Positions 1 through 64,000 of a DNA stretch of 64,000 nt are shown one piece after another (position 1 is the first letter of the stretch; each line of letters opens with the position of its first letter). The notes under the pieces are model-generated. The model ran no database searches. It was not told the DNA's origin and worked only from the letters and a program-made list of their open reading frames with translations. A program made the position numbers and the translations under genes. Source of the stretch: Lachnospiraceae bacterium (GTDB lineage: Bacteria; Bacillota; Clostridia; Lachnospirales; Lachnospiraceae); NCBI GenBank assembly GCA_024403455.1, contig JAKSRR010000009.1:40970-104969 (forward strand), in the 5' to 3' direction.

Positions 1-323
1 ATGTCTGCATCCTTGTAGCCTAAAGAAGTCAACTTTTCTCTAATGACCTCTTTGCACTTTTCTACAATCTCATCTGCCTCCATATCAGCCATTTCTTCCA
101 CAACTAAGGCAATACGATCGCTCTGGGTGAGTACCTCAGCTTCCGTCACACCATTCTTCTTAATGAGACCTGCCGCTTTATTAATCGCTTTGGTACCGGC
201 ATTCTTTGCTTTGGATAACAATTCTCTTGCATAGTTACCATTACTAATGACAGAAAGGAACGCAACTTCCTCGCACTGCTCTTCTCTACTAAGTTCTCTA
301 AATGCTTTCAATAAATTTTCCAT
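1..323 (-). CDS. Hypothetical protein, 3' end outside window
   Basis: A reading frame of about 107 codons runs leftwards off the window edge, so the C-terminus is missing. It starts at an ATG whose upstream sequence GGGGGATCTT is a good ribosome binding site 5 bases away. The protein begins MENLLKAFRELSREEQC and is a charged, mostly helical sequence (many Glu, Lys, Ala) without Cys clusters, signal peptide or membrane segment in the visible part. I do not recognise the family. It lies about 30 bases downstream of the HD-domain gene in the same direction, so the two may be cotranscribed. That the frame is coding is fairly sure from the SD site and unbroken frame; function is unknown. Confidence 0.7.
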   Translation of the reverse strand, partial: MENLLKAFRELSREEQCEEVAFLSVISNGNYARELLSKAKNAGTKAINKAAGLIKKNGVTEAEVLTQSDRIALVVEEMADMEADEIVEKCKEVIREKLTSLGYKDAD

Positions 324-352
324 AAGATCCCCCTTACTTTATTTAATTGAAA

Positions 353-937
353 CTAAACGTTTTGTAACATAGTTAAATATTCGTTCGCCATCTGAAGGTA
401 TTCTTTTTCCGCATCTTCAAATGGTACAAATGCAATATCCGGACGACGTTTTACCTGATAACCCTCTTCTGGCATAGGCTCCTTCAAAAGTTCTACCAAA
501 TCAATGGTTAACAAATCATCATCTATCTTTTTTACTTTCTGCCACTCTTCTTTAGTAAGATCGGCAAGCCCAAATTTTGCAAGAATAACTTTCAAAAAAC
601 GGTCTTCCATCTCCCTGTATCCAGGCATCCCATCCTTAATCGGTCGAATTAAATCCGATAGATAGGCTTCTGCCCCATCATGTAAAAGCGCTGCAAACTG
701 CACTCTTACACTCTCTCCTCTAGCCTTTGCTTCTTTGGCACAATTTATGCAATGCTGACACACCGAGTAAAAATGTGTGACCTGTCCATTGCCTCTGCAA
801 TTCAGCGATAATGCATGCGCAATATCTTCCAAAGTGATATATTCTTCCTTGGGATCCAAAGGATCAACCTTATATCCCATGTATGTTTTTAAATAAGCTG
901 CCATATAGGTTCTCGCACGCTTTCCATTTTCTATCAC
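353..937 (-). CDS. HD-domain phosphohydrolase (YfbR-like)
   Basis: 194 residues. A histidine in the stretch VTHFYSVCQH (about 54-63), the pair HD in LLHDGAEAYLSDL (about 85) and a later Asp (DDDLLTIDLVE, about 140-150) give the H...HD...D metal pattern of HD hydrolases; the segment after HD, ending LSDLIRPIK, is like the YfbR 5'-nucleotidase group, which removes phosphate from deoxynucleotides. Substrate here is inferred only. An unusual feature is a Cys cluster, CQHCINC, next to the first His. The start is GTG, supported by AAAGGGGATTT just upstream; the next in-frame ATG has no comparable site. It follows the rny terminator, so it probably has its own promoter. Confidence 0.8.
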   Translation of the reverse strand: MIENGKRARTYMAAYLKTYMGYKVDPLDPKEEYITLEDIAHALSLNCRGNGQVTHFYSVCQHCINCAKEAKARGESVRVQFAALLHDGAEAYLSDLIRPIKDGMPGYREMEDRFLKVILAKFGLADLTKEEWQKVKKIDDDLLTIDLVELLKEPMPEEGYQVKRRPDIAFVPFEDAEKEYLQMANEYLTMLQNV

Positions 938-1023
938 AAATCCCCTTTATTGTACTATTTTTCGCTTTTATTCACAACAACGCAGAGGTGTTTAAAGCAA
1001 AATGGAATAACCCTTTTCCCCAC

Positions 1024-1052
1024 AAAAAAAGCCGCCCTTACGGACGGCTTTT
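1024..1052 (-). terminator. Rho-independent terminator of rny
   Basis: On the minus strand the sequence forms a stem GCCGTCC / GGGCGGC with a GTAA loop, followed by a run of seven T residues. It lies just beyond the rny stop codon. Confidence 0.9.
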
Positions 1053-1065
1053 ATCTCGAAGATCA

Positions 1066-2625
1066 TTACTTCGCATAATCTACTACACGTGACTCTCTGA
1101 TAACGCTGACTTTGATCTGTCCAGGGTACTGCATCTCGCTTTCTACCCTCTTACTGATCTCTCTTGCCATCAGTACCATATCAGTATCGCTCACCTGTTC
1201 CGGAACTACCATGACTCGAACCTCTCTACCGGCTTGAATCGCAAAAGATTTTTCTACTCCCTTAAAGCTGTTACTAATCTCCTCAAGCTGCTTTAATCTG
1301 GCAGTGTAGGTTTCCAATGTTTCCATACGCGCACCAGGACGAGCGGCAGAAATAGCATCTGCAGCCTGTACTAAGCATGCAATGAGGCTAGTGGGTTCAC
1401 AATCACCATGGTGGGATTCCACAGAGTTGATAACCACATCATTTTCTTTGTATTTACGGCAGATATCACCACCAATCTGTACATGGCTGCCTTCCATTTC
1501 ATGGTCAACAGCTTTACCAATATCGTGTAACAGACCAGCACGTTTTGCCATTCTTACATCTAATCCCATCTCTGCAGCCATCAGTCCTGATAACTGGGCT
1601 ACTTCAACGGAGTGACGAAGGGCATTCTGGCCAAAACTTGTACGATAACGCATACGTCCAAGAAGGCTTACTAAATCGGGATGTAATCCCTGAACGCCAA
1701 CTTCAATAAGAGCTTCTTCACCAGCTTCCTTAATAGCCTTGGTGATTTCTTTCTTGGCCTTCTCCACCATCTCTTCAATACGAGCCGGATGAATACGTCC
1801 ATCTAAAATCATCTTCTCTAAGGCAATTCTGGCAATCTCTCTACGCACGGGATCAAAGGCTGATAATACAACCGCTTCCGGTGTATCATCCACAATGAGT
1901 TCTACACCAGTGAGGGTTTCAAAGATACGGATATTACGTCCTTCTCTACCAATAATTCGACCCTTCATCTCGTCGTTAGGCAGCTGCACTACGGAAATCG
2001 TAGCTTCGGATACATGATCTGCAGCACATCTCTGGATGGCTGTAACCACAATCTCTCTAGCGCGCTTATCAGCTTCGTCTTTCGCTTTAGATTCCGCTTC
2101 ACGAATCATCACTGCAGACTCGTGTGCAACATCTTCTTCAACAGCTTTCAGTAGTTGTTCTTTTGCTTGCTCGGAGGTTAAACCTGAGATTCGTTCTAGT
2201 TCCTGCAATCTTTGTTCGTTGAGTTTGGAAATTTCTTCCTGTTGTTTTGCTAAAGAAGCTTCTTTAGCGCTGATTGCGGCTTCCTTCTGCTCAATCGCCT
2301 CGGTTTTACGATCAATGTTCTCTTCCTTCTGCTGGATACGTCTCTCAGAACGAGTTACCTCATTTCTTCGCTCTTTGATCTCCTTATCAAGTTCGTTCTT
2401 TGCCTTAATGGTTTCTTCCTTAACCTCTAAAAGGCTTTCACGCTTCTTGTTCTCTGCAGTCTTTAAAGCATCATCAATGATCTTTCTGGCCTTATCCTCT
2501 GCGGACCCAACTTTTGCTTCCTCTGCTGCTTTGTACTTCTTTACAGCAATCATATGGGTTACAGGAATGGCCACCAGTGCCGTGACGACGACAGCAATTA
2601 CCGCGGTAATTACGTACGGCATCAT
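1066..2625 (-). CDS. rny: Ribonuclease Y
   Basis: About 519 residues. RNase Y is the membrane-anchored endoribonuclease that starts mRNA decay in many Firmicutes. Visible order: an N-terminal membrane helix (about 5-25, [18 protein letters not shown]), a long Glu/Lys-rich coiled coil (about 30-190), a KH RNA-binding domain with [10 protein letters not shown] (about 225) and an HD domain with [12 protein letters not shown] (about 360) as catalytic metal site. The length matches the family. The first in-frame start, a GTG at 2637, is inside the SD sequence AGGAGG; the ATG at 2625, 11 bases downstream of it, is the likely start. A consensus promoter lies 94 bases upstream and a strong terminator follows, so it is probably a single-gene unit. 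Confidence 0.97.
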
Positions 2626-2719
2626 GTGCAGGAGCACCTCCTTATTTAATTTTCATTGTACGTTTTTAAAGAGAGCACCGTAGATGGAGCACCCTCTTGT
2701 CGCAACAAATAACGTATCC

Positions 2720-2748
2720 ATTCTATCGAAAGAATGCTTTTCTGTCAA
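2720..2748 (-). promoter_or_regulatory. Sigma-A type promoter of rny
   Basis: On the minus strand TTGACA (2743-2748) is followed after 17 bases by TAGAAT (2720-2725), about 95 bases upstream of the rny start. The -35 is perfect and the -10 has one mismatch. Confidence 0.75.
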
Positions 2749-2822
2749 GGTAAAAAGCCCCTTTCCACCCCCAAGTTGACAGCTAGTCAATTTTCTCTTA
2801 ATCACTATGTAAACGATGTTAT

Positions 2823-3446
2823 TTAAACCTCATCTTCCGCAATCGCCATAGCCTTACGAATGCTTTCCCCACGATATCCTTTTCCGACCAGATAGGCATA
2901 ATGCCTTGCCTTTTCCTTATAATCCGCCGTTTCCCTACAAAAATGCCTTTTGTCTAATATTCTTTTAATCTGGCTCACTTCATCTACAACCTGCCCCTCC
3001 TCTTCATTTTGAAGAAAGGCTCGTGCAATCACATCTTCTGCAATTCCTCTTTGCTGGAGCGCCATGCGGATTTGTTTTTGACTTTTCGAGTCAATTCTAT
3101 TCCGAATGTATGTACAGGCATATCTTTCATCATCTACATAGCCAAAATCTTTCATTCTATGTAGCGCATAGTGAATGGCTTCCTCAGGATAATATCCTTC
3201 ACGGAGTTTGTCCATTAGCTGTTTTTCCGTATAATCTTTCTTTTGCAGAATGTTTAATAACCGATTCTCAGCTCTTTTGCAAAGAATAGATTTAATAATC
3301 TCTGCCACAACTTCATCTGGTAAAGAAGCGCCTTCTTGCAAATGATATTTGAAAAGCTCACCCTGATATAATGCCAGGGTGAGCCCATCTTCTCTTTGAA
3401 TCTTAAAGCGCTTTTTCCCCAGTGGCTGAACACTGGTAATTCGCAT
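2823..3446 (-). CDS. recX: Regulatory protein RecX
   Basis: 207 residues. RecX binds RecA filaments and limits their activity. Three-helix repeat elements typical of RecX are seen, for example LDKRHF and the motif MKDFGYVDDERYACTYI (about 90-110), and a C-terminal GYRGES near KAMAIAED. Its ATG lies 3 bases after the recA stop codon, with GAGGAG as SD inside the recA tail, so recA and recX are one operon and recX is SOS-controlled with recA. Length is normal for clostridial RecX. Confidence 0.93.
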   Translation of the reverse strand: MRITSVQPLGKKRFKIQREDGLTLALYQGELFKYHLQEGASLPDEVVAEIIKSILCKRAENRLLNILQKKDYTEKQLMDKLREGYYPEEAIHYALHRMKDFGYVDDERYACTYIRNRIDSKSQKQIRMALQQRGIAEDVIARAFLQNEEEGQVVDEVSQIKRILDKRHFCRETADYKEKARHYAYLVGKGYRGESIRKAMAIAEDEV

Positions 3447-3449
3447 AAT

Positions 3450-4508
3450 TTACTCCTCTGCGCTTGCCTTAGATGACTTCTTTTTAGGCTTACCTTCTAA
3501 TTCTGAAGGTGCGCCTTCCAAGTTATAGTGTGCACGTACCTTTGCATCAATCGTCTGGCAGATCTCGGTATTCTCTTTTAGGAAGTTCTTTGCATTGTCA
3601 CGGCCCTGACCAATCTTGCTTCCATCATAGGCATACCATGCACCACTCTTCTCAATGATACCAATCTCAGTGGCTAAATCCAGAAGGTCACCTTCATAGG
3701 AGATACCTTCACCAAACATAATATCAAACTCTGCTTCCTTAAAAGGAGGTGCCACCTTATTCTTTACAATCTTAACCTTGGTACGGTTACCAATCATATC
3801 TCCACCGGCCTTTAAGGTCTCCACACGGCGTACATCCATACGTACGGAAGCATAGTACTTTAAGGCATTACCACCAGTGGTTACCTGTGGATTGCCGTAC
3901 ATAACGCCAACTTTCTCACGAAGCTGGTTGATAAATACAACCGTACAGTTACTCTTGCTGATGGCACCTGCCAGCTTTCTAAGTGCCTGGCTCATAAGTC
4001 TTGCCTGTAAACCTACGTGGGAATCCCCCATATCGCCCTCTAACTCAGCCTTTGGAGTCAATGCTGCAACAGAGTCTACAACTACCAAATCCATCGCACC
4101 GGAACGAACCATAGCTTCTGCAATCTCTAGTCCCTGCTCTCCATAGTCAGGCTGGTTAATGTACAGGTTGTCTACATCAACACCGATAGCAGCTGCATAA
4201 ACAGGATCTAAGGCATGCTCTGCATCAATAAAGCCTGCGATGCCGCCTCTCTTCTGTACCTCAGCGATCATATGTAAGGTAACCGTGGTCTTACCAGAAG
4301 ATTCCGGTCCATAAATCTCAATCACTCTTCCCTTAGGAATGCCGCCTAAACCAAGTGCAAGGTCTAAAGACAGGGAACCAGTAGGGATCGTCTCAATACT
4401 CATCTTTGAAGCAGGATCTCCTAACTTCATCACGGCGCCTTTACCAAACTGTCTCTCCACCTGTGCCATCGCAGCTTCTAATGCTTTTAACTTTTCATCT
4501 CTTTCCAT
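3450..4508 (-). CDS. recA: Recombinase RecA
   Basis: 352 residues. RecA forms filaments on single-stranded DNA, catalyses strand exchange and triggers LexA self-cleavage. Walker [10 protein letters not shown] (about 66-74), the Walker B region [10 protein letters not shown] and the DNA-binding loop 2 region [17 protein letters not shown] with TTGG following are all intact. The C-terminus is Lys-rich ([13 protein letters not shown]), not the acidic tail of E. coli RecA. It is the first gene of recA-recX, with a consensus promoter overlapped by a LexA-type box. Confidence 0.99.
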
Positions 4509-4542
4509 TAAACTGATACTCCTTTATCATTCTCTATTCACT

Positions 4543-4556
4543 CGAATAAACGTTTC
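4543..4556 (-). promoter_or_regulatory. LexA-type SOS box, downstream copy
   Basis: The 14 bases CGAATAAACGTTTC match the Gram-positive LexA consensus CGAAC-N4-GTTYC except one base. It lies between the recA promoter and the start codon, 38 bases from the -35-overlapping box, where it would block transcription as a roadblock. Confidence 0.65.
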
Positions 4557-4575
4557 AAACAGTTGTTCGATAAAT

Positions 4576-4604
4576 ATAATAAAACATCCGTTCGAGTTTG
4601 TCAA
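4576..4604 (-). promoter_or_regulatory. recA promoter with LexA box in spacer
   Basis: On the minus strand TTGACA (4599-4604), a 17-base spacer and TATTAT (4576-4581). The spacer holds CGAACGGATGTTTT (4581-4594), which fits the Gram-positive LexA consensus with only the last base off. LexA bound here would cover both promoter elements. Confidence 0.85.
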
Positions 4605-4710
4605 CATAATTTTTTTCCTGTTAACAAAATTATAATACCACGTATGCATTCCTTTATTGTTCCATAAACGGGACACGAACAATAAGTTTGGAAAAATTGG
4701 AGAACTTCCA

Positions 4711-4759
4711 CGAAATAAAAATCACTCCTCATAAATATAACAGAATTTACAAGGAGTGA
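4711..4759 (-). terminator. Probable terminator of cinA
   Basis: The minus strand reads TCACTCCT, a 22-base AT-rich loop, AGGAGTGA and then ATTTTTATTT. The stem is 8 bp with a T-rich tail just after the cinA stop. The long loop lowers confidence. Confidence 0.55.
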
Positions 4760-4766
4760 CAAGTTT

Positions 4767-6032
4767 CTACTCTTTCTTAAAAGTCTTCTCAGCGTAATTC
4801 TTAAGAATGCAGTCACGCATCAGAATGAGTGCTTCTGTAACGGTGCTTTGACGAACTTTTTCACGATTGCCCGAAAAATGATATTCTCGTACAGTTACTT
4901 CTCCACACACACAGCATCCAATGTAAACAAGCCCTACTGGCTTTTCGGCAGTTCCACCATCTGGCCCTGCAATACCACTCACAGCGACTGCCACATCTGC
5001 TTTGGAATAAATAGCCGCACCTCTCGCCATTTCCAACACAGTTTCTGTACTTACTGCACCATACTTCTGTAAAGTCAGTTTCTTTACTCCTACAATTCTT
5101 TTCTTAGCCTTATTGGAGTAAGTCACAAAGCCTGATTTAAATACTTCGGAAACACCGGATACATTAATCAGTCTTCCTGCTATAAGACCACCGGTACAGG
5201 ATTCAACGGTCGTCACTGTCAGCTTATTAGCCAACAGTAAGTCAACCACTGCCTGCTCTAACGTTACTTCTTCATGGGTGGTATATACCGCACTACCTAA
5301 ACGGCTCTTGATTTCTTTCACAATCGGCTTAACAGCCTTTTTTGCTTCCTTCTCATCGTTTCCCTTTGCCGTTACGCGCAGATGCACTTCCCCTAATTTA
5401 GCATAAGGTGCTACCGTCACCTTTCCCTGCATTTGGATGAGATCATCTAATTGCTCTGCAATCTTACTCTCCGAAATGCCACATACCTTTACTAGGACAG
5501 AGTATAAAATTGATCCAGACTTTGCCTTTAGGAAGGGTTCCACCTGCTCAGCAAACAAAGGCTTCAGTTCTGAAGGTGGTCCCGGCAAAAGAATCGCAAC
5601 CTTGCCTCCTTCTTCTATAAGAACCCCCGGTGCTGTACCATTTGCATTCTTTAATGCTTTAGCACCCACCGGAATCATCGCCTGCTTGATATTATTTTCC
5701 GCCATCTCTCTGCCACGCTTTTTAAAATATGCGGCAATGTCAGCTTTAATCTCCTCATCCAGCAGTAATTCCTTATGAAAGTATTCTGCCACAGTTTCTT
5801 TCGTAATATCATCCTGCGTGGGTCCTAAGCCACCAGATAAAATCACCACATCACTTCTGTCAAAGGCGATTTTCAATACGCTCATCAAGCGTTCTGCATT
5901 ATCTCCTACGACTGTCTGATAGTAGGAGTCTACACCGATAGCCGCAAGACGTTCTGCCAAATACGCACCATTGGTATTCACAATATTTCCAAGAAGTAAT
6001 TCCGTTCCAACAAAAATCAGTTCCGCATTCAT
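4767..6032 (-). CDS. cinA: CinA, NMN deamidase / ADP-ribose hydrolase-like protein
   Basis: 421 residues with the two standard CinA halves. The N-terminal MoaB/MogA-like half carries GTELLLGNIVNTN (about 8-20) and LSGGLGPTQDDITKETV (about 65-82); the C-terminal PncC-like half carries TVESCTGGLIAGRL (about 275) and AVSGIAGPDGG (about 350). In the family the C-terminal part deamidates nicotinamide mononucleotide, recycling it for NAD synthesis. AAGGAGGATATCC precedes the ATG. It lies upstream of recA, the same order as in many Firmicutes where cinA and recA are neighbours, but a terminator and the SOS promoter separate them here. Confidence 0.95.
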   Translation of the reverse strand: MNAELIFVGTELLLGNIVNTNGAYLAERLAAIGVDSYYQTVVGDNAERLMSVLKIAFDRSDVVILSGGLGPTQDDITKETVAEYFHKELLLDEEIKADIAAYFKKRGREMAENNIKQAMIPVGAKALKNANGTAPGVLIEEGGKVAILLPGPPSELKPLFAEQVEPFLKAKSGSILYSVLVKVCGISESKIAEQLDDLIQMQGKVTVAPYAKLGEVHLRVTAKGNDEKEAKKAVKPIVKEIKSRLGSAVYTTHEEVTLEQAVVDLLLANKLTVTTVESCTGGLIAGRLINVSGVSEVFKSGFVTYSNKAKKRIVGVKKLTLQKYGAVSTETVLEMARGAAIYSKADVAVAVSGIAGPDGGTAEKPVGLVYIGCCVCGEVTVREYHFSGNREKVRQSTVTEALILMRDCILKNYAEKTFKKE

Positions 6033-6063
6033 GGATATCCTCCTTCAGTACATCTCAATAAAA

Positions 6064-6087
6064 AATCCCCCTCTGCCTATGCAGACG
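6064..6087 (-). terminator. Terminator of rimO-pgsA
   Basis: The minus strand has stem CCCCGTCTGC / GCAGAGGGGG with an ATAG loop, followed by ATTTTTTATT. It lies between pgsA and cinA. Confidence 0.9.
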
Positions 6088-6096
6088 GGGAAATTA

Positions 6097-6663
6097 TTAT
6101 TTCTGTTCTTTCATTACAGCTTTGTTCTTTACCAAATAATCAATCAGAGAAATTACAGTCAGCGCCAATGCGATATACATAGTTACAAGCACGGGAATGT
6201 ATAATACATCAAGTGCAGGTACGTACTCTTTCGCCTGATAAACAATCATCAGAATAACCATAATCATTTGAAATACGGTTTTTACCTTGCCCCACATGCT
6301 GGCTGCAATAACAACTCCATTATCAGCCGCAATCAATCTAAAACCACTGATAATAAACTCTCTGGCAATAATAACAATCACAACCCATACAAGATTAGGA
6401 ACTAAGTTCTTGGATACATAACAAATCATGGCACTACAGGTCAAAAGCTTATCTGCTAGTGGATCCATAAACTTTCCAAAGTTTGTAATCAGATTATACT
6501 TTCTAGCAATCTTTCCATCCAACATATCCGTTAAGGATGCAACTGCAAAGATTCCCAGCGCAATCCAAGGAGAGGCAGCTCCTGCCACATCTGTTAAGGT
6601 GAAGAAGATAAAGAATGGAATCAAAATTACACGAAGTAAAGTTAATTTATTAGGTAAGTTCAT
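6097..6663 (-). CDS. pgsA: CDP-diacylglycerol-glycerol-3-phosphate 3-phosphatidyltransferase
   Basis: 188 residues, a multi-helix membrane enzyme that makes phosphatidylglycerol phosphate, the first step of anionic phospholipid synthesis. The CDP-alcohol phosphotransferase signature DG-x2-AR-x8-G-x3-D-x3-D is visible in the stretch from DMLDGKIARKYN to FGKFMDPLADK (about 45-72). Four or five hydrophobic segments follow. Its ATG lies 14 bases inside the end of rimO, so it is translationally coupled to it, an arrangement seen in other clostridia. Confidence 0.96.
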   Translation of the reverse strand: MNLPNKLTLLRVILIPFFIFFTLTDVAGAASPWIALGIFAVASLTDMLDGKIARKYNLITNFGKFMDPLADKLLTCSAMICYVSKNLVPNLVWVVIVIIAREFIISGFRLIAADNGVVIAASMWGKVKTVFQMIMVILMIVYQAKEYVPALDVLYIPVLVTMYIALALTVISLIDYLVKNKAVMKEQK

Positions 6664-7993
6664 CCGTAAACCCTCCAGTTAAATCATATTCATCACTACC
6701 GGTTATTTTCACCTTCATCATGGTTCCGCTCATCAGATCCCGGTCGGACTCAACAAACACATAACCATCCACATCCGGTGCATCCTTATAGCTTCGGCAA
6801 ACAACAATCCCTTCTTCCGGAATACGGCCTTCCACCATGCAAAGGAGTTCTCTGCCCTGCATCTTCTCTGCCCTTTCAAACGCAATCTCCTGCTGCATCT
6901 CCATTAGGATATTACGTCTTTCTTCCATAATCTCAGCTGGAATCTGCCCTTCCATCCCTGCTGCAGGTGTTCCCTCTTCAGCAGAATATGTAAATACGCC
7001 CAGTCTGTCAAACTCCATCTCATCTGCAAAAGCACAGAGTTCTTCAAAATCCTCCTCTGTCTCTCCCGGGAATCCAACAATAAATGTGGTTCTAAGGCAG
7101 ATATCTGGAATACGAGTGCGCAGTTTTTGCACAAGTTCTCGAAGCTGCCGGTTGTCGGTTTGACGTCCCATTCGCTTTAATATGGCATCTGCCGCATGCT
7201 GCATCGGTAAATCCAAATAGTGGCACACCTTCGGCTCTGTCGCTATCACCTCGATTAAATCGTCTTCCATCTCCTCTGGATAGCAATAGAGAATACGAAT
7301 CCATGCAATTCCATCAATCTGACACAGTTCTCTTACTAACGTTGCCAGACTTTTCTTTCCGTAAAGGTCAATACCATACCGCGTCGTTTCCTGCGCAACC
7401 AGAATCAGCTCTTTTACACCCTTCTGGGCCAGTTCCTGCGCTTCCTTTAATAACGTTTCCTTCGGCACGCTTCTATAACCGCCTCGTACGGATGGAATCA
7501 CGCAGTAAGTACAATGCTTATCACAGCCCTCTGCAATCTTCAAGTACGCATAATGTCCACCTGTTGTGGATATACGTTTCTTCCCAGCAATTGGTGCCTC
7601 CTGCAGAGATTTTAAGATGGCATACTCCTGCTGCTTACCAAGCACTGACTCCACAGCACTGACAATTTCATCAAAGGCCGTCGTTCCCAAAATCATATCG
7701 ACTTCCGGAAGATTCTCCTTGATTTCTTCAGCATAACGCTGTGCAAGACAACCAGTCGCAATGAGTGCCTGCAGCTTGCCTTCCTCTTTTAATTTTCCAA
7801 GTTCAATTAATGTATTGATACTTTCTTCTTTGGCATCTCCAATAAAACAGCAGGTATTTACTACTGCAACTTCTGCCTCTGTTTCATCATCTGTGAAAGA
7901 AAAACCGGCATCTGCTAAAAGCCCCAGCATCATCTCTGAGTCTACCGTATTTTTATCACAGCCAAGGGAAGTAAAAAAAATCTTTTTGCTCAT
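6650..7993 (-). CDS. rimO: Ribosomal protein S12 methylthiotransferase
   Basis: 447 residues. RimO adds a methylthio group to an Asp of ribosomal protein S12. The N-terminal MTTase domain has its three cluster Cys (SLGCDKN about 12, NTCCFIGDAKEES about 48, ATGCLAQRY about 82); the radical SAM domain has GCDKHCTYCVIPSVRGGYRS (about 156-175) with the CxxxCxxC cluster ligands; a TRAM domain closes the protein. The start SLGCDKNTVDSE and the spacing are RimO-type, not MiaB. It overlaps pgsA by 14 bases. Confidence 0.95.
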   Translation of the reverse strand: MSKKIFFTSLGCDKNTVDSEMMLGLLADAGFSFTDDETEAEVAVVNTCCFIGDAKEESINTLIELGKLKEEGKLQALIATGCLAQRYAEEIKENLPEVDMILGTTAFDEIVSAVESVLGKQQEYAILKSLQEAPIAGKKRISTTGGHYAYLKIAEGCDKHCTYCVIPSVRGGYRSVPKETLLKEAQELAQKGVKELILVAQETTRYGIDLYGKKSLATLVRELCQIDGIAWIRILYCYPEEMEDDLIEVIATEPKVCHYLDLPMQHAADAILKRMGRQTDNRQLRELVQKLRTRIPDICLRTTFIVGFPGETEEDFEELCAFADEMEFDRLGVFTYSAEEGTPAAGMEGQIPAEIMEERRNILMEMQQEIAFERAEKMQGRELLCMVEGRIPEEGIVVCRSYKDAPDVDGYVFVESDRDLMSGTMMKVKITGSDEYDLTGGFTDELT

Positions 7994-8019
7994 AAAACGA
8001 TTGTTAATAACGGAAAAAA

Positions 8020-8039
8020 GCGCGCCAGTAAGGCGCGCC
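8020..8039 (-). terminator. Terminator of yicC-gmk-rpoZ
   Basis: A GC-rich stem GGCGCGCC / GGCGCGCT with a 5-base loop, followed on the minus strand by TTTTTTCC, directly after rpoZ. Confidence 0.9.
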
Positions 8040-8046
8040 TACTTTT

Positions 8047-8400
8047 TTAGTCTTCAGCTACAATTCTTACTTTACCTTCGTAAAGTTCTTCAACAGCGAT
8101 AGACAGTGGCTTCTGTGCTGTATCCTCTACTAGAGGAGATACGTGTGCAAGAATCATCTCTGCACGATCATTGTCACGCTTACTAACCTTTTCCTTCTTG
8201 CTTTCTTCGTGATCGCCCTTAATCTGCTGCTGGTTGTATGCATTCTGGGTGTTACTAGCCCATTTCCACTCTACCATCTCGCGGGCACGCTTTGCAGTTG
8301 CCATAACGATGGAATAACGGCTTTTCGCAACGGGGCGTTCACCAGGTTCTACGTCACTGTTTACAACGTCCATAAGTTCTGCATAAGAGGGATGTAACAT
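8047..8400 (-). CDS. rpoZ: RNA polymerase omega subunit
   Basis: 117 residues. Omega helps assemble RNA polymerase by holding the beta-prime subunit. The N-terminal conserved core is seen as MLHPSYAELMDVVN and SRYSIVMATAKRAREMVE (about 25-45). The C-terminal half is longer than in E. coli, with a Lys/Glu-rich insertion and a closing KPLSIAVEELYEGKVRI element (about 95-111), as in clostridial omega proteins. It lies 2 bases after gmk, the usual gmk-rpoZ pair. Confidence 0.93.
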   Translation of the reverse strand: MLHPSYAELMDVVNSDVEPGERPVAKSRYSIVMATAKRAREMVEWKWASNTQNAYNQQQIKGDHEESKKEKVSKRDNDRAEMILAHVSPLVEDTAQKPLSIAVEELYEGKVRIVAED

Positions 8401-8402
8401 TT

Positions 8403-9035
8403 TTATTCTCCTTTCGAAATACCCTGTAGGTCTTCTCTCGTTTTTTCAATAAATTTAATATTTCTTCCCGGTGTTAAATGGGCTGACTCTATCACATTAC
8501 GAGCCTGTTGCACACATTTATCCACTTCATCATTGATGAGAATGAAATCATAATTCTCGATACCAGCGGCTTCTTCACTGGCTCGTTTCATACGCTTAGC
8601 GACAACTTCTGGTGTCTCTGTTCCTCTGCCAACCAGTCTCTCATGCAGTACCTTTGCACTGGGAGCCATCATAAACAGCAAAAGCGCATTAGGAAACATC
8701 TTCTTAATCTGCAGGGCACCCTGGATCTCTATCTCCAGAATAACATCCTTTCCTTCCTGCATCTGCTGCTCTACATATGCTCTGGGAGTACCATAATAAT
8801 TCTCACAATAGCAGGCATGCTCGATGAATCCATCTTCCTGAATCTTTTTTTCAAAGGTTTCCTTGTCTACAAAGAAGTAGCTTTTGCCTTCCACTTCACC
8901 TGGCCTAGGATTTCTTGTTGTCATAGACACCGACAAAGCATAATTGTCATAGCTTTCTACAAGCTTCTTTACAACAGTGCCCTTTCCTGTCCCGGCAAAC
9001 CCTGATATAACAACTAAGATTCCTTCTCTCACCAT
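8403..9035 (-). CDS. gmk: Guanylate kinase
   Basis: 210 residues. It phosphorylates GMP and dGMP with ATP. The P-loop reads SGFAGTGKGTV (about 11-21), a slight variant of the usual GPSGAGKGT, and the GMP-binding element SMTTRNPRPGEVEGKSYFF (about 37-55) is intact, as is ILEIEIQGALQ. It is the middle gene of yicC-gmk-rpoZ; AAGAGG lies 7 bases before the ATG. Confidence 0.96.
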   Translation of the reverse strand: MVREGILVVISGFAGTGKGTVVKKLVESYDNYALSVSMTTRNPRPGEVEGKSYFFVDKETFEKKIQEDGFIEHACYCENYYGTPRAYVEQQMQEGKDVILEIEIQGALQIKKMFPNALLLFMMAPSAKVLHERLVGRGTETPEVVAKRMKRASEEAAGIENYDFILINDEVDKCVQQARNVIESAHLTPGRNIKFIEKTREDLQGISKGE

Positions 9036-9052
9036 ACTGAAACCTCTTGCGA

Positions 9053-9931
9053 TTATTCAATGTTCTGAATCTGTTCTCTAACTTTTTCTATCTCGGTCTT
9101 CAGATCAATCGCTCTTTCCGAAATACCAAGATCTGTTGTCTTGCTTAACGTGGTATTTGCTTCTCGGTTCATCTCCTGTGCAATAAAGTCTAACTTTCGA
9201 CCGACGCTACCACCTTTTGTCAATTCCTTCTTCGTTGCCTCTATATGGCTGCGAAGTCTAACCATTTCCTCATCAACGCAAATCTTATCTGCGTAAATGA
9301 CCGTCTCCTGAAGAATTCTATTCTCATCGATAGAAGTATCTGCCAGCAGCTCTTTTACCTTTCCAGTGAGCTTTGCTCTATACTCCGCTACGAGTTCCGG
9401 ACTTCTCTTTTCGATAAAGTCCACTGTCTCCAGCATGCCATCCAGTTTACCAATAAGGTCGTTCTTTAGATGCTCCCCTTCTCTGGTTCTGGACTCTACA
9501 AAGCCTTCCGCTGCCCCTCTGACCGCCTTTTCCAAAAGCTTCCAAAGTTCTTCTTCATCTTCTCCCGCTTCTTCCATAGTGAAGACTTCCGGGTATCTGG
9601 ACAGGGATGATACACGAATATCATTCTCGATTCCAAACTCTTCCTGCATCTGCTTTAAGTATTTTAAATACTCTGCTGCCACAGAAGCATTATATTTAAC
9701 GGTAACATTCTCCTCTGTAAAGTCTTCTAATGTAATAAATACATCCACTTTACCGCGAGAAATATAATCCTTTAAAACACTGCGCACCTGTGATTCAAAG
9801 AAGATTAACTTCTTCGGCATCTTAATGTTCTCATCTAGATACCTATGGTTCACAGCTTTCATCTCTACGGTAATCTTCTTGCCATTTTCCATGACTTCCG
9901 CTCTACCGTAGCCAGTCATACTTTTAATCAT
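9053..9931 (-). CDS. yicC: YicC/YloC family endoribonuclease
   Basis: 292 residues from the ATG giving MIKSMTGYGRAE, the invariant start of this family; the longer frame from 9970 adds 13 residues without support, while GGGGATTACA sits just ahead of the chosen ATG. The C-terminal signature KLDFIAQEMNREANTTLSKT (about 250-270) is present. Members from E. coli and B. subtilis have been reported as endoribonucleases acting on structured RNA. It is first in an operon with gmk and rpoZ. A promoter with TTGACT and TATAAT lies upstream. Confidence 0.94.
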   Translation of the reverse strand: MIKSMTGYGRAEVMENGKKITVEMKAVNHRYLDENIKMPKKLIFFESQVRSVLKDYISRGKVDVFITLEDFTEENVTVKYNASVAAEYLKYLKQMQEEFGIENDIRVSSLSRYPEVFTMEEAGEDEEELWKLLEKAVRGAAEGFVESRTREGEHLKNDLIGKLDGMLETVDFIEKRSPELVAEYRAKLTGKVKELLADTSIDENRILQETVIYADKICVDEEMVRLRSHIEATKKELTKGGSVGRKLDFIAQEMNREANTTLSKTTDLGISERAIDLKTEIEKVREQIQNIE

Positions 9932-9981
9932 TGTAATCCCCATTTCTTTGCCATATATAAGCATAGACAAAATACCGTATT

Positions 9982-10011
9982 ATTATATAGTATTTGTCGC
10001 AATACAGTCAA
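9982..10011 (-). promoter_or_regulatory. Promoter of yicC-gmk-rpoZ
   Basis: On the minus strand TTGACT (10006-10011), an 18-base spacer and a perfect TATAAT (9982-9987), 50 bases upstream of the yicC ATG. Confidence 0.75.
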
Positions 10012-10063
10012 GAAATTGCCGTCTTTTATAAAAGAAGTTACGCTCCGTCCTGCCTACAAAAAT

Positions 10064-10080
10064 AGAGCCGCATGGGCTCT
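10064..10080 (-). terminator. Second terminator of the tRNA unit
   Basis: The minus strand has AGAGCC-catgc-GGCTCT followed by ATTTTTG. It stands in tandem behind the stronger terminator at 10110 and may act as backup. Confidence 0.75.
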
Positions 10081-10109
10081 TTTCATAACAACAAAATTGC
10101 AAAAAATAA

Positions 10110-10127
10110 GGGGACATCTCTGTCCCC
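10110..10127 (-). terminator. Terminator directly after tRNA-Pro
   Basis: The minus strand has GGGGACA-gaga-TGTCCCC followed by TTATTTTTTG, starting 3 bases past the tRNA end. Confidence 0.9.
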
Positions 10128-10129
10128 AG

Positions 10130-10204
10130 TCGGAGTGACAAGATTCGAACTTGCGACCTCCGCGTCCCTAACACGGCGCTCTAGCCAAACTGAGCCACAC
10201 CCCG
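10130..10204 (-). tRNA. tRNA-Pro (anticodon AGG)
   Basis: A 75-nt cloverleaf: acceptor CGGGGTG / CACTCCG with one G-T pair, discriminator A, D-arm GGCTCAGTTTGGCTAGAGC, anticodon stem CCGTG / CGCGG enclosing loop TTAGGGA, T-arm GCAAGTTCGAATCTTG. Positions 34-36 read AGG with G37, so this is a proline tRNA with A at the wobble position, which is uncommon in bacteria. No CCA is encoded; CTG follows the discriminator. It is the second gene of a two-tRNA unit. Confidence 0.93.
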
Positions 10205-10212
10205 AAATCGAG

Positions 10213-10285
10213 AGCTGCTGACGGGAATCGGACCCGTGACCTCCACATTACCAATGTGACGCACTACCGACTGTGCTACAGCAGC
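10213..10285 (-). tRNA. tRNA-Thr (anticodon GGT)
   Basis: A 73-nt cloverleaf: acceptor GCTGCTG / CAGCAGC, D-arm GCACAGTCGGTAGTGC, anticodon stem TCACA / TGTGG with loop TTGGTAA (anticodon GGT), T-arm ACGGGTCCGATTCCCGT, discriminator T. No CCA is encoded. It lies 8 bases upstream of tRNA-Pro and shares its promoter. Confidence 0.95.
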
Positions 10286-10315
10286 ACTCCGTTAAGCTCG
10301 CGCTCAACAGTGGAT

Positions 10316-10344
10316 ATATTATCAAAGTTTTGTATAAGTGTCAA
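10316..10344 (-). promoter_or_regulatory. Promoter of the tRNA-Thr/tRNA-Pro unit
   Basis: On the minus strand a perfect TTGACA (10339-10344), a 17-base spacer and TAATAT (10316-10321), ending 31 bases before the first tRNA base. Confidence 0.65.
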
Positions 10345-10383
10345 CACTTTTTTAGACAAAATTCAATTTGCAGGGGAATCTGG

Positions 10384-10698
10384 CTAGAATATGTATTTAT
10401 TATTGCTCTTCTTCCCAATCATTGTGACATCGCCTTCCGCAAGGTCAAGACTTTCTATCACTGCGGTAGCCTTGGCCAACTGCGCCTCATTAACGCAGAA
10501 AATCAGTTTTGTCTTTCTTTTCAAAAACAGTTTTTGAAAGAAGTTCGGCTCCTGCCAACGCAAAAAGTACGATACACTGCTATACTGAAATGCACCTTCC
10601 AGTTTTCTACGCACCTTTTTACTACGCACACTACAAAGATCCATCTCACTGTTTCGTTTCACTTTCGTCATAGGATTATCGACTTCAACTTTTCCCAT
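10384..10698 (-). CDS. Hypothetical basic protein
   Basis: 104 residues, strongly basic in its first 80 residues (KVKRNSEMDL, KKVRRKLEG, LFLKRKTKL), no signal peptide, no membrane segment and no Cys pair. I do not recognise a family. TGAGG lies 7 bases before the ATG, and the gene begins 25 bases after the phosphopantetheinyl transferase, so it is the last gene of the hisS-aspS-PPTase run. The segment KLIFCVNEAQLAKATAVIESL (about 63-83) looks like a small alpha/beta element. It could be a small nucleic-acid-binding protein, but that is a guess from charge only. Confidence 0.6.
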   Translation of the reverse strand: MGKVEVDNPMTKVKRNSEMDLCSVRSKKVRRKLEGAFQYSSVSYFLRWQEPNFFQKLFLKRKTKLIFCVNEAQLAKATAVIESLDLAEGDVTMIGKKSNNKYIF

Positions 10699-10723
10699 TT
10701 TATAACCTCATTCTGCCATCATT

Positions 10724-11407
10724 TTATTCCAGAAAATTCTTCTGTAATGCACATTCTGCTAATACTGCGTCTTCCCCTACGATAGCAAATGCATATCCAG
10801 TCAGTTCTGTAATTTCCTGCCCATACAGACATTTCCCTTCTGCATTGGCAGTTCCCTGTTGCAAAAACGGAAGTACATAGAGCTCTGCAAAGTGTCTGGA
10901 CATGCCTTCCCCTGTGTATTTCACAAGGGCTTCTTTAAATGCATATAGTCTCATGTATGCATCATTCTGCACACTTGCAGGCTGTGACCGAACGTATGCC
11001 TGTTCTTCCTCACTGTAAACCCTTTTAATAAAATGTTCCTTTAAAGGTTTGATTTCCTGCACATCCACGCCAATGGGATACTCTGAAAAAGCACAAACCA
11101 CATAATTCCCTGAATGGCTTAAATTAAATTGCACATTCTCTTTTCCCACAAAGAATGGCTTCTCGTGCACACCATAGCTTACCTCGGGGAGTTCTGCTGT
11201 CACGTGTCCAGTATAATCTCTATACCCATATTGCAGGAGCAATCCTGCTAGGATACCTCTGGCCTTGTCACCATCTTTGGCAAAGCGCATGATTCGTTCT
11301 ATACGATAAGAAGGCAAGACTTCTCTTGCCTTCTCCCATTCACGATTCATAAGTCTTCCAGAATCATCCAGAATACTATCTGTTTTCGCAATATACAGCT
11401 TCGTCAT
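10724..11407 (-). CDS. 4'-phosphopantetheinyl transferase, Sfp type
   Basis: 227 residues. Enzymes of this group move the phosphopantetheine arm of CoA to a Ser of carrier proteins. The conserved elements are the phosphate-binding start region MNREWEKAREVL, the NLSHSG box (about 96-101), the Mg-binding GVDVQEIKPL (about 113) and YAFKEALVKYTGEGM (about 153-167). Size and motifs fit the Sfp superfamily rather than short AcpS. No polyketide or peptide synthetase is in this window, so its carrier protein partner is unknown; it may serve fatty-acid ACP. It begins 11 bases after aspS. Confidence 0.9.
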   Translation of the reverse strand: MTKLYIAKTDSILDDSGRLMNREWEKAREVLPSYRIERIMRFAKDGDKARGILAGLLLQYGYRDYTGHVTAELPEVSYGVHEKPFFVGKENVQFNLSHSGNYVVCAFSEYPIGVDVQEIKPLKEHFIKRVYSEEEQAYVRSQPASVQNDAYMRLYAFKEALVKYTGEGMSRHFAELYVLPFLQQGTANAEGKCLYGQEITELTGYAFAIVGEDAVLAECALQKNFLE

Positions 11408-11418
11408 CGGGTGCTAGG

Positions 11419-13248
11419 TTAAGCCTCTTCTGCTGCCAGTTTCGCATCTTCTTCTGTAGCGGTAATACCAATGCCTAATTCTTCAAGCTGTTTTGCATCT
11501 ACTACATTAGGTGCATCACTCATCAGGCAGGAAGCATCCTTCACCTTCGGGAATGCGATAACTTCACGAATATTGTCAGCTTCAACCATCAGCATAACTA
11601 GACGATCTAAACCAAAAGCAAGTCCAGCGTGAGGAGGTACACCATACTTAAATGCATTCAGAAGGAAACCAAACTTCTCATAAGCAGCCTCTGTCTCAAT
11701 GCCAAGCTCCTTGAACATTCTTTCCTGTACATCTCCCTGATGAATACGGACAGATCCACCACCAAGTTCAACACCATTTAATACACAGTCATAGGCTTTC
11801 GCACGTACCTTGCCAGGATCGGTATCTAAAAGTGGAAGATCCTCGTCCATAGGCATTGTGAAAGGATGATGCATTGCCTGGAATCTGTTCTCCTCATCAC
11901 TCCACTCAAGAAGCGGGAATTCGGTAACCCAAAGGAATCTATAGTCGTCTTTCTTAAGAATTCCAAGCTGGTTCGCAATTTCCAAACGAAGGGCACCAAG
12001 TACAGCCCAAACTACCTTATTCTTATCTGCTGCAAAGAGAAGAAGATCTCCGTTCTCGCCTTCCATTTTTTCTACAAGAGCCTTGGTCTGCTCTTCCGTT
12101 AAGAACTTCGTAAAGGAAGACTTAATGGTTCCGTCATTCTGGATAGCAATATAAGCAAGTCCCTTTGCTCCATAGGTCTTTGCTACATCTACAAGTGCAT
12201 CAATCTTCTTTCTAGGCATTTCTCCCTGTCCCTTGGCATTGATACCACGAACAGAGCCACCATTTTCTAGTGCTCCCTTAAATACAGCAAACTCAACATC
12301 CTTCACGGTTTCAGAAACATCGCAAAGCTCCATTCCAAAACGCACATCCGGTTTATCAGAGCCAAAACGATCCATCGCTTCCTGCCAGGTCATACGCTGC
12401 ATAGGAATCTGTACATCAACATTTAAGGTATCTTTAAAGAGCTTCTGAATCAGTCTCTCATTAACATCGATAACATCATCAACGTCTACGAAAGAAAGCT
12501 CCATATCAATCTGGGTGAACTCAGGCTGACGATCTGCACGAAGGTCTTCATCTCTAAAACACTTTGCAATCTGGAAATATCTATCGTAGCCAGAGCACAT
12601 TAAAATCTGCTTAAATAACTGCGGGGACTGCGGAAGCGCATAAAATGTTCCAGGGTGTACTCTGGAAGGAACCAAATAGTCTCTTGCACCTTCCGGTGTG
12701 GAACGGTTTAAAATAGGCGTTTCAATCTCTAAGAAACCTTCCTTTGTAAGGAAATCTCTCACAGACTGGGTTACCTGGCTTCTGAACATAATGTTGTGCT
12801 GAATATCCGGACGACGAAGATCAAGGTAACGATACTTTAATCTAAGTTCTTCCTTCGTCTTGCTATCTGCCTCGATAGGGAACGGAGGAGTCTCTGCTTC
12901 AGCTAAGATTCTTACATAAGTAGCGCGAAGTTCTAAAGCGCCCGTGGTAAGATTCGTATTTTCTGCACCTTCTCTCTTCTCGATGGTACCAGTGATAGCC
13001 ACAACAAACTCACTGCGAAGTTTCTCTGCCTTTGCAAAGCCTTCAGCATCAATATACTTGTCGCCCTCTCCCTGTTCAAAAATTACCTGTAAGATACCAC
13101 TTCGATCACGAAGGTCAACGAAGATAATACCACCTTTATTTCTATTCTTCTGTACCCATCCCATAACGGTAACTTCACTGCCAATGGGTGCATTCACAAC
13201 TTCTGCACATCTGTGGGTACGTTTCATACCCTGCATTGATTCTGCCAT
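11419..13248 (-). CDS. aspS: Aspartyl-tRNA synthetase
   Basis: 609 residues, the long bacterial type with a GAD insertion domain. The N-terminal OB fold binds the anticodon (VMGWVQKNRNKGGIIFVDLRD, about 29-49); class II motifs follow: RYLDLRRPDIQHN (about 137), the flipping-loop and motif 2 region FRDEDLRADRQPEFTQIDME (about 224-243) and motif 3 GLAFGLDRLVMLM (about 540). Length fits bacterial AspRS. It is 35 bases downstream of hisS in the same direction, the usual Firmicute pair. AAAGGATAG precedes the ATG, and a GGGG/CCCC hairpin sits in the gap. Confidence 0.97.
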   Translation of the reverse strand: MAESMQGMKRTHRCAEVVNAPIGSEVTVMGWVQKNRNKGGIIFVDLRDRSGILQVIFEQGEGDKYIDAEGFAKAEKLRSEFVVAITGTIEKREGAENTNLTTGALELRATYVRILAEAETPPFPIEADSKTKEELRLKYRYLDLRRPDIQHNIMFRSQVTQSVRDFLTKEGFLEIETPILNRSTPEGARDYLVPSRVHPGTFYALPQSPQLFKQILMCSGYDRYFQIAKCFRDEDLRADRQPEFTQIDMELSFVDVDDVIDVNERLIQKLFKDTLNVDVQIPMQRMTWQEAMDRFGSDKPDVRFGMELCDVSETVKDVEFAVFKGALENGGSVRGINAKGQGEMPRKKIDALVDVAKTYGAKGLAYIAIQNDGTIKSSFTKFLTEEQTKALVEKMEGENGDLLLFAADKNKVVWAVLGALRLEIANQLGILKKDDYRFLWVTEFPLLEWSDEENRFQAMHHPFTMPMDEDLPLLDTDPGKVRAKAYDCVLNGVELGGGSVRIHQGDVQERMFKELGIETEAAYEKFGFLLNAFKYGVPPHAGLAFGLDRLVMLMVEADNIREVIAFPKVKDASCLMSDAPNVVDAKQLEELGIGITATEEDAKLAAEEA

Positions 13249-13283
13249 GTTTCTATCCTTTCCGGGGAAGCCCCTGTATAATA

Positions 13284-14546
13284 TTAATTCTTTAATTCTT
13301 CAGCATAATACTCTTTAAATTCCTTGTAGCCGCTCTCTTCTAACTGCTGCTTCTGGAATTTCTTATTCTTATTCATGCGAACCACTAAGACTTTCTTTCC
13401 TTCCTTTCGAAGGCTTTCCGCATCTTTCATCGCTGCAGATAATTTATCACCTGCCAGGCCCTTATCTAGTAAAAGAGCTACCTTATCCTGGCTGCCAGGT
13501 ACTGTAAATCCATTATCTAAAAGAATGGTAATAATTCTTTCAAAACCAATGGAGAAGCCTACCGCCGGCGTATCCTGTCCGGTAAAGCGTCCAATCATCT
13601 TATCATAACGACCGCCACCACCACAGGAAGAACCAAATTCCTTTAACTCTACCTCAAATATCGTGCCGGTATAATAACTCATACCTCTTACAAGCGTAGG
13701 ATCAAAGAGCAAGGTGAAATCTGTCGTCTTGGCACTATTCACGCTATCTGCAATCTCCGTTAAATTGGTATAACATTCTGCAGGCAGGAATTCCCCTAAC
13801 GTCTCTTTCAAGTATTCTACACCGTCTGCCGCCTTCTCAAGACCATCAAATAATGCTAAATACTTTTCTACCTTTGCGGGCTCATAGCCATCTGCCACTA
13901 AGCATTCCTTCACACCCTCTGTACCGATCTTATCCATCTTATCTAGGGTAATGAAAACGCTGTCGTAATCTTCTTCCGCAAAACCAGCATAAGATGCCAT
14001 AGCCTTCAACATTCTGCGATCATTATAACGAATATTAAAGTCCTTGAAGTTTAGTTTTCCAAGCACGGTAGACATCGCAAGAATCAGTTCGATTTCTGCC
14101 AAATTGGAAGCATCACCCAAAATATCAATATCACACTGCATGAACTGACGGAATCTTCCCTTCTGGGGCTGATCTGCACGCCATACATTTCCCATCTGCA
14201 ATGCCTTAAAAGGCGTAGGTAATTCACTGCTATGGCAAGCATAATATCTAGAAAGAGGCAGGGTCAAATCATAACGAAGTCCTGTATCCGTAAGATCTGC
14301 TTCTGACTGCGCTTCAGAAAGACGAAGCTTATCTCCTCTTTTCATAATCTTAAAGATTAGCTTTTCGTTTTCTCCACCCTGCTTAGAGCACAGATTCTCA
14401 ATGCTTTCCACGCAAGGTGTCTCAATCTGGGTAAAGCCATACCCTTCATAGGTTTCACGAATTAAGTTCTGTACATATGCCCGGATTTCCATCTCTTTGG
14501 GCATAACATCCTTCATTCCTTTTACAGGCTTTTTTATCAATGCCAT
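13284..14546 (-). CDS. hisS: Histidyl-tRNA synthetase
   Basis: 420 residues, class II. Motif 1 and 2 elements are seen as GYGFTQIETPCVES (about 36-49) and FRQFMQCDIDILGD (about 132-145), and the histidine-A motif as LVRGMSYYTGTIFEVE (about 285-300) with SCGGGGRYDKMIGRF (about 307-321). The C-terminal anticodon-binding domain ends the protein. The upstream gap of about 85 bases is too short for a T-box leader, and none was seen. First gene of hisS-aspS-PPTase. Confidence 0.96.
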   Translation of the reverse strand: MALIKKPVKGMKDVMPKEMEIRAYVQNLIRETYEGYGFTQIETPCVESIENLCSKQGGENEKLIFKIMKRGDKLRLSEAQSEADLTDTGLRYDLTLPLSRYYACHSSELPTPFKALQMGNVWRADQPQKGRFRQFMQCDIDILGDASNLAEIELILAMSTVLGKLNFKDFNIRYNDRRMLKAMASYAGFAEEDYDSVFITLDKMDKIGTEGVKECLVADGYEPAKVEKYLALFDGLEKAADGVEYLKETLGEFLPAECYTNLTEIADSVNSAKTTDFTLLFDPTLVRGMSYYTGTIFEVELKEFGSSCGGGGRYDKMIGRFTGQDTPAVGFSIGFERIITILLDNGFTVPGSQDKVALLLDKGLAGDKLSAAMKDAESLRKEGKKVLVVRMNKNKKFQKQQLEESGYKEFKEYYAEELKN

Positions 14547-14630
14547 TTTACTTACCTCAGTTCCTTTTTTGTGTTATTTTCACAACCTAATATTTTACTC
14601 TTTTTTTCCCTATTTCTCAACAAAACAAAA

Positions 14631-14649
14631 AGAGGGGCATTGCCCCTCC
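14631..14649 (-). terminator. Terminator after the radical SAM gene
   Basis: The minus strand has AGGGGC-aat-GCCCCT followed by CTTTTTGTTTTG, just beyond the stop codon of the gene at 14656. Confidence 0.9.
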
Positions 14650-14655
14650 CAAGCA

Positions 14656-15258
14656 TTAATCTTCCCAAGGTCTGATACGATACGTTACACCAAGTTCTTC
14701 ACAAATCTTAGCGCATCTGCCCTCTTCTTCCTTCGTAATGGTGGTCTCCACCGTCGTCATAACAACTTTCGGCACCACCTTTGTACACTCTTTCGCAAAC
14801 GAAAGCATAGCATCAAAGCTCTTATCTCCAAATTTACTCCGAACTAACTCATGATACTTCGCTGCATCTGGATGATTTAAGCTTACAGAAACGGTATCAA
14901 TACAGCCTTCCATTTCCGGAATAATATTACGTCCATTGATTAAATTGCCCGCGCCATTGGTGTTGATGCGAATCGGGCAGCCATATTTTTCTTTTAAAAA
15001 TTTAGCAATGGTAATTAAATCATCAAAGCGTTCCGTAGGTTCACCAAAACCGCAGAATACCACTTCGCCGTATTCTGATACATTCCACTTTTCAAATTCT
15101 GCTTTTACTTCTTCTACAGTGGGCTCCTTTTCTAACCACAATCTGTTAGACTCTCCGTAATGATCCATACTTTGTCTAAGACAAAAAGTACATGCATAGG
15201 GACACTTATTCGTAAGATTTACATAAATGTTATTTCCTACCTTATATACAATTTCCAT
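14656..15258 (-). CDS. TatD-associated type radical SAM protein
   Basis: 200 residues. The cluster motif CPYACTFC (about 19-26) gives CxxxCxxC and is followed by LRQ; CGFGEPTERFD (about 69-79) and INTNGAG (about 98) are the SAM-binding strands. This compact form with NNIYVNLTNKCPYAC resembles the radical SAM family commonly encoded with tatD in Firmicutes. No tatD is next to it here. The reaction is not established. AAAGGCAAGAAC precedes the ATG; pdxK ends 87 bases upstream. Confidence 0.85.
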   Translation of the reverse strand: MEIVYKVGNNIYVNLTNKCPYACTFCLRQSMDHYGESNRLWLEKEPTVEEVKAEFEKWNVSEYGEVVFCGFGEPTERFDDLITIAKFLKEKYGCPIRINTNGAGNLINGRNIIPEMEGCIDTVSVSLNHPDAAKYHELVRSKFGDKSFDAMLSFAKECTKVVPKVVMTTVETTITKEEEGRCAKICEELGVTYRIRPWED

Positions 15259-15344
15259 TGTTCTTGCCTTTCTCTTCCAGATATTGTCATCTTGCTCTAC
15301 AACAAGTTTTTTCCAACCATTTTTTTGTAGAGCAGATTGCCTAT

Positions 15345-16187
15345 CTACTTCAGCTCGCTTAATACTTCCTCAAACGGAACACCATCCGTTAATGGAATAT
15401 CCATCTCGATTGCTTTCACTATACATTTCTTCACAAAATGTGAAGCTTTCTTTACCGACTCTTTGAACGGCACACCATTGACTGCATCTGCTACCACAAT
15501 CGCCGTAAAAATATCTCCCGTTCCAGACCTCTGGGTTCCCACCTTCATCGTACGAATTTCAAAAGGTTCCTGCCCCTTTTCATAACAATAGTTTGCAATA
15601 TACTGTCCTCTGACAATTCCCGTAATTACAATCTTGTCTGGTCCCATCTTGCAAAGCTTCGACGCAATCTCATATAACTCAGCATTGGTCGAATCTTCCT
15701 TATACGGAACCTCCGTCAGAATACTTGCCTCCGTTAAGTTCGGTGTTAATATATCCGCATAATGCACTAGTTTACGCATTTCCTCACAGGTCTTTAAGGT
15801 GTACGTCGGATACATTTTTCCATAGTCACCCATAACGGGATCAATCACGACAATAGTGTCTTTCTTCTTAAAGGTTTTCAAAAATCCATCTACCACTTTA
15901 ATCTGTAAATGGGATCCTAGAAAACCAGTACAGATACCCGTGAACTGTAAATCCAGCTTCTTCCACTCATCCATGTATGCCTGCATACGGCTGGTAAAAT
16001 CTTCGAAGAAGAAGCTTTCAAACCCCGTATGATTTGACAAAATGGAAGTCGGTAATGGACAGCACTGGATTTTCATCTTCGATATAATAGGAAGTTCCAC
16101 TGCTACAGAACATCTTCCAAACCCAGAGTAATCATTGATAAGTGCAATCTTTTTCTGATGGTTATGATTTACTTTCCTGGTTGCCAT
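15345..16187 (-). CDS. pdxK: Pyridoxamine/pyridoxal kinase
   Basis: 280 residues, a ribokinase-fold kinase that phosphorylates B6 vitamers. Visible are IALINDYSGFGRCSV (about 14-28, substrate side), VVIDPVMGDYGKMY (about 110-123, typical of PdxK/PdxY) and the anion-hole loop RSGTGDIFTAIV (about 216-227) with the catalytic Asp. Its start codon overlaps the niaR stop by one base (TAATG), so it belongs to the nadB-nadC-niaR operon. That puts vitamin B6 salvage under the same control as NAD synthesis. Confidence 0.88.
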   Translation of the reverse strand: MATRKVNHNHQKKIALINDYSGFGRCSVAVELPIISKMKIQCCPLPTSILSNHTGFESFFFEDFTSRMQAYMDEWKKLDLQFTGICTGFLGSHLQIKVVDGFLKTFKKKDTIVVIDPVMGDYGKMYPTYTLKTCEEMRKLVHYADILTPNLTEASILTEVPYKEDSTNAELYEIASKLCKMGPDKIVITGIVRGQYIANYCYEKGQEPFEIRTMKVGTQRSGTGDIFTAIVVADAVNGVPFKESVKKASHFVKKCIVKAIEMDIPLTDGVPFEEVLSELK

Positions 16188-16741
16188 TATGCTTCATCGT
16201 CCTTCTTCCAAAAATCTACCGGTTCGTAATCCATCAATTTTGCAAGGAACCCCAGACTCTGCAGTTCCTCCTGAATTAAATCCAGCGTTTCCTTATCTCT
16301 TGCACGAACCGTATGATAATGATATCCATTGGTTACGTTCTTAAGGGACAGGGAACTTCCATTCTTTAGTTCCTCCAGATAGGACTTAATATCTCTTCTG
16401 GAATGAATATCCATCTCTGCCTTAATAACCCCATGGACCTTGTGATATACAAAAATATCTTTTACCCATCCACCATTATCAATAATGGTGCACAGTTCTC
16501 TTTCTACATCACTATCCTGATGCTGCACCTTAAAAACACGTTCCATTTCACCGCTGCCTTCAATGATGTAGCCACGATTGGTCGAAACAATAGGAATATC
16601 CTTTGCCTTGATTAATGCAATATCAGATACGATTACCTGACGGCTGACACCATACATCTGTGCCAGTGCATCTCCCTTTACCGGCTTATTATTCTTTTGT
16701 AAAAGTGCGATCATAGCGCTGCGTCGTTCTTCGCCGTTCAT
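16187..16741 (-). CDS. niaR: NiaR-type niacin-responsive repressor
   Basis: 184 residues. An N-terminal winged helix-turn-helix (RRSAMIALLQKNN to VSRQVIVSDIALIKAKD, about 5-50) is followed by a 3H domain with its His residues (VYHKVHGVIKAEMDIHSRR about 98-116, and GYHYHTVRA about 143). In Firmicutes such proteins repress NAD-synthesis genes when nicotinic acid is plentiful. The gene is third in nadB-nadC-niaR-pdxK, so it is probably autoregulated; a direct repeat at the operon promoter is the candidate operator. Confidence 0.88.
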   Translation of the reverse strand: MNGEERRSAMIALLQKNNKPVKGDALAQMYGVSRQVIVSDIALIKAKDIPIVSTNRGYIIEGSGEMERVFKVQHQDSDVERELCTIIDNGGWVKDIFVYHKVHGVIKAEMDIHSRRDIKSYLEELKNGSSLSLKNVTNGYHYHTVRARDKETLDLIQEELQSLGFLAKLMDYEPVDFWKKDDEA

Positions 16742-16766
16742 AGTACCCTCACAAATGAAATGATTC

Positions 16767-17621
16767 TTATACCTGGTGCATGTTCTTTAAGGAAATATCC
16801 ATAATAGGTGCAGAGTGTGTTAATGCACCAGAGGATACATAATCAACCTTCAGACCATTTAATCTCTCGATATTCTCTTTGGTAACATTACCAGATACTT
16901 CAATCTCTGCAGAGCCATTGATGATATCGATTGCCTGCTGCATAGTCTCTCTATCCATGTTATCTAACATAATAATATCTGCACCTGCAGCTACAGCTTC
17001 CTTAACCTGCTCCAAAGTCTCTACTTCCACTTCAATCTTTCGAACAAAAGGAGCATACTCCTTAGCCATGGTAATTGCTTTGGTAACACCGCCTGCTGCT
17101 CCGATATGATTATCCTTTAATAAAACACCATCGGTTAAGTTATATCTGTGATTGTTGCCGCCACCGATTCTTACAGAATACTTCTCGAAAATTCTGTTGT
17201 TGGGAGAGGTCTTTCTAGTATCCAATAATTTAATACCGGTACCTTCTAATAGCTTCACAATCTGGTTCGTATAGGTTGCAATGCCACTCATGCGCTGTAA
17301 ATAATTTAATGCAGTTCTTTCTCCACAAAGAAGCACACGAATATCACCATGGAGCTTTGCCATGAGCTGCCCTTTCTTTACTTCATCACCATCTTTTGCA
17401 AAAAGTTCTACCTTTGTATTTGCATCCAAAAGTTCAAAGGTTCTTGCAAATACCTGAAGGCCGCAAATGATGCCGTCCTGCTTGCAAATTAAATCTGCTT
17501 CACCTGCCTGGGGCTGGCGCATAATGGCATTGGTAGTGACATCTTCACTGGTAATATCTTCCTTAATCGCACTCAGAATTAAAGGATCAACGCTAATCTT
17601 TAAGGTTACTTCATCAAACAT
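16767..17621 (-). CDS. nadC: Nicotinate-nucleotide pyrophosphorylase (carboxylating)
   Basis: About 284 residues from the ATG at 17621. It converts quinolinate and PRPP to nicotinate mononucleotide. Visible: ALNYLQRMSGIAT (about 104), LLDTRKTSPNNRIFEKYSVRIGG (split by the catalytic Lys/Arg residues, about 130-152), GGNNHRYNLTDGVLLKDNHI (about 151-170) and the C-terminal barrel EVEVETLEQVKEA. AAGGAGTTAAAA stands before this ATG; the earlier start at 17648 lies upstream of that SD and adds nine residues without support. Confidence 0.95.
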   Translation of the reverse strand: MFDEVTLKISVDPLILSAIKEDITSEDVTTNAIMRQPQAGEADLICKQDGIICGLQVFARTFELLDANTKVELFAKDGDEVKKGQLMAKLHGDIRVLLCGERTALNYLQRMSGIATYTNQIVKLLEGTGIKLLDTRKTSPNNRIFEKYSVRIGGGNNHRYNLTDGVLLKDNHIGAAGGVTKAITMAKEYAPFVRKIEVEVETLEQVKEAVAAGADIIMLDNMDRETMQQAIDIINGSAEIEVSGNVTKENIERLNGLKVDYVSSGALTHSAPIMDISLKNMHQV

Positions 17622-17673
17622 TTTTAACTCCTTCTGTCTCCTAGACATATCTAAACTATGTATACATTTACAA

Positions 17674-18972
17674 TTATTCTTTGAAGGTATAGCCTACTAA
17701 CTGCCTGGTAAGAGCAATATATTCTCTTTGTAAGACTTCCGTCTCCTGATATGGTGCAAAGTTAAATCGTGAAACAAAGGCGCTCCACTCTGCATCCGTC
17801 ATACCTGGTTCACTCTTTTCGGCAATATCCTGTGCTGCTCTGCCAGCAAATACAAGACTTTCCAAAAGAGAGTTACTTGCCAAGCGGTTTCTTCCGTGTA
17901 CACCGTTACATGCAGTCTCACCAACAGCATACAGGCAGGGCATGGTGGTTGCACTCTCGTGGTTTACCTTGATACCGCCCATGAAATAATGCTGGGCAGG
18001 TACAATGGGAATGCACTCTTTGCGCACATCGTAACCTTTCTCTGCACAGTGTGCCACAATGTTCGGGAAATGCTCTGATAAGTCTTCTTCCGGCACAGGA
18101 CGTAAATCCTCCCATACATGCTTAGAGCCTTCCTTTTCCATCTGCTCACGAATAGCAATAGTGAGTCTATCTCTGGGAAGCAGTTCCTCTACGAAACGCT
18201 CTCCATCTTTGTTATATAGTTTTGCGCCTTCTCCTCGCACGGACTCACTGATGAGGAAACTTCTGTCCTCCATCTTGTCTGAGTAGAAGGTGGTGGGATG
18301 AATCTGCACATAGGTCGTATCTTTAAGTTCTACCCCATGTCTGTGGCAGATTGCCAAACCGTCTCCTGTTAAGTGACGATAATTGGTAGAGTGTCTGTAA
18401 ACACCACCGACACCGCCCGTTGCCAGTACCACGGCAGCCGCACCAACGGCTTCAATCTCGTGTTCTTCCGTCTTAATCACACCACCAACACACTTTCCAT
18501 CCTTCTCTAGAATATCAATGAGTGTGGTATGCTCCATAATGGTCACGTTAGGAAGCTTTTTTACTGCCTCATATAAATGGCTAGTAATCTCCTTTCCTGT
18601 CACATCCTTATGAAAGACAATACGAGGCTTGCTATGTGCACCTTCTCTGGTATAGCAAAGCGTTCCATCGGGATTCTTTTTGAAATCCACGCCAAGGCCA
18701 AGAAGTTCCTCCACTAAAGCTGGAGAAGATTTAATCATAATCTCCACACTGGTCTTGTCATTCTCATAATGTCCGGCATTCATGGTATCTTCAAAATAAG
18801 AATCATAATCATCCTCATCTGTAAGCATACACATACCGCCCTGCGCAAGATAAGAATCGCTGTGTTCCACAATATCCTTCGTAATCACTAGCACCTTCTT
18901 ATCACTGGGAAGGTGAAGCGCACAGTAAAGGCCGGCACATCCACTTCCTGCAATTAAAATGTCTGTCTTCAT
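17674..18972 (-). CDS. nadB: L-aspartate oxidase
   Basis: 432 residues. It oxidises L-aspartate to iminoaspartate, the first step of de novo NAD synthesis. The FAD-binding GSGCAGLYCALHL (about 9-21), SYLAQGGM (about 40), the histidine element QHYFMGGIKV (about 325) and CNGVHGRNRLASNSLLESL (about 347-365) are present. It is shorter than the E. coli enzyme, lacking much of the C-terminal helical domain, as in clostridial members. First gene of the operon; nadA, which makes quinolinate, is not in the window. GGAGATGAAT precedes the ATG. Confidence 0.93.
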   Translation of the reverse strand: MKTDILIAGSGCAGLYCALHLPSDKKVLVITKDIVEHSDSYLAQGGMCMLTDEDDYDSYFEDTMNAGHYENDKTSVEIMIKSSPALVEELLGLGVDFKKNPDGTLCYTREGAHSKPRIVFHKDVTGKEITSHLYEAVKKLPNVTIMEHTTLIDILEKDGKCVGGVIKTEEHEIEAVGAAAVVLATGGVGGVYRHSTNYRHLTGDGLAICHRHGVELKDTTYVQIHPTTFYSDKMEDRSFLISESVRGEGAKLYNKDGERFVEELLPRDRLTIAIREQMEKEGSKHVWEDLRPVPEEDLSEHFPNIVAHCAEKGYDVRKECIPIVPAQHYFMGGIKVNHESATTMPCLYAVGETACNGVHGRNRLASNSLLESLVFAGRAAQDIAEKSEPGMTDAEWSAFVSRFNFAPYQETEVLQREYIALTRQLVGYTFKE

Positions 18973-19027
18973 ACATTCATCTCCATAGCTTTGTTGTCGC
19001 TACACTTACTACCTGTAAGTCCCCGCT

Positions 19028-19056
19028 AGTATAGCACATGTTTTTACATCTGACAA
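19028..19056 (-). promoter_or_regulatory. Promoter of nadB-nadC-niaR-pdxK
   Basis: On the minus strand TTGTCA (19051-19056), a 17-base spacer and TATACT (19028-19033). The -35 is part of one copy of the 18-bp direct repeat, which makes repression by a protein bound to the repeat easy to picture. Confidence 0.65.
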
Positions 19057-19081
19057 GACAGTATTTACAACTGACAAGACA
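19043..19081 (-). repeat. Direct repeat, candidate NiaR operator
   Basis: Two 18-bp copies, TGTCTTGTCAG followed by A or T and TGTAAA on the minus strand (19043-19060 and 19064-19081), differ at one position. Their period is 21 bp, two helical turns, and the proximal copy covers the -35 of the nadB promoter. NiaR is encoded in the operon, so it is the natural candidate to bind here; I cannot confirm the motif. Confidence 0.6.
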
Positions 19082-19125
19082 ATAAATTCTTTTGTCAACA
19101 ACCACCATCTTGGCAAAATAAAAAA

Positions 19126-19152
19126 CCGCCTGGAAACTCTGTCCCCAGACGG
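19126..19152 (-). terminator. Terminator of the ABC exporter operon
   Basis: The minus strand has CCGTCTGG, an 11-base loop, CCAGGCGG and TTTTTTATTTT, just after the permease stop. Confidence 0.88.
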
Positions 19153-19171
19153 CCATCTCACCACATTTTCT

Positions 19172-20779
19172 CTATAATTGTCTAAATTTCTCTGTTCCCT
19201 TATTCTTTAGCCACCACCATAACACTACGTTTACTGACACAAGAAGTACTGCTACGATCAGAAGAAATACAAGCGTTGTTACCACACTAGAAAGCAGCAA
19301 ATATGCACCTGCCAAAAGAGCCACAAAAATCATGCTGCCAAACATGCTAACTAGCATAGGCATACTCTGTTTAATGACCGCCGCTTCACTGGTCCATTTT
19401 AAGTTAGGCCATAGTAGATTCGCAAATAATCCAAACTGTGCAACGAGCAGTGCAAACAGCTGTGGCAGCAAAATCATAAGAAGACCATAATACCAAACTG
19501 GCTTCGATACAATCATCATGCATACAGAGCAAAATAGCACTGGCAGTACCGTAAATTCCAGCTGCAAGGCTATTTTCGCCTTAAGTACATTCCACAAATC
19601 CACGGGCAGGGATTGTAAGATCCAGATCGTTTTTCCTTCTAGGGAAATAGATGCCGCAGTCATCTCGTTCATGATTGCCACCATACAGATCCCCGCTATA
19701 AGAACCAGCATCGAAGTTCCTGGCTTTGTCATTTCCAGCTGTGTTAACATACCCAATACTGCGTTTTTCTTCACTAGAAGAAAAATGCCTAATATGGGGA
19801 TAACGATGACACCCAAACCACTATTTAACATATAAACAGCGCTTCCCAGAAATCTCTTTTCTTCCTTATAGCGTAGCGTTCTTTGCTGAGATCTTCCCTT
19901 TTCCCCACGAAGTGAAAACTTCTTTCTTTTTCTTGCCTGGGACTTCGTTGCCATTTGTATAAACGTAGCCTTCATCACAAGCCAGACAATGGCAAAGAAA
20001 ATAATCACTACGCCTGTAATAATCCCCACGGCTGCCCCATCGCCGCTTCCAGCTTTTCCAACAAGATACAGCGGGTAAGCTGCACCCTTTACTTTTCCAC
20101 CGATGGCACTTGCACTCGATAAAAACTGCTGTATCACAGAATATGCTCTCATATAGAGGTAATAGTAAAGGGCAATAAATGCTAGGGAAAGGACCACCTT
20201 CACCATACTATTTCCCTTCACCTTTTGGCTTATGAGCGATACTAAAAATCCAAGCAGACAGGATAAGGAAAGGATTAGAATCGACAGGCTAAAATACATC
20301 CCTATGTTGCACAGTACCGTCGTCGCCTTTAGCATCTGGTACTTATATGCAACCTTGTAATACACCATCATGGATGGAACGTATACCACTGCCTCATAAA
20401 TCAGAATCCAGCACCATACGCTAAATAGTCTGGCTGCCAAAAGTTTCCAAGGTTTGATAGGCATCGCTAGGAGCATGTCATTGTCTTTTGCCTGATATAC
20501 CATTCCACTAATATTAAACATGGAGGCGAATAGGCCTAAGACAACCGCCGAGGTACTCATACTCATGTGATACAGCCAACCAAAGCCGATTGCCACAAGC
20601 GCTTCGCACATCAGCTCCGCCATATAATAAACGGAGGCACCAAGGGCACCTGCAATAATCAAATACAGTATTGCCAGCTCAATGATTTTGCCTCTCGTTC
20701 TGCGGGTTCCCTTTTCCTTATTCTGCGTAAGAAAAGCACCTGCTTCCATAAACTGTTTTCTAAGTAAAGGATGTGCCAT
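19172..20779 (-). CDS. ABC exporter permease
   Basis: 535 residues with about twelve hydrophobic segments, such as LAILYLIIAGALGASVYYM (about 32-50), a Met-rich loop, FALLVAQFGLFANLLWP (about 440) and LLSSVVTTLVFLLIVAVLLV near the end. A basic cytoplasmic loop (KSQARKRKKFSLRGEKGR) lies in the middle. It fits the large permeases that pair with a single ATPase of the CcmA/drug-exporter type. It starts one base after the ATPase stop, and a lipoprotein precedes both, so the three probably form one system. Substrate is unknown. Confidence 0.85.
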   Translation of the reverse strand: MAHPLLRKQFMEAGAFLTQNKEKGTRRTRGKIIELAILYLIIAGALGASVYYMAELMCEALVAIGFGWLYHMSMSTSAVVLGLFASMFNISGMVYQAKDNDMLLAMPIKPWKLLAARLFSVWCWILIYEAVVYVPSMMVYYKVAYKYQMLKATTVLCNIGMYFSLSILILSLSCLLGFLVSLISQKVKGNSMVKVVLSLAFIALYYYLYMRAYSVIQQFLSSASAIGGKVKGAAYPLYLVGKAGSGDGAAVGIITGVVIIFFAIVWLVMKATFIQMATKSQARKRKKFSLRGEKGRSQQRTLRYKEEKRFLGSAVYMLNSGLGVIVIPILGIFLLVKKNAVLGMLTQLEMTKPGTSMLVLIAGICMVAIMNEMTAASISLEGKTIWILQSLPVDLWNVLKAKIALQLEFTVLPVLFCSVCMMIVSKPVWYYGLLMILLPQLFALLVAQFGLFANLLWPNLKWTSEAAVIKQSMPMLVSMFGSMIFVALLAGAYLLLSSVVTTLVFLLIVAVLLVSVNVVLWWWLKNKGTEKFRQL

Positions 20780-20780
20780 A

Positions 20781-21488
20781 CTACTTTTCCTCCAGTTCCA
20801 AAAATACCTCTTCTAATGAGGTATCACCTTTCACGTCCTCCATGGACCCGGATTTAACTAGTTTGCCAGCCTTTATAATGGCAACCTTGTCACAAAGCTT
20901 TTCAGCCACATCAAGCACGTGCGTGGAAAAGAAAATGGAACCCCCCTGCGCACAAACTTCCCGCATCATGTCCTTCAGAATATGCGCTGCCTTAGGGTCC
21001 AGCCCTACGAAGGGTTCATCCATGAGTATCATTTTAGGAGCATGAATCCATGCTGATATAATAGCAAGCTTCTGTTTCATACCATGGGAATAGCTGGAGA
21101 TAGCCTCACCCAAATCCTTCGTAAGCTCAAAGGCATCTGCATACTTTTGAATTCGTTCCTGTCTTACAGATGCAGGAATTTCAAAAATATCTGCCACAAA
21201 CTGCAAGAACTGAATTCCTGTCATAAAATCATATAAATCCGGGTTATCTGGGATATAAGCAATATCCTTTTTGCATTCCATGGGTGAAGTCTTAATAGAC
21301 TTTCCATTTACAAAAATCTCCCCTTCATCGAACTCCAAAATACCTACAACAGACTTCAGTGTTGTGGTCTTTCCAGCTCCATTATGTCCGATGAAGCCAA
21401 AGATTTCTCCTGGAGCAATGTGTAACGACAGCTGGTCAACAGCTTTCTTATCTCCATACTGTTTTGTTAGATTCTCTATCTTCAGCAT
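20781..21488 (-). CDS. ABC transporter ATPase, exporter type
   Basis: 235 residues. Walker A GHNGAGKTT (about 34-42), Q-loop region YIPDNPDLYDFMTG (about 83-96), signature SYSHGMKQKL (about 133-142; SHGMKQ in place of LSGGQ, common in exporters of this group), Walker B MILMDEPFVGLDP (about 152-164) and the switch His in FFSTHVLD. Sequence type is that of ABC-2/drug and peptide export. Partner permease follows at once; the upstream lipoprotein ends 17 bases before the ATG. Confidence 0.95.
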   Translation of the reverse strand: MLKIENLTKQYGDKKAVDQLSLHIAPGEIFGFIGHNGAGKTTTLKSVVGILEFDEGEIFVNGKSIKTSPMECKKDIAYIPDNPDLYDFMTGIQFLQFVADIFEIPASVRQERIQKYADAFELTKDLGEAISSYSHGMKQKLAIISAWIHAPKMILMDEPFVGLDPKAAHILKDMMREVCAQGGSIFFSTHVLDVAEKLCDKVAIIKAGKLVKSGSMEDVKGDTSLEEVFLELEEK

Positions 21489-21505
21489 CGACTATGCCTC
21501 CCTCT

Positions 21506-22495
21506 CTACAGTTCTTTCCACACTACTTCTTCGCAATCTTCCTGTCCATACTGCTGATATTCTTCAATAATGCTTTCCTCTGCCATCGTGAATCCTAAAT
21601 ATTCCAGAGTTGCATAAAGCTTGTCTGCTGCTTCATCTACCCCTTCTTCATAACCCACAATAACAACTTTCGTGTCATCTCCGCTAGAACAGAAAGCAAC
21701 GCAGTACTCTGTGTCATTCAGCGCAGCAATATCATAGGGTGAATTTTCATCTAACATGATTTCATCCAGTTTTTCTGGGAACGGAGCCTGGTATCTGATG
21801 TCATCAGCAATCCATGTTCCATAAACGCTATAAACAGAACGATAGGGCACGATAAACCCTGAAGGCTCTATCATACAAACCTCATCAATATATTCCCCTG
21901 CCGAAGCAGAGCCGCCTGTCAGAAGGATGCCATTGTTAAATAATGTAGCATATGTTCTGTATCCATCGGTGTAGCAGTCCACTAAATTAAGTTCCCCATC
22001 TGCATAGGTAATCACGCCGGTCCAGTTTAACTGTAATCCAGAATTCTCCGAGGATGCATAACGCACTACACATAAGAAATTCTCATCTTCCATAGTGAGA
22101 ATAGTATAGCTAATGTTTGCATCTTCCACAAGGAATGCTTCCTCTAATGCAGTTTTCAATTCTGCAATATCATAGTTTCCTTCTGGTACATCACCATAGG
22201 TTTTGGCACTAGCTTCTGCATCCACATTCACTTTGTTCTTACCATCAAAAAAGTCATAGTAAGCATCTATGGAGGCATAGCTTATACTAACCGTTGTATT
22301 CCCTGGCTCTTCCACAGGTTCTTCTTCTACTTCAGGTTGTTCTTCTACATCCGGTGTTTCTTCTACTAAAGGGGTGTTTCCCTCTGGCGTTTCTACTACT
22401 GTTGGTTCACCACTTTCTGTCTTCTCACCACAACCGGTAAGCATGATACTTCCCACCATCGCCGCCATAAGCATTGATACTATTCTTCTTTTCAT
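21506..22495 (-). CDS. Hypothetical lipoprotein of the ABC exporter operon
   Basis: 329 residues. A signal peptide with lipobox SIMLTGC (Cys 22) marks it as an envelope lipoprotein. A Glu/Pro-rich linker of repeated EEP/VEE units (about 28-70) separates the anchor from a folded domain that starts with VSISYASIDAYYDFFDGKN. I know no family for the C-terminal part; it is acidic, with several paired Cys-free beta-like stretches. It lies 17 bases ahead of the ATPase and may be an accessory or a substrate-binding part, which is inference from position only. Confidence 0.8.
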   Translation of the reverse strand: MKRRIVSMLMAAMVGSIMLTGCGEKTESGEPTVVETPEGNTPLVEETPDVEEQPEVEEEPVEEPGNTTVSISYASIDAYYDFFDGKNKVNVDAEASAKTYGDVPEGNYDIAELKTALEEAFLVEDANISYTILTMEDENFLCVVRYASSENSGLQLNWTGVITYADGELNLVDCYTDGYRTYATLFNNGILLTGGSASAGEYIDEVCMIEPSGFIVPYRSVYSVYGTWIADDIRYQAPFPEKLDEIMLDENSPYDIAALNDTEYCVAFCSSGDDTKVVIVGYEEGVDEAADKLYATLEYLGFTMAEESIIEEYQQYGQEDCEEVVWKEL

Positions 22496-22527
22496 TTGTC
22501 TTCTCCCTCATTATTTGTCTGCCATAT

Positions 22528-23685
22528 TTAAAGGCAAACGCTTTTATATATTTCATCCATCTTACAAAGGACAATTTCTTCCGAAAAATTCTTTACCTTC
22601 TCCTGGTTGTACTTTCCAAGAGCTTCCTTATCCCCAGATAAAATCCGTTCAATGGCTTCCTTACATTCTTCCACTTTATGCGGATCAAATAACGCTCCGC
22701 CCTTTTCATCAATCAAATCTACATTTCCGCGGATTCGGCTAACAGCGCAAGGCAACCCCGCTGCCATTGCTTCCATAAGCGCCACCGATAATCCTTCCCT
22801 AAAGGAAGGAAAGGCATATACGTCAGCCGTATTTAATAGTTCCGCAATATCCGTTCTATACCCGAGAAGATGGAGATGAACATTTAGTTTCGCAGCCAAC
22901 TCTTCAAGGTATCTGTCTTTATCGCCTTTACCTGCAATGAAATAATGGATGGAAGGATTCTCTAATTCTGCAATCGCCCTTATAATAACTTCCTGATTTT
23001 TATTAGCATTGAGTTCACCAACAGAAAGAAGCATACAATCCTTCTCTGTAATTCCAAGTTCTTTTCTCTTCGCCAAGCAGTCAAGATCTTCTATCTGATA
23101 TTTATTCGTATCGATACCAATCCCTGGAATATACTCTACACAGCCCGCTTTCATGCGTTTTTTCGCGAACGCATAATCTTCCTGGTTGATTGTGAGAAGT
23201 ACATCCGTAAGCTTGGAACACTTTTTTTCTATCGGATAAAACAGAATCCAGTTCTTCTTTGGTGCACCCTTATAAAAATGAAATCCATGGGCTGTATAAA
23301 TGACTTTTGTTCCCTGTTTACGAGCATCCTTGGCAGCTAACCTGGCAACCACAGATCCAATAGGGGAATGGCAATGCAGTAGATTATACTGATTTTCATC
23401 GCACATTTTCTTAACTTGTTTCAGCGATTGCTTAATTCCACCAATATTTGTAATTTTTCTTGGAATAGGAACATGCGTGACGGTTACACCTTTTTCTGCC
23501 AAGCGATGAATCATATTCTGGATTCGTTCATCCGAAATGGTACTACCCTCTTTGCAGTTGCAAGCTACATCTACCTGATAACCACTGTCAAGCAGGAACT
23601 GAATGTTCTGCATATTAAACTGTTCTATCATAGAAGCCACCGATGCAAGAATAAGCGCCTTCGGTTTCTTTTTACTCATCAGCAT
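22528..23685 (-). CDS. Glycosyltransferase, GT4 family
   Basis: 385 residues, GT-B fold. The N-terminal domain begins KPKALILASVASMIEQF and includes LLHCHSPIGSVVARLAA (about 100); the C-terminal donor domain has SVGELNANKNQEVIIRA (about 225) and the E-x7-E motif FPSFREGLSVALMEAMAAG (about 298-316). These enzymes add a sugar from a nucleotide sugar with retention. Its start overlaps the epimerase end by 14 bases; AAGGAG lies 6 bases before this ATG. Last gene of the three-gene glycan cluster. Confidence 0.92.
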   Translation of the reverse strand: MLMSKKKPKALILASVASMIEQFNMQNIQFLLDSGYQVDVACNCKEGSTISDERIQNMIHRLAEKGVTVTHVPIPRKITNIGGIKQSLKQVKKMCDENQYNLLHCHSPIGSVVARLAAKDARKQGTKVIYTAHGFHFYKGAPKKNWILFYPIEKKCSKLTDVLLTINQEDYAFAKKRMKAGCVEYIPGIGIDTNKYQIEDLDCLAKRKELGITEKDCMLLSVGELNANKNQEVIIRAIAELENPSIHYFIAGKGDKDRYLEELAAKLNVHLHLLGYRTDIAELLNTADVYAFPSFREGLSVALMEAMAAGLPCAVSRIRGNVDLIDEKGGALFDPHKVEECKEAIERILSGDKEALGKYNQEKVKNFSEEIVLCKMDEIYKSVCL

Positions 23686-24694
23686 GCAGTTCTCCTTCAG
23701 TTCTCTTGATGGATTCCGTTAATGATACAATCTGGTAATTTATATTAGGGTAAACTGAAATCTTGTGATCATAAGCGTAATTTCCAAATGCCTTATTCAC
23801 AAGTCTGCCTATCTTTCCTGGCATCTTACCGCCAAGTTTTACACCGAGTTTCAGTATTCCGCCTTTGATTCTGATTTTCTTTCCTCGTACTTCTGCGATT
23901 TCCTTAACCATCTGGCTAGTCTTCGTCCACTGGGCATTCTGCGGAATCAAAACAACGGCATTCTCCTGCATTTTATCTACAAGCATAATCTTGCAAAGAA
24001 ATTCACACAGATTATCTATATGTAACATAGATCTTTGATTTTCAACATTTGGGAAGAGTGGAAGTTTCCTTGCAAACTTTGCTAAAGTCGGATAATTTCC
24101 TTTAGAACCTTTTCCATAAATCATCGGGGGTCTTAATACTATTACTTGAAAGGATTCCTCTGCCAGTTCTCTTACTGCCACGTCCGCCTGCAGTTTGGAG
24201 TCACCATAAAAATTGGCTGCTTTAGGAACCGTGTTCTCATCTATAATCTTCTCCTTGCCATAAGGCGCAGAATCACCATACACAATCATAGACGACATAA
24301 ATATAAATTCTTTTACACCTTCCGCCTTTGCTTTCTTGCATGCTTCGACGGCCAAATCTGTATTAACTGCATAATATTTTTCTTTTACATCATCATCAAC
24401 TTTTCCTACATCAGCATGGGCAATTCCTGCCACATGAAAAACAATATCGTAGTTAGAAAAATCCTTTTCTCTCCACGCTCCATCTTTCATATCCATGGTG
24501 TCTATCTTTAGAGACCCATAATGCACAGCGGCATATTCCCGAAAAGATTCTCCAATATACGAACCTGCACCCGTAATTAAAACACGTTTTTCTAATGCTT
24601 TATTTACTTCAACACTATGTCCAAATCCAATATGTCCTATAAGCTCGGCATCGGATTTATCCATAGCATAATTTCTACCTACGACACTCTTCAT
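23672..24694 (-). CDS. NAD-dependent sugar epimerase/dehydratase
   Basis: 340 residues, extended SDR fold. The NAD-binding ITGAGSYIGESF is near residue 41, and the catalytic pair appears as SSMIVYGDSAPYG (Ser, about 140) and NFYGDSKLQAD (YxxxK, about 170). RPPMIYGKGSKGNYP and the C-terminal half resemble polysaccharide-cluster UDP-HexNAc or UDP-glucose 4-epimerases. An N-terminal extension of about 35 residues precedes the Rossmann fold. It starts right after the stop of the sugar transferase (TAGATG). Exact substrate is not predictable from sequence. Confidence 0.85.
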   Translation of the reverse strand: MKSVVGRNYAMDKSDAELIGHIGFGHSVEVNKALEKRVLITGAGSYIGESFREYAAVHYGSLKIDTMDMKDGAWREKDFSNYDIVFHVAGIAHADVGKVDDDVKEKYYAVNTDLAVEACKKAKAEGVKEFIFMSSMIVYGDSAPYGKEKIIDENTVPKAANFYGDSKLQADVAVRELAEESFQVIVLRPPMIYGKGSKGNYPTLAKFARKLPLFPNVENQRSMLHIDNLCEFLCKIMLVDKMQENAVVLIPQNAQWTKTSQMVKEIAEVRGKKIRIKGGILKLGVKLGGKMPGKIGRLVNKAFGNYAYDHKISVYPNINYQIVSLTESIKRTEGELHADE

Positions 24695-25330
24695 CTATTT
24701 CTGCTCTTTATGTTTTTTCATTTCTCCGGTGCCACCTTCAACAACACCATCACTTCTAAGCACACTGATAAATGTTCCGAAGAAACACTTACAGTCCATG
24801 GCAAAACCTATGTTTTTGACATAGTCCCCATCGAGTTTCGCCTTCACTGGTATTTCCAGTTCATCTCTTCCATTAATCTGCGCCCATCCAGTGATTCCAG
24901 GTTTCACATCATTAGCACCATACTTGTCTCTCTCGGCAATCAGATCATCCTGATTCCAAAGCGCTGGTCTTGGCCCTACTAAAGATAGATGCCCGGTAAA
25001 TAGGCACTGGTAAACCTGGGGTAATTCATCAATGCTTAGTTTTCTAAATACTTTGCCCGTTTTGGTAATAAACGCTTCCGGATTGCTTAACATATGTGTG
25101 GGCATATCCTTCGGTGTATCTGTCCTCATGGTTCTAAATTTCCATATTTCAAATAACTTTTTATTCTTACCTACTCTTTTTTGTTTAAACAAAACCGGTC
25201 CCGGAGAATCAATCTTGATAGCAATCGCAAATATCAACATAAAGGGTGCAAGAATGATGCACACCGGCAGACAAATCAAAATATCCAAAAATCTTTTTAC
25301 AGGCAAATACGCCTTTTGGCTTTTCGTCAT
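24695..25330 (-). CDS. Undecaprenyl-phosphate sugar phosphotransferase
   Basis: 211 residues from the ATG at 25330, preceded by AAGGAAGGAAT. One N-terminal hydrophobic hairpin (DILICLPVCIILAPFMLIFA) is followed by the monotopic PGT domain: SPGPVLFKQKRVGKNKKLFE (about 43-62), WKFRTMRTD, the catalytic Asp-Glu in LSIDELPQVYQ (about 106), LVGPRPA and KPGITGWAQINGRDEL (about 149). Such enzymes load the first sugar phosphate onto undecaprenyl phosphate for capsule or glycan synthesis. With the following epimerase and GT4 gene it makes a small glycan cluster; no flippase or polymerase is in the window. Confidence 0.93.
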   Translation of the reverse strand: MTKSQKAYLPVKRFLDILICLPVCIILAPFMLIFAIAIKIDSPGPVLFKQKRVGKNKKLFEIWKFRTMRTDTPKDMPTHMLSNPEAFITKTGKVFRKLSIDELPQVYQCLFTGHLSLVGPRPALWNQDDLIAERDKYGANDVKPGITGWAQINGRDELEIPVKAKLDGDYVKNIGFAMDCKCFFGTFISVLRSDGVVEGGTGEMKKHKEQK

Positions 25331-25344
25331 ATTCCTTCCTTCAC

Positions 25345-25401
25345 GGGGACGTTCCATTTGGGCAGTGGTGTGTCCCTCTGAATAGCGGAGTGTCCCTTTG
25401 G
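25345..25401 (+). repeat. 57-bp repeat element, left copy
   Basis: Begins GGGGACGTTCCATTTGGGCA and ends GTGTCCCTTTGG. It is the inverted partner of 26222-26278, with 47 of 57 bases identical. It is made of three degenerate 20-bp units. It fills most of the gap between rsmG and the sugar transferase and also overlaps the unsupported upstream start of the latter. Confidence 0.85.
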
Positions 25402-25440
25402 TTCATTCGTCAATGATTTCAATTGTCCTTCAAAACGTTT

Positions 25441-26172
25441 CTACAATGGCTTATCCTTAGGTGTCCCAGCTTTTCTAGGATACTTCTTCGGTGTCTCCTT
25501 CACTTTGGAAACTACTAACAGACTTCTTCCATAATCAGACGCCGGCAGCGTAAAGTCGACAATCGTCTTCTTCTTTCCACCAAGCACATTGAATGCATTG
25601 CCAGCAGTGGCCATTTCATTCAATAAATCCTCTGATTTGTATGCTATGAAATATCCCCCCACCTTTACATAAGGAAGCGTATATTCCAATAACACCGATA
25701 AATTTGCCACGGCTCTGGATACAACAAAATCAAACTTCTCTCTGAATTTATCTGGAGTGGCATACTCTTCGGCACGGCCATGGTAAGCTTCTATTCCAGT
25801 CAGGCCAAGTTCCTGGATTACTTCTTTTAGGAAATTAATTCTTTTGTTAAGCGAATCAATCATCGTCACCTGTAAATTAGGAAATACAATCTTTAGAGGA
25901 ATAGCAGGGAATCCCGCCCCAGTTCCAACATCTAAAAGGCTGGCCTCTTTCCCATCCACTAGCGCCTCACGAATCTCTTGAACCTCCACTGCCTTAATTA
26001 ACGAAACAGAATCCGCAAAATGTTTTACCAAAACATCCTCATACTCTGTAATGGAGGTCAAGTTCATTTTTTCATTCCAGGAAACCAATAATTCGTAGTA
26101 TTTCTGGAACTGCTCCACCTGCGCATCTGATAAGGTAATATCTAATTGTTTAAATAATTCACGAATTTCCAA
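25441..26172 (-). CDS. rsmG: 16S rRNA (guanine-527 N7)-methyltransferase
   Basis: 243 residues. RsmG methylates G527 of 16S rRNA with SAM. The N-terminal YYELLVSWNEKMNLTSI (about 25-41), the SAM-binding LLDVGTGAGFPAIPLKI (about 78-94), MIDSLNKRINFL and FVVSRAVANLSVLLEY (about 150-165) are characteristic. It lies after mnmG in the common gidA-gidB order, with the two 57-bp elements in the gaps on both sides. Confidence 0.97.
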   Translation of the reverse strand: MEIRELFKQLDITLSDAQVEQFQKYYELLVSWNEKMNLTSITEYEDVLVKHFADSVSLIKAVEVQEIREALVDGKEASLLDVGTGAGFPAIPLKIVFPNLQVTMIDSLNKRINFLKEVIQELGLTGIEAYHGRAEEYATPDKFREKFDFVVSRAVANLSVLLEYTLPYVKVGGYFIAYKSEDLLNEMATAGNAFNVLGGKKKTIVDFTLPASDYGRSLLVVSKVKETPKKYPRKAGTPKDKPL

Positions 26173-26221
26173 TATTATTCTCCGTACTTATAATTAGTTG
26201 GTTCAATCTCTTGTCAACCGC

Positions 26222-26278
26222 CCAAAGGGACACTCCTCTACCCAAAGTGACACTCCTCTGCTCAAAAGGACCGTCCCC
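26222..26278 (-). repeat. 57-bp repeat element, right copy
   Basis: On the minus strand three 20-bp units follow each other: GGGGACGGTCCTTTTGAGCA, GAGGAGTGTCACTTTGGGTA and GAGGAGTGTCCCTTTGG. It is the inverted counterpart of 25345-25401 and lies just after the mnmG stop, between mnmG and rsmG. Confidence 0.85.
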
Positions 26279-26280
26279 AA

Positions 26281-28215
26281 TTACTTACGCAGTTTTGCAT
26301 CCAGATATACTAAAAGAACACTGACATCGGCTGGGGTTACACCCGAGATACGGGAAGCCTGACCAATATTATCCGGGCGAAATTCTTTCAATTTCTGCCG
26401 TGCTTCTAAACGAAGACTGGAGACTTCATCGTAATCAAGATCTACTGGAATCCGGCGAGTTTCCATCTTTTTAAACTGTTTTACTTGCTGTTCCTGCCTT
26501 TTGATATATCCATCATACTTGATTGCAATATTAATCTGGTTTGCCACGTCCGCCGAGACGGAAGGCCTCTCTGGATCAATCGGTGCAATATTTTCATAGG
26601 ACAATTCCGGACGGCATATTAATTCCGATAAAAACGTACTCTTCTTCACCGTAGCTGAACCCATGGATTCTAAAAATGCCTGCGTTTCTTTTCCTGCACC
26701 AACAGAGGTTTCCTGCAATCGGGCAACCTCTTCATTTATTAATTTTTCCTTTGCCAGTAATGCTTCATAAACTTCATCGGAAACAAGCCCCACACGATGA
26801 CCATGCTTACGAAGTCTTAGATCTGCATTATCCTGACGAAGTAATAGTCTGTATTCTGCGCGGGATGTCATCATACGATATGGTTCCCTATTTTCCTTGG
26901 TTACCAAATCATCAATGAGGACACCAATATAACTTTCCGAACGATCTAGAATTAATGGTTCTTTCCCAAGAATTTCCATAGCAGCATTAATTCCAGCAAT
27001 GAGTCCCTGGGCTGCTGCCTCTTCATAGCCAGAAGATCCATTGAACTGCCCAGCACAGAACAGTCCCTTCGTACGCCTTGTTTCCAAAGATAAGAGAAGC
27101 TGTCCATGCGTCAGACAATCATACTCAATGGCATAAGCATTTTTTACAATTTCACAGTGTTCCATACCAGGAACGGTACGATACATTGCAAGCTGCACAT
27201 CTTCCGGAAGCGAAGAACTCATTCCGCCAACATACATCTCATTAGTATATAATCCCTCTGGCTCTAAAAATACCTGATGACGTTCCTTCTCTGCAAACTT
27301 AACCACCTTATCTTCAATGGAAGGACAATATCTAGGACCGGTACCTTCTATAATGCCAGCATAAATCGGAGAACGATCCAAATTCGCTCGAATGATTTCA
27401 TGTGTCTTTTCATTCGTGTATGTCAGATAACAGCATACCTGTTCCTTCTGTATACTATCCGGGTCTGTGGAGAAGGAAAATGGTGTAATCACCTCATCTC
27501 CATACTGTGGCTCCATCTTGTCATAATCCAGACTATTTCCATCCATACGTGCCGGTGTTCCCGTCTTAAAGCGACGAAGTCCTATTCCCATCGCTTTTAT
27601 ACTATCTGACAAATAGGTTGCTGCTTTTAGTCCATTGGGGCCGGTATAGCTAATTGCCTCTCCACAAAGGCATCTTGCATTCAAATAGGTGCCGGAGCAA
27701 ATAATCGCTGCCTTACAAAAATAGGTTGCCCCGGTAAAAATACGAACACCTGTAATTTGATAAGCACGCTCTGGATGCGCATCTTCATATGCCTCATATA
27801 AAAGTTCACAGACTTCTGCCTGTTTAATTCTGAGATTCTTTTGGGCCTCTAGACGTTTCCGCATTTCCCCCGTATAAACCTGCTTATCAGCCTGTGCTCT
27901 CAGGGAATGTACTGCAGGGCCTTTCGATACATTTAGCATTTTCGATTGGATAAATGCTGCATCAATCACTTTTCCCATCTCGCCGCCCAGAGCATCTAGT
28001 TCTCGCACCAAATGTCCTTTTGATGAGCCTCCAATATTTGGATTACAAGGCATGAGTGCAATGGATTCTGCGGATACGGTAAATAGCACCGTAGACAACC
28101 CTAAACGTGCACAGGCAAGGGCTGCCTCACAACCGGCGTGTCCCGCACCAATGACACATACATCCACATATTCTTTTATGGTGTTCTTATTGGTAAGAGG
28201 TAATTTCTCCATCAT
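26281..28215 (-). CDS. mnmG: tRNA uridine-34 carboxymethylaminomethyl synthesis enzyme MnmG
   Basis: About 644 residues. With MnmE it installs the cmnm5 group at U34 of several tRNAs. FAD-binding VIGAGHAGCEAALACARLG (about 20-38) and the family signatures PCNPNIGGSSKGHLVRE (about 56-72) and GPRYCPSIEDK (about 275) are intact, and the C-terminal MnmE-binding part with RISGVTPADVSVLL is complete. AGGATATACG stands before the ATG at 28215; the longer frame begins with a GTG lacking an SD. Normal length. Confidence 0.96.
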   Translation of the reverse strand: MMEKLPLTNKNTIKEYVDVCVIGAGHAGCEAALACARLGLSTVLFTVSAESIALMPCNPNIGGSSKGHLVRELDALGGEMGKVIDAAFIQSKMLNVSKGPAVHSLRAQADKQVYTGEMRKRLEAQKNLRIKQAEVCELLYEAYEDAHPERAYQITGVRIFTGATYFCKAAIICSGTYLNARCLCGEAISYTGPNGLKAATYLSDSIKAMGIGLRRFKTGTPARMDGNSLDYDKMEPQYGDEVITPFSFSTDPDSIQKEQVCCYLTYTNEKTHEIIRANLDRSPIYAGIIEGTGPRYCPSIEDKVVKFAEKERHQVFLEPEGLYTNEMYVGGMSSSLPEDVQLAMYRTVPGMEHCEIVKNAYAIEYDCLTHGQLLLSLETRRTKGLFCAGQFNGSSGYEEAAAQGLIAGINAAMEILGKEPLILDRSESYIGVLIDDLVTKENREPYRMMTSRAEYRLLLRQDNADLRLRKHGHRVGLVSDEVYEALLAKEKLINEEVARLQETSVGAGKETQAFLESMGSATVKKSTFLSELICRPELSYENIAPIDPERPSVSADVANQINIAIKYDGYIKRQEQQVKQFKKMETRRIPVDLDYDEVSSLRLEARQKLKEFRPDNIGQASRISGVTPADVSVLLVYLDAKLRK

Positions 28216-28288
28216 CGTATATCCTAGAGTAGTTTTCACTACATATTTTCTGATTTACATAATATGTCACAACACTTCTATTATAACA

Positions 28289-28318
28289 CAAGAAGGCAGA
28301 GGTTTTCCCCTGCCTTCC
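28289..28318. terminator. Possible terminator between the radical SAM gene and mnmG
   Basis: GAAGGCAG and CTGCCTTC pair around a purine/pyrimidine-rich centre that can extend the stem. The tail is only moderately T-rich on the minus strand (TTGTGTTATAA). Confidence 0.5.
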
Positions 28319-28322
28319 TTTT

Positions 28323-29051
28323 CTAGCACCCTTCTTCCAAGGTATAATTTTCTTCGTCTTCCACAGGCGTTTCCTGCTGCTCTGTCTTCTCAACTAATCC
28401 CGCAGATGTTAAATCCCCCACATGCATGTAATCCCGAAGAATATAGGAAAATACTTCAACATCCGAAAATCCCATAGTCTTTATGATTTCCGCTTCCTGG
28501 TTCGCTTGTTCTTCTGTCTTATAGCCAGGTATAATCGGAATACGAATCCTACATTTGTTCTGCAGACCTTTTTCACATATCCGCTGCAGGTTCTTCTTCA
28601 TCACCACGGACGATAGTCCCGTGTACTGCTCATAAATAGCATCATCTAGGCTCTTAACATCTATGAGGAAATAGTCCACCTTCTCCAACACCTCATCTAA
28701 AACAGGACTCTCATAATTCATAGAGGTCTCCATGTACACCTTCATCCCCATGGGGCGTATTTTCAAAAATTCTAAAATTGCTTCTCCATGTAGCAGAGAC
28801 TCACCGCCGCCAAACATAAGTCCCCCGCCTGTAGTAAGGAAGTAACAGTAGTCAATCATCACCTTGTCTAACAATTCCTGCGCAGACATAGGGCGATATT
28901 TCTGTTTTCCAAGAATATCCATATTGATACAATACTTGCATTTTAACGGACACCCGGCTAGTCCAATAAGCGTGGTAACGCCTTCCCCATCAGTAAGCAA
29001 ACGATGTCGGTTGATGACTTGTACTTTAAATAGCTGCTGGTTAGTCTGCAT
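28323..29051 (-). CDS. Radical SAM protein, glycyl-radical-activase-like
   Basis: About 242 residues. The sequence INRHRLLTDGEGVTTLIG leads into GCPLKCKYCIN, whose Cys at about 34, 38 and 41 form the CxxxCxxC cluster motif; MFGGGESLLHG (about 79-89) is the GGE motif that binds SAM. This pattern is that of pyruvate formate-lyase-activating type enzymes, without the extra ferredoxin-like insert. No glycyl radical enzyme is nearby. The gene starts inside the end of the Cys-rich gene (11-base overlap, ATG at 29051; a TTG at 29066 is the alternative), so the pair is translationally coupled and its real target may be that neighbour. Confidence 0.82.
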   Translation of the reverse strand: MQTNQQLFKVQVINRHRLLTDGEGVTTLIGLAGCPLKCKYCINMDILGKQKYRPMSAQELLDKVMIDYCYFLTTGGGLMFGGGESLLHGEAILEFLKIRPMGMKVYMETSMNYESPVLDEVLEKVDYFLIDVKSLDDAIYEQYTGLSSVVMKKNLQRICEKGLQNKCRIRIPIIPGYKTEEQANQEAEIIKTMGFSDVEVFSYILRDYMHVGDLTSAGLVEKTEQQETPVEDEENYTLEEGC

Positions 29052-29745
29052 AAATGTAATAATCAATCTCTTCTTCGCTCAAATTGGTCACAGTCTTATT
29101 TGCAAGATCAACATAAATCCAATCCCACGTTGCTGTGTGGCTTTCGCCATCTTCCTCTTCTACGACTTCATAGCAGTGAATCATGTAATTGCCATTTTCC
29201 TCCACACTGTCAATTTCCACAATCGGAGCATTGGAATAATTCTTTGCAATAGTAAGTCCGACATTATGGTCTGAAAGATCTACTTCATCTACACATACCA
29301 CGTCCCCATCCAGCTCGTACTCAATCTCTCCACCCTCGGAGCTTGGATCGTATGCCACATCACCATCTAGCTCATACTCTAAACCGCCATCATAATCGTC
29401 ATTAGGATCCACTTCTTCCGGAGGTGCTGATTCCATACCATCTACTTCATTGATAGGCGGTTCTGTAGCGCCCCCTAACGCCTCAACGTCTCTACCACCT
29501 TTCGGGTCTACAACACCAGAGGGTACCTTCTCCATTCCGCAGGCAGTCAGCATCACCGTTGTTGCAGCGACAGCGCTAGCAAGCAATGCTTTGTTTAATA
29601 TTTTCTCTTCCTGTGCACACTTAGGACAGGTACCACTACACTCTCCTTCGTAGGTACATTCTCTCTGGTGTAAATCTACACCAATCTCATCTGCAACTGT
29701 CTTACGAATCGCTTTCAGTCTTCTGCATTGTTCTTTATGTGTCAT
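29041..29745 (-). CDS. Cys-rich protein with internal lipobox
   Basis: 234 residues, family not recognised. The first 48 residues hold Cys at 7, 30, 36, 40 and 43, with the block CTYEGECSGTCPKC, a likely metal or cluster site. A hydrophobic segment (about 50-68) ends in MLTAC, a typical lipobox at Cys 69, although a signal with a 50-residue N-region is odd. The rest is very acidic and contains a near-duplicate, LEYELDGDVAYD and IEYELDGDVVCVD (about 118-152), followed by a folded-looking domain. It overlaps the radical SAM gene. Either the protein is a membrane-tethered Cys-rich sensor or the two halves are processed apart; neither is shown. Confidence 0.8.
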   Translation of the reverse strand: MTHKEQCRRLKAIRKTVADEIGVDLHQRECTYEGECSGTCPKCAQEEKILNKALLASAVAATTVMLTACGMEKVPSGVVDPKGGRDVEALGGATEPPINEVDGMESAPPEEVDPNDDYDGGLEYELDGDVAYDPSSEGGEIEYELDGDVVCVDEVDLSDHNVGLTIAKNYSNAPIVEIDSVEENGNYMIHCYEVVEEEDGESHTATWDWIYVDLANKTVTNLSEEEIDYYIYAD

Positions 29746-29878
29746 ACTAATTTCCCTTTTCCTTTCTCTTTCTACACAATTTCACTTGGGGGATGCCCCC
29801 TTCTATAAATGATACGAACTACTTTTACTAATTTATGGATTTTTTTGTAATTCTTATACTTTATTATACAATGAAAGA

Positions 29879-32482
29879 CTACTGCACTTTATACTTCTCA
29901 TAAAATACTTTCTTTGTAGTTTCCAAATCCAGCTTAAATTCTCTAGAAGAGGTTACTAAAGCATCTGCCCCGCGCACAATAATCTGTTCTAGTCCATCAC
30001 TAGTTACCACTCGAATCCGGAGTTTTCCCGCATTCAGTCGGGTAAATCGTTCGATAAATTGGTCCGCTGTCTGTGCCGTCTTAGTAAACACCACCTTTAC
30101 GCCGCCTTCTTCAGCTACTTCCTCCGCATGATTCTGTAACCTATAGGCGTCGAAAACCACCATCACCTGCATCCCCTTAATGGCCTGATACTCGGATAAA
30201 TCCTCTACTAGTTTTCTTCGTAGTCCATCTAGGGCATCTCCTGAAATTCCTGCTAAATTTCCCCAGGCATGCAGTACATTATATCCATCTACCAGAAGAT
30301 ATTCTGGCAAGGGCGCTTGATAGGACTTTACGGTCGAAGTTCCTGCTGTCACCTTCACATCCTTAGTGGTATGATGATTCTTCCCTTTATGAGGGATAAA
30401 ATTCTCATGACTATTCGCATAAAATGTACTCTGCATAATTTCTGAAATTTCTTCCTGCGACACAAAATCACTAACTTCTTGGACAGTATTTTGCTTCACA
30501 CGATTTCGAATCTGTTCCTCTGTCAGTTCCTTGGTTGGATGAAGCACAGAAGGCATATGCATCCTTGTGTGCACTTCATTCCATGGTACAATCTCACCGC
30601 TGCCATGAGCACAAAAGACAGAATCGGGCGTATTCCTTGTATCTTTCAGCGGATCGTATGCCCTCGCTGCCAAAACCTCATCCTCATTATGGCAAGGTCC
30701 ATATCCAAATACCGAAAGTGACAGCATCCCCCTTCCTGATGTGTATGCCGTCACATCCGCACCATAACCTGCCAGGGTTGATACTGGTGCTGTTCCCACT
30801 AAAACAGCCTTATCACCTTCCACCTCCGGCGCAAAATCTCTAGCATACAACCGTTCCAAATCCGTCATTGCTCTTCCTACACATTCTGTGGGGAGTTCCA
30901 AACGAAATGCATAATAAGGTTCTAGGAGCCTACTCTTTGCCTGCATAAGGCCTTGCCGGATGGCTCGATACGTAGCCTGCCTAAAATCCCCGCCTTCCGT
31001 GTGCTTGGGATGAGCGCGACCACTGACCACAGTTATCTTCATATCGGTAATCGCCGAACCCGTAAGAACCCCTCTGTGCGTACGTTCCTTAAGGTGCGTC
31101 ATAATCAGTCTTTGCCAGTTTTTGTCCAATATCTCTTCCCGACAATCCGTCTCAAAGATTAGACCTTCGCCAGGCAGCGTCGGTTCTAGCAACAGATGTA
31201 CTTCTGCATAATGTCTAAGTGGTTCAAAATGTCCCACACCTTCAACAACATCTTCTATAGTTTCTTTATAAATAATCTTTTTCTCGCCAAATGAAACATG
31301 ATAACCAAAACGTTCTAAAATAGATTTCTGAATAATTTCCGTCTGCACCATCCCCATAAGGCTGATTTGAATAGATCGGCTATCTTCTTCATAAGACAAG
31401 GACAAGTCCGGCTGCTCTTCTGCCAGTTTCTGCAACTTAGGAAGCGCTACATTTACCTCCACGCCATCCTCTAAAATCAATTCATAAGAAATCACCGGTG
31501 AAAGCAGTGGTCTTCTCTCTCCTTCTTCACTGCCAATCCCCTGCCCTGGATAGCTGGCGGTCAGCCCCGTAACTGCCACAACCTGTCCACACTTAGCTTC
31601 TGAAATCTGTTCAAACTTCACCCCATCATAGAGACGAATAGTATTTATTTTTTCTTTTTCCAAAGAGTCCTTAACTTTTAATACGCCGCTAGTAATCCGT
31701 AGATGCGTCAGTCGTTCTCCCTTTTCATCAAAAGAAATCTTAAATACTCTGGCACCAAAATCTTCAGAAGCCGCATTCTGTTCTACCGCTTCTAACAACC
31801 ACGATAATGTCCCCATAAATTCAGAAACACCTTCATCTTTTAGCGCAGCACCGAAACATACAGGATGTATTTTTCTATCTGTAAATAACTTGGCAACCTG
31901 TGTATCAGTAATGAGTTCCCCATTAAGATAAGCTTCCATAAGCGTTTCCTCTGTGGTTGCCACAGACTCATAAAATGCATCATTCTTTTCTGTAAAGTCT
32001 ATGTAGTTCCCTGCCAATTCCTTTTGAATGTGTTTTAAAATATCCTCTTTAGTGGCATCTACCTGATCCATCTTATTAACAAATACTAGATAAGGAATCT
32101 CATAAGTATCCAATAGTTTCTTCAAGGTTCTGGTATGGCTCTGCACACCACTTGAAGCACTAATTACCAAGATTACGGCATCTAGAACGGACAGGGTACG
32201 CTCCATCTCTGCCGAAAAATCCACATGCCCAGGAGTATCTAATAACGTTGCCAGAATGGATACTTCATCCGTTTTTTCTCTATAAAAAGGCAGGAGCGCC
32301 TGTTTACTAAAAATAGTAATACCGCGCTCCTTTTCCATAGGATTTGTGTCTAAAAAAGCATTGCCCTTATCTACTCGGCCTAGGCTCTTTAGTTTCCCAG
32401 CATGATACATCATGCACTCTGATAAAGTTGTCTTTCCAGCATCCACATGTGCCAGAATTCCAAGTGTCACATACTTTGGCAT
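29879..32482 (-). CDS. TetM-type ribosome-protection GTPase fused to NYN nuclease domain
   Basis: 867 residues, against about 640 for TetM/TetO. The N-terminal GTPase is complete: AHVDAGKTT (G1, 11-19), ERGITIF (G2), DTPGHVDF (G3, about 84), NKMDQ (G4, about 138) and FGAALKDEG (G5). EF-G-like domains follow, with the domain IV region ITVVSGRAHPKHTEGGDFRQ. After a Ser/His/Lys-rich linker, residues 727-867 form a YacP/Rae1-like NYN domain with LVDGYNV (Asp 732), VVFDAYR (Asp 778), TADQF (Asp 807) and VTSDGLEQ (Asp 829), the acidic residues expected for RNA cleavage. Rae1 of B. subtilis cuts mRNA in the ribosomal A site. The fusion suggests a stalled-ribosome factor rather than a plain tetracycline-resistance protein; that is inference. 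Confidence 0.92.
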   Translation of the reverse strand: MPKYVTLGILAHVDAGKTTLSECMMYHAGKLKSLGRVDKGNAFLDTNPMEKERGITIFSKQALLPFYREKTDEVSILATLLDTPGHVDFSAEMERTLSVLDAVILVISASSGVQSHTRTLKKLLDTYEIPYLVFVNKMDQVDATKEDILKHIQKELAGNYIDFTEKNDAFYESVATTEETLMEAYLNGELITDTQVAKLFTDRKIHPVCFGAALKDEGVSEFMGTLSWLLEAVEQNAASEDFGARVFKISFDEKGERLTHLRITSGVLKVKDSLEKEKINTIRLYDGVKFEQISEAKCGQVVAVTGLTASYPGQGIGSEEGERRPLLSPVISYELILEDGVEVNVALPKLQKLAEEQPDLSLSYEEDSRSIQISLMGMVQTEIIQKSILERFGYHVSFGEKKIIYKETIEDVVEGVGHFEPLRHYAEVHLLLEPTLPGEGLIFETDCREEILDKNWQRLIMTHLKERTHRGVLTGSAITDMKITVVSGRAHPKHTEGGDFRQATYRAIRQGLMQAKSRLLEPYYAFRLELPTECVGRAMTDLERLYARDFAPEVEGDKAVLVGTAPVSTLAGYGADVTAYTSGRGMLSLSVFGYGPCHNEDEVLAARAYDPLKDTRNTPDSVFCAHGSGEIVPWNEVHTRMHMPSVLHPTKELTEEQIRNRVKQNTVQEVSDFVSQEEISEIMQSTFYANSHENFIPHKGKNHHTTKDVKVTAGTSTVKSYQAPLPEYLLVDGYNVLHAWGNLAGISGDALDGLRRKLVEDLSEYQAIKGMQVMVVFDAYRLQNHAEEVAEEGGVKVVFTKTAQTADQFIERFTRLNAGKLRIRVVTSDGLEQIIVRGADALVTSSREFKLDLETTKKVFYEKYKVQ

Positions 32483-32491
32483 GATTTCTAC

Positions 32492-33700
32492 TTAACCTAC
32501 ACTCATAGATGAATCATCTTCGCCAAAAATACAATCATCATCCATGGTAACCTTCATACCTTCAATACCTTCTTCTGTTTCGCTTCCCATAAATGTACAA
32601 CCATTAAATGTATAGGTTCCTGACTTAGAAAGCATTGCCTGTCCATAGTTATAGGCAAACAGACAATTATTAAATACCGCCGCAGACTTATTGAAATCTA
32701 ACAAGGTAAACTCCTGGCAATAACTCATGGTACAGTTATTAAAGATAGCATTCTTCACAGCAGTAAAGCACACAATACCATAACTACAGTCATGAATCCA
32801 TGAATCATTAACGGTAATACTATTGCACTTTTCTGCTTCTATACCATAGGTACCGCAGCCATAAAGATTCATATTGTTTAAGACTACATTGTTGGTCGAG
32901 ATAAGCCCTAATACTGCACCGGTACAATAGCCTGGTTCAACAGCATGTCCCATAACAATTCCAGACAACGTAATGTTTTTACATTTATTAAACTGCAGCA
33001 CGTCTGCATAGGCATCCTCAACTACAATCTGGGTAAGTCTAGCTGGACTCTCTGCATATATTGCAAAGTTATTTACACTGTTAATCTGAAGTCCTTCATC
33101 TGCATCATACTTTACTTTTTTATTGGCAATCTCTTCTGCATTTTCTACATATCTTGTAATATCATACACACCAGGTGCTAGTACAAGTAAAGTATCCGGC
33201 GCAATGGACTCCACCAAGAGTTCCGTGCTCGTTACGTATACGCAATTCTTATAGTCATCATAAGGGATTGCAGAAATCATCTCCTCCGCATCTGCTTCTA
33301 CCTCTGCGACCTCATCCTCAGCATCCTCTTCGTCTTCTGCTTCTTCCTCTTCGTCTCCGTCCTCTTCTTCCTCATCTACTTCGTCGGTATCGTCCTCTTC
33401 CGTTTCAGCATCCTCTTCGTCAGAATCACCTTCTTCGGTATCCTCTTCCTGTTCTTCTTCCAAATCTGTTTCTTCGGTTGCTTCCGGAGCAGTCTCCTTC
33501 TCCTCCTGCGTATCTTCTACAACTTCTGGTTCCTCTTCCTTATCTGTCGTACCAGTTACAACTTCCCCATCCAAATTACCAGAAACAGTTAGTCCAGAGT
33601 CTTTAATCTCTACGGTTCCCGATTCTCCAATATTAATCGTGCAGGCAGTCATTGATACCATAGTAAGCACGCCCAACATTATTGCTAACTTTTTCTTCAT
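32492..33700 (-). CDS. Acidic beta-helix lipoprotein
   Basis: 402 residues. Signal peptide with lipobox VSMTAC (Cys 20). Residues about 55-145 are a run of Asp/Glu broken by Thr, Ala and Val, an extreme low-complexity acidic tract. Residues about 150-390 look like a right-handed parallel beta-helix, with repeated short rungs such as ITLSGIVMG, NVVLNNMNLYG, SITVNDSWIHDC and AIFNNCTMSYC, and regularly placed Asn and Cys. Beta-helices of this kind often bind or cut polysaccharides; no catalytic triad is evident. It lies 10 bases ahead of the GTPase-NYN gene and may share its mRNA. Confidence 0.85.
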   Translation of the reverse strand: MKKKLAIMLGVLTMVSMTACTINIGESGTVEIKDSGLTVSGNLDGEVVTGTTDKEEEPEVVEDTQEEKETAPEATEETDLEEEQEEDTEEGDSDEEDAETEEDDTDEVDEEEEDGDEEEEAEDEEDAEDEVAEVEADAEEMISAIPYDDYKNCVYVTSTELLVESIAPDTLLVLAPGVYDITRYVENAEEIANKKVKYDADEGLQINSVNNFAIYAESPARLTQIVVEDAYADVLQFNKCKNITLSGIVMGHAVEPGYCTGAVLGLISTNNVVLNNMNLYGCGTYGIEAEKCNSITVNDSWIHDCSYGIVCFTAVKNAIFNNCTMSYCQEFTLLDFNKSAAVFNNCLFAYNYGQAMLSKSGTYTFNGCTFMGSETEEGIEGMKVTMDDDCIFGEDDSSMSVG

Positions 33701-33723
33701 ATCATCTCTCCTCAGAAATATTC

Positions 33724-34956
33724 TTACAGGAACATTGTTCCCAATTCTTTCTTAACATAGCCTTTTACAAAAATACCATCTTCTCGGTACTCTTCTACAA
33801 TATTACCACTTTCATGCATTCTTGAGATAATTGATGCATCAGAAAATGCAAATATCTTTTCTATATATACCATACCCTCATGCATAAATCTGGCAATAGC
33901 ATCCTCTAATTTTTCAATGCCTGTGCCCTCTTTTGCGCTGATTCGAACACTACGATCCGCCCTTGGATCCCATAAAATCAACTGATCCGTCAGCAAATCT
34001 GCTTTATTGAACACTGTAATCACAGGTTTCCCCTGAATTCCTAGTTCTGAAAGCGTTCTGTACACCGTGTCCATATGGGCATCCCTATCGGGGTCGGCCG
34101 CATCCACTACATGCAAAATCAAATCTGCATGTACAGCCTCTTCCAATGTACTTTTAAAAGCATCAATCAGATTGTGAGGAAGTTTCCGAATAAAACCTAC
34201 TGTATCCGTTAATAGCATCTTCTCCCCATCCCGCATCTTATACTCTCTCGTGGTGGGATCTAGGGTTGCAAAAAGCATATCTTCAGCTAATATTCCTGCA
34301 CCTGTTAGTGTATTTAGCAGTGTGGACTTTCCTGCATTTGTATATCCAACAATGGATACACAAAACTCCCCGTTCCGACTTCTGCGTGCTCTGGTTACAC
34401 CTCTGTGTTTCTCAACTTCCTTTAACTCTCTCTTGAGCTGGCTGATTCTTTCATGAATCCTTCGTCTATCTATCTCCAGTTTTTTCTCACCAGGTCCTCT
34501 GGTACCTATACCACCGCCTAGCCTAGAAAGCACTTTACCCATACCAATCAGGTGTGTTGCACGATACTGAAGCTGTGCTAATTCTACCTGAATACTACCT
34601 TCTGCACTTAATGCATGCGCTGCAAATATATCCAGAATCACCATGGTTCGGTCCATAACTTTACAGCCTAGCATCTCTTCGATTCGGCTCATTTGAGAGG
34701 CAGAAAGTTCATCATCAAAAACCACGCCATCAGCCTCCATAAGGGAGACCTGCTGGCTAATTTCTTCAATCTTACCGGTGCCCATATAGGTCTGGGGATG
34801 ACGATTCTCACGAATCTGTATCACTTTTAGTATCCCTTCACCGCCGGCAGTTTTTACCAGTTCGCCTAGTTCATCTAGGCTAATGCTAACTTCCTCTTCA
34901 TCGGTTCCAATCCCGGCCAATATAAACTTTTCTTTAATCTTTGCTGTTTCCTGCAT
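33724..34956 (-). CDS. hflX: Ribosome-associated GTPase HflX
   Basis: 410 residues. HflX splits stalled or stress-damaged ribosomes. The N-terminal HflX domain ends with LGGGIGTRGPGEKKLEIDRRRI (split around residue 150), then come the GTPase motifs GYTNAGKSTLLN (G1, about 206), TLDPTTRE (G2), LTDTVGFIRKLP (G3, about 248) and VFNKAD (G4, about 320). Complete and of normal length. It precedes the beta-helix and GTPase-NYN genes, a notable run of ribosome-rescue-type functions. Confidence 0.95.
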   Translation of the reverse strand: MQETAKIKEKFILAGIGTDEEEVSISLDELGELVKTAGGEGILKVIQIRENRHPQTYMGTGKIEEISQQVSLMEADGVVFDDELSASQMSRIEEMLGCKVMDRTMVILDIFAAHALSAEGSIQVELAQLQYRATHLIGMGKVLSRLGGGIGTRGPGEKKLEIDRRRIHERISQLKRELKEVEKHRGVTRARRSRNGEFCVSIVGYTNAGKSTLLNTLTGAGILAEDMLFATLDPTTREYKMRDGEKMLLTDTVGFIRKLPHNLIDAFKSTLEEAVHADLILHVVDAADPDRDAHMDTVYRTLSELGIQGKPVITVFNKADLLTDQLILWDPRADRSVRISAKEGTGIEKLEDAIARFMHEGMVYIEKIFAFSDASIISRMHESGNIVEEYREDGIFVKGYVKKELGTMFL

Positions 34957-35030
34957 TTATCCGCATTCTCTTAAAAGTCTTCAAGGCTTTTGCCCCTTGT
35001 ATCATAGTATCATAACATAATACAAAGAAG

Positions 35031-35053
35031 TGATTCTACTAGCAACGAATCAC
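35031..35053 (-). terminator. Possible terminator upstream of hflX
   Basis: GTGATTC and GAATCAC pair around a 10-base loop; on the minus strand TTCTTTGTATT follows. It lies between the nuclease stop and the hflX start. Confidence 0.5.
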
Positions 35054-35087
35054 CCCGTCTCGCTATAACTAACCTCTAGGTCCTCAC

Positions 35088-36320
35088 TTACGGGTTGCAA
35101 CGTTTACAAGGAACATACCCCTCGGCAATGACTTTTTCTCTATCCCAATCTACAGGAAGCTTATTGTGTTCTGCCATCTCGCCTACGGAAGAACAGTTCG
35201 GATAATGAAATTTCCCTGTATTGGTATTAATTACATAGGTGCAGGTAAGTACTGGCTGTGATGGCGTAGACTCAGAATCCGGTACATTGCTCGAATCAGA
35301 GTCTGGCATAGATGGCTGGTCAGGTAAACGCTCTGGCACAGGCAATACGTCTGAATCTTTTTCTGCCAAGAGAGCTTCCTGACTTCCATCGGAAGCATTG
35401 GTTCCATCAGCATAATTAATGATTACTCCCGGCTGCGCGTTATAACAAAAGACACAGAAGCAGACCCCTTCTCCTACATCTTCCACACTCATGGCTTCCA
35501 TCAAGACACCTGTTGCCAAAAGATTATTTCCTTCGAAAATAGGCGTAACCCTGTAAAGCACGTGATTATCGGTCTTTTGTACATACTTCGCTACTTGTTC
35601 CTCAAAAGGGAGCATCCCTCTAACATTCAGATACCTTGTACCCGTAATCAGATTCCGTGTATTATCATTCTCACCTGATAATTGATAACCAATCAGATGG
35701 CACCTATTATACAAATACTTTCCATCTACAAAATCATACTTTGCCGTCTGCCAACCGCTGGGCTTAATCATACCAATCTCGCCGCGTTCCTCTGTCGGCA
35801 TAATCTCCACACAGATATTGGCATAGGTAATGCCACAGCGACCTAACTCATCTAAAGATGCATAGAACTCAAAGGGCGAAGTCGTAAGCTCTTCCTCCGT
35901 AAAGAAAGGCTTATTCCCATGAACAATGACATAGGGAAAATCCACGAAGACTGGTATGTCCTTCAATGAAAAACTTTCCTCCTGCCCTATTATCTTTTCA
36001 CCGGCTTCCCCTTCAGAATCTGACTCCTCTAGGGCTGGTACTTCTAAAGAATACTCCGACTCTCCTATGAAATCTGTCTCCTGCGAAGGTTCCCTCCCCT
36101 GTTGGCAGTCACTCTCCAGAAAACCACTCTCCTGCTGAGACTCGTTTTCCTGCTGAGACTCGCTTTCCTGCAAAGCCGCCGCTTCCTGCTGTTCTATCTG
36201 TATCTCTTCCCTTTCCTTAGAAGTATCTGGATTGCATCCAGCCATCCATAGAAGCAGTAACCAAAATGATAGTACCGGCAGCAATGTATTCAGTTTTCGT
36301 TTCCATTTCACTTTTTTCAT
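35088..36320 (-). CDS. DNA/RNA non-specific endonuclease, lipoprotein
   Basis: About 410 residues. A basic start and a hydrophobic stretch end in the lipobox WMAGC. A Gln/Glu/Ser-rich linker of repeated SQQE-like units (about 35-100) follows. The nuclease domain holds YNRCHLIGYQLSGENDNTRN (about 200-219), whose His and the Asn-rich follow-up match the DRGH-type site of EndA/NucA-like enzymes, here with RCHL. The C-terminal 55 residues (FHYPNCSSVGEM, then GYVPCKRCNP) form a small Ada-like Cys-binding module. The ATG at 36320 directly precedes KKVKWKRK and is preferred over the one at 36344, which would place seven residues before the signal. Likely extracellular DNA degradation or uptake. Confidence 0.87.
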   Translation of the reverse strand: MKKVKWKRKLNTLLPVLSFWLLLLWMAGCNPDTSKEREEIQIEQQEAAALQESESQQENESQQESGFLESDCQQGREPSQETDFIGESEYSLEVPALEESDSEGEAGEKIIGQEESFSLKDIPVFVDFPYVIVHGNKPFFTEEELTTSPFEFYASLDELGRCGITYANICVEIMPTEERGEIGMIKPSGWQTAKYDFVDGKYLYNRCHLIGYQLSGENDNTRNLITGTRYLNVRGMLPFEEQVAKYVQKTDNHVLYRVTPIFEGNNLLATGVLMEAMSVEDVGEGVCFCVFCYNAQPGVIINYADGTNASDGSQEALLAEKDSDVLPVPERLPDQPSMPDSDSSNVPDSESTPSQPVLTCTYVINTNTGKFHYPNCSSVGEMAEHNKLPVDWDREKVIAEGYVPCKRCNP

Positions 36321-36370
36321 AGACCCATTATCGCATAGCGGCATCTATAAAAAGCACCATAAACGCCCCT

Positions 36371-38620
36371 CTATTTCTCGTGAAGTTCTTTAATCGCTTC
36401 TGCCAGTTTAGGATTCTTTTTCTTAAGTTCCCCATACAGTTTCTTATGAAGGCTGTCCATATGCGCATAGGCCTCTGGATGCTGGGCGCGCATGCGTTTA
36501 CGCAGTTCACGTCGATGTTCTCTAAGACGACCTAGTGCACTGCTTCCCATTGCCCGCAAGTGTTCCTCACTTTCCATTCGTCTGACTTCAATTTCCCTTT
36601 CCAAACTCACTAATTCTTCCGGCGTAATCTTTTTCGTAACACTCAGTTCTTCCAGTTTTATCTCCAGATAATCCCAGAACTCATTCTCATCAAAACGCCC
36701 CAGCATGCCCCAGATAGTGTGCAGCCTTGCCTGTCCAAAAATCTTATTCACAATCTCCGTATAAGATATATCCTGCACCACCTCTCCCAAGGTCTCTGTT
36801 TCATGCAATTCCTGCTCAATCAACCTCGCTTCCTCCGATGCCAAACGCTCCAACCACTTCTCTGCATCTACACCAAATGCCCATTCTACTTCAACCAATT
36901 TTTCCAGTTCCTCATCCGGTTCAGCCACAGCACCTACCTGGCCACTTTCTTCCAATTCATAGGGCTTTTCAAATCCGGCATCACGAAGTGCCAGCGTAAT
37001 GGTTCTTCTCACATGATTTTCTTCAATTAACGTAGCTCCACCTAGACTTCGAATGGCATCATTCAGGGAACCCTCGTGTTCTGTAATGTAAAACCGTATT
37101 CCCTGTTTCATATAATTTCTAGCCATCACAATCAGTCTGTCAATGGCTGTAATATCAATACTGCTAATTCCTCTGGCATCCACAACAATACATTTCGTAT
37201 CCTCTTTTACTGCCCTTGCAATGTCATTTTGGAAACGATCTATATTCGCAAAGAACAGATTTCCTCCAAACCGATAAATCACGACATTCTTGATTGGTCG
37301 AGCATTTGAATTTCTCCCTAGAGAATAGAAATTCCCCTGTCCTGGAATTCTTCCTACAAGAGCTGTTGGCGGCGCCGTAGCACGAATGGCTACTTCACAG
37401 AAGGACAGAATGGTTCCCACCACTACGCCTCCCACAGTACCTAAAAAAAGCACACCAAAGAATGAAATCATAAAGATCATAAATTCATTTTTTCTAATTT
37501 TCCAAAGACGACCAGCCATCTTCATTTCCAGAATACCAACAAGTGCAGCCATGACAATACCTGTTAATACCGGCACAGGAAGATAGCTTAGTAGCGGCGT
37601 TGCAAACAGCAAAATCAGAAGCATGGTAACAGCTGCAGCAACAGACATGAGCTGAGATCTGCATCCAAAGGAATCTGTAATTCCGCTACGGGATACAGAA
37701 CCATTCACTGGACAGCAACCCACAATACCAGATGCTGCATTCATGGCTGCGTAGGCAACCAACTCCCTATTATGATTTAGTTTATCTCCATACTTTATGG
37801 CATAATTTCCGGAAGCTAGCAGCGTCTGTGCCATAATTACAATAGCAATGCTAAAGGATTGGGTAAAAATAAGTTGCGGATGTTCGGCTATGATTGTCAT
37901 GTCGGGAAGAGCAAATTGCGGAAGCCCCTTTGCCACCTCCGGCAAAAGTTTCACTCCATAGGTATCAACCTTACACACAACCTGAATCAGCCCTCCCACA
38001 ACCAAAAGCACCGCTGTCATGGGAATCCTTGGGCACAACCGCCTGCAAATCAAAATCACGAGGGTGGTTCCTAAACCAAGCCAAAAAGAAAGCTGGTGAA
38101 AATGCCCTGCCTCCTCAACAATATTATCCACTAGTTGTATAACATTTCCCACCCCGGGATTTCCACCAAACAATTTCGGTAATTGCATTAGAATAATAGT
38201 GCAGCCAACCCCTGAAATAAAACCACCCATCACAGGCATGGAAATGTATTTCACAATACGACCAAATCTAAAAACAGCAAAGAGAATAAACCACAACGCA
38301 ACTACCATTGCTATCACCGGCACAAAAGAAAGCGCTTCCCTACTTTCTGCCACAATGCCTAATTCTGCAAGCATAGAACCAACCATAACTGCTGGCATAG
38401 CATCTACACCTACTACAAACTGTCTAGAGGAAGTAATCAATCCAAAGACAAATATGGGCAATATAGATCCATATAAACCAAAGACCGCTGGCAATCCTGC
38501 AATCTGTGCATATCCCATGGAAATTGGTATGGATACAAGCGCTATCACAACACCTGCAAATATATCTTTTCCAAAATGAATCTCTTTGCGATTTTTAGAC
38601 AGCATGGATAATAAATTCAT
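36371..38620 (-). CDS. SulP-family anion transporter with STAS domain and long tail
   Basis: 749 residues. The membrane part (about 15-420) starts DIFAGVVIALVSIPISMGYAQIAG split over helix 1 and includes GCCPVNGSVSRSG (about 300), the SulP hallmark region. A STAS domain follows (about 440-550, VVDARGISSIDITAIDRLI). Beyond it come about 190 further residues, charged and helical (EELVSLEREIEVRRMESEEHLR, then HRRELRKRMRAQHPEAY), which are not part of the normal SulP architecture. SulP proteins move sulfate, bicarbonate or carboxylates; the ion here is unknown. It begins 4 bases after the GH43 gene and precedes the nuclease by 50 bases. Confidence 0.9.
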   Translation of the reverse strand: MNLLSMLSKNRKEIHFGKDIFAGVVIALVSIPISMGYAQIAGLPAVFGLYGSILPIFVFGLITSSRQFVVGVDAMPAVMVGSMLAELGIVAESREALSFVPVIAMVVALWFILFAVFRFGRIVKYISMPVMGGFISGVGCTIILMQLPKLFGGNPGVGNVIQLVDNIVEEAGHFHQLSFWLGLGTTLVILICRRLCPRIPMTAVLLVVGGLIQVVCKVDTYGVKLLPEVAKGLPQFALPDMTIIAEHPQLIFTQSFSIAIVIMAQTLLASGNYAIKYGDKLNHNRELVAYAAMNAASGIVGCCPVNGSVSRSGITDSFGCRSQLMSVAAAVTMLLILLFATPLLSYLPVPVLTGIVMAALVGILEMKMAGRLWKIRKNEFMIFMISFFGVLFLGTVGGVVVGTILSFCEVAIRATAPPTALVGRIPGQGNFYSLGRNSNARPIKNVVIYRFGGNLFFANIDRFQNDIARAVKEDTKCIVVDARGISSIDITAIDRLIVMARNYMKQGIRFYITEHEGSLNDAIRSLGGATLIEENHVRRTITLALRDAGFEKPYELEESGQVGAVAEPDEELEKLVEVEWAFGVDAEKWLERLASEEARLIEQELHETETLGEVVQDISYTEIVNKIFGQARLHTIWGMLGRFDENEFWDYLEIKLEELSVTKKITPEELVSLEREIEVRRMESEEHLRAMGSSALGRLREHRRELRKRMRAQHPEAYAHMDSLHKKLYGELKKKNPKLAEAIKELHEK

Positions 38621-38624
38621 ACAT

Positions 38625-39956
38625 CTACTTCATAAATACAAATTCTACCATTTCCAGTAACTGCTTTCCTTCGAAAGCATAACTGATCCAACTGGGTTCT
38701 ATTCCATGTTCCACAATAAAGTAAAGGGCATGACGACCGGTAATGTTTTCTACTTTTGTCTTATACAGGCCATCGCCGGTACCTATAGAAAGAACGCCAA
38801 CCTCTTTTCCATCGTTGGCATCATCCAGTAAAATACGCACCTTGCAGGGAGTTCCCATGCCCCGCACTTTCATGCAGAATGTAAGATGATCTCCTGTATA
38901 ATCATCCCCAAAATCAAAATACTTATAGCCTACGATACAGGCATCTGTAATATTTGTTACCACCCTTGTGAATAAATCTTTTTCAGTAACATAGCAACCG
39001 CCCTTTAGTACGCATGCAATCTCAGCAGGTGTAATCTGATAAGGATTTAGACTTTCCTCAAATCCAAGAGACGTCATTTCTACGGTTGGTATGGTTCCAT
39101 CCTCCAGAATTGATATTCTTTCCACACAGGCACGACGAGACATACAAGTGTTATTGGTCATTCGATGATAAAAAATGTACCATTGTCCATCAATACAACA
39201 AATAGAGCCATGATTATTGCCAGCTGGATAATCCTCGCCATTATCTACAATATATCCCCTGTAGATAAATGGCCCCTTAGGACTTTTAGCTGTCGCATAG
39301 GCTAGCCTGTTGCCTCTTCTAGGAGAATAGATTAAGTAATAGGTATCCCCTACCTTTCTTGGGGAACTAGCTTCATAAAACCTTCTCTCCTCCGGTATCT
39401 CCTGCCTGTCATCAATTACAGAATGCATATAACTACCAGGAAGTACATCACACATGGTTGCTGGATTCAATTCATTCATATTCGATGCTTCAAACCCATA
39501 ATACACATATACTTTTCCATCATCATCCACTAATACCCCTGCATCATTAAATATGCCATCATCCCCTACCTCTGTCTTCTCATCATAGATATATTGGGAG
39601 AGCAGCTGGAATGGTCCTTCCGGTTTATCAGAAACACCGATGGCTCCTTTGGATCCAACGATATATGCATAAAGATAATATTTCCCATCCTTTTCAACCA
39701 CATCAGGCGCATAAAGTTCACGATTGGTCCAAGGGGTATCTGCTTTCCTTTCCCCATCTCTGGTACGAAAACTATCCCCATGGCATTGCCATTCATTCAA
39801 ATTATGAATAGAGGCAGACCATACTTTTAACTTATAATCACAAAACTTATCTGTTCCTACTGTATCATGGGAACCATACAAATACACTCTGTCCCCAAAG
39901 ACTCTAGGCTCACCATCTGGAATATACTCCCACAAGGGCAAAATTGGATTCGGCAA
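38625..39956 (-). CDS. Glycoside hydrolase, GH43 family
   Basis: 443 residues, without a signal peptide, so intracellular. The five-bladed propeller begins NPILPLWEYIPDGEPRVFGD, with the catalytic-base Asp region PDGEPRVF (about 13), and contains ELYAPDVVEKDGKYYLYAY (about 78-96; the pKa-modulating Asp) and NDAGVLVDDDGKVYVYYG. The catalytic acid is expected in RRFYEASSPRKVGD (about 190-203). Members cleave arabinose or xylose side groups from plant polysaccharide fragments. The last 100 residues resemble a CBM6-like beta-sandwich (KYFDFGDDYTGDHLTF). It is directly ahead of the SulP gene. Confidence 0.88.
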   Translation of the reverse strand: MPNPILPLWEYIPDGEPRVFGDRVYLYGSHDTVGTDKFCDYKLKVWSASIHNLNEWQCHGDSFRTRDGERKADTPWTNRELYAPDVVEKDGKYYLYAYIVGSKGAIGVSDKPEGPFQLLSQYIYDEKTEVGDDGIFNDAGVLVDDDGKVYVYYGFEASNMNELNPATMCDVLPGSYMHSVIDDRQEIPEERRFYEASSPRKVGDTYYLIYSPRRGNRLAYATAKSPKGPFIYRGYIVDNGEDYPAGNNHGSICCIDGQWYIFYHRMTNNTCMSRRACVERISILEDGTIPTVEMTSLGFEESLNPYQITPAEIACVLKGGCYVTEKDLFTRVVTNITDACIVGYKYFDFGDDYTGDHLTFCMKVRGMGTPCKVRILLDDANDGKEVGVLSIGTGDGLYKTKVENITGRHALYFIVEHGIEPSWISYAFEGKQLLEMVEFVFMK

Positions 39957-40046
39957 TGTTTTTCTCCTTCATGCTTGTAATATAATGTTGGTGTCAAAAG
40001 GCAGATACACGAGATTTCGACCTGCTACGCACTCTCGCAATCTCTA

Positions 40047-40077
40047 AAACACCGTCTCCCCATATATGGAAAGACGG
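40047..40077 (-). terminator. Terminator of the GGDEF gene
   Basis: The minus strand has CCGTCT-ttcc-atat-ggggAGACGG, then TGTTTTAG, 8 bases past the stop codon. Confidence 0.8.
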
Positions 40078-40085
40078 CGCAAACA

Positions 40086-41738
40086 TTAATTCATACTATG
40101 GAACAATTTCTTTTCTTCATACATTCTATCGTCAGCGGTTTTGGATAGTTGCTCTATCGTACAGTGATCAAATTCAGAAGAACATACCATCCCCTTGGAA
40201 ATGGTGAATTCCGCCACGTAATCTCCACGCCACTTTCTTCGATATTTTTCCATATTTTGCAATGCACTCTTAACCGTTGTCTCGGTTCCTCTCAGTACCA
40301 CCTGGAATTCATCACCCCCCATACGATACACCTGTCCCACATTACAAAATGCTAGCTTTAGGCAATCTGCTGCAGCACAAATGATTTCGTCACCAGCCTG
40401 GTGTCCTAATGTATCATTAACATGTTTTAGATTGTTTACATCCAATCCAATAAACCATAAATCCTGTCCAATTTCGTCTTCGGAAATGCTTTCCACATTT
40501 TCCGCATATGCATTACGATTGAAAAGACCGGTTAGGTTATCCGTGTTGGACATTGTAATCAGATTCTCTTCCCATCGTTTAGAGTCATCTATATCCTGTG
40601 ATACAAATAGCACCTTTTCCAGTTTATCTTCTTTTTTTCCGATACGGATAAATCCAAAACGAAACCATCTATTATCTACATTAATGGCATCCATCTGAAT
40701 ATTACACGTATTGCGCATACGCTCTTCCAGCGTTGATAGAGTCGTAAAATCTTTGACAGACTCAAAGTGTTCCGCTGCAATTCTTTTACGCATTACTTCC
40801 CAAATAACTTCCTGACATTTTGCGAGGCCCTGCTCCTTTACTATCTCTCTTACATGTGCGCTAGAGCCAACCTCTTGAAAATTCCCGGTGGCAATCTCCA
40901 GCAAATGCATGGTGTCATAAATTTGCGCAATAGAGGTATTGATTAATTCCTTTTCCAGTAGTTTTTCATTGTACTCTGTAATATCCTGATGATATCCACG
41001 AATCATGATACCATTGCCATCATACTTCTGTTCCAGGACACCACCGCAACGAACCGTAATCACACCACGTGTTGGATGATGATATGGATAGATTACCTCT
41101 GCAGAATTACCGGCGCGCATCGCTTCTACACACTTTTCAACCTTTGAAACATACTCTTTATCAACACGATCAAACCAAAATCTGTAAGTCTCTTCTTCTG
41201 TTAATGGCTCTGTGAGTCCAATCAACACTGCCGCATTGGCATCCACTATAAAACGCGGTTCTCCTTCATCTAAAATGAAATACCAAAGTCCCATACTTGC
41301 ACCTGCAAGTATTTCCGTTGTCTCTTTATATAATTTCTCGGTCCTCTTAGCCTCAGTAATATCAACCATACTGCGCTGCAATATGGGGCGCCCATTTTCC
41401 CCCTCTAGTATACGCAACGTTCCAAAACAGTCGATTTCCTGGCCATCCTTATGAACAACACGATATTCACACTCAACTACTTCCGTAGTATTCTTATCCT
41501 TGAGTTCCTGTACCAGTTTCTGAATCACACCGGCATCCTTCGGAGCAACAGTGCCAGCAACACCATGGAAATTATCCGCTTGCATTTCCTCTAAACTATC
41601 ATAGCCAAGAATCTCAAGGGCGCGATCATTGACATATAAAATCTCATTTGTATCTAGCGTATACTGCAAAATTCCGCAGGACACACTGGCCAAATATCGA
41701 TCTAATTCTTGTCTTTTCTTTTCTGTTATATTATCCAT
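40086..41738 (-). CDS. PAS-domain diguanylate cyclase
   Basis: About 550 residues, soluble. PAS-type sensor domains are seen at about 15-125 (GILQYTLDTNEILYVNDRAL) and about 140-265 (MGLWYFILDEGEPRFIVDAN), a more divergent one at about 275-400 and the C-terminal GGDEF domain at about 395-545, with LTGLFNRNAYAE and the active-site YRMGGDEFQVVL. No RxxD inhibitory site stands ahead of GGDEF. It should make cyclic di-GMP in answer to an unknown signal. The ATG at 41738 has AAGGAG at 8 bases; the ATG two codons earlier is only 2 bases from it. A single-gene unit closed by its own terminator. Confidence 0.93.
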   Translation of the reverse strand: MDNITEKKRQELDRYLASVSCGILQYTLDTNEILYVNDRALEILGYDSLEEMQADNFHGVAGTVAPKDAGVIQKLVQELKDKNTTEVVECEYRVVHKDGQEIDCFGTLRILEGENGRPILQRSMVDITEAKRTEKLYKETTEILAGASMGLWYFILDEGEPRFIVDANAAVLIGLTEPLTEEETYRFWFDRVDKEYVSKVEKCVEAMRAGNSAEVIYPYHHPTRGVITVRCGGVLEQKYDGNGIMIRGYHQDITEYNEKLLEKELINTSIAQIYDTMHLLEIATGNFQEVGSSAHVREIVKEQGLAKCQEVIWEVMRKRIAAEHFESVKDFTTLSTLEERMRNTCNIQMDAINVDNRWFRFGFIRIGKKEDKLEKVLFVSQDIDDSKRWEENLITMSNTDNLTGLFNRNAYAENVESISEDEIGQDLWFIGLDVNNLKHVNDTLGHQAGDEIICAAADCLKLAFCNVGQVYRMGGDEFQVVLRGTETTVKSALQNMEKYRRKWRGDYVAEFTISKGMVCSSEFDHCTIEQLSKTADDRMYEEKKLFHSMN

Positions 41739-41881
41739 GCACATAACTCCTTATAATCACTTCAACTTCTATTATAGCAAAGAGTATTATGTAAATGTGA
41801 AAAGGCGGCATAATTATCGATTTTCGCTCAATAACTATACCGTCCTTCTAATAGAATAAAATAATGTGAAGCTGTTCCTAC

Positions 41882-42418
41882 TTAGTAATTCTCTTCATGA
41901 ACTTCAAAATAACTCTGGGGATGATTGCAAGTTGGGCATACTTCTGGAGCCTCGGTGCCAACTACAATGTGACCACAGTTGCGGCATTCCCATACCTTTA
42001 CTTCGCTCTTCTTAAATACTTCCTGCATTTCAATATTTTTAAGAAGCGCACGGTATCTTTCCTCATGATGCTTTTCAATGGCTGCAACCAATCGGAACTT
42101 CTTTGCCAACTCTGGAAAACCTTCTTCCTCAGCAGTCTTCGCAAAGCCCTCATACATATTGGTCCATTCAAAACTTTCCCCGTCAGCAGCCGCTTCTAAG
42201 TTCTCCTTGGTATCACCAATTCCATCTAATTCCTTAAACCATAACTTTGCATGTTCTTTCTCATTATCAGCAGTCTTCAAGAATAATGCAGCAATTTGCT
42301 CGTAACCTTCCTTCTTTGCCTTCGACGCAAAATAGGTGTACTTATTCCTTGCCTGGGACTCCCCTGCGAAGGCAGCCTCCAAATTCTTTTCTGTCTGGGT
42401 TCCAGCATACTTACTCAT
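41882..42418 (-). CDS. rbr: Rubrerythrin
   Basis: 178 residues from the ATG at 42418; GGAGG lies 8 bases upstream, while the longer frame would start with a TTG in the SD. The ferritin-like four-helix domain has its di-iron ligands in [12 protein letters not shown] (about 15), [12 protein letters not shown] (about 48-59) and [11 protein letters not shown] (about 117-127); a C-terminal rubredoxin domain has CRNCG (about 145) and CPTCN (about 163). It reduces hydrogen peroxide in anaerobes. Downstream partner of the superoxide reductase gene. Confidence 0.96.
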
Positions 42419-42463
42419 ATTCTCATCCTCCAAATATTATTTTATCTACCAGTAAATGCAATA

Positions 42464-42838
42464 TTACATTTCTTTCTTCCACAAACCATGAAGATTGCAA
42501 TATGCATACACTGCAATTACCTTTTCATTTTTGCCTAAGCAGAAACATACCTTCGGGGTACAACCAGGCTTCAGGTTTTTCTTCATACTTCCCTTGTCAG
42601 TCTCCACAAGCACCCATTCGATATAATGAGCATCCATCATAGGATGTTCCGCTTCTCCAATGCATACCTTTACCTCATCACAGCAGATCTGTACTGCAGG
42701 AACATGTTTTTCAACAGCTGCATCCACAGCTCCGGGAACGATTTCTTTCATGTTCTGCCCGCAGCAAACTGTGGGGACATTCGTTTCCTTAACGACTTCA
42801 ATAATTTTTCCACAGGTATCACACTTATAAAATTTCAT
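42464..42838 (-). CDS. dfx: Desulfoferrodoxin (superoxide reductase)
   Basis: 124 residues from ATG 42838 (AAGGAGGA 7 bases upstream). The N-terminal desulforedoxin-like site has CDTCG (about 6-10) and VCCGQN (about 25), and the catalytic iron centre has EKHVPAV (about 43), EHPMMDAHYIEWV (about 64-76) and the Cys/His of CNLHGLW (about 114). It reduces superoxide to peroxide, which rubrerythrin then removes. First gene of the two-gene oxygen-defence operon; a consensus promoter with a palindrome lies upstream. Confidence 0.95.
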   Translation of the reverse strand: MKFYKCDTCGKIIEVVKETNVPTVCCGQNMKEIVPGAVDAAVEKHVPAVQICCDEVKVCIGEAEHPMMDAHYIEWVLVETDKGSMKKNLKPGCTPKVCFCLGKNEKVIAVYAYCNLHGLWKKEM

Positions 42839-42892
42839 AGTCATTCCTCCTTATATTCGTTTTTGAAGTTGTTATTTTGTTTCTCTGTCCTT

Positions 42893-42927
42893 TTACAATA
42901 TTCTAAAGATGGCATATTTTATGTCAA
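42893..42927 (-). promoter_or_regulatory. Promoter of dfx-rbr with PerR-like palindrome
   Basis: On the minus strand TTGACA (42922-42927) and, after 16 bases, TAGAAT (42900-42905). A palindrome TTAGAATATTGTAA (42893-42906) covers the -10; it resembles PerR boxes (TTATAAT-N-ATTATAA) but lacks the central base. Confidence 0.6.
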
Positions 42928-42946
42928 TAAACATATGTAGCCATTT

Positions 42947-43375
42947 TTATACAAAAATAGGGTTCCCACCGGCATATCGTAGTCTCTCCAGTATACTTTC
43001 TACTTGACTTATAGCCTGCTGCACCTGCTTCTTCGCATTGGAGATTTTCGACTGCATCAGTACATCCACCACAAAACCATCAAAGAAAAAGTCAGCAAAA
43101 GACATAAATCCTCCAACATCAAAATTAGGAATATAATCATCCACATCATCCAGTTCCTGTTTAAATCGCATGAGGTCTGTTCGTGCCTGTTCCATATAGT
43201 AATTTGCATTATCCAGTTTAGAGTGTTTGATTAGGTTCGTGAAAAATCCACCACCGATTATATCAACCACGCCCCATCCACTGGCACTGTTTAAATACTT
43301 TTGCGCCTGCTTTAGACTAACTAATGCCGCTTCTCCTGCATTTACTGCTTCATATAATTCCTGTTCGTAATTCAT
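42947..43375 (-). CDS. Conserved hypothetical helical protein
   Basis: 142 residues. Mostly amphipathic helix, with no signal peptide. A Gly-rich break (GWGVVDIIGGGFFTNLIKHSK, about 33-53) separates two helix pairs, and a hydrophobic, aromatic stretch (VGGFMSFADFFFDGFVVDVLM, about 86-106) may insert in or touch membrane. The motif HSKLDNANYY followed by a second similar SKISNAKKQV suggests an internal repeat. I recognise no function. It lies upstream of the dfx-rbr promoter as its own unit. Confidence 0.75.
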   Translation of the reverse strand: MNYEQELYEAVNAGEAALVSLKQAQKYLNSASGWGVVDIIGGGFFTNLIKHSKLDNANYYMEQARTDLMRFKQELDDVDDYIPNFDVGGFMSFADFFFDGFVVDVLMQSKISNAKKQVQQAISQVESILERLRYAGGNPIFV

Positions 43376-43515
43376 ACGCTACCCTCCTACCTTCTATTCA
43401 AGATGCGTTTTCGTTACCTACTCATTATAAAATAGAGTTATCCGAGACTTCCGCAGGAAATCCACCAACATTTTTGTCAAAACATGGGATATATCCATGA
43501 ATCACTTTCTCCCTT

Positions 43516-43545
43516 TTGTGTCCAGGGCCTACATAATGGTATAAT
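43516..43545 (+). promoter_or_regulatory. Promoter of the plus-strand HTH gene
   Basis: TTGTGT (43516-43521), an 18-base spacer and a perfect TATAAT (43540-43545). A small inverted repeat, TGCGTG-gaaat-CACGCA (43572-43588), lies between promoter and start and could be an operator. Confidence 0.5.
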
Positions 43546-43628
43546 TTATTGGTGTGTGTTAGGAGTTTTCTTGCGTGGAAATCACGCAGAAACATATATA
43601 TCTACTATATTGAAAATCGAGGAAAATT

Positions 43629-44129
43629 ATGGCTGAAGAATCTGTTTATAGAAGAATTCGAAAGAATATGGACGAGAAGAACTCCCTAGATGATATTTCG
43701 CTAAAGACAGGTATCCCCAAGGACACCTTAGGGGATATTGAACGCGGCTATCGAAAGCCCGCTCCAGAAGATGTGGTCGTCCTTTCTGATGCTTACGATA
43801 ACAAAAGGCTCTGCAGATGGTACTGTGCCAGCGAGTGCCCTGTTGGTCAGCGTCTCGGACTTCCCAAGGTGGATGGTCTTGAAAAAGAACAGTTGGGGCT
43901 CATCGCCTTATCTCTCATTGATAGCATCAACTCATTGCAAAAAGTAAATATTGAACGAGTTGTTGAAATTTCCAAAGATGGACTCATTGATGTTACCGAA
44001 ACCGATGACTATACAACACTCAAAAAGAGTCTTCGAAAGATTTCAAAAGCCTATAATGCACTTCTCCGTTGGGAAGAAGACGGAAATATCATTGGCTGTG
44101 AAGTTCCAAAAGATAAGGATGAGGAGTAA
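43629..44129 (+). CDS. XRE-like helix-turn-helix protein
   Basis: 166 residues and the only convincing gene on the plus strand. The N-terminal HTH is seen as SLDDISLKTGIPKDTLGDIERGYRKP (split, about 18-44), the Cro/CI style with ERG turn. A Cys pair region LCRWYCASECPVGQRLG (about 61-77) follows, possibly a metal site, then a helical domain (LGLIALSLIDSINSLQKVN). It points towards the AlkZ-like gene, and the two share a terminator. Target genes are unknown; autoregulation by the small inverted repeat upstream is possible. Confidence 0.85.
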   Translation: MAEESVYRRIRKNMDEKNSLDDISLKTGIPKDTLGDIERGYRKPAPEDVVVLSDAYDNKRLCRWYCASECPVGQRLGLPKVDGLEKEQLGLIALSLIDSINSLQKVNIERVVEISKDGLIDVTETDDYTTLKKSLRKISKAYNALLRWEEDGNIIGCEVPKDKDEE

Positions 44130-44140
44130 CCCTCATCCTT
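44115..44140. terminator. Bidirectional terminator
   Basis: A perfect 10-bp stem AAGGATGAGG / CCTCATCCTT with a 6-base loop lies between two convergent genes. T-rich sequence follows on the plus strand, and the stem ends in AA/TT on both sides. Confidence 0.85.
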
Positions 44141-44884
44141 TTATATTTTCCCAATAACTTTCCTTAGACTTTTTTCCGTAGCAACAGGATAGATATCTTC
44201 CATATGGCTAATGATTCTCTCATAACTTCTCTGGGGCGTTTCGTTATATGCTTTGGAAATAACATCCTTCCCGAAGAGTTCTTCCATCGTCGAATAGATG
44301 GCTATAGCCCACCCATAACTTTCACCCTTTTTGTTTTTCTTCTGTCTAAAGTCCTTTACGGCAAGATAGGTCTTCATCTGCAGTTCAGACATCGTACCTT
44401 CAAAGTTCTTTTCGCCGCCCTTAGTAAATCCCGCTTTCTCTTTCAGTTCAAAGGAATAGTATTCCTCCTTTTCCCCAAAGCAATCCATAATCTTCTTCAT
44501 TCGTATGCTGGCTTTCTCATCATCCCAAAGTGCATCGAAATCATATCCATCCCTTCGAAAATTCGCAAAGTAGGGCAACCACTTTTTAGAAATAAATCCA
44601 GCCTTACCATTAAAAAATTTACCATAGGCGATCTTACCCTTTCGAGCAATCACTGCTCGCCACTCCCATGGATCTTTGTCTATATCTCCACTCCACCAGT
44701 AGGTTGGAACCGTTCTCTCCTCTACCGAAAATCCAGGAATATCATTCCTGAAGAGGGGCAGGAAGCCAACTTCGTTTACATATTTTTCCAGTTCATTAAC
44801 ATTATGAAGGCAGTAGGGATCCTCCTCCTCTACACCATACATAATCCATTCTCCATTTTCTACTGACAATGTTTGCTCTCCCAA
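44141..44884 (-). CDS. AlkZ-related hypothetical protein
   Basis: 247 residues, no signal peptide or membrane helix. Conserved-looking elements are VPTYWWSGDIDKDPWEWRAVIARKG (in two pieces, about 59-83), KIAYGKFFNGKAGFISKKWLP (about 84-104) and RRDGYDFDALWDD. These WxxPWEWR and YGKFF/AGFIS features recall proteins labelled AlkZ-related in clostridial genomes; the link to DNA glycosylase activity is weak, and I would not claim it. The C-terminal half (SYGWAIAIYSTMEELFG, then RSYERIISHM) is helical. Convergent with the HTH gene. Confidence 0.75.
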   Translation of the reverse strand: MGEQTLSVENGEWIMYGVEEEDPYCLHNVNELEKYVNEVGFLPLFRNDIPGFSVEERTVPTYWWSGDIDKDPWEWRAVIARKGKIAYGKFFNGKAGFISKKWLPYFANFRRDGYDFDALWDDEKASIRMKKIMDCFGEKEEYYSFELKEKAGFTKGGEKNFEGTMSELQMKTYLAVKDFRQKKNKKGESYGWAIAIYSTMEELFGKDVISKAYNETPQRSYERIISHMEDIYPVATEKSLRKVIGKI

Positions 44885-44902
44885 TACCTTTTGACTGCGT
44901 GG

Positions 44903-45115
44903 TTAATATTCCTTTTCCACTTTATCAATGCCAAACATATTCATAAAATGCTTCAGGTCATTTTCATCGCTTATAAACATGATTTCTTCAAACTGTCCTG
45001 TGCGAAGATCTTTCAGTCCTGCCACCTGTTCACCATTACAGATGCTGCACTTTAGTATCGGCTTTTGGTTCTCTTTATCGTATGTACTTGTCTGCGTTTT
45101 CTTTTTTCCAAACAT
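44903..45115 (-). CDS. Small zinc-ribbon-like hypothetical protein
   Basis: 70 residues. It starts MFGKKKTQTSTYDKENQ, has one CSIC pair (about 23-26) within KPILKCSICNGEQVAGLKDL, and ends acidic. One CxxC alone could form a zinc site in a dimer. It ends 18 bases before the AlkZ-related gene and is probably cotranscribed with it. Function unknown. Confidence 0.7.
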   Translation of the reverse strand: MFGKKKTQTSTYDKENQKPILKCSICNGEQVAGLKDLRTGQFEEIMFISDENDLKHFMNMFGIDKVEKEY

Positions 45116-45183
45116 GATTTCTGTGTTTTGTAGGCAAAGAGTACATACGTGATTTCTTCATGTTACATACCCTTCGATAAAAA

Positions 45184-45207
45184 ATGGGTACACCTACGTG
45201 TACCCAT
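45184..45207 (-). terminator. Terminator of the kinase-lipoprotein operon
   Basis: A 10-bp stem ATGGGTACAC / GTGTACCCAT with a GTAG loop, followed on the minus strand by TTTTTTATCG. Confidence 0.93.
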
Positions 45208-45218
45208 TCCACCATAAT

Positions 45219-46490
45219 TTAATTATTTGCTTCTACAAATTCGATGATGTCGTGATAATTTGAAAGGAAGGGATATGCTAAGCCAAGGGCATTTTCATCC
45301 ACAAAACCATCAAAGGCTGTTTCTACAACATAGACATTGTTTTCTCTTACCCAATCATAAAGGGACTCATCAATGTCATAGGCGTATACTGCAGAGAAGC
45401 ATAAGAAGGAGGCTCCTTCGTATTCCTGGCTATAATTCACCGAATGATCATCTCGGATAAACAATACATCCTTCTTTAAGATTTCATCCACTGCTGCCTT
45501 CTGCTCATCTGTAAGATCGTCATAGGTTGAATCATTCTCGCTAAACTTTTCGCCCTTATATTCTTCGTACTTCTTCTCAATCTCTGGAAGATTCTTCTCT
45601 TTCAGTAAGGCAATCATCTCCCTTGCCTTCTCGTCTTCCTCTTCGAATACAGCAGCAGGATCGCTGATGGTGATATCAGAACCAATATCCAGAATTTCAC
45701 GAACAGCAACTCTAAAGATTGTTCCATCTTTTCCATAACGGATATCATCCCAAGGAAGGTCATCCATTCTAAGGAAGGAAGGTTCAATATAATAGCTACC
45801 ATTACCATCTCCAGTAATGGTTAACAGTGTATCATAGGTAACCGGGGTAGCCTTCACAATATCCTCTAAAATCTGTCTTGCATCTTCTTCACTAGCCCCT
45901 TCAAAATCCTCTTCCAAAACAGTTCCAGCAGGAAGAGATGCAAAATAAAAGTTATCTAAATAAAGGATAGCAGGTGCTGATGCGAATACATCGATGTAAT
46001 ACTCATTGTCCGCATCTAACATTCCCTTATAGGAAACAGTATCCGCTAAATCTGTCAAATACTCCTCTGGATACACCCAAGTGGTGTCTCCATAGATAAT
46101 CTTAAACACATCTGACAATACGGTTGGATCATCCATCTTCTGAATATCCTCCACCATATCAGAATCTGGATCAATATGCGCCAAGATATACTCTACATCA
46201 CCAGCTTTTAAAGCATTCAAAAACTCATCAACGAAACCAGTGATTCTTGTTGCTTCCGCCACTGCTGCAGCATATTCTGCCTCTTCATCTTCTTCGCTGT
46301 ATTCGTAATCTTCTTCGGGCTCTTCCTTCATGTCCTCCGTAAGGTCCTCCATCCAGCTTTCCGGAGAGGTATTTTCTTCTTTGGTTTCCTCTATAACTTC
46401 TTCTTTCGGCTCATCCTTCTTTCCACAACCACTCAATAAAGTTGCAGAAGCTGTAAGCGCCATAAGTCCTAGCAAAAATTTCTTTTTCAT
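45219..46490 (-). CDS. Hypothetical lipoprotein next to the Ser/Thr kinase
   Basis: About 423 residues from ATG 46490 (GGAGGAG upstream). Signal peptide and lipobox TLLSGC (Cys 22), then an acidic linker with EEDYEYSEEDEEAEY (about 60-75) and a large soluble part. A segment FVDEFLNALKAGDVEYILAH (about 88-107) resembles the NTF2-like DUF4878 start in other lipoproteins, and the C-terminal half repeats similar folds (DNEYYIDVFASAPAIL). I can assign no activity. It begins 31 bases after the kinase, so it is likely part of the same signalling unit. Confidence 0.8.
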   Translation of the reverse strand: MKKKFLLGLMALTASATLLSGCGKKDEPKEEVIEETKEENTSPESWMEDLTEDMKEEPEEDYEYSEEDEEAEYAAAVAEATRITGFVDEFLNALKAGDVEYILAHIDPDSDMVEDIQKMDDPTVLSDVFKIIYGDTTWVYPEEYLTDLADTVSYKGMLDADNEYYIDVFASAPAILYLDNFYFASLPAGTVLEEDFEGASEEDARQILEDIVKATPVTYDTLLTITGDGNGSYYIEPSFLRMDDLPWDDIRYGKDGTIFRVAVREILDIGSDITISDPAAVFEEEDEKAREMIALLKEKNLPEIEKKYEEYKGEKFSENDSTYDDLTDEQKAAVDEILKKDVLFIRDDHSVNYSQEYEGASFLCFSAVYAYDIDESLYDWVRENNVYVVETAFDGFVDENALGLAYPFLSNYHDIIEFVEANN

Positions 46491-46520
46491 TTTTCTCCTC
46501 CAAACCAATTTGTTATTAGA

Positions 46521-48668
46521 CTACTTTATGGAAACAGCTGTGATATTGTGACTTTCTCCATCTGTGTGACCAAATACAAGCTTATCTAATTTATCTGAGA
46601 ATCCTATACAATAACCGCATGCACCATTCTTTTCGAAAATGGTTTCCTCTCTCAGTGAAGACAACCCAACCTCTCTAATCTCCATGGTATAGTTATACCA
46701 GTCATTAAACATAATATACAGTTCCCCATCCAAGATACTCATCTCAGTTAATCCCATTCCTTCCCGGGGAGCAATATTTCTCCATATGGTAACGCCACCA
46801 GTTTTCGGATCATAATAGCTGATGTTGCCAGACCATTCTCCAAAATACAGCTTACCATTATAAGCCGTCAATCCTCTAGCGTCAGATACATCAATATATG
46901 TATCCACAACCTTCTTTCCAAAATCAGATAGGGAAGTTTTACAAAGCGTATTGCCCTCTCCGACAAAATATACATTACCATCAAGAATTGCTACAAATTC
47001 ATCATTTGCACCAATCGAGACACTACCCAGCGTTTCACCAGTTGCGGAAAGCATTACCAGACTATAGTTATCCTTGCCATCCTCCCGCATCGTCAGATAT
47101 TGCGAGTCAGAAATTGCAAAGATTCCACCATGCGCCTTCGCAAAAGCTCCGGTCAGTTTTTCTATACTTCCATCCCTATCGTGATATCGATACCATTTAT
47201 TATCTTTATTGTAAACAACATCCTCGCCCCAGACGCAGAGGTCATGCATATCACCATCTCCATGGTCTATTGTTTTCTCCACGCCTTTCGTGTTTTTCAC
47301 CAAACTGATTTTTCCGCGTTCCATCTGAACATAATAAACAGTACCGCCATTGGTCTGTGCTGCATAGCCACCAGGGATTAGATTATTAAAATTCAATTCC
47401 TCATAAATCTGTTCTTCAAAAGAGTCTTTGATGGTACCCGCATGTTCAGAGGATACAGGCGTCTCACTGCTAGTATTTTCTCCTGCATTTGCCTGTTCGT
47501 TATTATTTCCACCTGCATTCACCTGTTCGCCAGTGTCTACTCCCGCATTCGCCTGCTCACCAGTGTTTTCTTTAGAACCACCAAGTTTAGGAAGAACGAA
47601 AATGCATACGGAAGCTACCGCCAAAACTGCTACCCCAATAATAATGGGAACTAGTGGCTTTTTCTTAGTTGCAGTTTTCTCACTAGATGTGGTCTTTTCC
47701 TTCGCAGCAGATTTTTCTGCCTTCTTCTCCTCTGCCTGCACTTCCTTTGCGGGAGCAGAAGGTACCACTTCCGTCGCAGTTTGCGAAGCTGTTTCCCCAC
47801 CTAAAAGTGCTGTCTTAAATTCCTGCATCGAGTTAAAACGATCCGCCGGCTGTACAGCCATCGCTTTTAAGATGGCATCTTCTTGATATTGTTCAAGTTC
47901 CACACCAAGCGTGCTTAAGGGAATCAGGTCATCTTCTTCCAATCTGTCAATGGAATCCGGCGGACGTCTTCCAGTAAGTGCAAAATAAAAGCAAACACCT
48001 ACCGTATATACGTCGGTATAAGGGCCCTGACGTCCGTGTCTGGAATACTGTTCCTTGGGTGCATATCCATGTTTTAGTACAACGTCCAAACTACGGCTCT
48101 TATCACCTAAGCTATATCTTGCAGCACCAAAATCTAAGAGCTTTACATCTCCTTCATTGGTAATATAAATATTATCTGGTGTTACATCACGATGAATGAT
48201 TCCCTGTGCATGCACGGCACCAAGCGCCTCAATCACAGGAAGAAGCACTTTTTCTGCCTCCTTGTATTCAATGCGTCCACCATTTTCTTTAATCAGTTCC
48301 TCGAAGCTCTTTCCTTCGATAAACTCCATCACGAAGTAAGCGGTATTGTTACACTCAAAATAATCACGAATATTAACAACACCCGGATTGCTTCCAAACT
48401 GTGCTAATGTCTTCGCTTCCTCTAAGAAACAGTCTAGGCCATAGGTATAATTCGTCGCACGTTCTCCCGAAAAGCTGGTTACGGTCACTCCGGTTCTGGT
48501 TGCTAATGAATCAGGAAAGAACTCTTTGATGGCAACTGCCTGACCACTTGCATTCTCTACTGCTTTATAAGTAATGCCAAAACCGCCCTGTCCAAGTACA
48601 CTTTCAATCGTATACTTATCCTGCAGCACCGTACCAACCGGTAACGCTAAGGGAAATTTATCATTCAT
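46521..48668 (-). CDS. Transmembrane Ser/Thr protein kinase with extracellular propeller-like domain
   Basis: 715 residues. The Hanks-type kinase domain (about 12-290) is complete: GQGGFGITYKA (26-36), Lys 48, HRDVTPDN with catalytic Asp 161, DFGAAR with Asp 179 and APKEQYSRHG as activation-loop end. After a Lys/Ala/Glu-rich juxtamembrane stretch, one membrane helix (about 339-360) leads to a linker with repeats of EQANAG type (about 370-396) and then an outer domain of about 300 residues with blade-like strands (DNKWYRYHDRDGSIEKLTG, KLYFGEWSGNISYYD), of the DUF5050/beta-propeller sort. No PASTA repeats, so the ligand is unlikely to be peptidoglycan. Complete enzyme features suggest activity. 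Confidence 0.92.
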   Translation of the reverse strand: MNDKFPLALPVGTVLQDKYTIESVLGQGGFGITYKAVENASGQAVAIKEFFPDSLATRTGVTVTSFSGERATNYTYGLDCFLEEAKTLAQFGSNPGVVNIRDYFECNNTAYFVMEFIEGKSFEELIKENGGRIEYKEAEKVLLPVIEALGAVHAQGIIHRDVTPDNIYITNEGDVKLLDFGAARYSLGDKSRSLDVVLKHGYAPKEQYSRHGRQGPYTDVYTVGVCFYFALTGRRPPDSIDRLEEDDLIPLSTLGVELEQYQEDAILKAMAVQPADRFNSMQEFKTALLGGETASQTATEVVPSAPAKEVQAEEKKAEKSAAKEKTTSSEKTATKKKPLVPIIIGVAVLAVASVCIFVLPKLGGSKENTGEQANAGVDTGEQVNAGGNNNEQANAGENTSSETPVSSEHAGTIKDSFEEQIYEELNFNNLIPGGYAAQTNGGTVYYVQMERGKISLVKNTKGVEKTIDHGDGDMHDLCVWGEDVVYNKDNKWYRYHDRDGSIEKLTGAFAKAHGGIFAISDSQYLTMREDGKDNYSLVMLSATGETLGSVSIGANDEFVAILDGNVYFVGEGNTLCKTSLSDFGKKVVDTYIDVSDARGLTAYNGKLYFGEWSGNISYYDPKTGGVTIWRNIAPREGMGLTEMSILDGELYIMFNDWYNYTMEIREVGLSSLREETIFEKNGACGYCIGFSDKLDKLVFGHTDGESHNITAVSIK

Positions 48669-48746
48669 TGTCTATAACTCCTTATAAACATAATCCTTCA
48701 TATTATATCGCAGAAAATAACTCTGAGATAGTATATTTTCAAGTAA

Positions 48747-48783
48747 AAATGGATGAGTACGTTTTCTACGTATTCATCCATTT
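48747..48783 (-). terminator. Terminator between the FecR-type gene and the kinase
   Basis: The stem AAATGGATGAATACGT / ACGTACTCATCCATTT has one mismatch and a 5-base loop, with TTTTTAC on the minus strand side. It separates the FecR-type gene from the kinase gene, although read-through is possible. Confidence 0.8.
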
Positions 48784-48817
48784 AAGTTATTTTCTATTTA
48801 CAGGCTGCCTGTCTCCA

Positions 48818-50035
48818 TTACATATCTTTTATAGTCATCATATCTTCAAGAATCATTTCCCAACTACCGTACAGAGCAAGAGGCTGCCCTGTAATTTCAA
48901 AATCCGTAAGAATTTCATCAAAGGAGTCCTCTAACACATAGCAAAGCCTTCCATCATCTAAGATTCGAATAGAGTAAAGATATGATTCATAGGGGCTGGT
49001 TCTCCAGGAGTATCTCACTAGCAAGCCACCAAGATCTGCGTAGTAACATGATTCATCAGCATCATTGGTGTTGACAGCTCGAACATAGGCGCCCAGTTCA
49101 TCCGTATAATCCAGGAAGCAAAGATCCAGCATATACACATCATCTTCATTATAATATCTCAGATAAAGGATGACTTCCTTCTCCCCGTCTAAATCATAAT
49201 CATGCAGCATATAATCATACTGCAAGTAGCTCTCCTGCAAACCATATCCCTTTATCTGTGCTACGTAAGAATCCATGTGTGTAACGATATTATTATACTG
49301 TGCAAGCGCACTTCCATTAACAGGCGTATAGGTACCACCTGCTCCGGGAATAAAACCACCATCAATTACTGCCGTAATATCTGTTCCATCCTCTCCCTCG
49401 TCTGACGCACTAGCAAGTCCTGCGGCAATAAGAGCCTCTTTCATGGTAGCGCCAGCATAAGCTACACCCGCCGTAAATACACGATTCTCGCCAGGGGTAA
49501 CATCCTCTTCTGTTCCATCTTCATAGGTAGTATTTACAACACCCTCAAATACTTCCAATGTGGTAGTATCTGTAACGGGATCATAGGTGACTGCAAATTT
49601 TGTACCACGAACACACATGGTTGCATTGGAAGTGGTAACCTTAAACTCTGAACCTTCGGGAAGTTTCTCATCAATGGTAAATAAGGCCTTTCCTTCTAAA
49701 AGTGTAATCTCAACATTACCCTTCTTCACAGATCCGGTAGCTTCCAATTTAAACTTTGTATTTGCTTCTGCCGCAATGTGCTTGTCCTCATCTACCAAAA
49801 GAAGCAAGGTGGAATTCTCCTTTACCTGCACTTCATCGTTAGACTGCAGCTTCATACCCGTTACTGCATCAAAAGGTTCTTTGTTATCGCGAGCAATAGA
49901 TGCCACACCCTGCACATCAGCAACATTTACCTGGCGATAACCTTTCTTTCCATTTACAATCAGAATAATTGCTACCACTACGGCAACCAACACAACCGCG
50001 CAGATTGCTATTATCAATGTTTTTTTCTTTTTCAT
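48818..50035 (-). CDS. FecR-domain membrane protein
   Basis: 405 residues. An N-terminal membrane helix (about 5-28, LIIAICAVVLVAVVVAIILIV) is followed by a FecR domain (about 60-190) with EVQVKENSTLLLLVDEDKHI and the hallmark ATMCVRGTKFAVTYD (about 140-154). A C-terminal domain of about 180 residues (YNNIVTHMDSYVAQI, YMLHDYDLDGEKEVILYLRY) looks like those found in clostridial lipoproteins; the DYDLDGEKE block is an EF-hand-like Ca loop candidate. FecR domains usually sense through anti-sigma or envelope complexes; no sigma factor is nearby. It stands ahead of the kinase-lipoprotein pair, so a joint envelope-sensing role is inferred. Confidence 0.87.
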   Translation of the reverse strand: MKKKKTLIIAICAVVLVAVVVAIILIVNGKKGYRQVNVADVQGVASIARDNKEPFDAVTGMKLQSNDEVQVKENSTLLLLVDEDKHIAAEANTKFKLEATGSVKKGNVEITLLEGKALFTIDEKLPEGSEFKVTTSNATMCVRGTKFAVTYDPVTDTTTLEVFEGVVNTTYEDGTEEDVTPGENRVFTAGVAYAGATMKEALIAAGLASASDEGEDGTDITAVIDGGFIPGAGGTYTPVNGSALAQYNNIVTHMDSYVAQIKGYGLQESYLQYDYMLHDYDLDGEKEVILYLRYYNEDDVYMLDLCFLDYTDELGAYVRAVNTNDADESCYYADLGGLLVRYSWRTSPYESYLYSIRILDDGRLCYVLEDSFDEILTDFEITGQPLALYGSWEMILEDMMTIKDM

Positions 50036-50050
50036 AATCCTTGTTACTCC

Positions 50051-50067
50051 TACAATAATTATTACAA
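50051..50067 (-). promoter_or_regulatory. Fur/PerR-like palindrome upstream of the FecR-domain gene
   Basis: The minus strand reads TTGTAATAATTATTGTA, with a perfect 10-bp core palindrome AATAATTATT and a 7-1-7 layout as in Fur-family boxes (12 of 15 positions of a PerR consensus). It lies 16-32 bases before the ATG. Confidence 0.35.
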
Positions 50068-50162
50068 CGTAGCCATTTTCTCACATTTCTCTATAATTTT
50101 CCACGTCAGTCAGGGAATTTCTCCTTCTCGAAGAGTTTGGCATCTTTCTTCTTATGCTCCCT

Positions 50163-51362
50163 CTATATGCTTTGACTGAAGGATATTGTTCCATCATCAG
50201 CAAAAATCTCATAGTATCCACAGTCACAAATAACTGTGATATTGCACGCTGCTTCCGCATGAATTCTAGGAACCTCTATATCATTCAGTAGCAGATTTTT
50301 TCCACTATTCTTAATCGCTAATTGGGGCGATATACGAATACTCTCCCCAGTGCCTAAGTGAATTTCTTTCTTCCATACATTCTCCGCACCAGTCTCCACC
50401 GTAACGACTGGTTGCTGTGATAGATAAAGCTTTCCCTCACATTCTCGAAGTTCCAGCTTTCTAGCCAGTGTCATCTTTCCGAAGTAGGTTGTAGCATTAT
50501 TCTCTCTTGCCTTATTCCAATCCTCCCCCCAGCCAAGAATTAATGGAGTTTCTGTTCCGGAAAAAGATACTGCTGCATAATGATCTTCCCCAAAATCTAG
50601 CCTCATATTTTTATCAAAAGGCTGCTTACTTTGGAAGCTCGCTCCATCAAAGGAACCAATGAAATATTGCATGATATGGGTTTCTTTCGCTTTCCCTTCT
50701 TCCTTAAATATCATGCTCATGGTAAGAACACTTACCGTCTGCCCCTGATACTGCATCTCTATATAATCCGGGCATTCACATAATCCTGCGTATCCTATAC
50801 CAGCTGGGCAAAAAGTTCCAGTTGGAGTCCAATCGATAAGATTATCAGAATGTAAAAACTCGATATGATCTCCTGCAGCCAGCGCCATAGAAAACCCACC
50901 TAGGATGGAATTGCAAAACACCTTCGGATCCCTATAATCCGGCTTATAGTCTTCCGCATTTTTCTCATTCTTCACAATGGGATTGTTTCTATATTTTTCA
51001 AAATGCAAATAATCTGTACTGTATGCCAGACTCTGCATCTGCTCTCCTGTTTTGGGATTGTGGCTGGTATAAAACAAAAGTATGGCTGGCTTCTCATCTA
51101 CGCCTAAACCGCTTTTATTATCTACATCCAAAATTGCAGAACCAGAAAAGATGTATTCCTCTTCTGTGGGAAACAAGGCAATTTCCTGTTCTTCAAAATG
51201 AATCAGGTCCTTTGATGTAGCATGACCCCAATGCATCGGTCCCCACTTAGTGTCATCCGGATAGTGTTGAAAAAATACATGATAGGTATCCCCAACCAGA
51301 ATCAGTCCATTGGGATCATTGATCCATCCTTTTTGCGGTGTAAAATGAATACATGGTCTCAT
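50163..51362 (-). CDS. Glycoside hydrolase, GH32 family (invertase type)
   Basis: 399 residues, no signal peptide, so it probably acts on imported sugar. Start region HFTPQKGWINDPNGLI holds the nucleophile Asp (WINDPNG, about 13-19); YRDPKVF (about 147) is the transition-state Asp motif, and CECPDYIEM (about 197) has the acid/base Glu. These make it a sucrose or fructan beta-fructosidase. At 399 residues it is short for GH32: the C-terminal beta-sandwich is only partly there (VWKKEIHLGTG, then YYEIFADDGTISF). No sugar transporter of the PTS type is in the window. Confidence 0.92.
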   Translation of the reverse strand: MRPCIHFTPQKGWINDPNGLILVGDTYHVFFQHYPDDTKWGPMHWGHATSKDLIHFEEQEIALFPTEEEYIFSGSAILDVDNKSGLGVDEKPAILLFYTSHNPKTGEQMQSLAYSTDYLHFEKYRNNPIVKNEKNAEDYKPDYRDPKVFCNSILGGFSMALAAGDHIEFLHSDNLIDWTPTGTFCPAGIGYAGLCECPDYIEMQYQGQTVSVLTMSMIFKEEGKAKETHIMQYFIGSFDGASFQSKQPFDKNMRLDFGEDHYAAVSFSGTETPLILGWGEDWNKARENNATTYFGKMTLARKLELRECEGKLYLSQQPVVTVETGAENVWKKEIHLGTGESIRISPQLAIKNSGKNLLLNDIEVPRIHAEAACNITVICDCGYYEIFADDGTISFSQSI

Positions 51363-51372
51363 AGATGTATCA

Positions 51373-51576
51373 TTACTCCGCTTTCTTTATATGTATTTCC
51401 GGTATTGCACAGCTATAATCAATTTCTGCTTCCGATTCTTCCTCAATCTCTTCTTCCCCATTATATCTGCGCTTCAATTCTAGTTCATCCTCACTGTCCA
51501 CAAGCACTTCAGGAATGGCCACATCCCCAGACTGCAGATGCATGTTAGCTTGTTTATTCTTTATGTCGGTATTCAT
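51373..51576 (-). CDS. Small acidic hypothetical protein
   Basis: 67 residues from ATG 51576, preceded by AGGGAGAATTGATA; a longer frame from 51603 is less well supported. The sequence is acidic (EEEIEEESEAEIDYSCAI) and ends PEIHIKKAE. A repeat-like pair, DVAIPEVLV and CAIPEIHI, is visible. No family recognised. It lies just ahead of the GH32 gene, whose ATG is 10 bases downstream, and could be a coupled leader or a small protein of its own. Confidence 0.6.
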   Translation of the reverse strand: MNTDIKNKQANMHLQSGDVAIPEVLVDSEDELELKRRYNGEEEIEEESEAEIDYSCAIPEIHIKKAE

Positions 51577-51651
51577 TATCAATTCTCCCTTATATCTGTT
51601 CACATCCTAGACTGCTATCTATTCATACGCTATCAAAACTACAATCCATGA

Positions 51652-53721
51652 CTAAATCGTATTAATGAAAAATGTAATTACCAAGCTATTAATGAAATCG
51701 GCAAACATACTTCCCACAATAGGTACCAATAGGTAAGCCTTTACAGAAGGAGCATATTTGTCAGTAAGCGCTTGCATGTTTGCCATTGCGTTTGGTGTTG
51801 CACCCATACCAAATCCACAAGTTCCTGCTGCCAAGATGGCTGCATCATAATTTCTACCCATGATGTTATAAACCACAAAGTAAGAGAATAACGCCATAAA
51901 TAGGGTCTGGGTACACAGCAAAATGATTAAAGGTAATGCAAGACTGGTGAGCTGCCACAGTTTCAATGTGATCATCGCAATTCCCAGGAATAAGGAAAGA
52001 CAGATTCCGCCGAGGTCATTGATTTCGCCCATATGGATGGTGAACTTTCCGGAGTATTCCCCAAGATTACGCATAATCGCTGCCACTATCATGGCACCAA
52101 TATATACTGGGAAGGTCATGCCCGTCTTTGACAGCAGTCCTGAAACGATGGTTCCAATACCCATTGCAATGGCAATCTGATATGCAGCCGGTGCATACAT
52201 ACTAACTCTTCTATGATGTTTCTTCTCATCTTCAATGAGTACAGAAGCATCTTCTTCGTGAACCGTCTTTAGTAGGTCATGCTTTACAATCAGTCTTCTT
52301 CCGATAGGACCACCCATAAGGGAACCAATAATCAATCCAAAAGTCGCTGCTGCCGTACAAAGTGTGGTTGCACCTTCTAATCCTAAATCCTCTAGCACAA
52401 GACCAAATGCCCCCGCAGTACCATGACCACCAACCATTGGAATGGAACCGGTACATAAGCCAACACGAGGATCTACGTGGAGCAGTTTGGAGATTCCTAC
52501 AGAGATACCATTCTGGCAGAAAATAAGTCCCGCCACACAAAGCAAGAAAATCACAAGACCTACACCACCACTCTTTAGCACCTTTAGATTCGCCTGGAAA
52601 CCAACGGAGGTGAAGAATATAATCATACAAATATTCTTTAATGTCTCGTCAAAGCTAAATTCTACGATACCAGTTGCATGACATACACAAGAAATAATCG
52701 CAAAGATAATACCGCCAATAACAGGCGCCGGAATACAGAATGTTTCTAAAAACTTTACTTTCTTTCTTAAGAATGCACCTAAGAACAATACACCAACAGC
52801 TAGCGCCAAGGTCATGTACATATCCAATTTGATAGTAAATGTGCCTTCCTCTTTTTGTTCTGGCGCAGTACCAAAACTAATCTCCTGAAGCTGTCTGTTT
52901 TCATTTTTTAAAATCGTTAACAGTGCTTCTTCCACTTCTGCTGGCACAGAATCACTAGCTACAACCACGGCAGTCACACCAACCGTGCAAATGCTTTCTT
53001 CCTGATTCTTATAGGTATTTGCAGGGATATCTGAAATCACATAGGACTCATTATTTTGAAGAAGACGCATAGCAACAGAATTGGACATAGGCAGAATCCG
53101 CAGTTCCATCTCTTCTTCTAAGTTTACGATTGCTGTTGTAGGTGCCCCGGCAGTACAGAAGAATGCATCAATCTCACCATTCTTTAGTGCCTCGGCAGCA
53201 TCCTGGTAGGACATATATTCCTGCTTCACATGCTTCAAACCATATGCGTTTAGAACCTGCAAAGCATTTTGCATAACACCGGAGTCCTTCTCACCGATGG
53301 ATACTACTTTTCCGTCCAAATCTTCTATGGAAGCAATTTCTCCATCTGCTGCCACAACAATTTGAACCACCTCGGTATACACACCTGCTACCGCATGAAA
53401 TCCTGTAAGGGGCTTCCCTTCAAACTCTCCTTTTCCATGGATGGCATCATAGAGGTTATCACTTTGCACCAGCGCAAAATCTAAGTATCCACCACTAATC
53501 AGTCGAAGATTTGCAATGGATGCTGCTGTTGTCTTTACGCCAATCTGATAGCCTGTTTCACTTTCCAGTTTCTCAGCAAGATTGGTTCCGTAACTAAAAT
53601 AATTTCCTCCCTCACCACCGGTACCAAACGTAAAATCATCTTCCTTCTTCTGCCCACAACCGGTCAATAAGGTAAACATTAGCATGACCACTATAAATAG
53701 TGCTGAAACTCTTCTTCTCAT
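51652..53721 (-). CDS. TAXI solute-binding lipoprotein fused to GltS-type sodium symporter
   Basis: 689 residues. The signal peptide ends in the lipobox LLTGC (Cys 22). Residues about 30-285 are a TAXI-family solute-binding domain (FGTGGEGGNYFSYGTNLAEKL split near 32, VVSIGEKDSGVMQNAL, FFCTAGAPTTAI). Residues about 300-689 are a complete GltS sodium:glutamate symporter: LDMYMTLALAVGVLFLGAFL, FCIPAPVIGGIIFA, GSIPMVGGHGTAGAFG and a matching second half with GTCGFGMGATPNAMANM. Normally TAXI proteins serve TRAP permeases and GltS needs no binding protein, so one chain combining both is unusual. The lipid anchor would hold the binding domain outside, next to the carrier. Complete frame, no frameshift. 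Confidence 0.92.
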   Translation of the reverse strand: MRRRVSALFIVVMLMFTLLTGCGQKKEDDFTFGTGGEGGNYFSYGTNLAEKLESETGYQIGVKTTAASIANLRLISGGYLDFALVQSDNLYDAIHGKGEFEGKPLTGFHAVAGVYTEVVQIVVAADGEIASIEDLDGKVVSIGEKDSGVMQNALQVLNAYGLKHVKQEYMSYQDAAEALKNGEIDAFFCTAGAPTTAIVNLEEEMELRILPMSNSVAMRLLQNNESYVISDIPANTYKNQEESICTVGVTAVVVASDSVPAEVEEALLTILKNENRQLQEISFGTAPEQKEEGTFTIKLDMYMTLALAVGVLFLGAFLRKKVKFLETFCIPAPVIGGIIFAIISCVCHATGIVEFSFDETLKNICMIIFFTSVGFQANLKVLKSGGVGLVIFLLCVAGLIFCQNGISVGISKLLHVDPRVGLCTGSIPMVGGHGTAGAFGLVLEDLGLEGATTLCTAAATFGLIIGSLMGGPIGRRLIVKHDLLKTVHEEDASVLIEDEKKHHRRVSMYAPAAYQIAIAMGIGTIVSGLLSKTGMTFPVYIGAMIVAAIMRNLGEYSGKFTIHMGEINDLGGICLSLFLGIAMITLKLWQLTSLALPLIILLCTQTLFMALFSYFVVYNIMGRNYDAAILAAGTCGFGMGATPNAMANMQALTDKYAPSVKAYLLVPIVGSMFADFINSLVITFFINTI

Positions 53722-53778
53722 TGTGTATAACTCCCTTTTCTCGCTTACTATACCTTGTAAAAAAGTATCTATCTCATA

Positions 53779-54390
53779 CTAGTATGTAATAATCATAGCA
53801 CGCATTTTGTCTGTAGATTCCTTAAACATCATAACGATGTCTCCACCTTCATCATTGGCATGATAGGTCCAGGTTTTGTAGAAATCCTCACTGCCGCTTT
53901 TTATCTTTTCTTCATCCGGATCGCCCATCTTCTGACGTACTTCCTCAGAGGAAAGTCCTAAGCCAACGCCGTTTTCCAAGGTAACATCTGTTGCATCAAT
54001 AATCATTTTATCCGTTGGTTCCGGTTCTAATACATAAATTCGTTTGATGATACAATTTTCAATGGCCGTTTCTGTATCCTTTGTGTTAACTACTTTTATA
54101 GTATAAGTCTCTGTACTTCCATCTGTTGCTCGCACGGAAAAGTTAGCACTTTCTCCGCTCTCTACAGTAGGCGCTGTCAATGCCATCGCAAAGACGTCCT
54201 TTTCAAAGCCAAGAGCCAGCAAATCTGCCGCAGTCATTTTTCCAACATTCTTCAGATGTACCCCATGCATAACTACCTGTTGATCATGCCAGTCAACAGA
54301 ATTTAATGATGCATCTGCGGTTCTTCCACAACCAGCCAAGGTTCCAAGTAGTATCACCGTACTTAAAATAATCGCTATAATTCTTTTCAT
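53779..54390 (-). CDS. Hypothetical lipoprotein
   Basis: 203 residues. Signal peptide with lipobox GTLAGC (Cys 21). The soluble part has two beta-rich segments (VESGESANFSVRATDGSTETYTI split near 80) and, at about 155-200, the short block GLSSEEVRQKMGDPDEEKIK, which resembles the SmpA/OmlA-like GLxxxEVxxxMGxPxE motif of small envelope lipoproteins. It lies 15 bases downstream of the synthetase gene, so the two are likely cotranscribed. Function unknown. Confidence 0.8.
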   Translation of the reverse strand: MKRIIAIILSTVILLGTLAGCGRTADASLNSVDWHDQQVVMHGVHLKNVGKMTAADLLALGFEKDVFAMALTAPTVESGESANFSVRATDGSTETYTIKVVNTKDTETAIENCIIKRIYVLEPEPTDKMIIDATDVTLENGVGLGLSSEEVRQKMGDPDEEKIKSGSEDFYKTWTYHANDEGGDIVMMFKESTDKMRAMIITY

Positions 54391-54404
54391 TCTATGCTCC
54401 CCGC

Positions 54405-55394
54405 CTAATCAACTCTATCATTTTGGAATCTGGACAAGTGCTCAAATGGTAAAATCAGTCTACCCCTGTATAAACCACACCCATCATTTACAAGATTATT
54501 CTCATTGGCTGCAAACATATTCACATCGATCTTTGTCAAATCTATCCCTTGCAGTTTCAGTCCTCGCTCATACGCCTCATCATAGTAGAGACAACCTCTG
54601 ATAGATTCCCCACGATTGTCCTGCCGTTCATTCTTTTGAATTTCCTCATAATTTCTATGATTAGCTGCTCCAATTTCTGCAACATCATCCATAGCCTTAG
54701 TTCTTAGCTGAATCTCCACATAACTTCTGGAAATGTTGTCAAAGAACGTAATATGCAGAGACTTATAGCCCGTTTTCATTGGATGTTCAATATAATCTCT
54801 GTAATACGCTTTCACCTCATCACGAAGCATTGTCTGCCTGGTAGCATTACATACATCGGTCATTTCTGCCGAGAATCCTCTCTCTTCTAGGAAGGAGGGT
54901 AGTACATTGGCAATCTCATACAGATACTTCAGTTCTTCTGTTTCGATATCCTGTCCTTTCCCTAAGTGGCACTTTGGAAGCGAGATAACGATTCTATATG
55001 CAATTAGGTCATGTAACTGACCTAGCCTATTCTTCATTGTAACCACATCTGGGCAACAGCCATTCTTCTTATAATAATCATTTACGTAACTAACTATGTA
55101 TCCATTAAACTTACTCTCAGCCCTAATCAGGGACTTAATCCTTCCCTTAAAAGTAAATGCTAAATGGAGGTACTTTTTCGCCATATACTTATAGAATTCT
55201 CGGATTCTTTGAGACTGGGAAGTTAAGAAATCGTTATGCACAAGAATATCTTCAATCTGCAGAAGGAAGTTCGCATGAGCCATGTCGATGGCATTATTAT
55301 TTTCCTTTGCCTGCTCCCGTAGCGCAGTCGAATAGTTCTTTATAATTTTCAGAACGGTGTCACCATTATATAAATAATCATTTAGGCAAATCAT
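54405..55394 (-). CDS. RelA/SpoT-type nucleotide synthetase, stand-alone
   Basis: 329 residues. The synthetase core lies at about 80-250: RIKSLIRAESKFNGYI (85-100, ATP-binding region), LHDLIAYRIVI (Asp 129, Arg 134), HPMKTGYKSLHITFF (204-218, the Tyr/Gly/His loop that holds GDP) and VEIQLRTKAMDD with Glu 227. These are the residues needed for (p)ppGpp-type pyrophosphate transfer. No HD hydrolase, TGS or ACT domain is present. The helical N-terminus (1-80) and a C-terminal tail of about 80 residues are extra compared with RelQ/RelP (about 220 residues). Upstream of a lipoprotein gene. Confidence 0.86.
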   Translation of the reverse strand: MICLNDYLYNGDTVLKIIKNYSTALREQAKENNNAIDMAHANFLLQIEDILVHNDFLTSQSQRIREFYKYMAKKYLHLAFTFKGRIKSLIRAESKFNGYIVSYVNDYYKKNGCCPDVVTMKNRLGQLHDLIAYRIVISLPKCHLGKGQDIETEELKYLYEIANVLPSFLEERGFSAEMTDVCNATRQTMLRDEVKAYYRDYIEHPMKTGYKSLHITFFDNISRSYVEIQLRTKAMDDVAEIGAANHRNYEEIQKNERQDNRGESIRGCLYYDEAYERGLKLQGIDLTKIDVNMFAANENNLVNDGCGLYRGRLILPFEHLSRFQNDRVD

Positions 55395-55417
55395 ACGCTT
55401 CCTCTTCTCTCAAAAAA

Positions 55418-55448
55418 CGTCCAAACCCCTTTTTCAGAGATTTGGACG
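55418..55448 (-). terminator. Terminator upstream of the synthetase gene
   Basis: The minus strand has CGTCCAAA, a 15-base loop, TTTGGACG and TTTTTTGAG. It ends transcription of the gene at 55597. Confidence 0.88.
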
Positions 55449-55546
55449 ATTCTTCATCATAACCAGTACAATGAATAAATCAGAGTCTATTTACTACTCC
55501 AATATATTATACTGTATTTCTATATATTATTTCAAAGATTCCCGAC

Positions 55547-55582
55547 CGCAGTAACATGCAACAATAGTAGCATGTTACTGCG
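55547..55582. repeat. Perfect 13-bp inverted repeat
   Basis: CGCAGTAACATGC and GCATGTTACTGCG flank a 10-base loop. No T-run follows on either strand, so it is not a standard terminator; it lies just beyond the gene at 55597 and before the terminator at 55418. Confidence 0.8.
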
Positions 55583-55596
55583 TGACAAACGCAAAA

Positions 55597-55992
55597 TTAT
55601 AATCCAAGCGCCTGGATTTTTGCAGCAATTTCATCAACCTGTGCCATGCACTGCTTCTTGGGGGAACCGAAGGTTGACTTTAATCCAGAAACACCGAAGG
55701 TAAGTTTATCCTTCACATCTGCTTTGATAGAGCTTGCTATCATGTTGCCAACACCAGCAATGACGGTACTTCTCTGGATTACAAACTTGCCTTTACTACC
55801 AGTAATCCATACCTGATTCTCATTGTCTACCTTAGGAAATGCAATAAGATAGCCTAAACCATGCTTCGTATATTCAGGAGTACCTGCTTCAAAAGCAATA
55901 TCCTTGATACTATTGTAAAATGCCTCAATATCCATTGCCTCTTTCGTAGCAATCTTTACAGTCTTAATACCCATCATTTCACCAAAACCCAT
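55597..55992 (-). CDS. Conserved hypothetical protein
   Basis: 131 residues from ATG 55992; GGAGG lies 8 bases upstream and overlaps the earlier in-frame ATG. No signal peptide. The sequence IKTVKIATKEAMDIEAFYNSIKD suggests an alpha/beta start, and KGKFVIQRSTVIAGVGNMIASSI (about 67-90) shows strand then helix with small residues, perhaps a PH-like or lipid-binding fold; this is not more than an impression. The C-terminus carries SPKKQCMAQVDEIAAKIQALGL. Single-gene unit. Confidence 0.75.
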   Translation of the reverse strand: MGFGEMMGIKTVKIATKEAMDIEAFYNSIKDIAFEAGTPEYTKHGLGYLIAFPKVDNENQVWITGSKGKFVIQRSTVIAGVGNMIASSIKADVKDKLTFGVSGLKSTFGSPKKQCMAQVDEIAAKIQALGL

Positions 55993-56109
55993 TTTATAAT
56001 CCTCCATAGATTTATTTTTTGTATCTTAGTGGTCATTGTATTATTTACTTATTTAATGTTCAACCATTTAACCCTAAAAATCACAAAAAGATACATAAAA
56101 GTCAATCAT

Positions 56110-56257
56110 TTAATCAAGGATTCCATATTTTTCTGCGATCCCCCCGGGAACCTGATAGCCCTCGATAATGGTATCCGCCAGTTTCAGCATCTCTTCACAG
56201 GGGACAAAGGATTTTGTACAATACACTTTAAAACTTTCTCCTGTAGAGGGTAATCAA
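56110..56257 (-). pseudogene. Possible gene remnant, frameshifted
   Basis: The 400-base stretch between the genes at 55597 and 56399 contains no whole gene. One minus-strand frame ending at 56110 gives KSFVPCEEMLKLADTIIEG and then VPGGIAEKYGILD before the stop. A second, overlapping frame gives AAKLFDYPLQEKVLKCIVQ. Both look protein-like but are broken against each other, as expected of a decayed gene C-terminus. Family not recognised, and chance cannot be excluded. Confidence 0.3.
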
Positions 56258-56320
56258 ATAACTTCGCGGCAGTTTAAAACTCTCCAGTTTTTTGTGTAGC
56301 CGCGTTGCCACAATAGCCAA

Positions 56321-56365
56321 AAGAAAAAAGGAACAGCGAGCCTGTCTCTGTCATACTGTCCCTTT
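56321..56365 (-). terminator. Terminator of the M6 protease gene
   Basis: The minus strand has AAAGGGACAG, a 19-base loop and CTGTTCCTTT (one G-T pair), followed by TTTCTTTTGG. Confidence 0.75.
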
Positions 56366-56398
56366 TCTCCACACATTATTTACTATTTCTACGAATGA

Positions 56399-58777
56399 TT
56401 ATTGCTTACTAATTTCAATGATTGCTTTTCCATTCTCAATCGACTTTACCGTGATTGTATAGGGGAATTCTGATAAGTCGTTCATTTTTTCATTTATGAA
56501 GTATGCCTTATATTTACTCAAAGAAAAGCTGCTGCCTTCTGCAAATAAATCACCGCTGCTGATATCCATGTCCTTATTGGATGGATTAATGAGACTTGGC
56601 GTTCCACCAGCCTGCAGCAAGGTAATGAGGTACTTGCCTTGTGGCTGGTACTGGTTGCTGCGATAAGGTGTTGCAAAAGTATAAGGTTCTCCAATATATA
56701 TGCCGTTTCTAGACAAATACCGCGCATCTACATGGTACATACGCACACCAGAAATACCACTTAGTCCATATCTATCAGCCTCTCTTTGATAAAGTCCTTC
56801 ATCCGTAAAGAGGTCTACCATGATATATTCTGCAAATGGCGTCTGCGCAATTTCTTCCTTTTCTGAAAGGCTAGTAGGAATCACTAAACAGCTGCCTGTG
56901 GTAGCATATGCATCTAGGGTAATTTCAACGCTTCCCTTCTCATCAATTTCCGAAGGAAGTACTACAGTGGGCTTTATCCATCCAACTGCATACTTTGAAA
57001 AGGCATTCCAATCACCATGACTGTCATCCTGCATATCAAAACCACCTAAAGGAGAAACACCTTTATAGGTTGTATCATAATAATCAGACACACCTAGCGC
57101 ATGGGAGAACTCGTGAATAAAGGTACTAGTGTCATAATCCTCTTTTCCGCGAATATTGCCGTCGTGTAAAAATCCCATTGGACAATAAGCAATATAATTT
57201 AACCCCATGGTTCCGTCCCATCGTACACCTTCCAACCCATCGTGTGCACGATACTCCAGCGCACCTCCCAGGGTGACAGAGTAATAGCTAGTATAGCCTG
57301 TCATATCTCCCGGATTAACAACATAAACCGCATCATATAAACCGTTACCATCTCTGTCATACTGACTAGGATCATCTAACTGTTCATTGAGACAATCTGC
57401 AAAACAATCTAACAGATATCCACTAAATAAGTTATCGCGGCCAACTGCAAAAGTATAGTCCTCTCCCCAGTCACGAGCAAATTCATAGGGTTCTGCAATA
57501 TAAGCATCTATGTGAAAGTTACCATAAGAGGCCTGATCAAAATAAGAACTCAGACTTTCTTCTCCAGGAAAAGAATCATATTCCTTTACTGATCCATCTT
57601 TTTCAACCACACGTCCAAGCGCAGCTTTTAATTCCGCTTCATCTTCCTTCGTCCATTCCTGATCTGCAAACAATACCGGAAGTACTAGAACATGCAAATC
57701 CCCTGTAGCTTCCATATTTCCATACGGCATGGTTTCATGATAATTTTGATATGGGACTGTCTGCGCATAGATAGAATCCAAATTAAATGTCATACCATCA
57801 AAGGTGAAATCAAGATAATCCCCTTCTTCCACAATTGAATCTTTGCTCTTAATACTACCGTCTGCACTATGTAAGTTCCCTGGCTTAATATTCTCTATAG
57901 CATAAATATCATCACCAATCTCATACTCCTCTATATACGGAGAATCAACTTTTGCATTCACATAGAAATCCCATATATTCTGTTCCGGATCAAATCGCTC
58001 ATATGCCGGATTATATTTTTCACCTGGCATATAGTAAGTATAGAAATAAGGGTTCAAATAGAAACTTTTAATCTCTGTGTATTCCCCGGTGTAATACAAA
58101 TGAATACTTTCTATCTTTGCCTGCGAAGGCTCATCAACCTTAATTCTAAGATAATTTGGGAGCATTCTAAAGCTCGCTTCAAGCGTTTCCGTAATCGCAA
58201 AATATGCAGGCTGTCCTAGCGTTAGCTGCTCTTCTTTCTCTACACTGGTCTTACCGGTAATTGCATACAGCATTTCAAGGCAAATGGAAGATTCCTCATC
58301 TTCTTCACATGTCATGTCGACATACTTTATTCCTCCCAGCGCATCCATCACAGTCATTTTTGCACCACTCTGAAGCACAAAAAATTTTCCATCTTCCGAT
58401 ATACTAACGCCAGTACAATTCACATGAATCGTATTGCCATCCTCATCCGTTGTCGTAATACTCGTAACCTTATTACCAACCGTCACCATCTCAGATGTAG
58501 CTGGTGAAAAGCTGACCTCCTTACACGCCTCTTTATTATCATCTCTCACCCAACGATTCCAAGCAGTGTCTTCAAATTCCTCTTCCTCTGGATACCACTC
58601 TTCTTCCATTGGATCATCAATCATGGGAATCTCCTCGGGTTCCACATCAATATCCTCTACCTCTTCCCAATCTATTGGAACTACTTCCTCATCAGCATTG
58701 TTATTCTTCCCACAACCAATAAGTAGCAGATTCGCTGCCAACATGCAGGCTGTCGTTTTCACAAATCTTCGCTTCAT
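56399..58777 (-). CDS. M6-family metalloprotease lipoprotein
   Basis: 792 residues. Signal peptide with lipobox LLIGC (Cys 22), an acidic linker (DEEVVPIDWEEVEDIDVEPEE split, about 28-65), a domain of about 260 residues of unclear type, and the M6 catalytic domain at about 360-620. The zinc motif is FIHEFSHALGVSDYYD (about 555), the HExxHxxGxxD pattern of immune-inhibitor-A-like proteases. Cleaves extracellular proteins in characterised relatives. A C-terminal part of about 150 residues (YLITLLQAGGTPSLI, then FPYTITVKSI) ends the protein. It appears complete. Confidence 0.92.
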   Translation of the reverse strand: MKRRFVKTTACMLAANLLLIGCGKNNNADEEVVPIDWEEVEDIDVEPEEIPMIDDPMEEEWYPEEEEFEDTAWNRWVRDDNKEACKEVSFSPATSEMVTVGNKVTSITTTDEDGNTIHVNCTGVSISEDGKFFVLQSGAKMTVMDALGGIKYVDMTCEEDEESSICLEMLYAITGKTSVEKEEQLTLGQPAYFAITETLEASFRMLPNYLRIKVDEPSQAKIESIHLYYTGEYTEIKSFYLNPYFYTYYMPGEKYNPAYERFDPEQNIWDFYVNAKVDSPYIEEYEIGDDIYAIENIKPGNLHSADGSIKSKDSIVEEGDYLDFTFDGMTFNLDSIYAQTVPYQNYHETMPYGNMEATGDLHVLVLPVLFADQEWTKEDEAELKAALGRVVEKDGSVKEYDSFPGEESLSSYFDQASYGNFHIDAYIAEPYEFARDWGEDYTFAVGRDNLFSGYLLDCFADCLNEQLDDPSQYDRDGNGLYDAVYVVNPGDMTGYTSYYSVTLGGALEYRAHDGLEGVRWDGTMGLNYIAYCPMGFLHDGNIRGKEDYDTSTFIHEFSHALGVSDYYDTTYKGVSPLGGFDMQDDSHGDWNAFSKYAVGWIKPTVVLPSEIDEKGSVEITLDAYATTGSCLVIPTSLSEKEEIAQTPFAEYIMVDLFTDEGLYQREADRYGLSGISGVRMYHVDARYLSRNGIYIGEPYTFATPYRSNQYQPQGKYLITLLQAGGTPSLINPSNKDMDISSGDLFAEGSSFSLSKYKAYFINEKMNDLSEFPYTITVKSIENGKAIIEISKQ

Positions 58778-58802
58778 TTACTCACCCACCCTTTTCCTAA
58801 AA

Positions 58803-59354
58803 TTAACGCAGCTTCATTCCATCCGAAAATGCCTTACCAACAGCAGCCCCAAGAGCTACGTAATCATGGGTAACGGGGTCATAAGTAATTGGTTTTAGCT
58901 TCTTATAATCAATCGTTCCATTTGTAAGAATGCTCTCTTCTGCATTCACATTAACGATTTCGCCAATGAGAATACCATCCTCGAAACTCTTCACTTTGCA
59001 TTCAAGAGACATGGGTAATTCTTGAATAATCGGTGCATTAACATGAGAACTCTTTATAGCAGTAAATCCAGCCTTTTCAAATTTATTCGGTACCTTATTG
59101 GCAGACTCCACACCCACATAATCACAAGCAACTACGGTATCTTCTGTTGCAAATGCGACCGTAAATGCTCCTGTCTTGGAAAAATTATCAGTTGTCTTAT
59201 GTTCAGACATACTGATGCTAATCTCCGCCATATCTGTGATACATCCCCACGCAGCATTCATGGCATTCGGAACACCATTCTCATCATACGTACCAACGAT
59301 TAATACTGGCATCGGAAATACCCAAGGTTTTGCTCCAAAATCTATTCTACTCAT
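58803..59354 (-). CDS. Flavin reductase family protein
   Basis: 183 residues, FMN-binding split barrel. Visible are PMPVLIVGTYDENGVPNAMN (about 14-33) and NAAWGCITDMAEISISM (about 33-49), the flavin phosphate region, then FTVAFATEDTVVACDYVG (about 63-80). Members hold FMN and pass electrons from NAD(P)H or serve as flavoprotein oxidoreductases; the partner here is not known. It precedes the M6 protease gene by 25 bases in the same direction. Confidence 0.9.
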   Translation of the reverse strand: MSRIDFGAKPWVFPMPVLIVGTYDENGVPNAMNAAWGCITDMAEISISMSEHKTTDNFSKTGAFTVAFATEDTVVACDYVGVESANKVPNKFEKAGFTAIKSSHVNAPIIQELPMSLECKVKSFEDGILIGEIVNVNAEESILTNGTIDYKKLKPITYDPVTHDYVALGAAVGKAFSDGMKLR

Positions 59355-59409
59355 ATCACTCCTCCTACAATTACTAATCAGCTAACTACCAACTTTTCTA
59401 CATTAACAA

Positions 59410-59877
59410 TTAAAATTTACCAAAACTTGCGAAGAATTTAGCCATCGGGGCAACTACATCTCCAAGATCTTTAATTGCACTATTCAAGCCTTCGAAATCA
59501 ATGCTATTCAGCTTGTTTGCTGCATCAATAAGTTCAGACTGGGTTGCAGAAATAAGTCCAGAAACCTCATCAAGCGTCTCCTGAGACTGAATAATCGTAT
59601 CATTCGCATTGATTAGTGCAGTATTCATATTTCCCATTGTTTCCTGCGCTACAGATAGCGTCTTAAACACCGCTGGAAGGACGCTAAGTAAGCCAATGAC
59701 AAGGATTAAAATGAGCACTGCAGAAACACGTGAATACAGGAGCTGTTTTTTCTGCATTTTTTCAAGGTTCCCCATGATTGATGTCTGCTGCATCTCATTA
59801 AGTTCCACGGATTCCGAAGTAATCACAATGTTCTTTGTTTCTGCTTTGTTTTCAGTTATATTAGTATTGTCTTCCAT
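59410..59877 (-). CDS. Single-pass membrane protein with coiled-coil tail
   Basis: 155 residues from ATG 59877, supported by AAGGGGGATGA; the frame open to 59961 would add a Cys-rich stretch of 28 residues lacking an SD. The order is an N-terminal soluble part (about 1-45), a membrane helix (about 52-75, VSAVLILILVIGLLSVLPAVF) and a helical tail with heptad-like ALINANDTIIQSQETLDEVSG. The last part ends APMAKFFASFGKF. This looks like DUF948- or methyl-accepting-linker-like membrane-anchored coils. Function unknown. Confidence 0.75.
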   Translation of the reverse strand: MEDNTNITENKAETKNIVITSESVELNEMQQTSIMGNLEKMQKKQLLYSRVSAVLILILVIGLLSVLPAVFKTLSVAQETMGNMNTALINANDTIIQSQETLDEVSGLISATQSELIDAANKLNSIDFEGLNSAIKDLGDVVAPMAKFFASFGKF

Positions 59878-59993
59878 TTCATCCCCCTTATCATTTCGCT
59901 TTGTTTTTGTGCAGGGTTTCCTTGCACAATTGTGGCATTTTATATTTTTTGTGCAACGCACTGTTCAAATCAATAAAATTGCGACGGAAAAGA

Positions 59994-60150
59994 AAGTCTT
60001 TTCATTGAAACGTATTTCTCCGATGGTTCTCGATTATAAGCACATACTTTACATTCGTTCTATAGATACAGAACTTCAATTGTTAATAATATAACGCCCT
60101 CTGCATTCTCTACAACATAATCTGTATAACCTTTGAGTGAAAACATACAC
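59994..60150. repeat. 157-bp perfect direct repeat, left copy
   Basis: Identical base for base to 62223-62379. It holds the last 30 codons and stop of the ATPase gene and then 66 bases of spacer with ATGAAAAGACTT, the same beginning as the GDSL hydrolase gene, here followed by unrelated sequence. Confidence 0.95.
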
Positions 60151-61442
60151 AAAAGTGGATTCTGTCCTTTTATATAATGTGTTTTTTCCATAAAACTATC
60201 GAATATTTCTTTGTTGACTTTCTCATTCGTAAATTTACATTCTCCAACGATTAAAATATCTTTTCCATCTCTACCAATAATATCAATCTCTATCTGCCTC
60301 TGCTTACCATTTTCATCAACGATTATCTTCTGAAAATTGTCTATTTCAGTAATAATAGGGTAATCATTCTCGCCAGCTTTCATAAAAAGAAACTCTTTAC
60401 ACATTTTTTCAAATACATTCCCCATAAAATCATGGATTTTATCTGATACAGAATTATAATAATATTTTTCCCCTTTTCCTACATTAATTAGACTTACAGC
60501 TCTATTAACATACTTATACCAAAACACTAGCATACTATCATTCAATAAATAATATGGTTTATTAGCAATTCGTTTCTCTATTATTTCTGCCTTTTGTAAC
60601 ATCTTTAGCGGATATGATATATCATCCATACCCACACAGCTAGCTATCTCACTATTTCTTGTATGACCTGTTGCTATAGCTGATACAATTGAATTATAAA
60701 GTGCTGGGTTTTGTCTTTCGCTGGTTACAATAGTCTTTACCTGTTCTTCTGTAAAATATCCTCCAAATGCAAAGTATTCATCGATAATATTCTGCTCGAG
60801 TGATTTATTATCATTAAATTGCTCTATATATTTTGCTACACCATTTGTTAATCCATAAACTATAGCTTTTTCTTCGCAAGTATATTTTTGAACAAATTCA
60901 GCTGTATCCCTATAATTAAATGCCTGTAATTTAAGTTCTAGCGTTGCCCTTCCATGAAGTGGTGCAGCCTCTGATAATATCTCGTCTTTCATAAAAGCAA
61001 TTAGTGAACCACATAGACAAAAGAACATTTTTGTCTTCTTCCAATTGTTATCTATCACTTTCTGAAGCACAGACTGAATATAAGTACATTGCTTCGCTAA
61101 ATAGGGATATTCATCAATAAAGAATATTATTCTTTCATCTATCGCTTTATTTCCAATAAATTCAAATAACTTTTCAAAACTAGGAAATTCAACCATTCCA
61201 ATCATATCAGGAGCCAATTCTGTTAGAACGGTTTCTGTCATTATTGATAACAATTCATTTTCACTTTGTTCAGAAGCCGTGAATGAGACGCATTTACATT
61301 TTTGCCTATGCATAAATTCATTCATCAATTCTGTTTTACCAATACGTCTTCGCCCATACAGTACAACCATTTGAAACTCATCTGTATCAAATTTCTTCTT
61401 TAGGCTGTTTAATTCTACTTCTCGCCCTCTAAATTCGCGCAT
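60060..61442 (-). CDS. AAA-type ATPase with DUF234-like C-terminus
   Basis: 460 residues from ATG 61442. Walker A GRRRIGKTELM (about 29-39) and Walker B IIFFIDEYPYL (about 103-113) identify the archaeal-type ATPase family, followed by a sensor-like region FFCLCGSLIAFMKDEIL and a winged-helix part (TRNSEIASCVGMDDISYPLKML). The C-terminal part (IEIDIIGRDGKDILIVGECKFTN, split, about 405-427) matches the PD-(D/E)xK-like nuclease fold common at the end of such proteins, with ExK. Often linked to mobile or defence loci; role not established. Codon use and base composition are more AT-rich than the rest. The stop and last 30 codons are in the direct repeat. Confidence 0.85.
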   Translation of the reverse strand: MREFRGREVELNSLKKKFDTDEFQMVVLYGRRRIGKTELMNEFMHRQKCKCVSFTASEQSENELLSIMTETVLTELAPDMIGMVEFPSFEKLFEFIGNKAIDERIIFFIDEYPYLAKQCTYIQSVLQKVIDNNWKKTKMFFCLCGSLIAFMKDEILSEAAPLHGRATLELKLQAFNYRDTAEFVQKYTCEEKAIVYGLTNGVAKYIEQFNDNKSLEQNIIDEYFAFGGYFTEEQVKTIVTSERQNPALYNSIVSAIATGHTRNSEIASCVGMDDISYPLKMLQKAEIIEKRIANKPYYLLNDSMLVFWYKYVNRAVSLINVGKGEKYYYNSVSDKIHDFMGNVFEKMCKEFLFMKAGENDYPIITEIDNFQKIIVDENGKQRQIEIDIIGRDGKDILIVGECKFTNEKVNKEIFDSFMEKTHYIKGQNPLLCMFSLKGYTDYVVENAEGVILLTIEVLYL

Positions 61443-61547
61443 CTCATCGGCCTTTCTTTTCGCCCAAATGCATTTAGCCAAAATCAATTTGGGTATTCAT
61501 TCATGTCTCATTGTATGGCAATTTCTATATTTTTTCAATTCAAATTT

Positions 61548-62234
61548 TTATGACCCAAATCCCTGCTCCTGCAGACAGGAAATCCAGGCAGAAGCCATCG
61601 TAGCATGCCCGACCACTGTTGGATGTGTTCCATCTAAAGTTTCATAACTGTAATTTTTAAGCGCCAGGTCCATCAGATAAACCTTTTCTTTTTTAGCCGC
61701 CTTACGGATAGCATCATTATATAATTCAAAGTTTATACCACCATATGTTTCTGGAAACGTGAAATCAGGTCGTCCTTTAACAAACCCTTTCATAAGTGTG
61801 CCACATATAATCTTTGCCTTCGGATAGTTCTTTTTAATTCTCGAAAGCATCTTTTCATATGAGTAATAGAAATAATCAGCCTTATTATGACAGCCTATTT
61901 TATAATTGATGGGAACACCATTCCCAAAATCATTAAATCCTATATAGATCAGTATAATATCCGGTTGATATTTATCTACATGGAGCATTGTTGTCCGTTC
62001 TATAGAACTTGCGCTTGGATAGTTTGCACCAGATACCTTACTGCCGGAGTATGCATTATCAACACACAAATACGCTTGAAGGTACTGATTAACTTTTGCC
62101 CACCAGGTATCATATACACTTTGTAGCCCTAAGAGTTTCTGATTCTCACTATCATAAAAGACAGCATATCCAGAAGGATTGAATCCTTCATATGTTGATA
62201 TTGAATCTCCTAATATTGATACAAGTCTTTTCAT
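61548..62234 (-). CDS. SGNH/GDSL hydrolase
   Basis: 228 residues, no signal peptide. Block I appears as SILGDSISTYEG (about 6-17) with nucleophile Ser in GDSIS, block II has SGSKVSGA (about 63), block III IYIGFNDFGNG (about 96-106), and block V DGTHPTVVGH (about 205-214) with the catalytic Asp and His. Such enzymes are esterases or deacylases, often on carbohydrates. Its first four codons and upstream region are part of the right repeat copy, so it sits 3' of a leftover ATPase tail, as if an ATPase-hydrolase pair once existed there too. Confidence 0.87.
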   Translation of the reverse strand: MKRLVSILGDSISTYEGFNPSGYAVFYDSENQKLLGLQSVYDTWWAKVNQYLQAYLCVDNAYSGSKVSGANYPSASSIERTTMLHVDKYQPDIILIYIGFNDFGNGVPINYKIGCHNKADYFYYSYEKMLSRIKKNYPKAKIICGTLMKGFVKGRPDFTFPETYGGINFELYNDAIRKAAKKEKVYLMDLALKNYSYETLDGTHPTVVGHATMASAWISCLQEQGFGS

Positions 62235-62379
62235 TGAAACGTATTTCTCCGATGGTTCTCGATTATAAGCACATACTTTACATTCGTTCTATAGATACAG
62301 AACTTCAATTGTTAATAATATAACGCCCTCTGCATTCTCTACAACATAATCTGTATAACCTTTGAGTGAAAACATACAC
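62223..62379. repeat. 157-bp perfect direct repeat, right copy
   Basis: Same sequence and orientation as 59994-60150 at an offset of 2229 bp. Here the ATPase tail of 30 codons stands without its gene and leads through the spacer into the intact GDSL hydrolase start. Confidence 0.95.
62289..62379 (-). pseudogene. Leftover ATPase C-terminus
   Basis: These 91 bases encode, on the minus strand, the same last 30 residues (CMFSLKGYTDYVVENAEG, then ILLTIEVLYL) and stop as the ATPase gene at 60060, with no upstream part. It is a duplicated 3' end, not an independent gene. Confidence 0.8.
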
Positions 62380-62396
62380 TAAATGGACGCATCAAA

Positions 62397-62885
62397 TTAA
62401 AACAACACAATTCCAAATTTCGACTTAAAATACTCGACATATTCCTTGTAATGTTCTTCAAAATCTGGACTATTCTTTAGTATCTCACCACGATTCATCA
62501 CTATCATCATGTTATAATATTCTATGATTTCTTCTTTGTGAAATGAAAACTTTGCCTCTCCACTTTTCTCTATCTTGCACTCATATGCTATGATTGCTAG
62601 AACATCATACACAGACATAGAATTTTTAGCCATTTTTATCATGGTCATTATTCCATCCTCATAGCCATTTATTATGTCTTCATCTTTCGATTCATCATAA
62701 TACCTATGAATTGCATCTACAACCATACCACTATTATGCCCATAGTCTCTATATTCCACCTTGCAGCTGCCTATACCAGCTAACAAAGGGAAAAAAGCAA
62801 CTTTTTTACCCTCTTTATATTCTTTGGTGATTTGTTTTACTAAAGCATTAGCAAACCACCTTAAATTTTCAATAGGACTACTCAT
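62397..62885 (-). CDS. Hypothetical protein
   Basis: 162 residues, no signal or membrane segment. Begins MSSPIENLRWFANALVKQI, then KVAFFPLLAGIGSCKVEYRD (about 29-48) and repeated acidic DESKDEDIINGYEDGIM. Cys pairs are absent. It may be a helical immunity-like or scaffold protein, but I recognise no family. It lies in the same AT-rich stretch as the duplicated unit. Confidence 0.7.
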   Translation of the reverse strand: MSSPIENLRWFANALVKQITKEYKEGKKVAFFPLLAGIGSCKVEYRDYGHNSGMVVDAIHRYYDESKDEDIINGYEDGIMTMIKMAKNSMSVYDVLAIIAYECKIEKSGEAKFSFHKEEIIEYYNMMIVMNRGEILKNSPDFEEHYKEYVEYFKSKFGIVLF

Positions 62886-62990
62886 CGCATTCTCCTAAAT
62901 TTAATTTATCTTATCCAATACTAATAATCTTATTTCCCATTAAATTTTGTCGTCAAAGAATTATTTACCAATAGCTAAAACAGCTTAATA

Positions 62991-63872
62991 CTATTTAACA
63001 AGCAAATTCTTTAAATCCAATCCTAAATATTCCATATTTTCAAAAATGTTAGGTATTACTTCTTTTCTACACCTTACATCACATTCCGTCCATAGATAAT
63101 ATGGCACTCTTTTATTGGTACTTCTATGCCTATTATGTGTATAGCCTGCAATTCTAAGGCCTTTGAATTGGCCACTTGATACAATTTCAAATCCGTCCCC
63201 GGTTTCCTTTAATGAATGAATCGTATCAATAATATAACAATATTTCATTACAGCAACATCTTCATACTCTTTGCTTTCCCATATTGGATGCGCTGTTAAT
63301 GGTTCTCCAGATGCACTTACTGCTTTTAAATATTTACCTTCATTCAAATCCCTGTTAAGATAGGAAATTATTGCAACCCTTCCATCAGATAACCTCACTG
63401 CCTCCACGGGCGCCTTCATTGGATTCCATACTTCAATATATTCTGCAAATGGTTTACGACCAATGATGCGAACAAATCCTCCAATAATAAGAAGAATCGC
63501 CGGCCCAAGAATAACTAGGAGCATATATGCCATATACAATCCTTTGTCCCAGTTATACCGCGGGTAATCTAATAAATTTTCCTTATATACACTCAACATC
63601 AGAATTATATAAATAAAATTCAATAGAGCCAAAAACTGAATAAATCCACCAATCGCTTTCCACTTTCCAATTGTCTTAATGAGTTTTGGTATTTTCTTAT
63701 TTTTTGTTATCACTAAATTCGAATATCTAACTTGAAAGGAATCCTTAAAATCATTATAAGCATCAACTGGAGAGCATGATTCATCTATCTTTTCGTTAGT
63801 ATGTTGCTCATTTCTGTATTTTTCAAATGTATATAATTTCCTTACATTTTCTTTAAATAGCTCTGTTACCAT
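62991..63872 (-). CDS. Hypothetical two-helix membrane protein
   Basis: 293 residues from ATG 63872, with AGGGAGATATTT ahead; the frame extends upstream to 63983 but that part overlaps the end of another gene and has no SD. Two membrane helices (about 88-108 FIQFLALLNFIYIILMLSV and about 130-155 MAYMLLVILGPAILLIIGGFV) form a hairpin with soluble parts on both sides. The C-terminal domain (KYCYIIDTIHSLKETGDGFEI) is strand-rich, in the manner of YcxB-like or PH-like proteins. Function unknown. Confidence 0.72.
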   Translation of the reverse strand: MVTELFKENVRKLYTFEKYRNEQHTNEKIDESCSPVDAYNDFKDSFQVRYSNLVITKNKKIPKLIKTIGKWKAIGGFIQFLALLNFIYIILMLSVYKENLLDYPRYNWDKGLYMAYMLLVILGPAILLIIGGFVRIIGRKPFAEYIEVWNPMKAPVEAVRLSDGRVAIISYLNRDLNEGKYLKAVSASGEPLTAHPIWESKEYEDVAVMKYCYIIDTIHSLKETGDGFEIVSSGQFKGLRIAGYTHNRHRSTNKRVPYYLWTECDVRCRKEVIPNIFENMEYLGLDLKNLLVK

Positions 63873-63882
63873 AAATATCTCC

Positions 63883-64000
63883 CTAAAAATTAAATGCTGT
63901 GATATTTGCCACTTCTCCCCAGAATACGTATTCATGCAAAGCAGGATTGCGTTCATACATTTTCTCAGGGCTGGCATTGTCAATAAACATCCATCTCATA
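63883..64000 (-). CDS. Hypothetical protein, 5' end uncertain at window edge
   Basis: The last 38 codons before a TAG stop read MRWMFIDNASPEKMYERNPA and then EYVFWGEVANITAFNF. An ATG falls at the very edge, so this could be either a complete short frame or the C-terminal end of a longer gene. The stop is 10 bases before the ATG of the next gene, and the SD of that gene follows at once, so the two are adjacent in one transcript. Confidence 0.55.
   Translation of the reverse strand, partial: MRWMFIDNASPEKMYERNPALHEYVFWGEVANITAFNF

Follow-up and report, generated by a model that had tools for sequence, protein, structure and literature searches.

Atkinson 2015 (PMC4342817) reports, in its accessible part, that the Tet proteins of ten species of Clostridiales have gained an RNase domain of the YacP-like NYN type, and suggests that the RNase acts on rRNA or tRNA in drug resistance. 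The same portion of that paper describes the tip loops of Tet proteins as contacting and dislodging tetracycline. The NYN protein Rae1 (YacP) is described, in the available part of a second source (PMC12320835), as a cutter of mRNA in the ribosomal A site. The window analysed here, a stretch of 64,000 nucleotides of contig JAKSRR010000009.1 from a Lachnospiraceae bacterium, contains a gene that shares its architecture and bacterial group with the Tet-NYN fusions as presented in the accessible text of Atkinson 2015. By architecture and host group it very probably belongs to these fusions; the fusion architecture was already published in 2015, and the window gene is a newly found member. In a literature search covering mainly papers free of subscription, no other paper on the fusion or on the function of its protein was found, nor were the subfamily status, tip signature, single origin, replacement of Rae1 and eroded basic tail described below found in print. 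We propose, with a probability of roughly one half, that this chromosomal and non-essential gene of Clostridia encodes a ribosome factor whose EF-G/Tet-like GTPase is joined to a Rae1 nuclease of its own, which cuts mRNA on stalled ribosomes.

The gene occupies the minus strand (29879..32482) from an ATG at 32482 to a stop at 29879 and encodes a protein of 867 aa (P0001) consisting of a translational GTPase, a linker and a NYN_YacP (Rae1-type) nuclease. It has no internal stops, and stops occur throughout the plus strand across the same interval. The original prediction of one unbroken 867-residue chain, made with no strand given, is thereby confirmed as a single minus-strand ORF. Pfam identified a GTPase domain (GTP_EFTU, residues 4-226, 31805..32473, 162.3 bits), EF-G domain II (EF-G_D2, residues 242-308, 31559..31759, 29.8 bits), domain III (EFG_III, residues 349-399, 31286..31438, 23.2 bits, the sole domain under its cut-off, which is 27), domain IV (EFG_IV, residues 402-516, 30935..31279, 64.5 bits) and domain V (EFG_C, residues 518-600, 30683..30931, 50.8 bits), all on the minus strand. 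The Rae1-like NYN domain proposed for the C-terminus was recovered by the same domain search as NYN_YacP (PF05991, residues 729-865, 29888..30298, minus strand) with 134.8 bits versus a gathering cut-off of 24.6. An assembly join or frameshift between the two parts is ruled out, because the single-contig genomes G035, G046 and G085 have fused-length frames with both halves inside one ORF (loci L075, L077 and L098).

P0001 contains the P-loop, switch and DTPGH motifs of an active translational GTPase, and K17, T18, D82, H86, K137 and D139 are identical in all 78 fused proteins and all 20 unfused relatives. It shares domains I-V with Tet(M)/Tet(O), and TetM and TetO are its best matches among the sequences of solved structures (236 bits). 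EF-G, the fold of which is common to the P0001 model, scores lower than Tet in sequence and has a different tip loop. The best NCBIfam match is the Tet family tet_protect (NF012153), in agreement with the TetM-like GTPase originally predicted. Membership of the Tet(M) kind, however, is not supported, as P0001 scores 379.5 bits against a curated cut-off of 775 and its tip loops are replaced; its identity to the Tet rows is ~30%. The unfused members L107, L132 and L133 and the outlier L139 (457) score 406-468 bits with tet_protect, likewise all below 775, whereas a Tet(M) control (L140) passes the cut-off with 882.9 bits. Another Tet-like GTPase, L112:7831-9756, scores 453 bits and L139:5363-7369 the 457 bits already given, both below the cut-off.

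A GTPase tree was built from 105 rows, with L002, L014 (split), L020 (contig end), L024 and L110 (truncated) left out. In this tree the subfamily is separated from EF-G and from the Tet(M) rows with an SH-aLRT of 94, and the 78 fused rows all fall, together with one split gene, into a single clade (SH-aLRT 99), so that one fusion event accounts for the fused rows. A thinned 51-row tree, additionally without L112 and 53 of the 78 fused rows, gave 99/94 for the subfamily split and 100/100 for the fused clade, with a bootstrap that had not fully settled. G229, G141 and G201 also gave GTPase matches, at 32-35% identity, which were left outside the classification. Judged by its tet_protect scores and tree position, the GTPase is therefore a separate subfamily, Tet-like yet not Tet(M). 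Atkinson 2015, in its accessible part, places the fusions within Tet, whereas the GTPase forms a clade of its own with a different tip here, and its NYN domain looks like the Rae1 of the lineage.

Within the GTPase, conservation is highest in domain IV, where 31 of 116 columns are conserved at 97% or more (58 rows). Aligned loop 1 of its tip (residues 415-427, 31202..31240, minus strand; GxGHFEPLRHYAE) follows the pattern GxGH[FY]EPxxHYAE in 72 of the 78 fused and 19 of the 20 unfused rows, and loop 3 (residues 488-500, 30983..31021, minus strand; ..KHTxGGDF) reads xHTxGGDF in 76/78 and 19/20, respectively. At the same tip sites the Tet(M) rows have YYSPVSTPADF, which corresponds to loop 3, and PPNPFWAS, and EF-G has yet another loop. 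The Tet(M)-type drug-site tip loop is absent from P0001, which has GRAHPKHTEGGDF versus GLYYSPVSTPADF in TetM, L140 and L141. Intermediate tips occur in two distant rows, L112 (HTHPLDF) and L139 (HTHGGDF). Since its loops differ from those with which Tet proteins dislodge tetracycline, the tip looks suited to a decoding-centre task other than that of Tet(M). An unfused relative with an HTVGGDF tip, labelled as a TetM/TetW/TetO/TetS resistance protein and with a loop 1 outside the pattern used, was found on plasmid pMP118 of Ligilactobacillus salivarius UCC118 (L185:3974-5908), where it adjoins an extra rpsN (S14) gene.

These features bear on the reading of Atkinson 2015, namely a protein that protects against antibiotics and has gained an RNase; its GTPase would clear the ribosome of tetracycline or of a different drug bound in the A site, and its nuclease would process rRNA or tRNA. 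We regard it as quite unlikely: the tet_protect scores all fall short of the cut-off that the Tet(M) control passes, the domain IV tip differs from that of Tet(M), and the gene is chromosomal, widespread and vertical-looking, unlike a sporadic resistance gene. On its side are tet_protect as the best NCBIfam match, TetM and TetO as the best solved-structure sequences, and the NCBI label TetM/TetW/TetO/TetS resistance protein on a relative from Agathobacter rectalis that has the same tip and is encoded by a 2802-base gene, a length that would accommodate the fusion. A Monoglobus relative is annotated as a translation factor GTPase family protein.

In a plain sequence search the NYN part was alignable over 132 residues with the B. 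subtilis Rae1/YacP structures 5mq8 and 5mq9 (E ~2e-20), with the catalytic acids kept in P0001. Asp732 (30287..30289), Asp778 (30149..30151), Asp807 (30062..30064) and Asp829 (29996..29998; all minus strand), the four acidic residues expected to be kept, are present at the named positions and, together with N735, are identical in 78/78 fused and 29/29 standalone NYN rows. The domain is Rae1-type as far as its sequence goes. In contrast to standalone Rae1 with its basic C-terminal tail, P0001 is fused and lacks both the checked basic residues and the tail, which is not known as a defining feature of Rae1/YacP; a basic tail of the same kind is found at the end of B. subtilis YacP. Among the 78 fused NYNs the tail is missing in 19, including P0001, and present in 59. 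Fused NYNs are also more acidic than standalone ones (median net charge -6 vs 0), and in the numbering of a standalone relative the equivalents of R120 (38/78 fused vs 29/29 standalone), K166 (10/78 vs 23/29) and R168 (29/78 vs 28/29) are less frequent, all three being present in 2/78 fused but 22/29 standalone rows. The Fisher tests on these residues disregard the kinship of the fused rows, the small p-values are not to be taken at face value, and the loss could be drift within one clade. Eroded basic residues and a missing tail would also be expected of a NYN whose GTPase partner had assumed the task of docking on the ribosome; if the basic residues aid binding of Rae1 to the ribosome, losing them would be in keeping with docking having passed to the GTPase. 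The NYN-only tree was poorly resolved and did not reject a single fused clade (p-AU 0.89).

The survey of related genomes recovered the same fusion widely. In a family sample of 100 genomes, 90 had a NYN_YacP match, which lay in a frame of at least 840 residues in 77 and not in the other 13; frame length served as the criterion for fusion in this sample, and both halves were in one ORF at all 45 fused loci inspected. Eight of the 13 genomes lacking a fused-length frame have a standalone NYN; G068 has a 249-aa NYN plus a distant Tet-like gene elsewhere, G095 is interrupted by contig ends, G042 shows a split into two ORFs, and the frames of G006 and G098 measure 735 and 516 aa. In a class sample of 147 genomes, selected at a completeness of at least 90%, 100 genomes had a NYN (51 fused, 46 standalone and 3 partial or split) and 47 had none, the 51 fused genomes being spread over 19 family labels. 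A phylum sample of 398 genomes contained 35 with a match at E <=1e-85, fused or unfused. At L114:5513-8198 and L014:4929-7589 two adjacent ORFs take the place of the single fused gene, and a split is also seen in the search rows for G143. MT835514.1 (L193:3001-5514) and MT835563.1, both unverified records of a faecal 'Bacteriophage sp.', match 98-99% of the fused protein at 49.5% and 46.8%, respectively, and are likely bacterial DNA within a phage collection.

Neither half was found in 10 of the 100 family genomes, one of which belongs to the same genus and is rated 100% complete, so the fused gene is dispensable. Because both halves are absent from these genomes, no basic maturation step depends on the fused gene, which tells against a factor for ribosome biogenesis or quality control that docks on subunits through its GTPase and trims or destroys rRNA, not mRNA, with its NYN. 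We consider such a role very unlikely, also because the NYN is nearest to Rae1, an enzyme described as cutting mRNA; in its favour, some EF-G kin work on subunits, and NYN proteins were formerly proposed in rRNA and tRNA maturation, as cited in the available part of Atkinson 2015 (PMC4342817).

In the genome that contains the window (G000, 82% complete) the fused gene is the sole NYN_YacP gene, and a search for a second close relative of the GTPase in G000 returned only ordinary, more distant GTPases. No case of a fused gene alongside a complete standalone NYN in the same genome was found in the family and class samples. Second NYN matches in fused genomes were restricted to G039, in which the match is above the cut-off and is a piece at a contig end, and G076 and G219, in which it is below the cut-off. 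Since a complete second Rae1 was seen in none of the fused genomes, the fusion probably serves as the Rae1 of its lineage.

Unfused GTPases of the same subfamily were identified in 20 genomes, of which 13 (five family, one of them truncated, four class and four phylum genomes) encode a standalone NYN elsewhere and seven (four class and three phylum genomes) lack any NYN. The 13 of 20 are no evidence of coupling, since 100 of the 147 class genomes have a NYN anyway. Conversely, at the identity threshold used, the unfused GTPase was missing from 42 of the 46 class genomes that have a standalone NYN. Strict co-occurrence of GTPase and NYN, hinted at by the family sample, in which all ten NYN-less genomes also lacked the GTPase, was refuted by the class and phylum samples. 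The seven and the 42 genomes, counted against strict coupling, are compatible with two activities that are simply kept together, the GTPase working alone, the NYN acting as an ordinary Rae1 and the fusion merely setting their amounts, as is the long linker with its low model confidence. This explanation nonetheless appears unlikely to us, as a single fusion was retained over the 19 family labels of the class sample, the basic residues of Rae1 are eroded and the linker contains a conserved motif.

The aligned linker (residues 650-726, 30305..30535, minus strand) is fast evolving and poorly conserved; counted from residue 650 to 728 of P0001, its length ranges from 61 to 149 residues across 58 rows. 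A short motif with the consensus E[LI]xxI[FL]xRT[YF] lies mid-linker (in P0001 E-I-S-E-I-M-Q-S-T-F, residues 678-687, 30422..30451, minus strand). A slightly looser pattern, derived from the same sequences as were scored, matches 55 of 76 linkers, with 0.09 expected on shuffling and two of the 78 linkers not parsed. No relatives of the motif were found in Pfam or among the sequences of solved structures. In the structure model a helix (residues 676-687) coincides with the motif inside a low-confidence stretch (residues 650-723, confidence <50). The full-length model of P0001 is middling (pLDDT 72.5, pTM 0.52), and the 50 PDB matches listed for it are all EF-G/EF-2 kin, none being TetM; NYN modelled alone reached a pLDDT of 82.5 and a pTM of 0.79.

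The idea of the original prediction that the protein docks on stalled ribosomes and then cuts the message fits this anatomy. Points counted for it are the intact motifs, the single fusion clade, the presence of only one complete Rae1-type gene, the eroded basic residues and the linker motif; counted against it is that domain IV would obstruct the A site used by Rae1. Domain IV and Rae1 would need the same A-site space, so a simple joint docking is impossible and the two should act in turn. In the proposed sequence of events, the GTP-bound protein would enter the factor site of a ribosome whose A site is vacant or blocked, and there the domain IV tip might probe or clear the decoding centre. 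GTP hydrolysis would then be followed by withdrawal of the GTPase from the A site, and the NYN, kept close by its linker of 61-149 residues, could enter the vacated A site and cut the mRNA, which would let the ribosome be rescued. A handover of this kind from the GTPase to the tethered NYN would be the economical reading.

tmRNA would complete ribosome rescue. A tmRNA search of the 82% complete G000 assembly gave a best score of 20.3 bits versus a cut-off of 47. As noted at the outset of this work, hflX (33724-34956, minus strand; GTP-bdg_N, GTP-bdg_M and MMR_HSR1 domains) is located two genes upstream of the fused gene. Its suggested role as functional context found no support: of 76 loci, counting the window, just 3 have hflX no more than six genes away from the fused gene, some loci being too short for six genes per side. 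As a conserved partner it was rejected. No other prominent conserved neighbours were found at the 76 fused or 22 unfused loci. A minus-strand ORF encoding an acidic-repeat lipoprotein-like protein with a beta-helix domain (32492-33700) ends 9 bases before the start codon of the fused gene, and upstream of hflX a further minus-strand ORF (35088-36344) encodes a lipoprotein-like protein with a DNA/RNA non-specific endonuclease domain (PF13930). PADLOC gave zero matches, a defence system being rejected on that search, and no Rfam match to an RNA element was found within 26000-38000.

A bolder version of the proposal, which we put forward tentatively and hold to be possible but doubtful, is that the fusion represents a distinct class of translational GTPase that reads the decoding centre by its own invariant tip and passes the emptied A site to a tethered nuclease, with no drug removal. 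Stall sensor, mRNA cutter and rescue trigger might then be united in one protein, which would serve entire families of gut Clostridia as their Rae1, at present often under a tetracycline resistance label. Gene catalogues are affected as well: such a label has been given to at least one of these proteins, though the rows tested fall below the NCBI Tet cut-off. If our main reading is true, many Clostridia, including common gut groups, would cut messages on stalled ribosomes via a GTP-driven machine, in contrast to standalone Rae1, which must locate the A site unaided, and the recruitment step of Rae1 would become directly testable.
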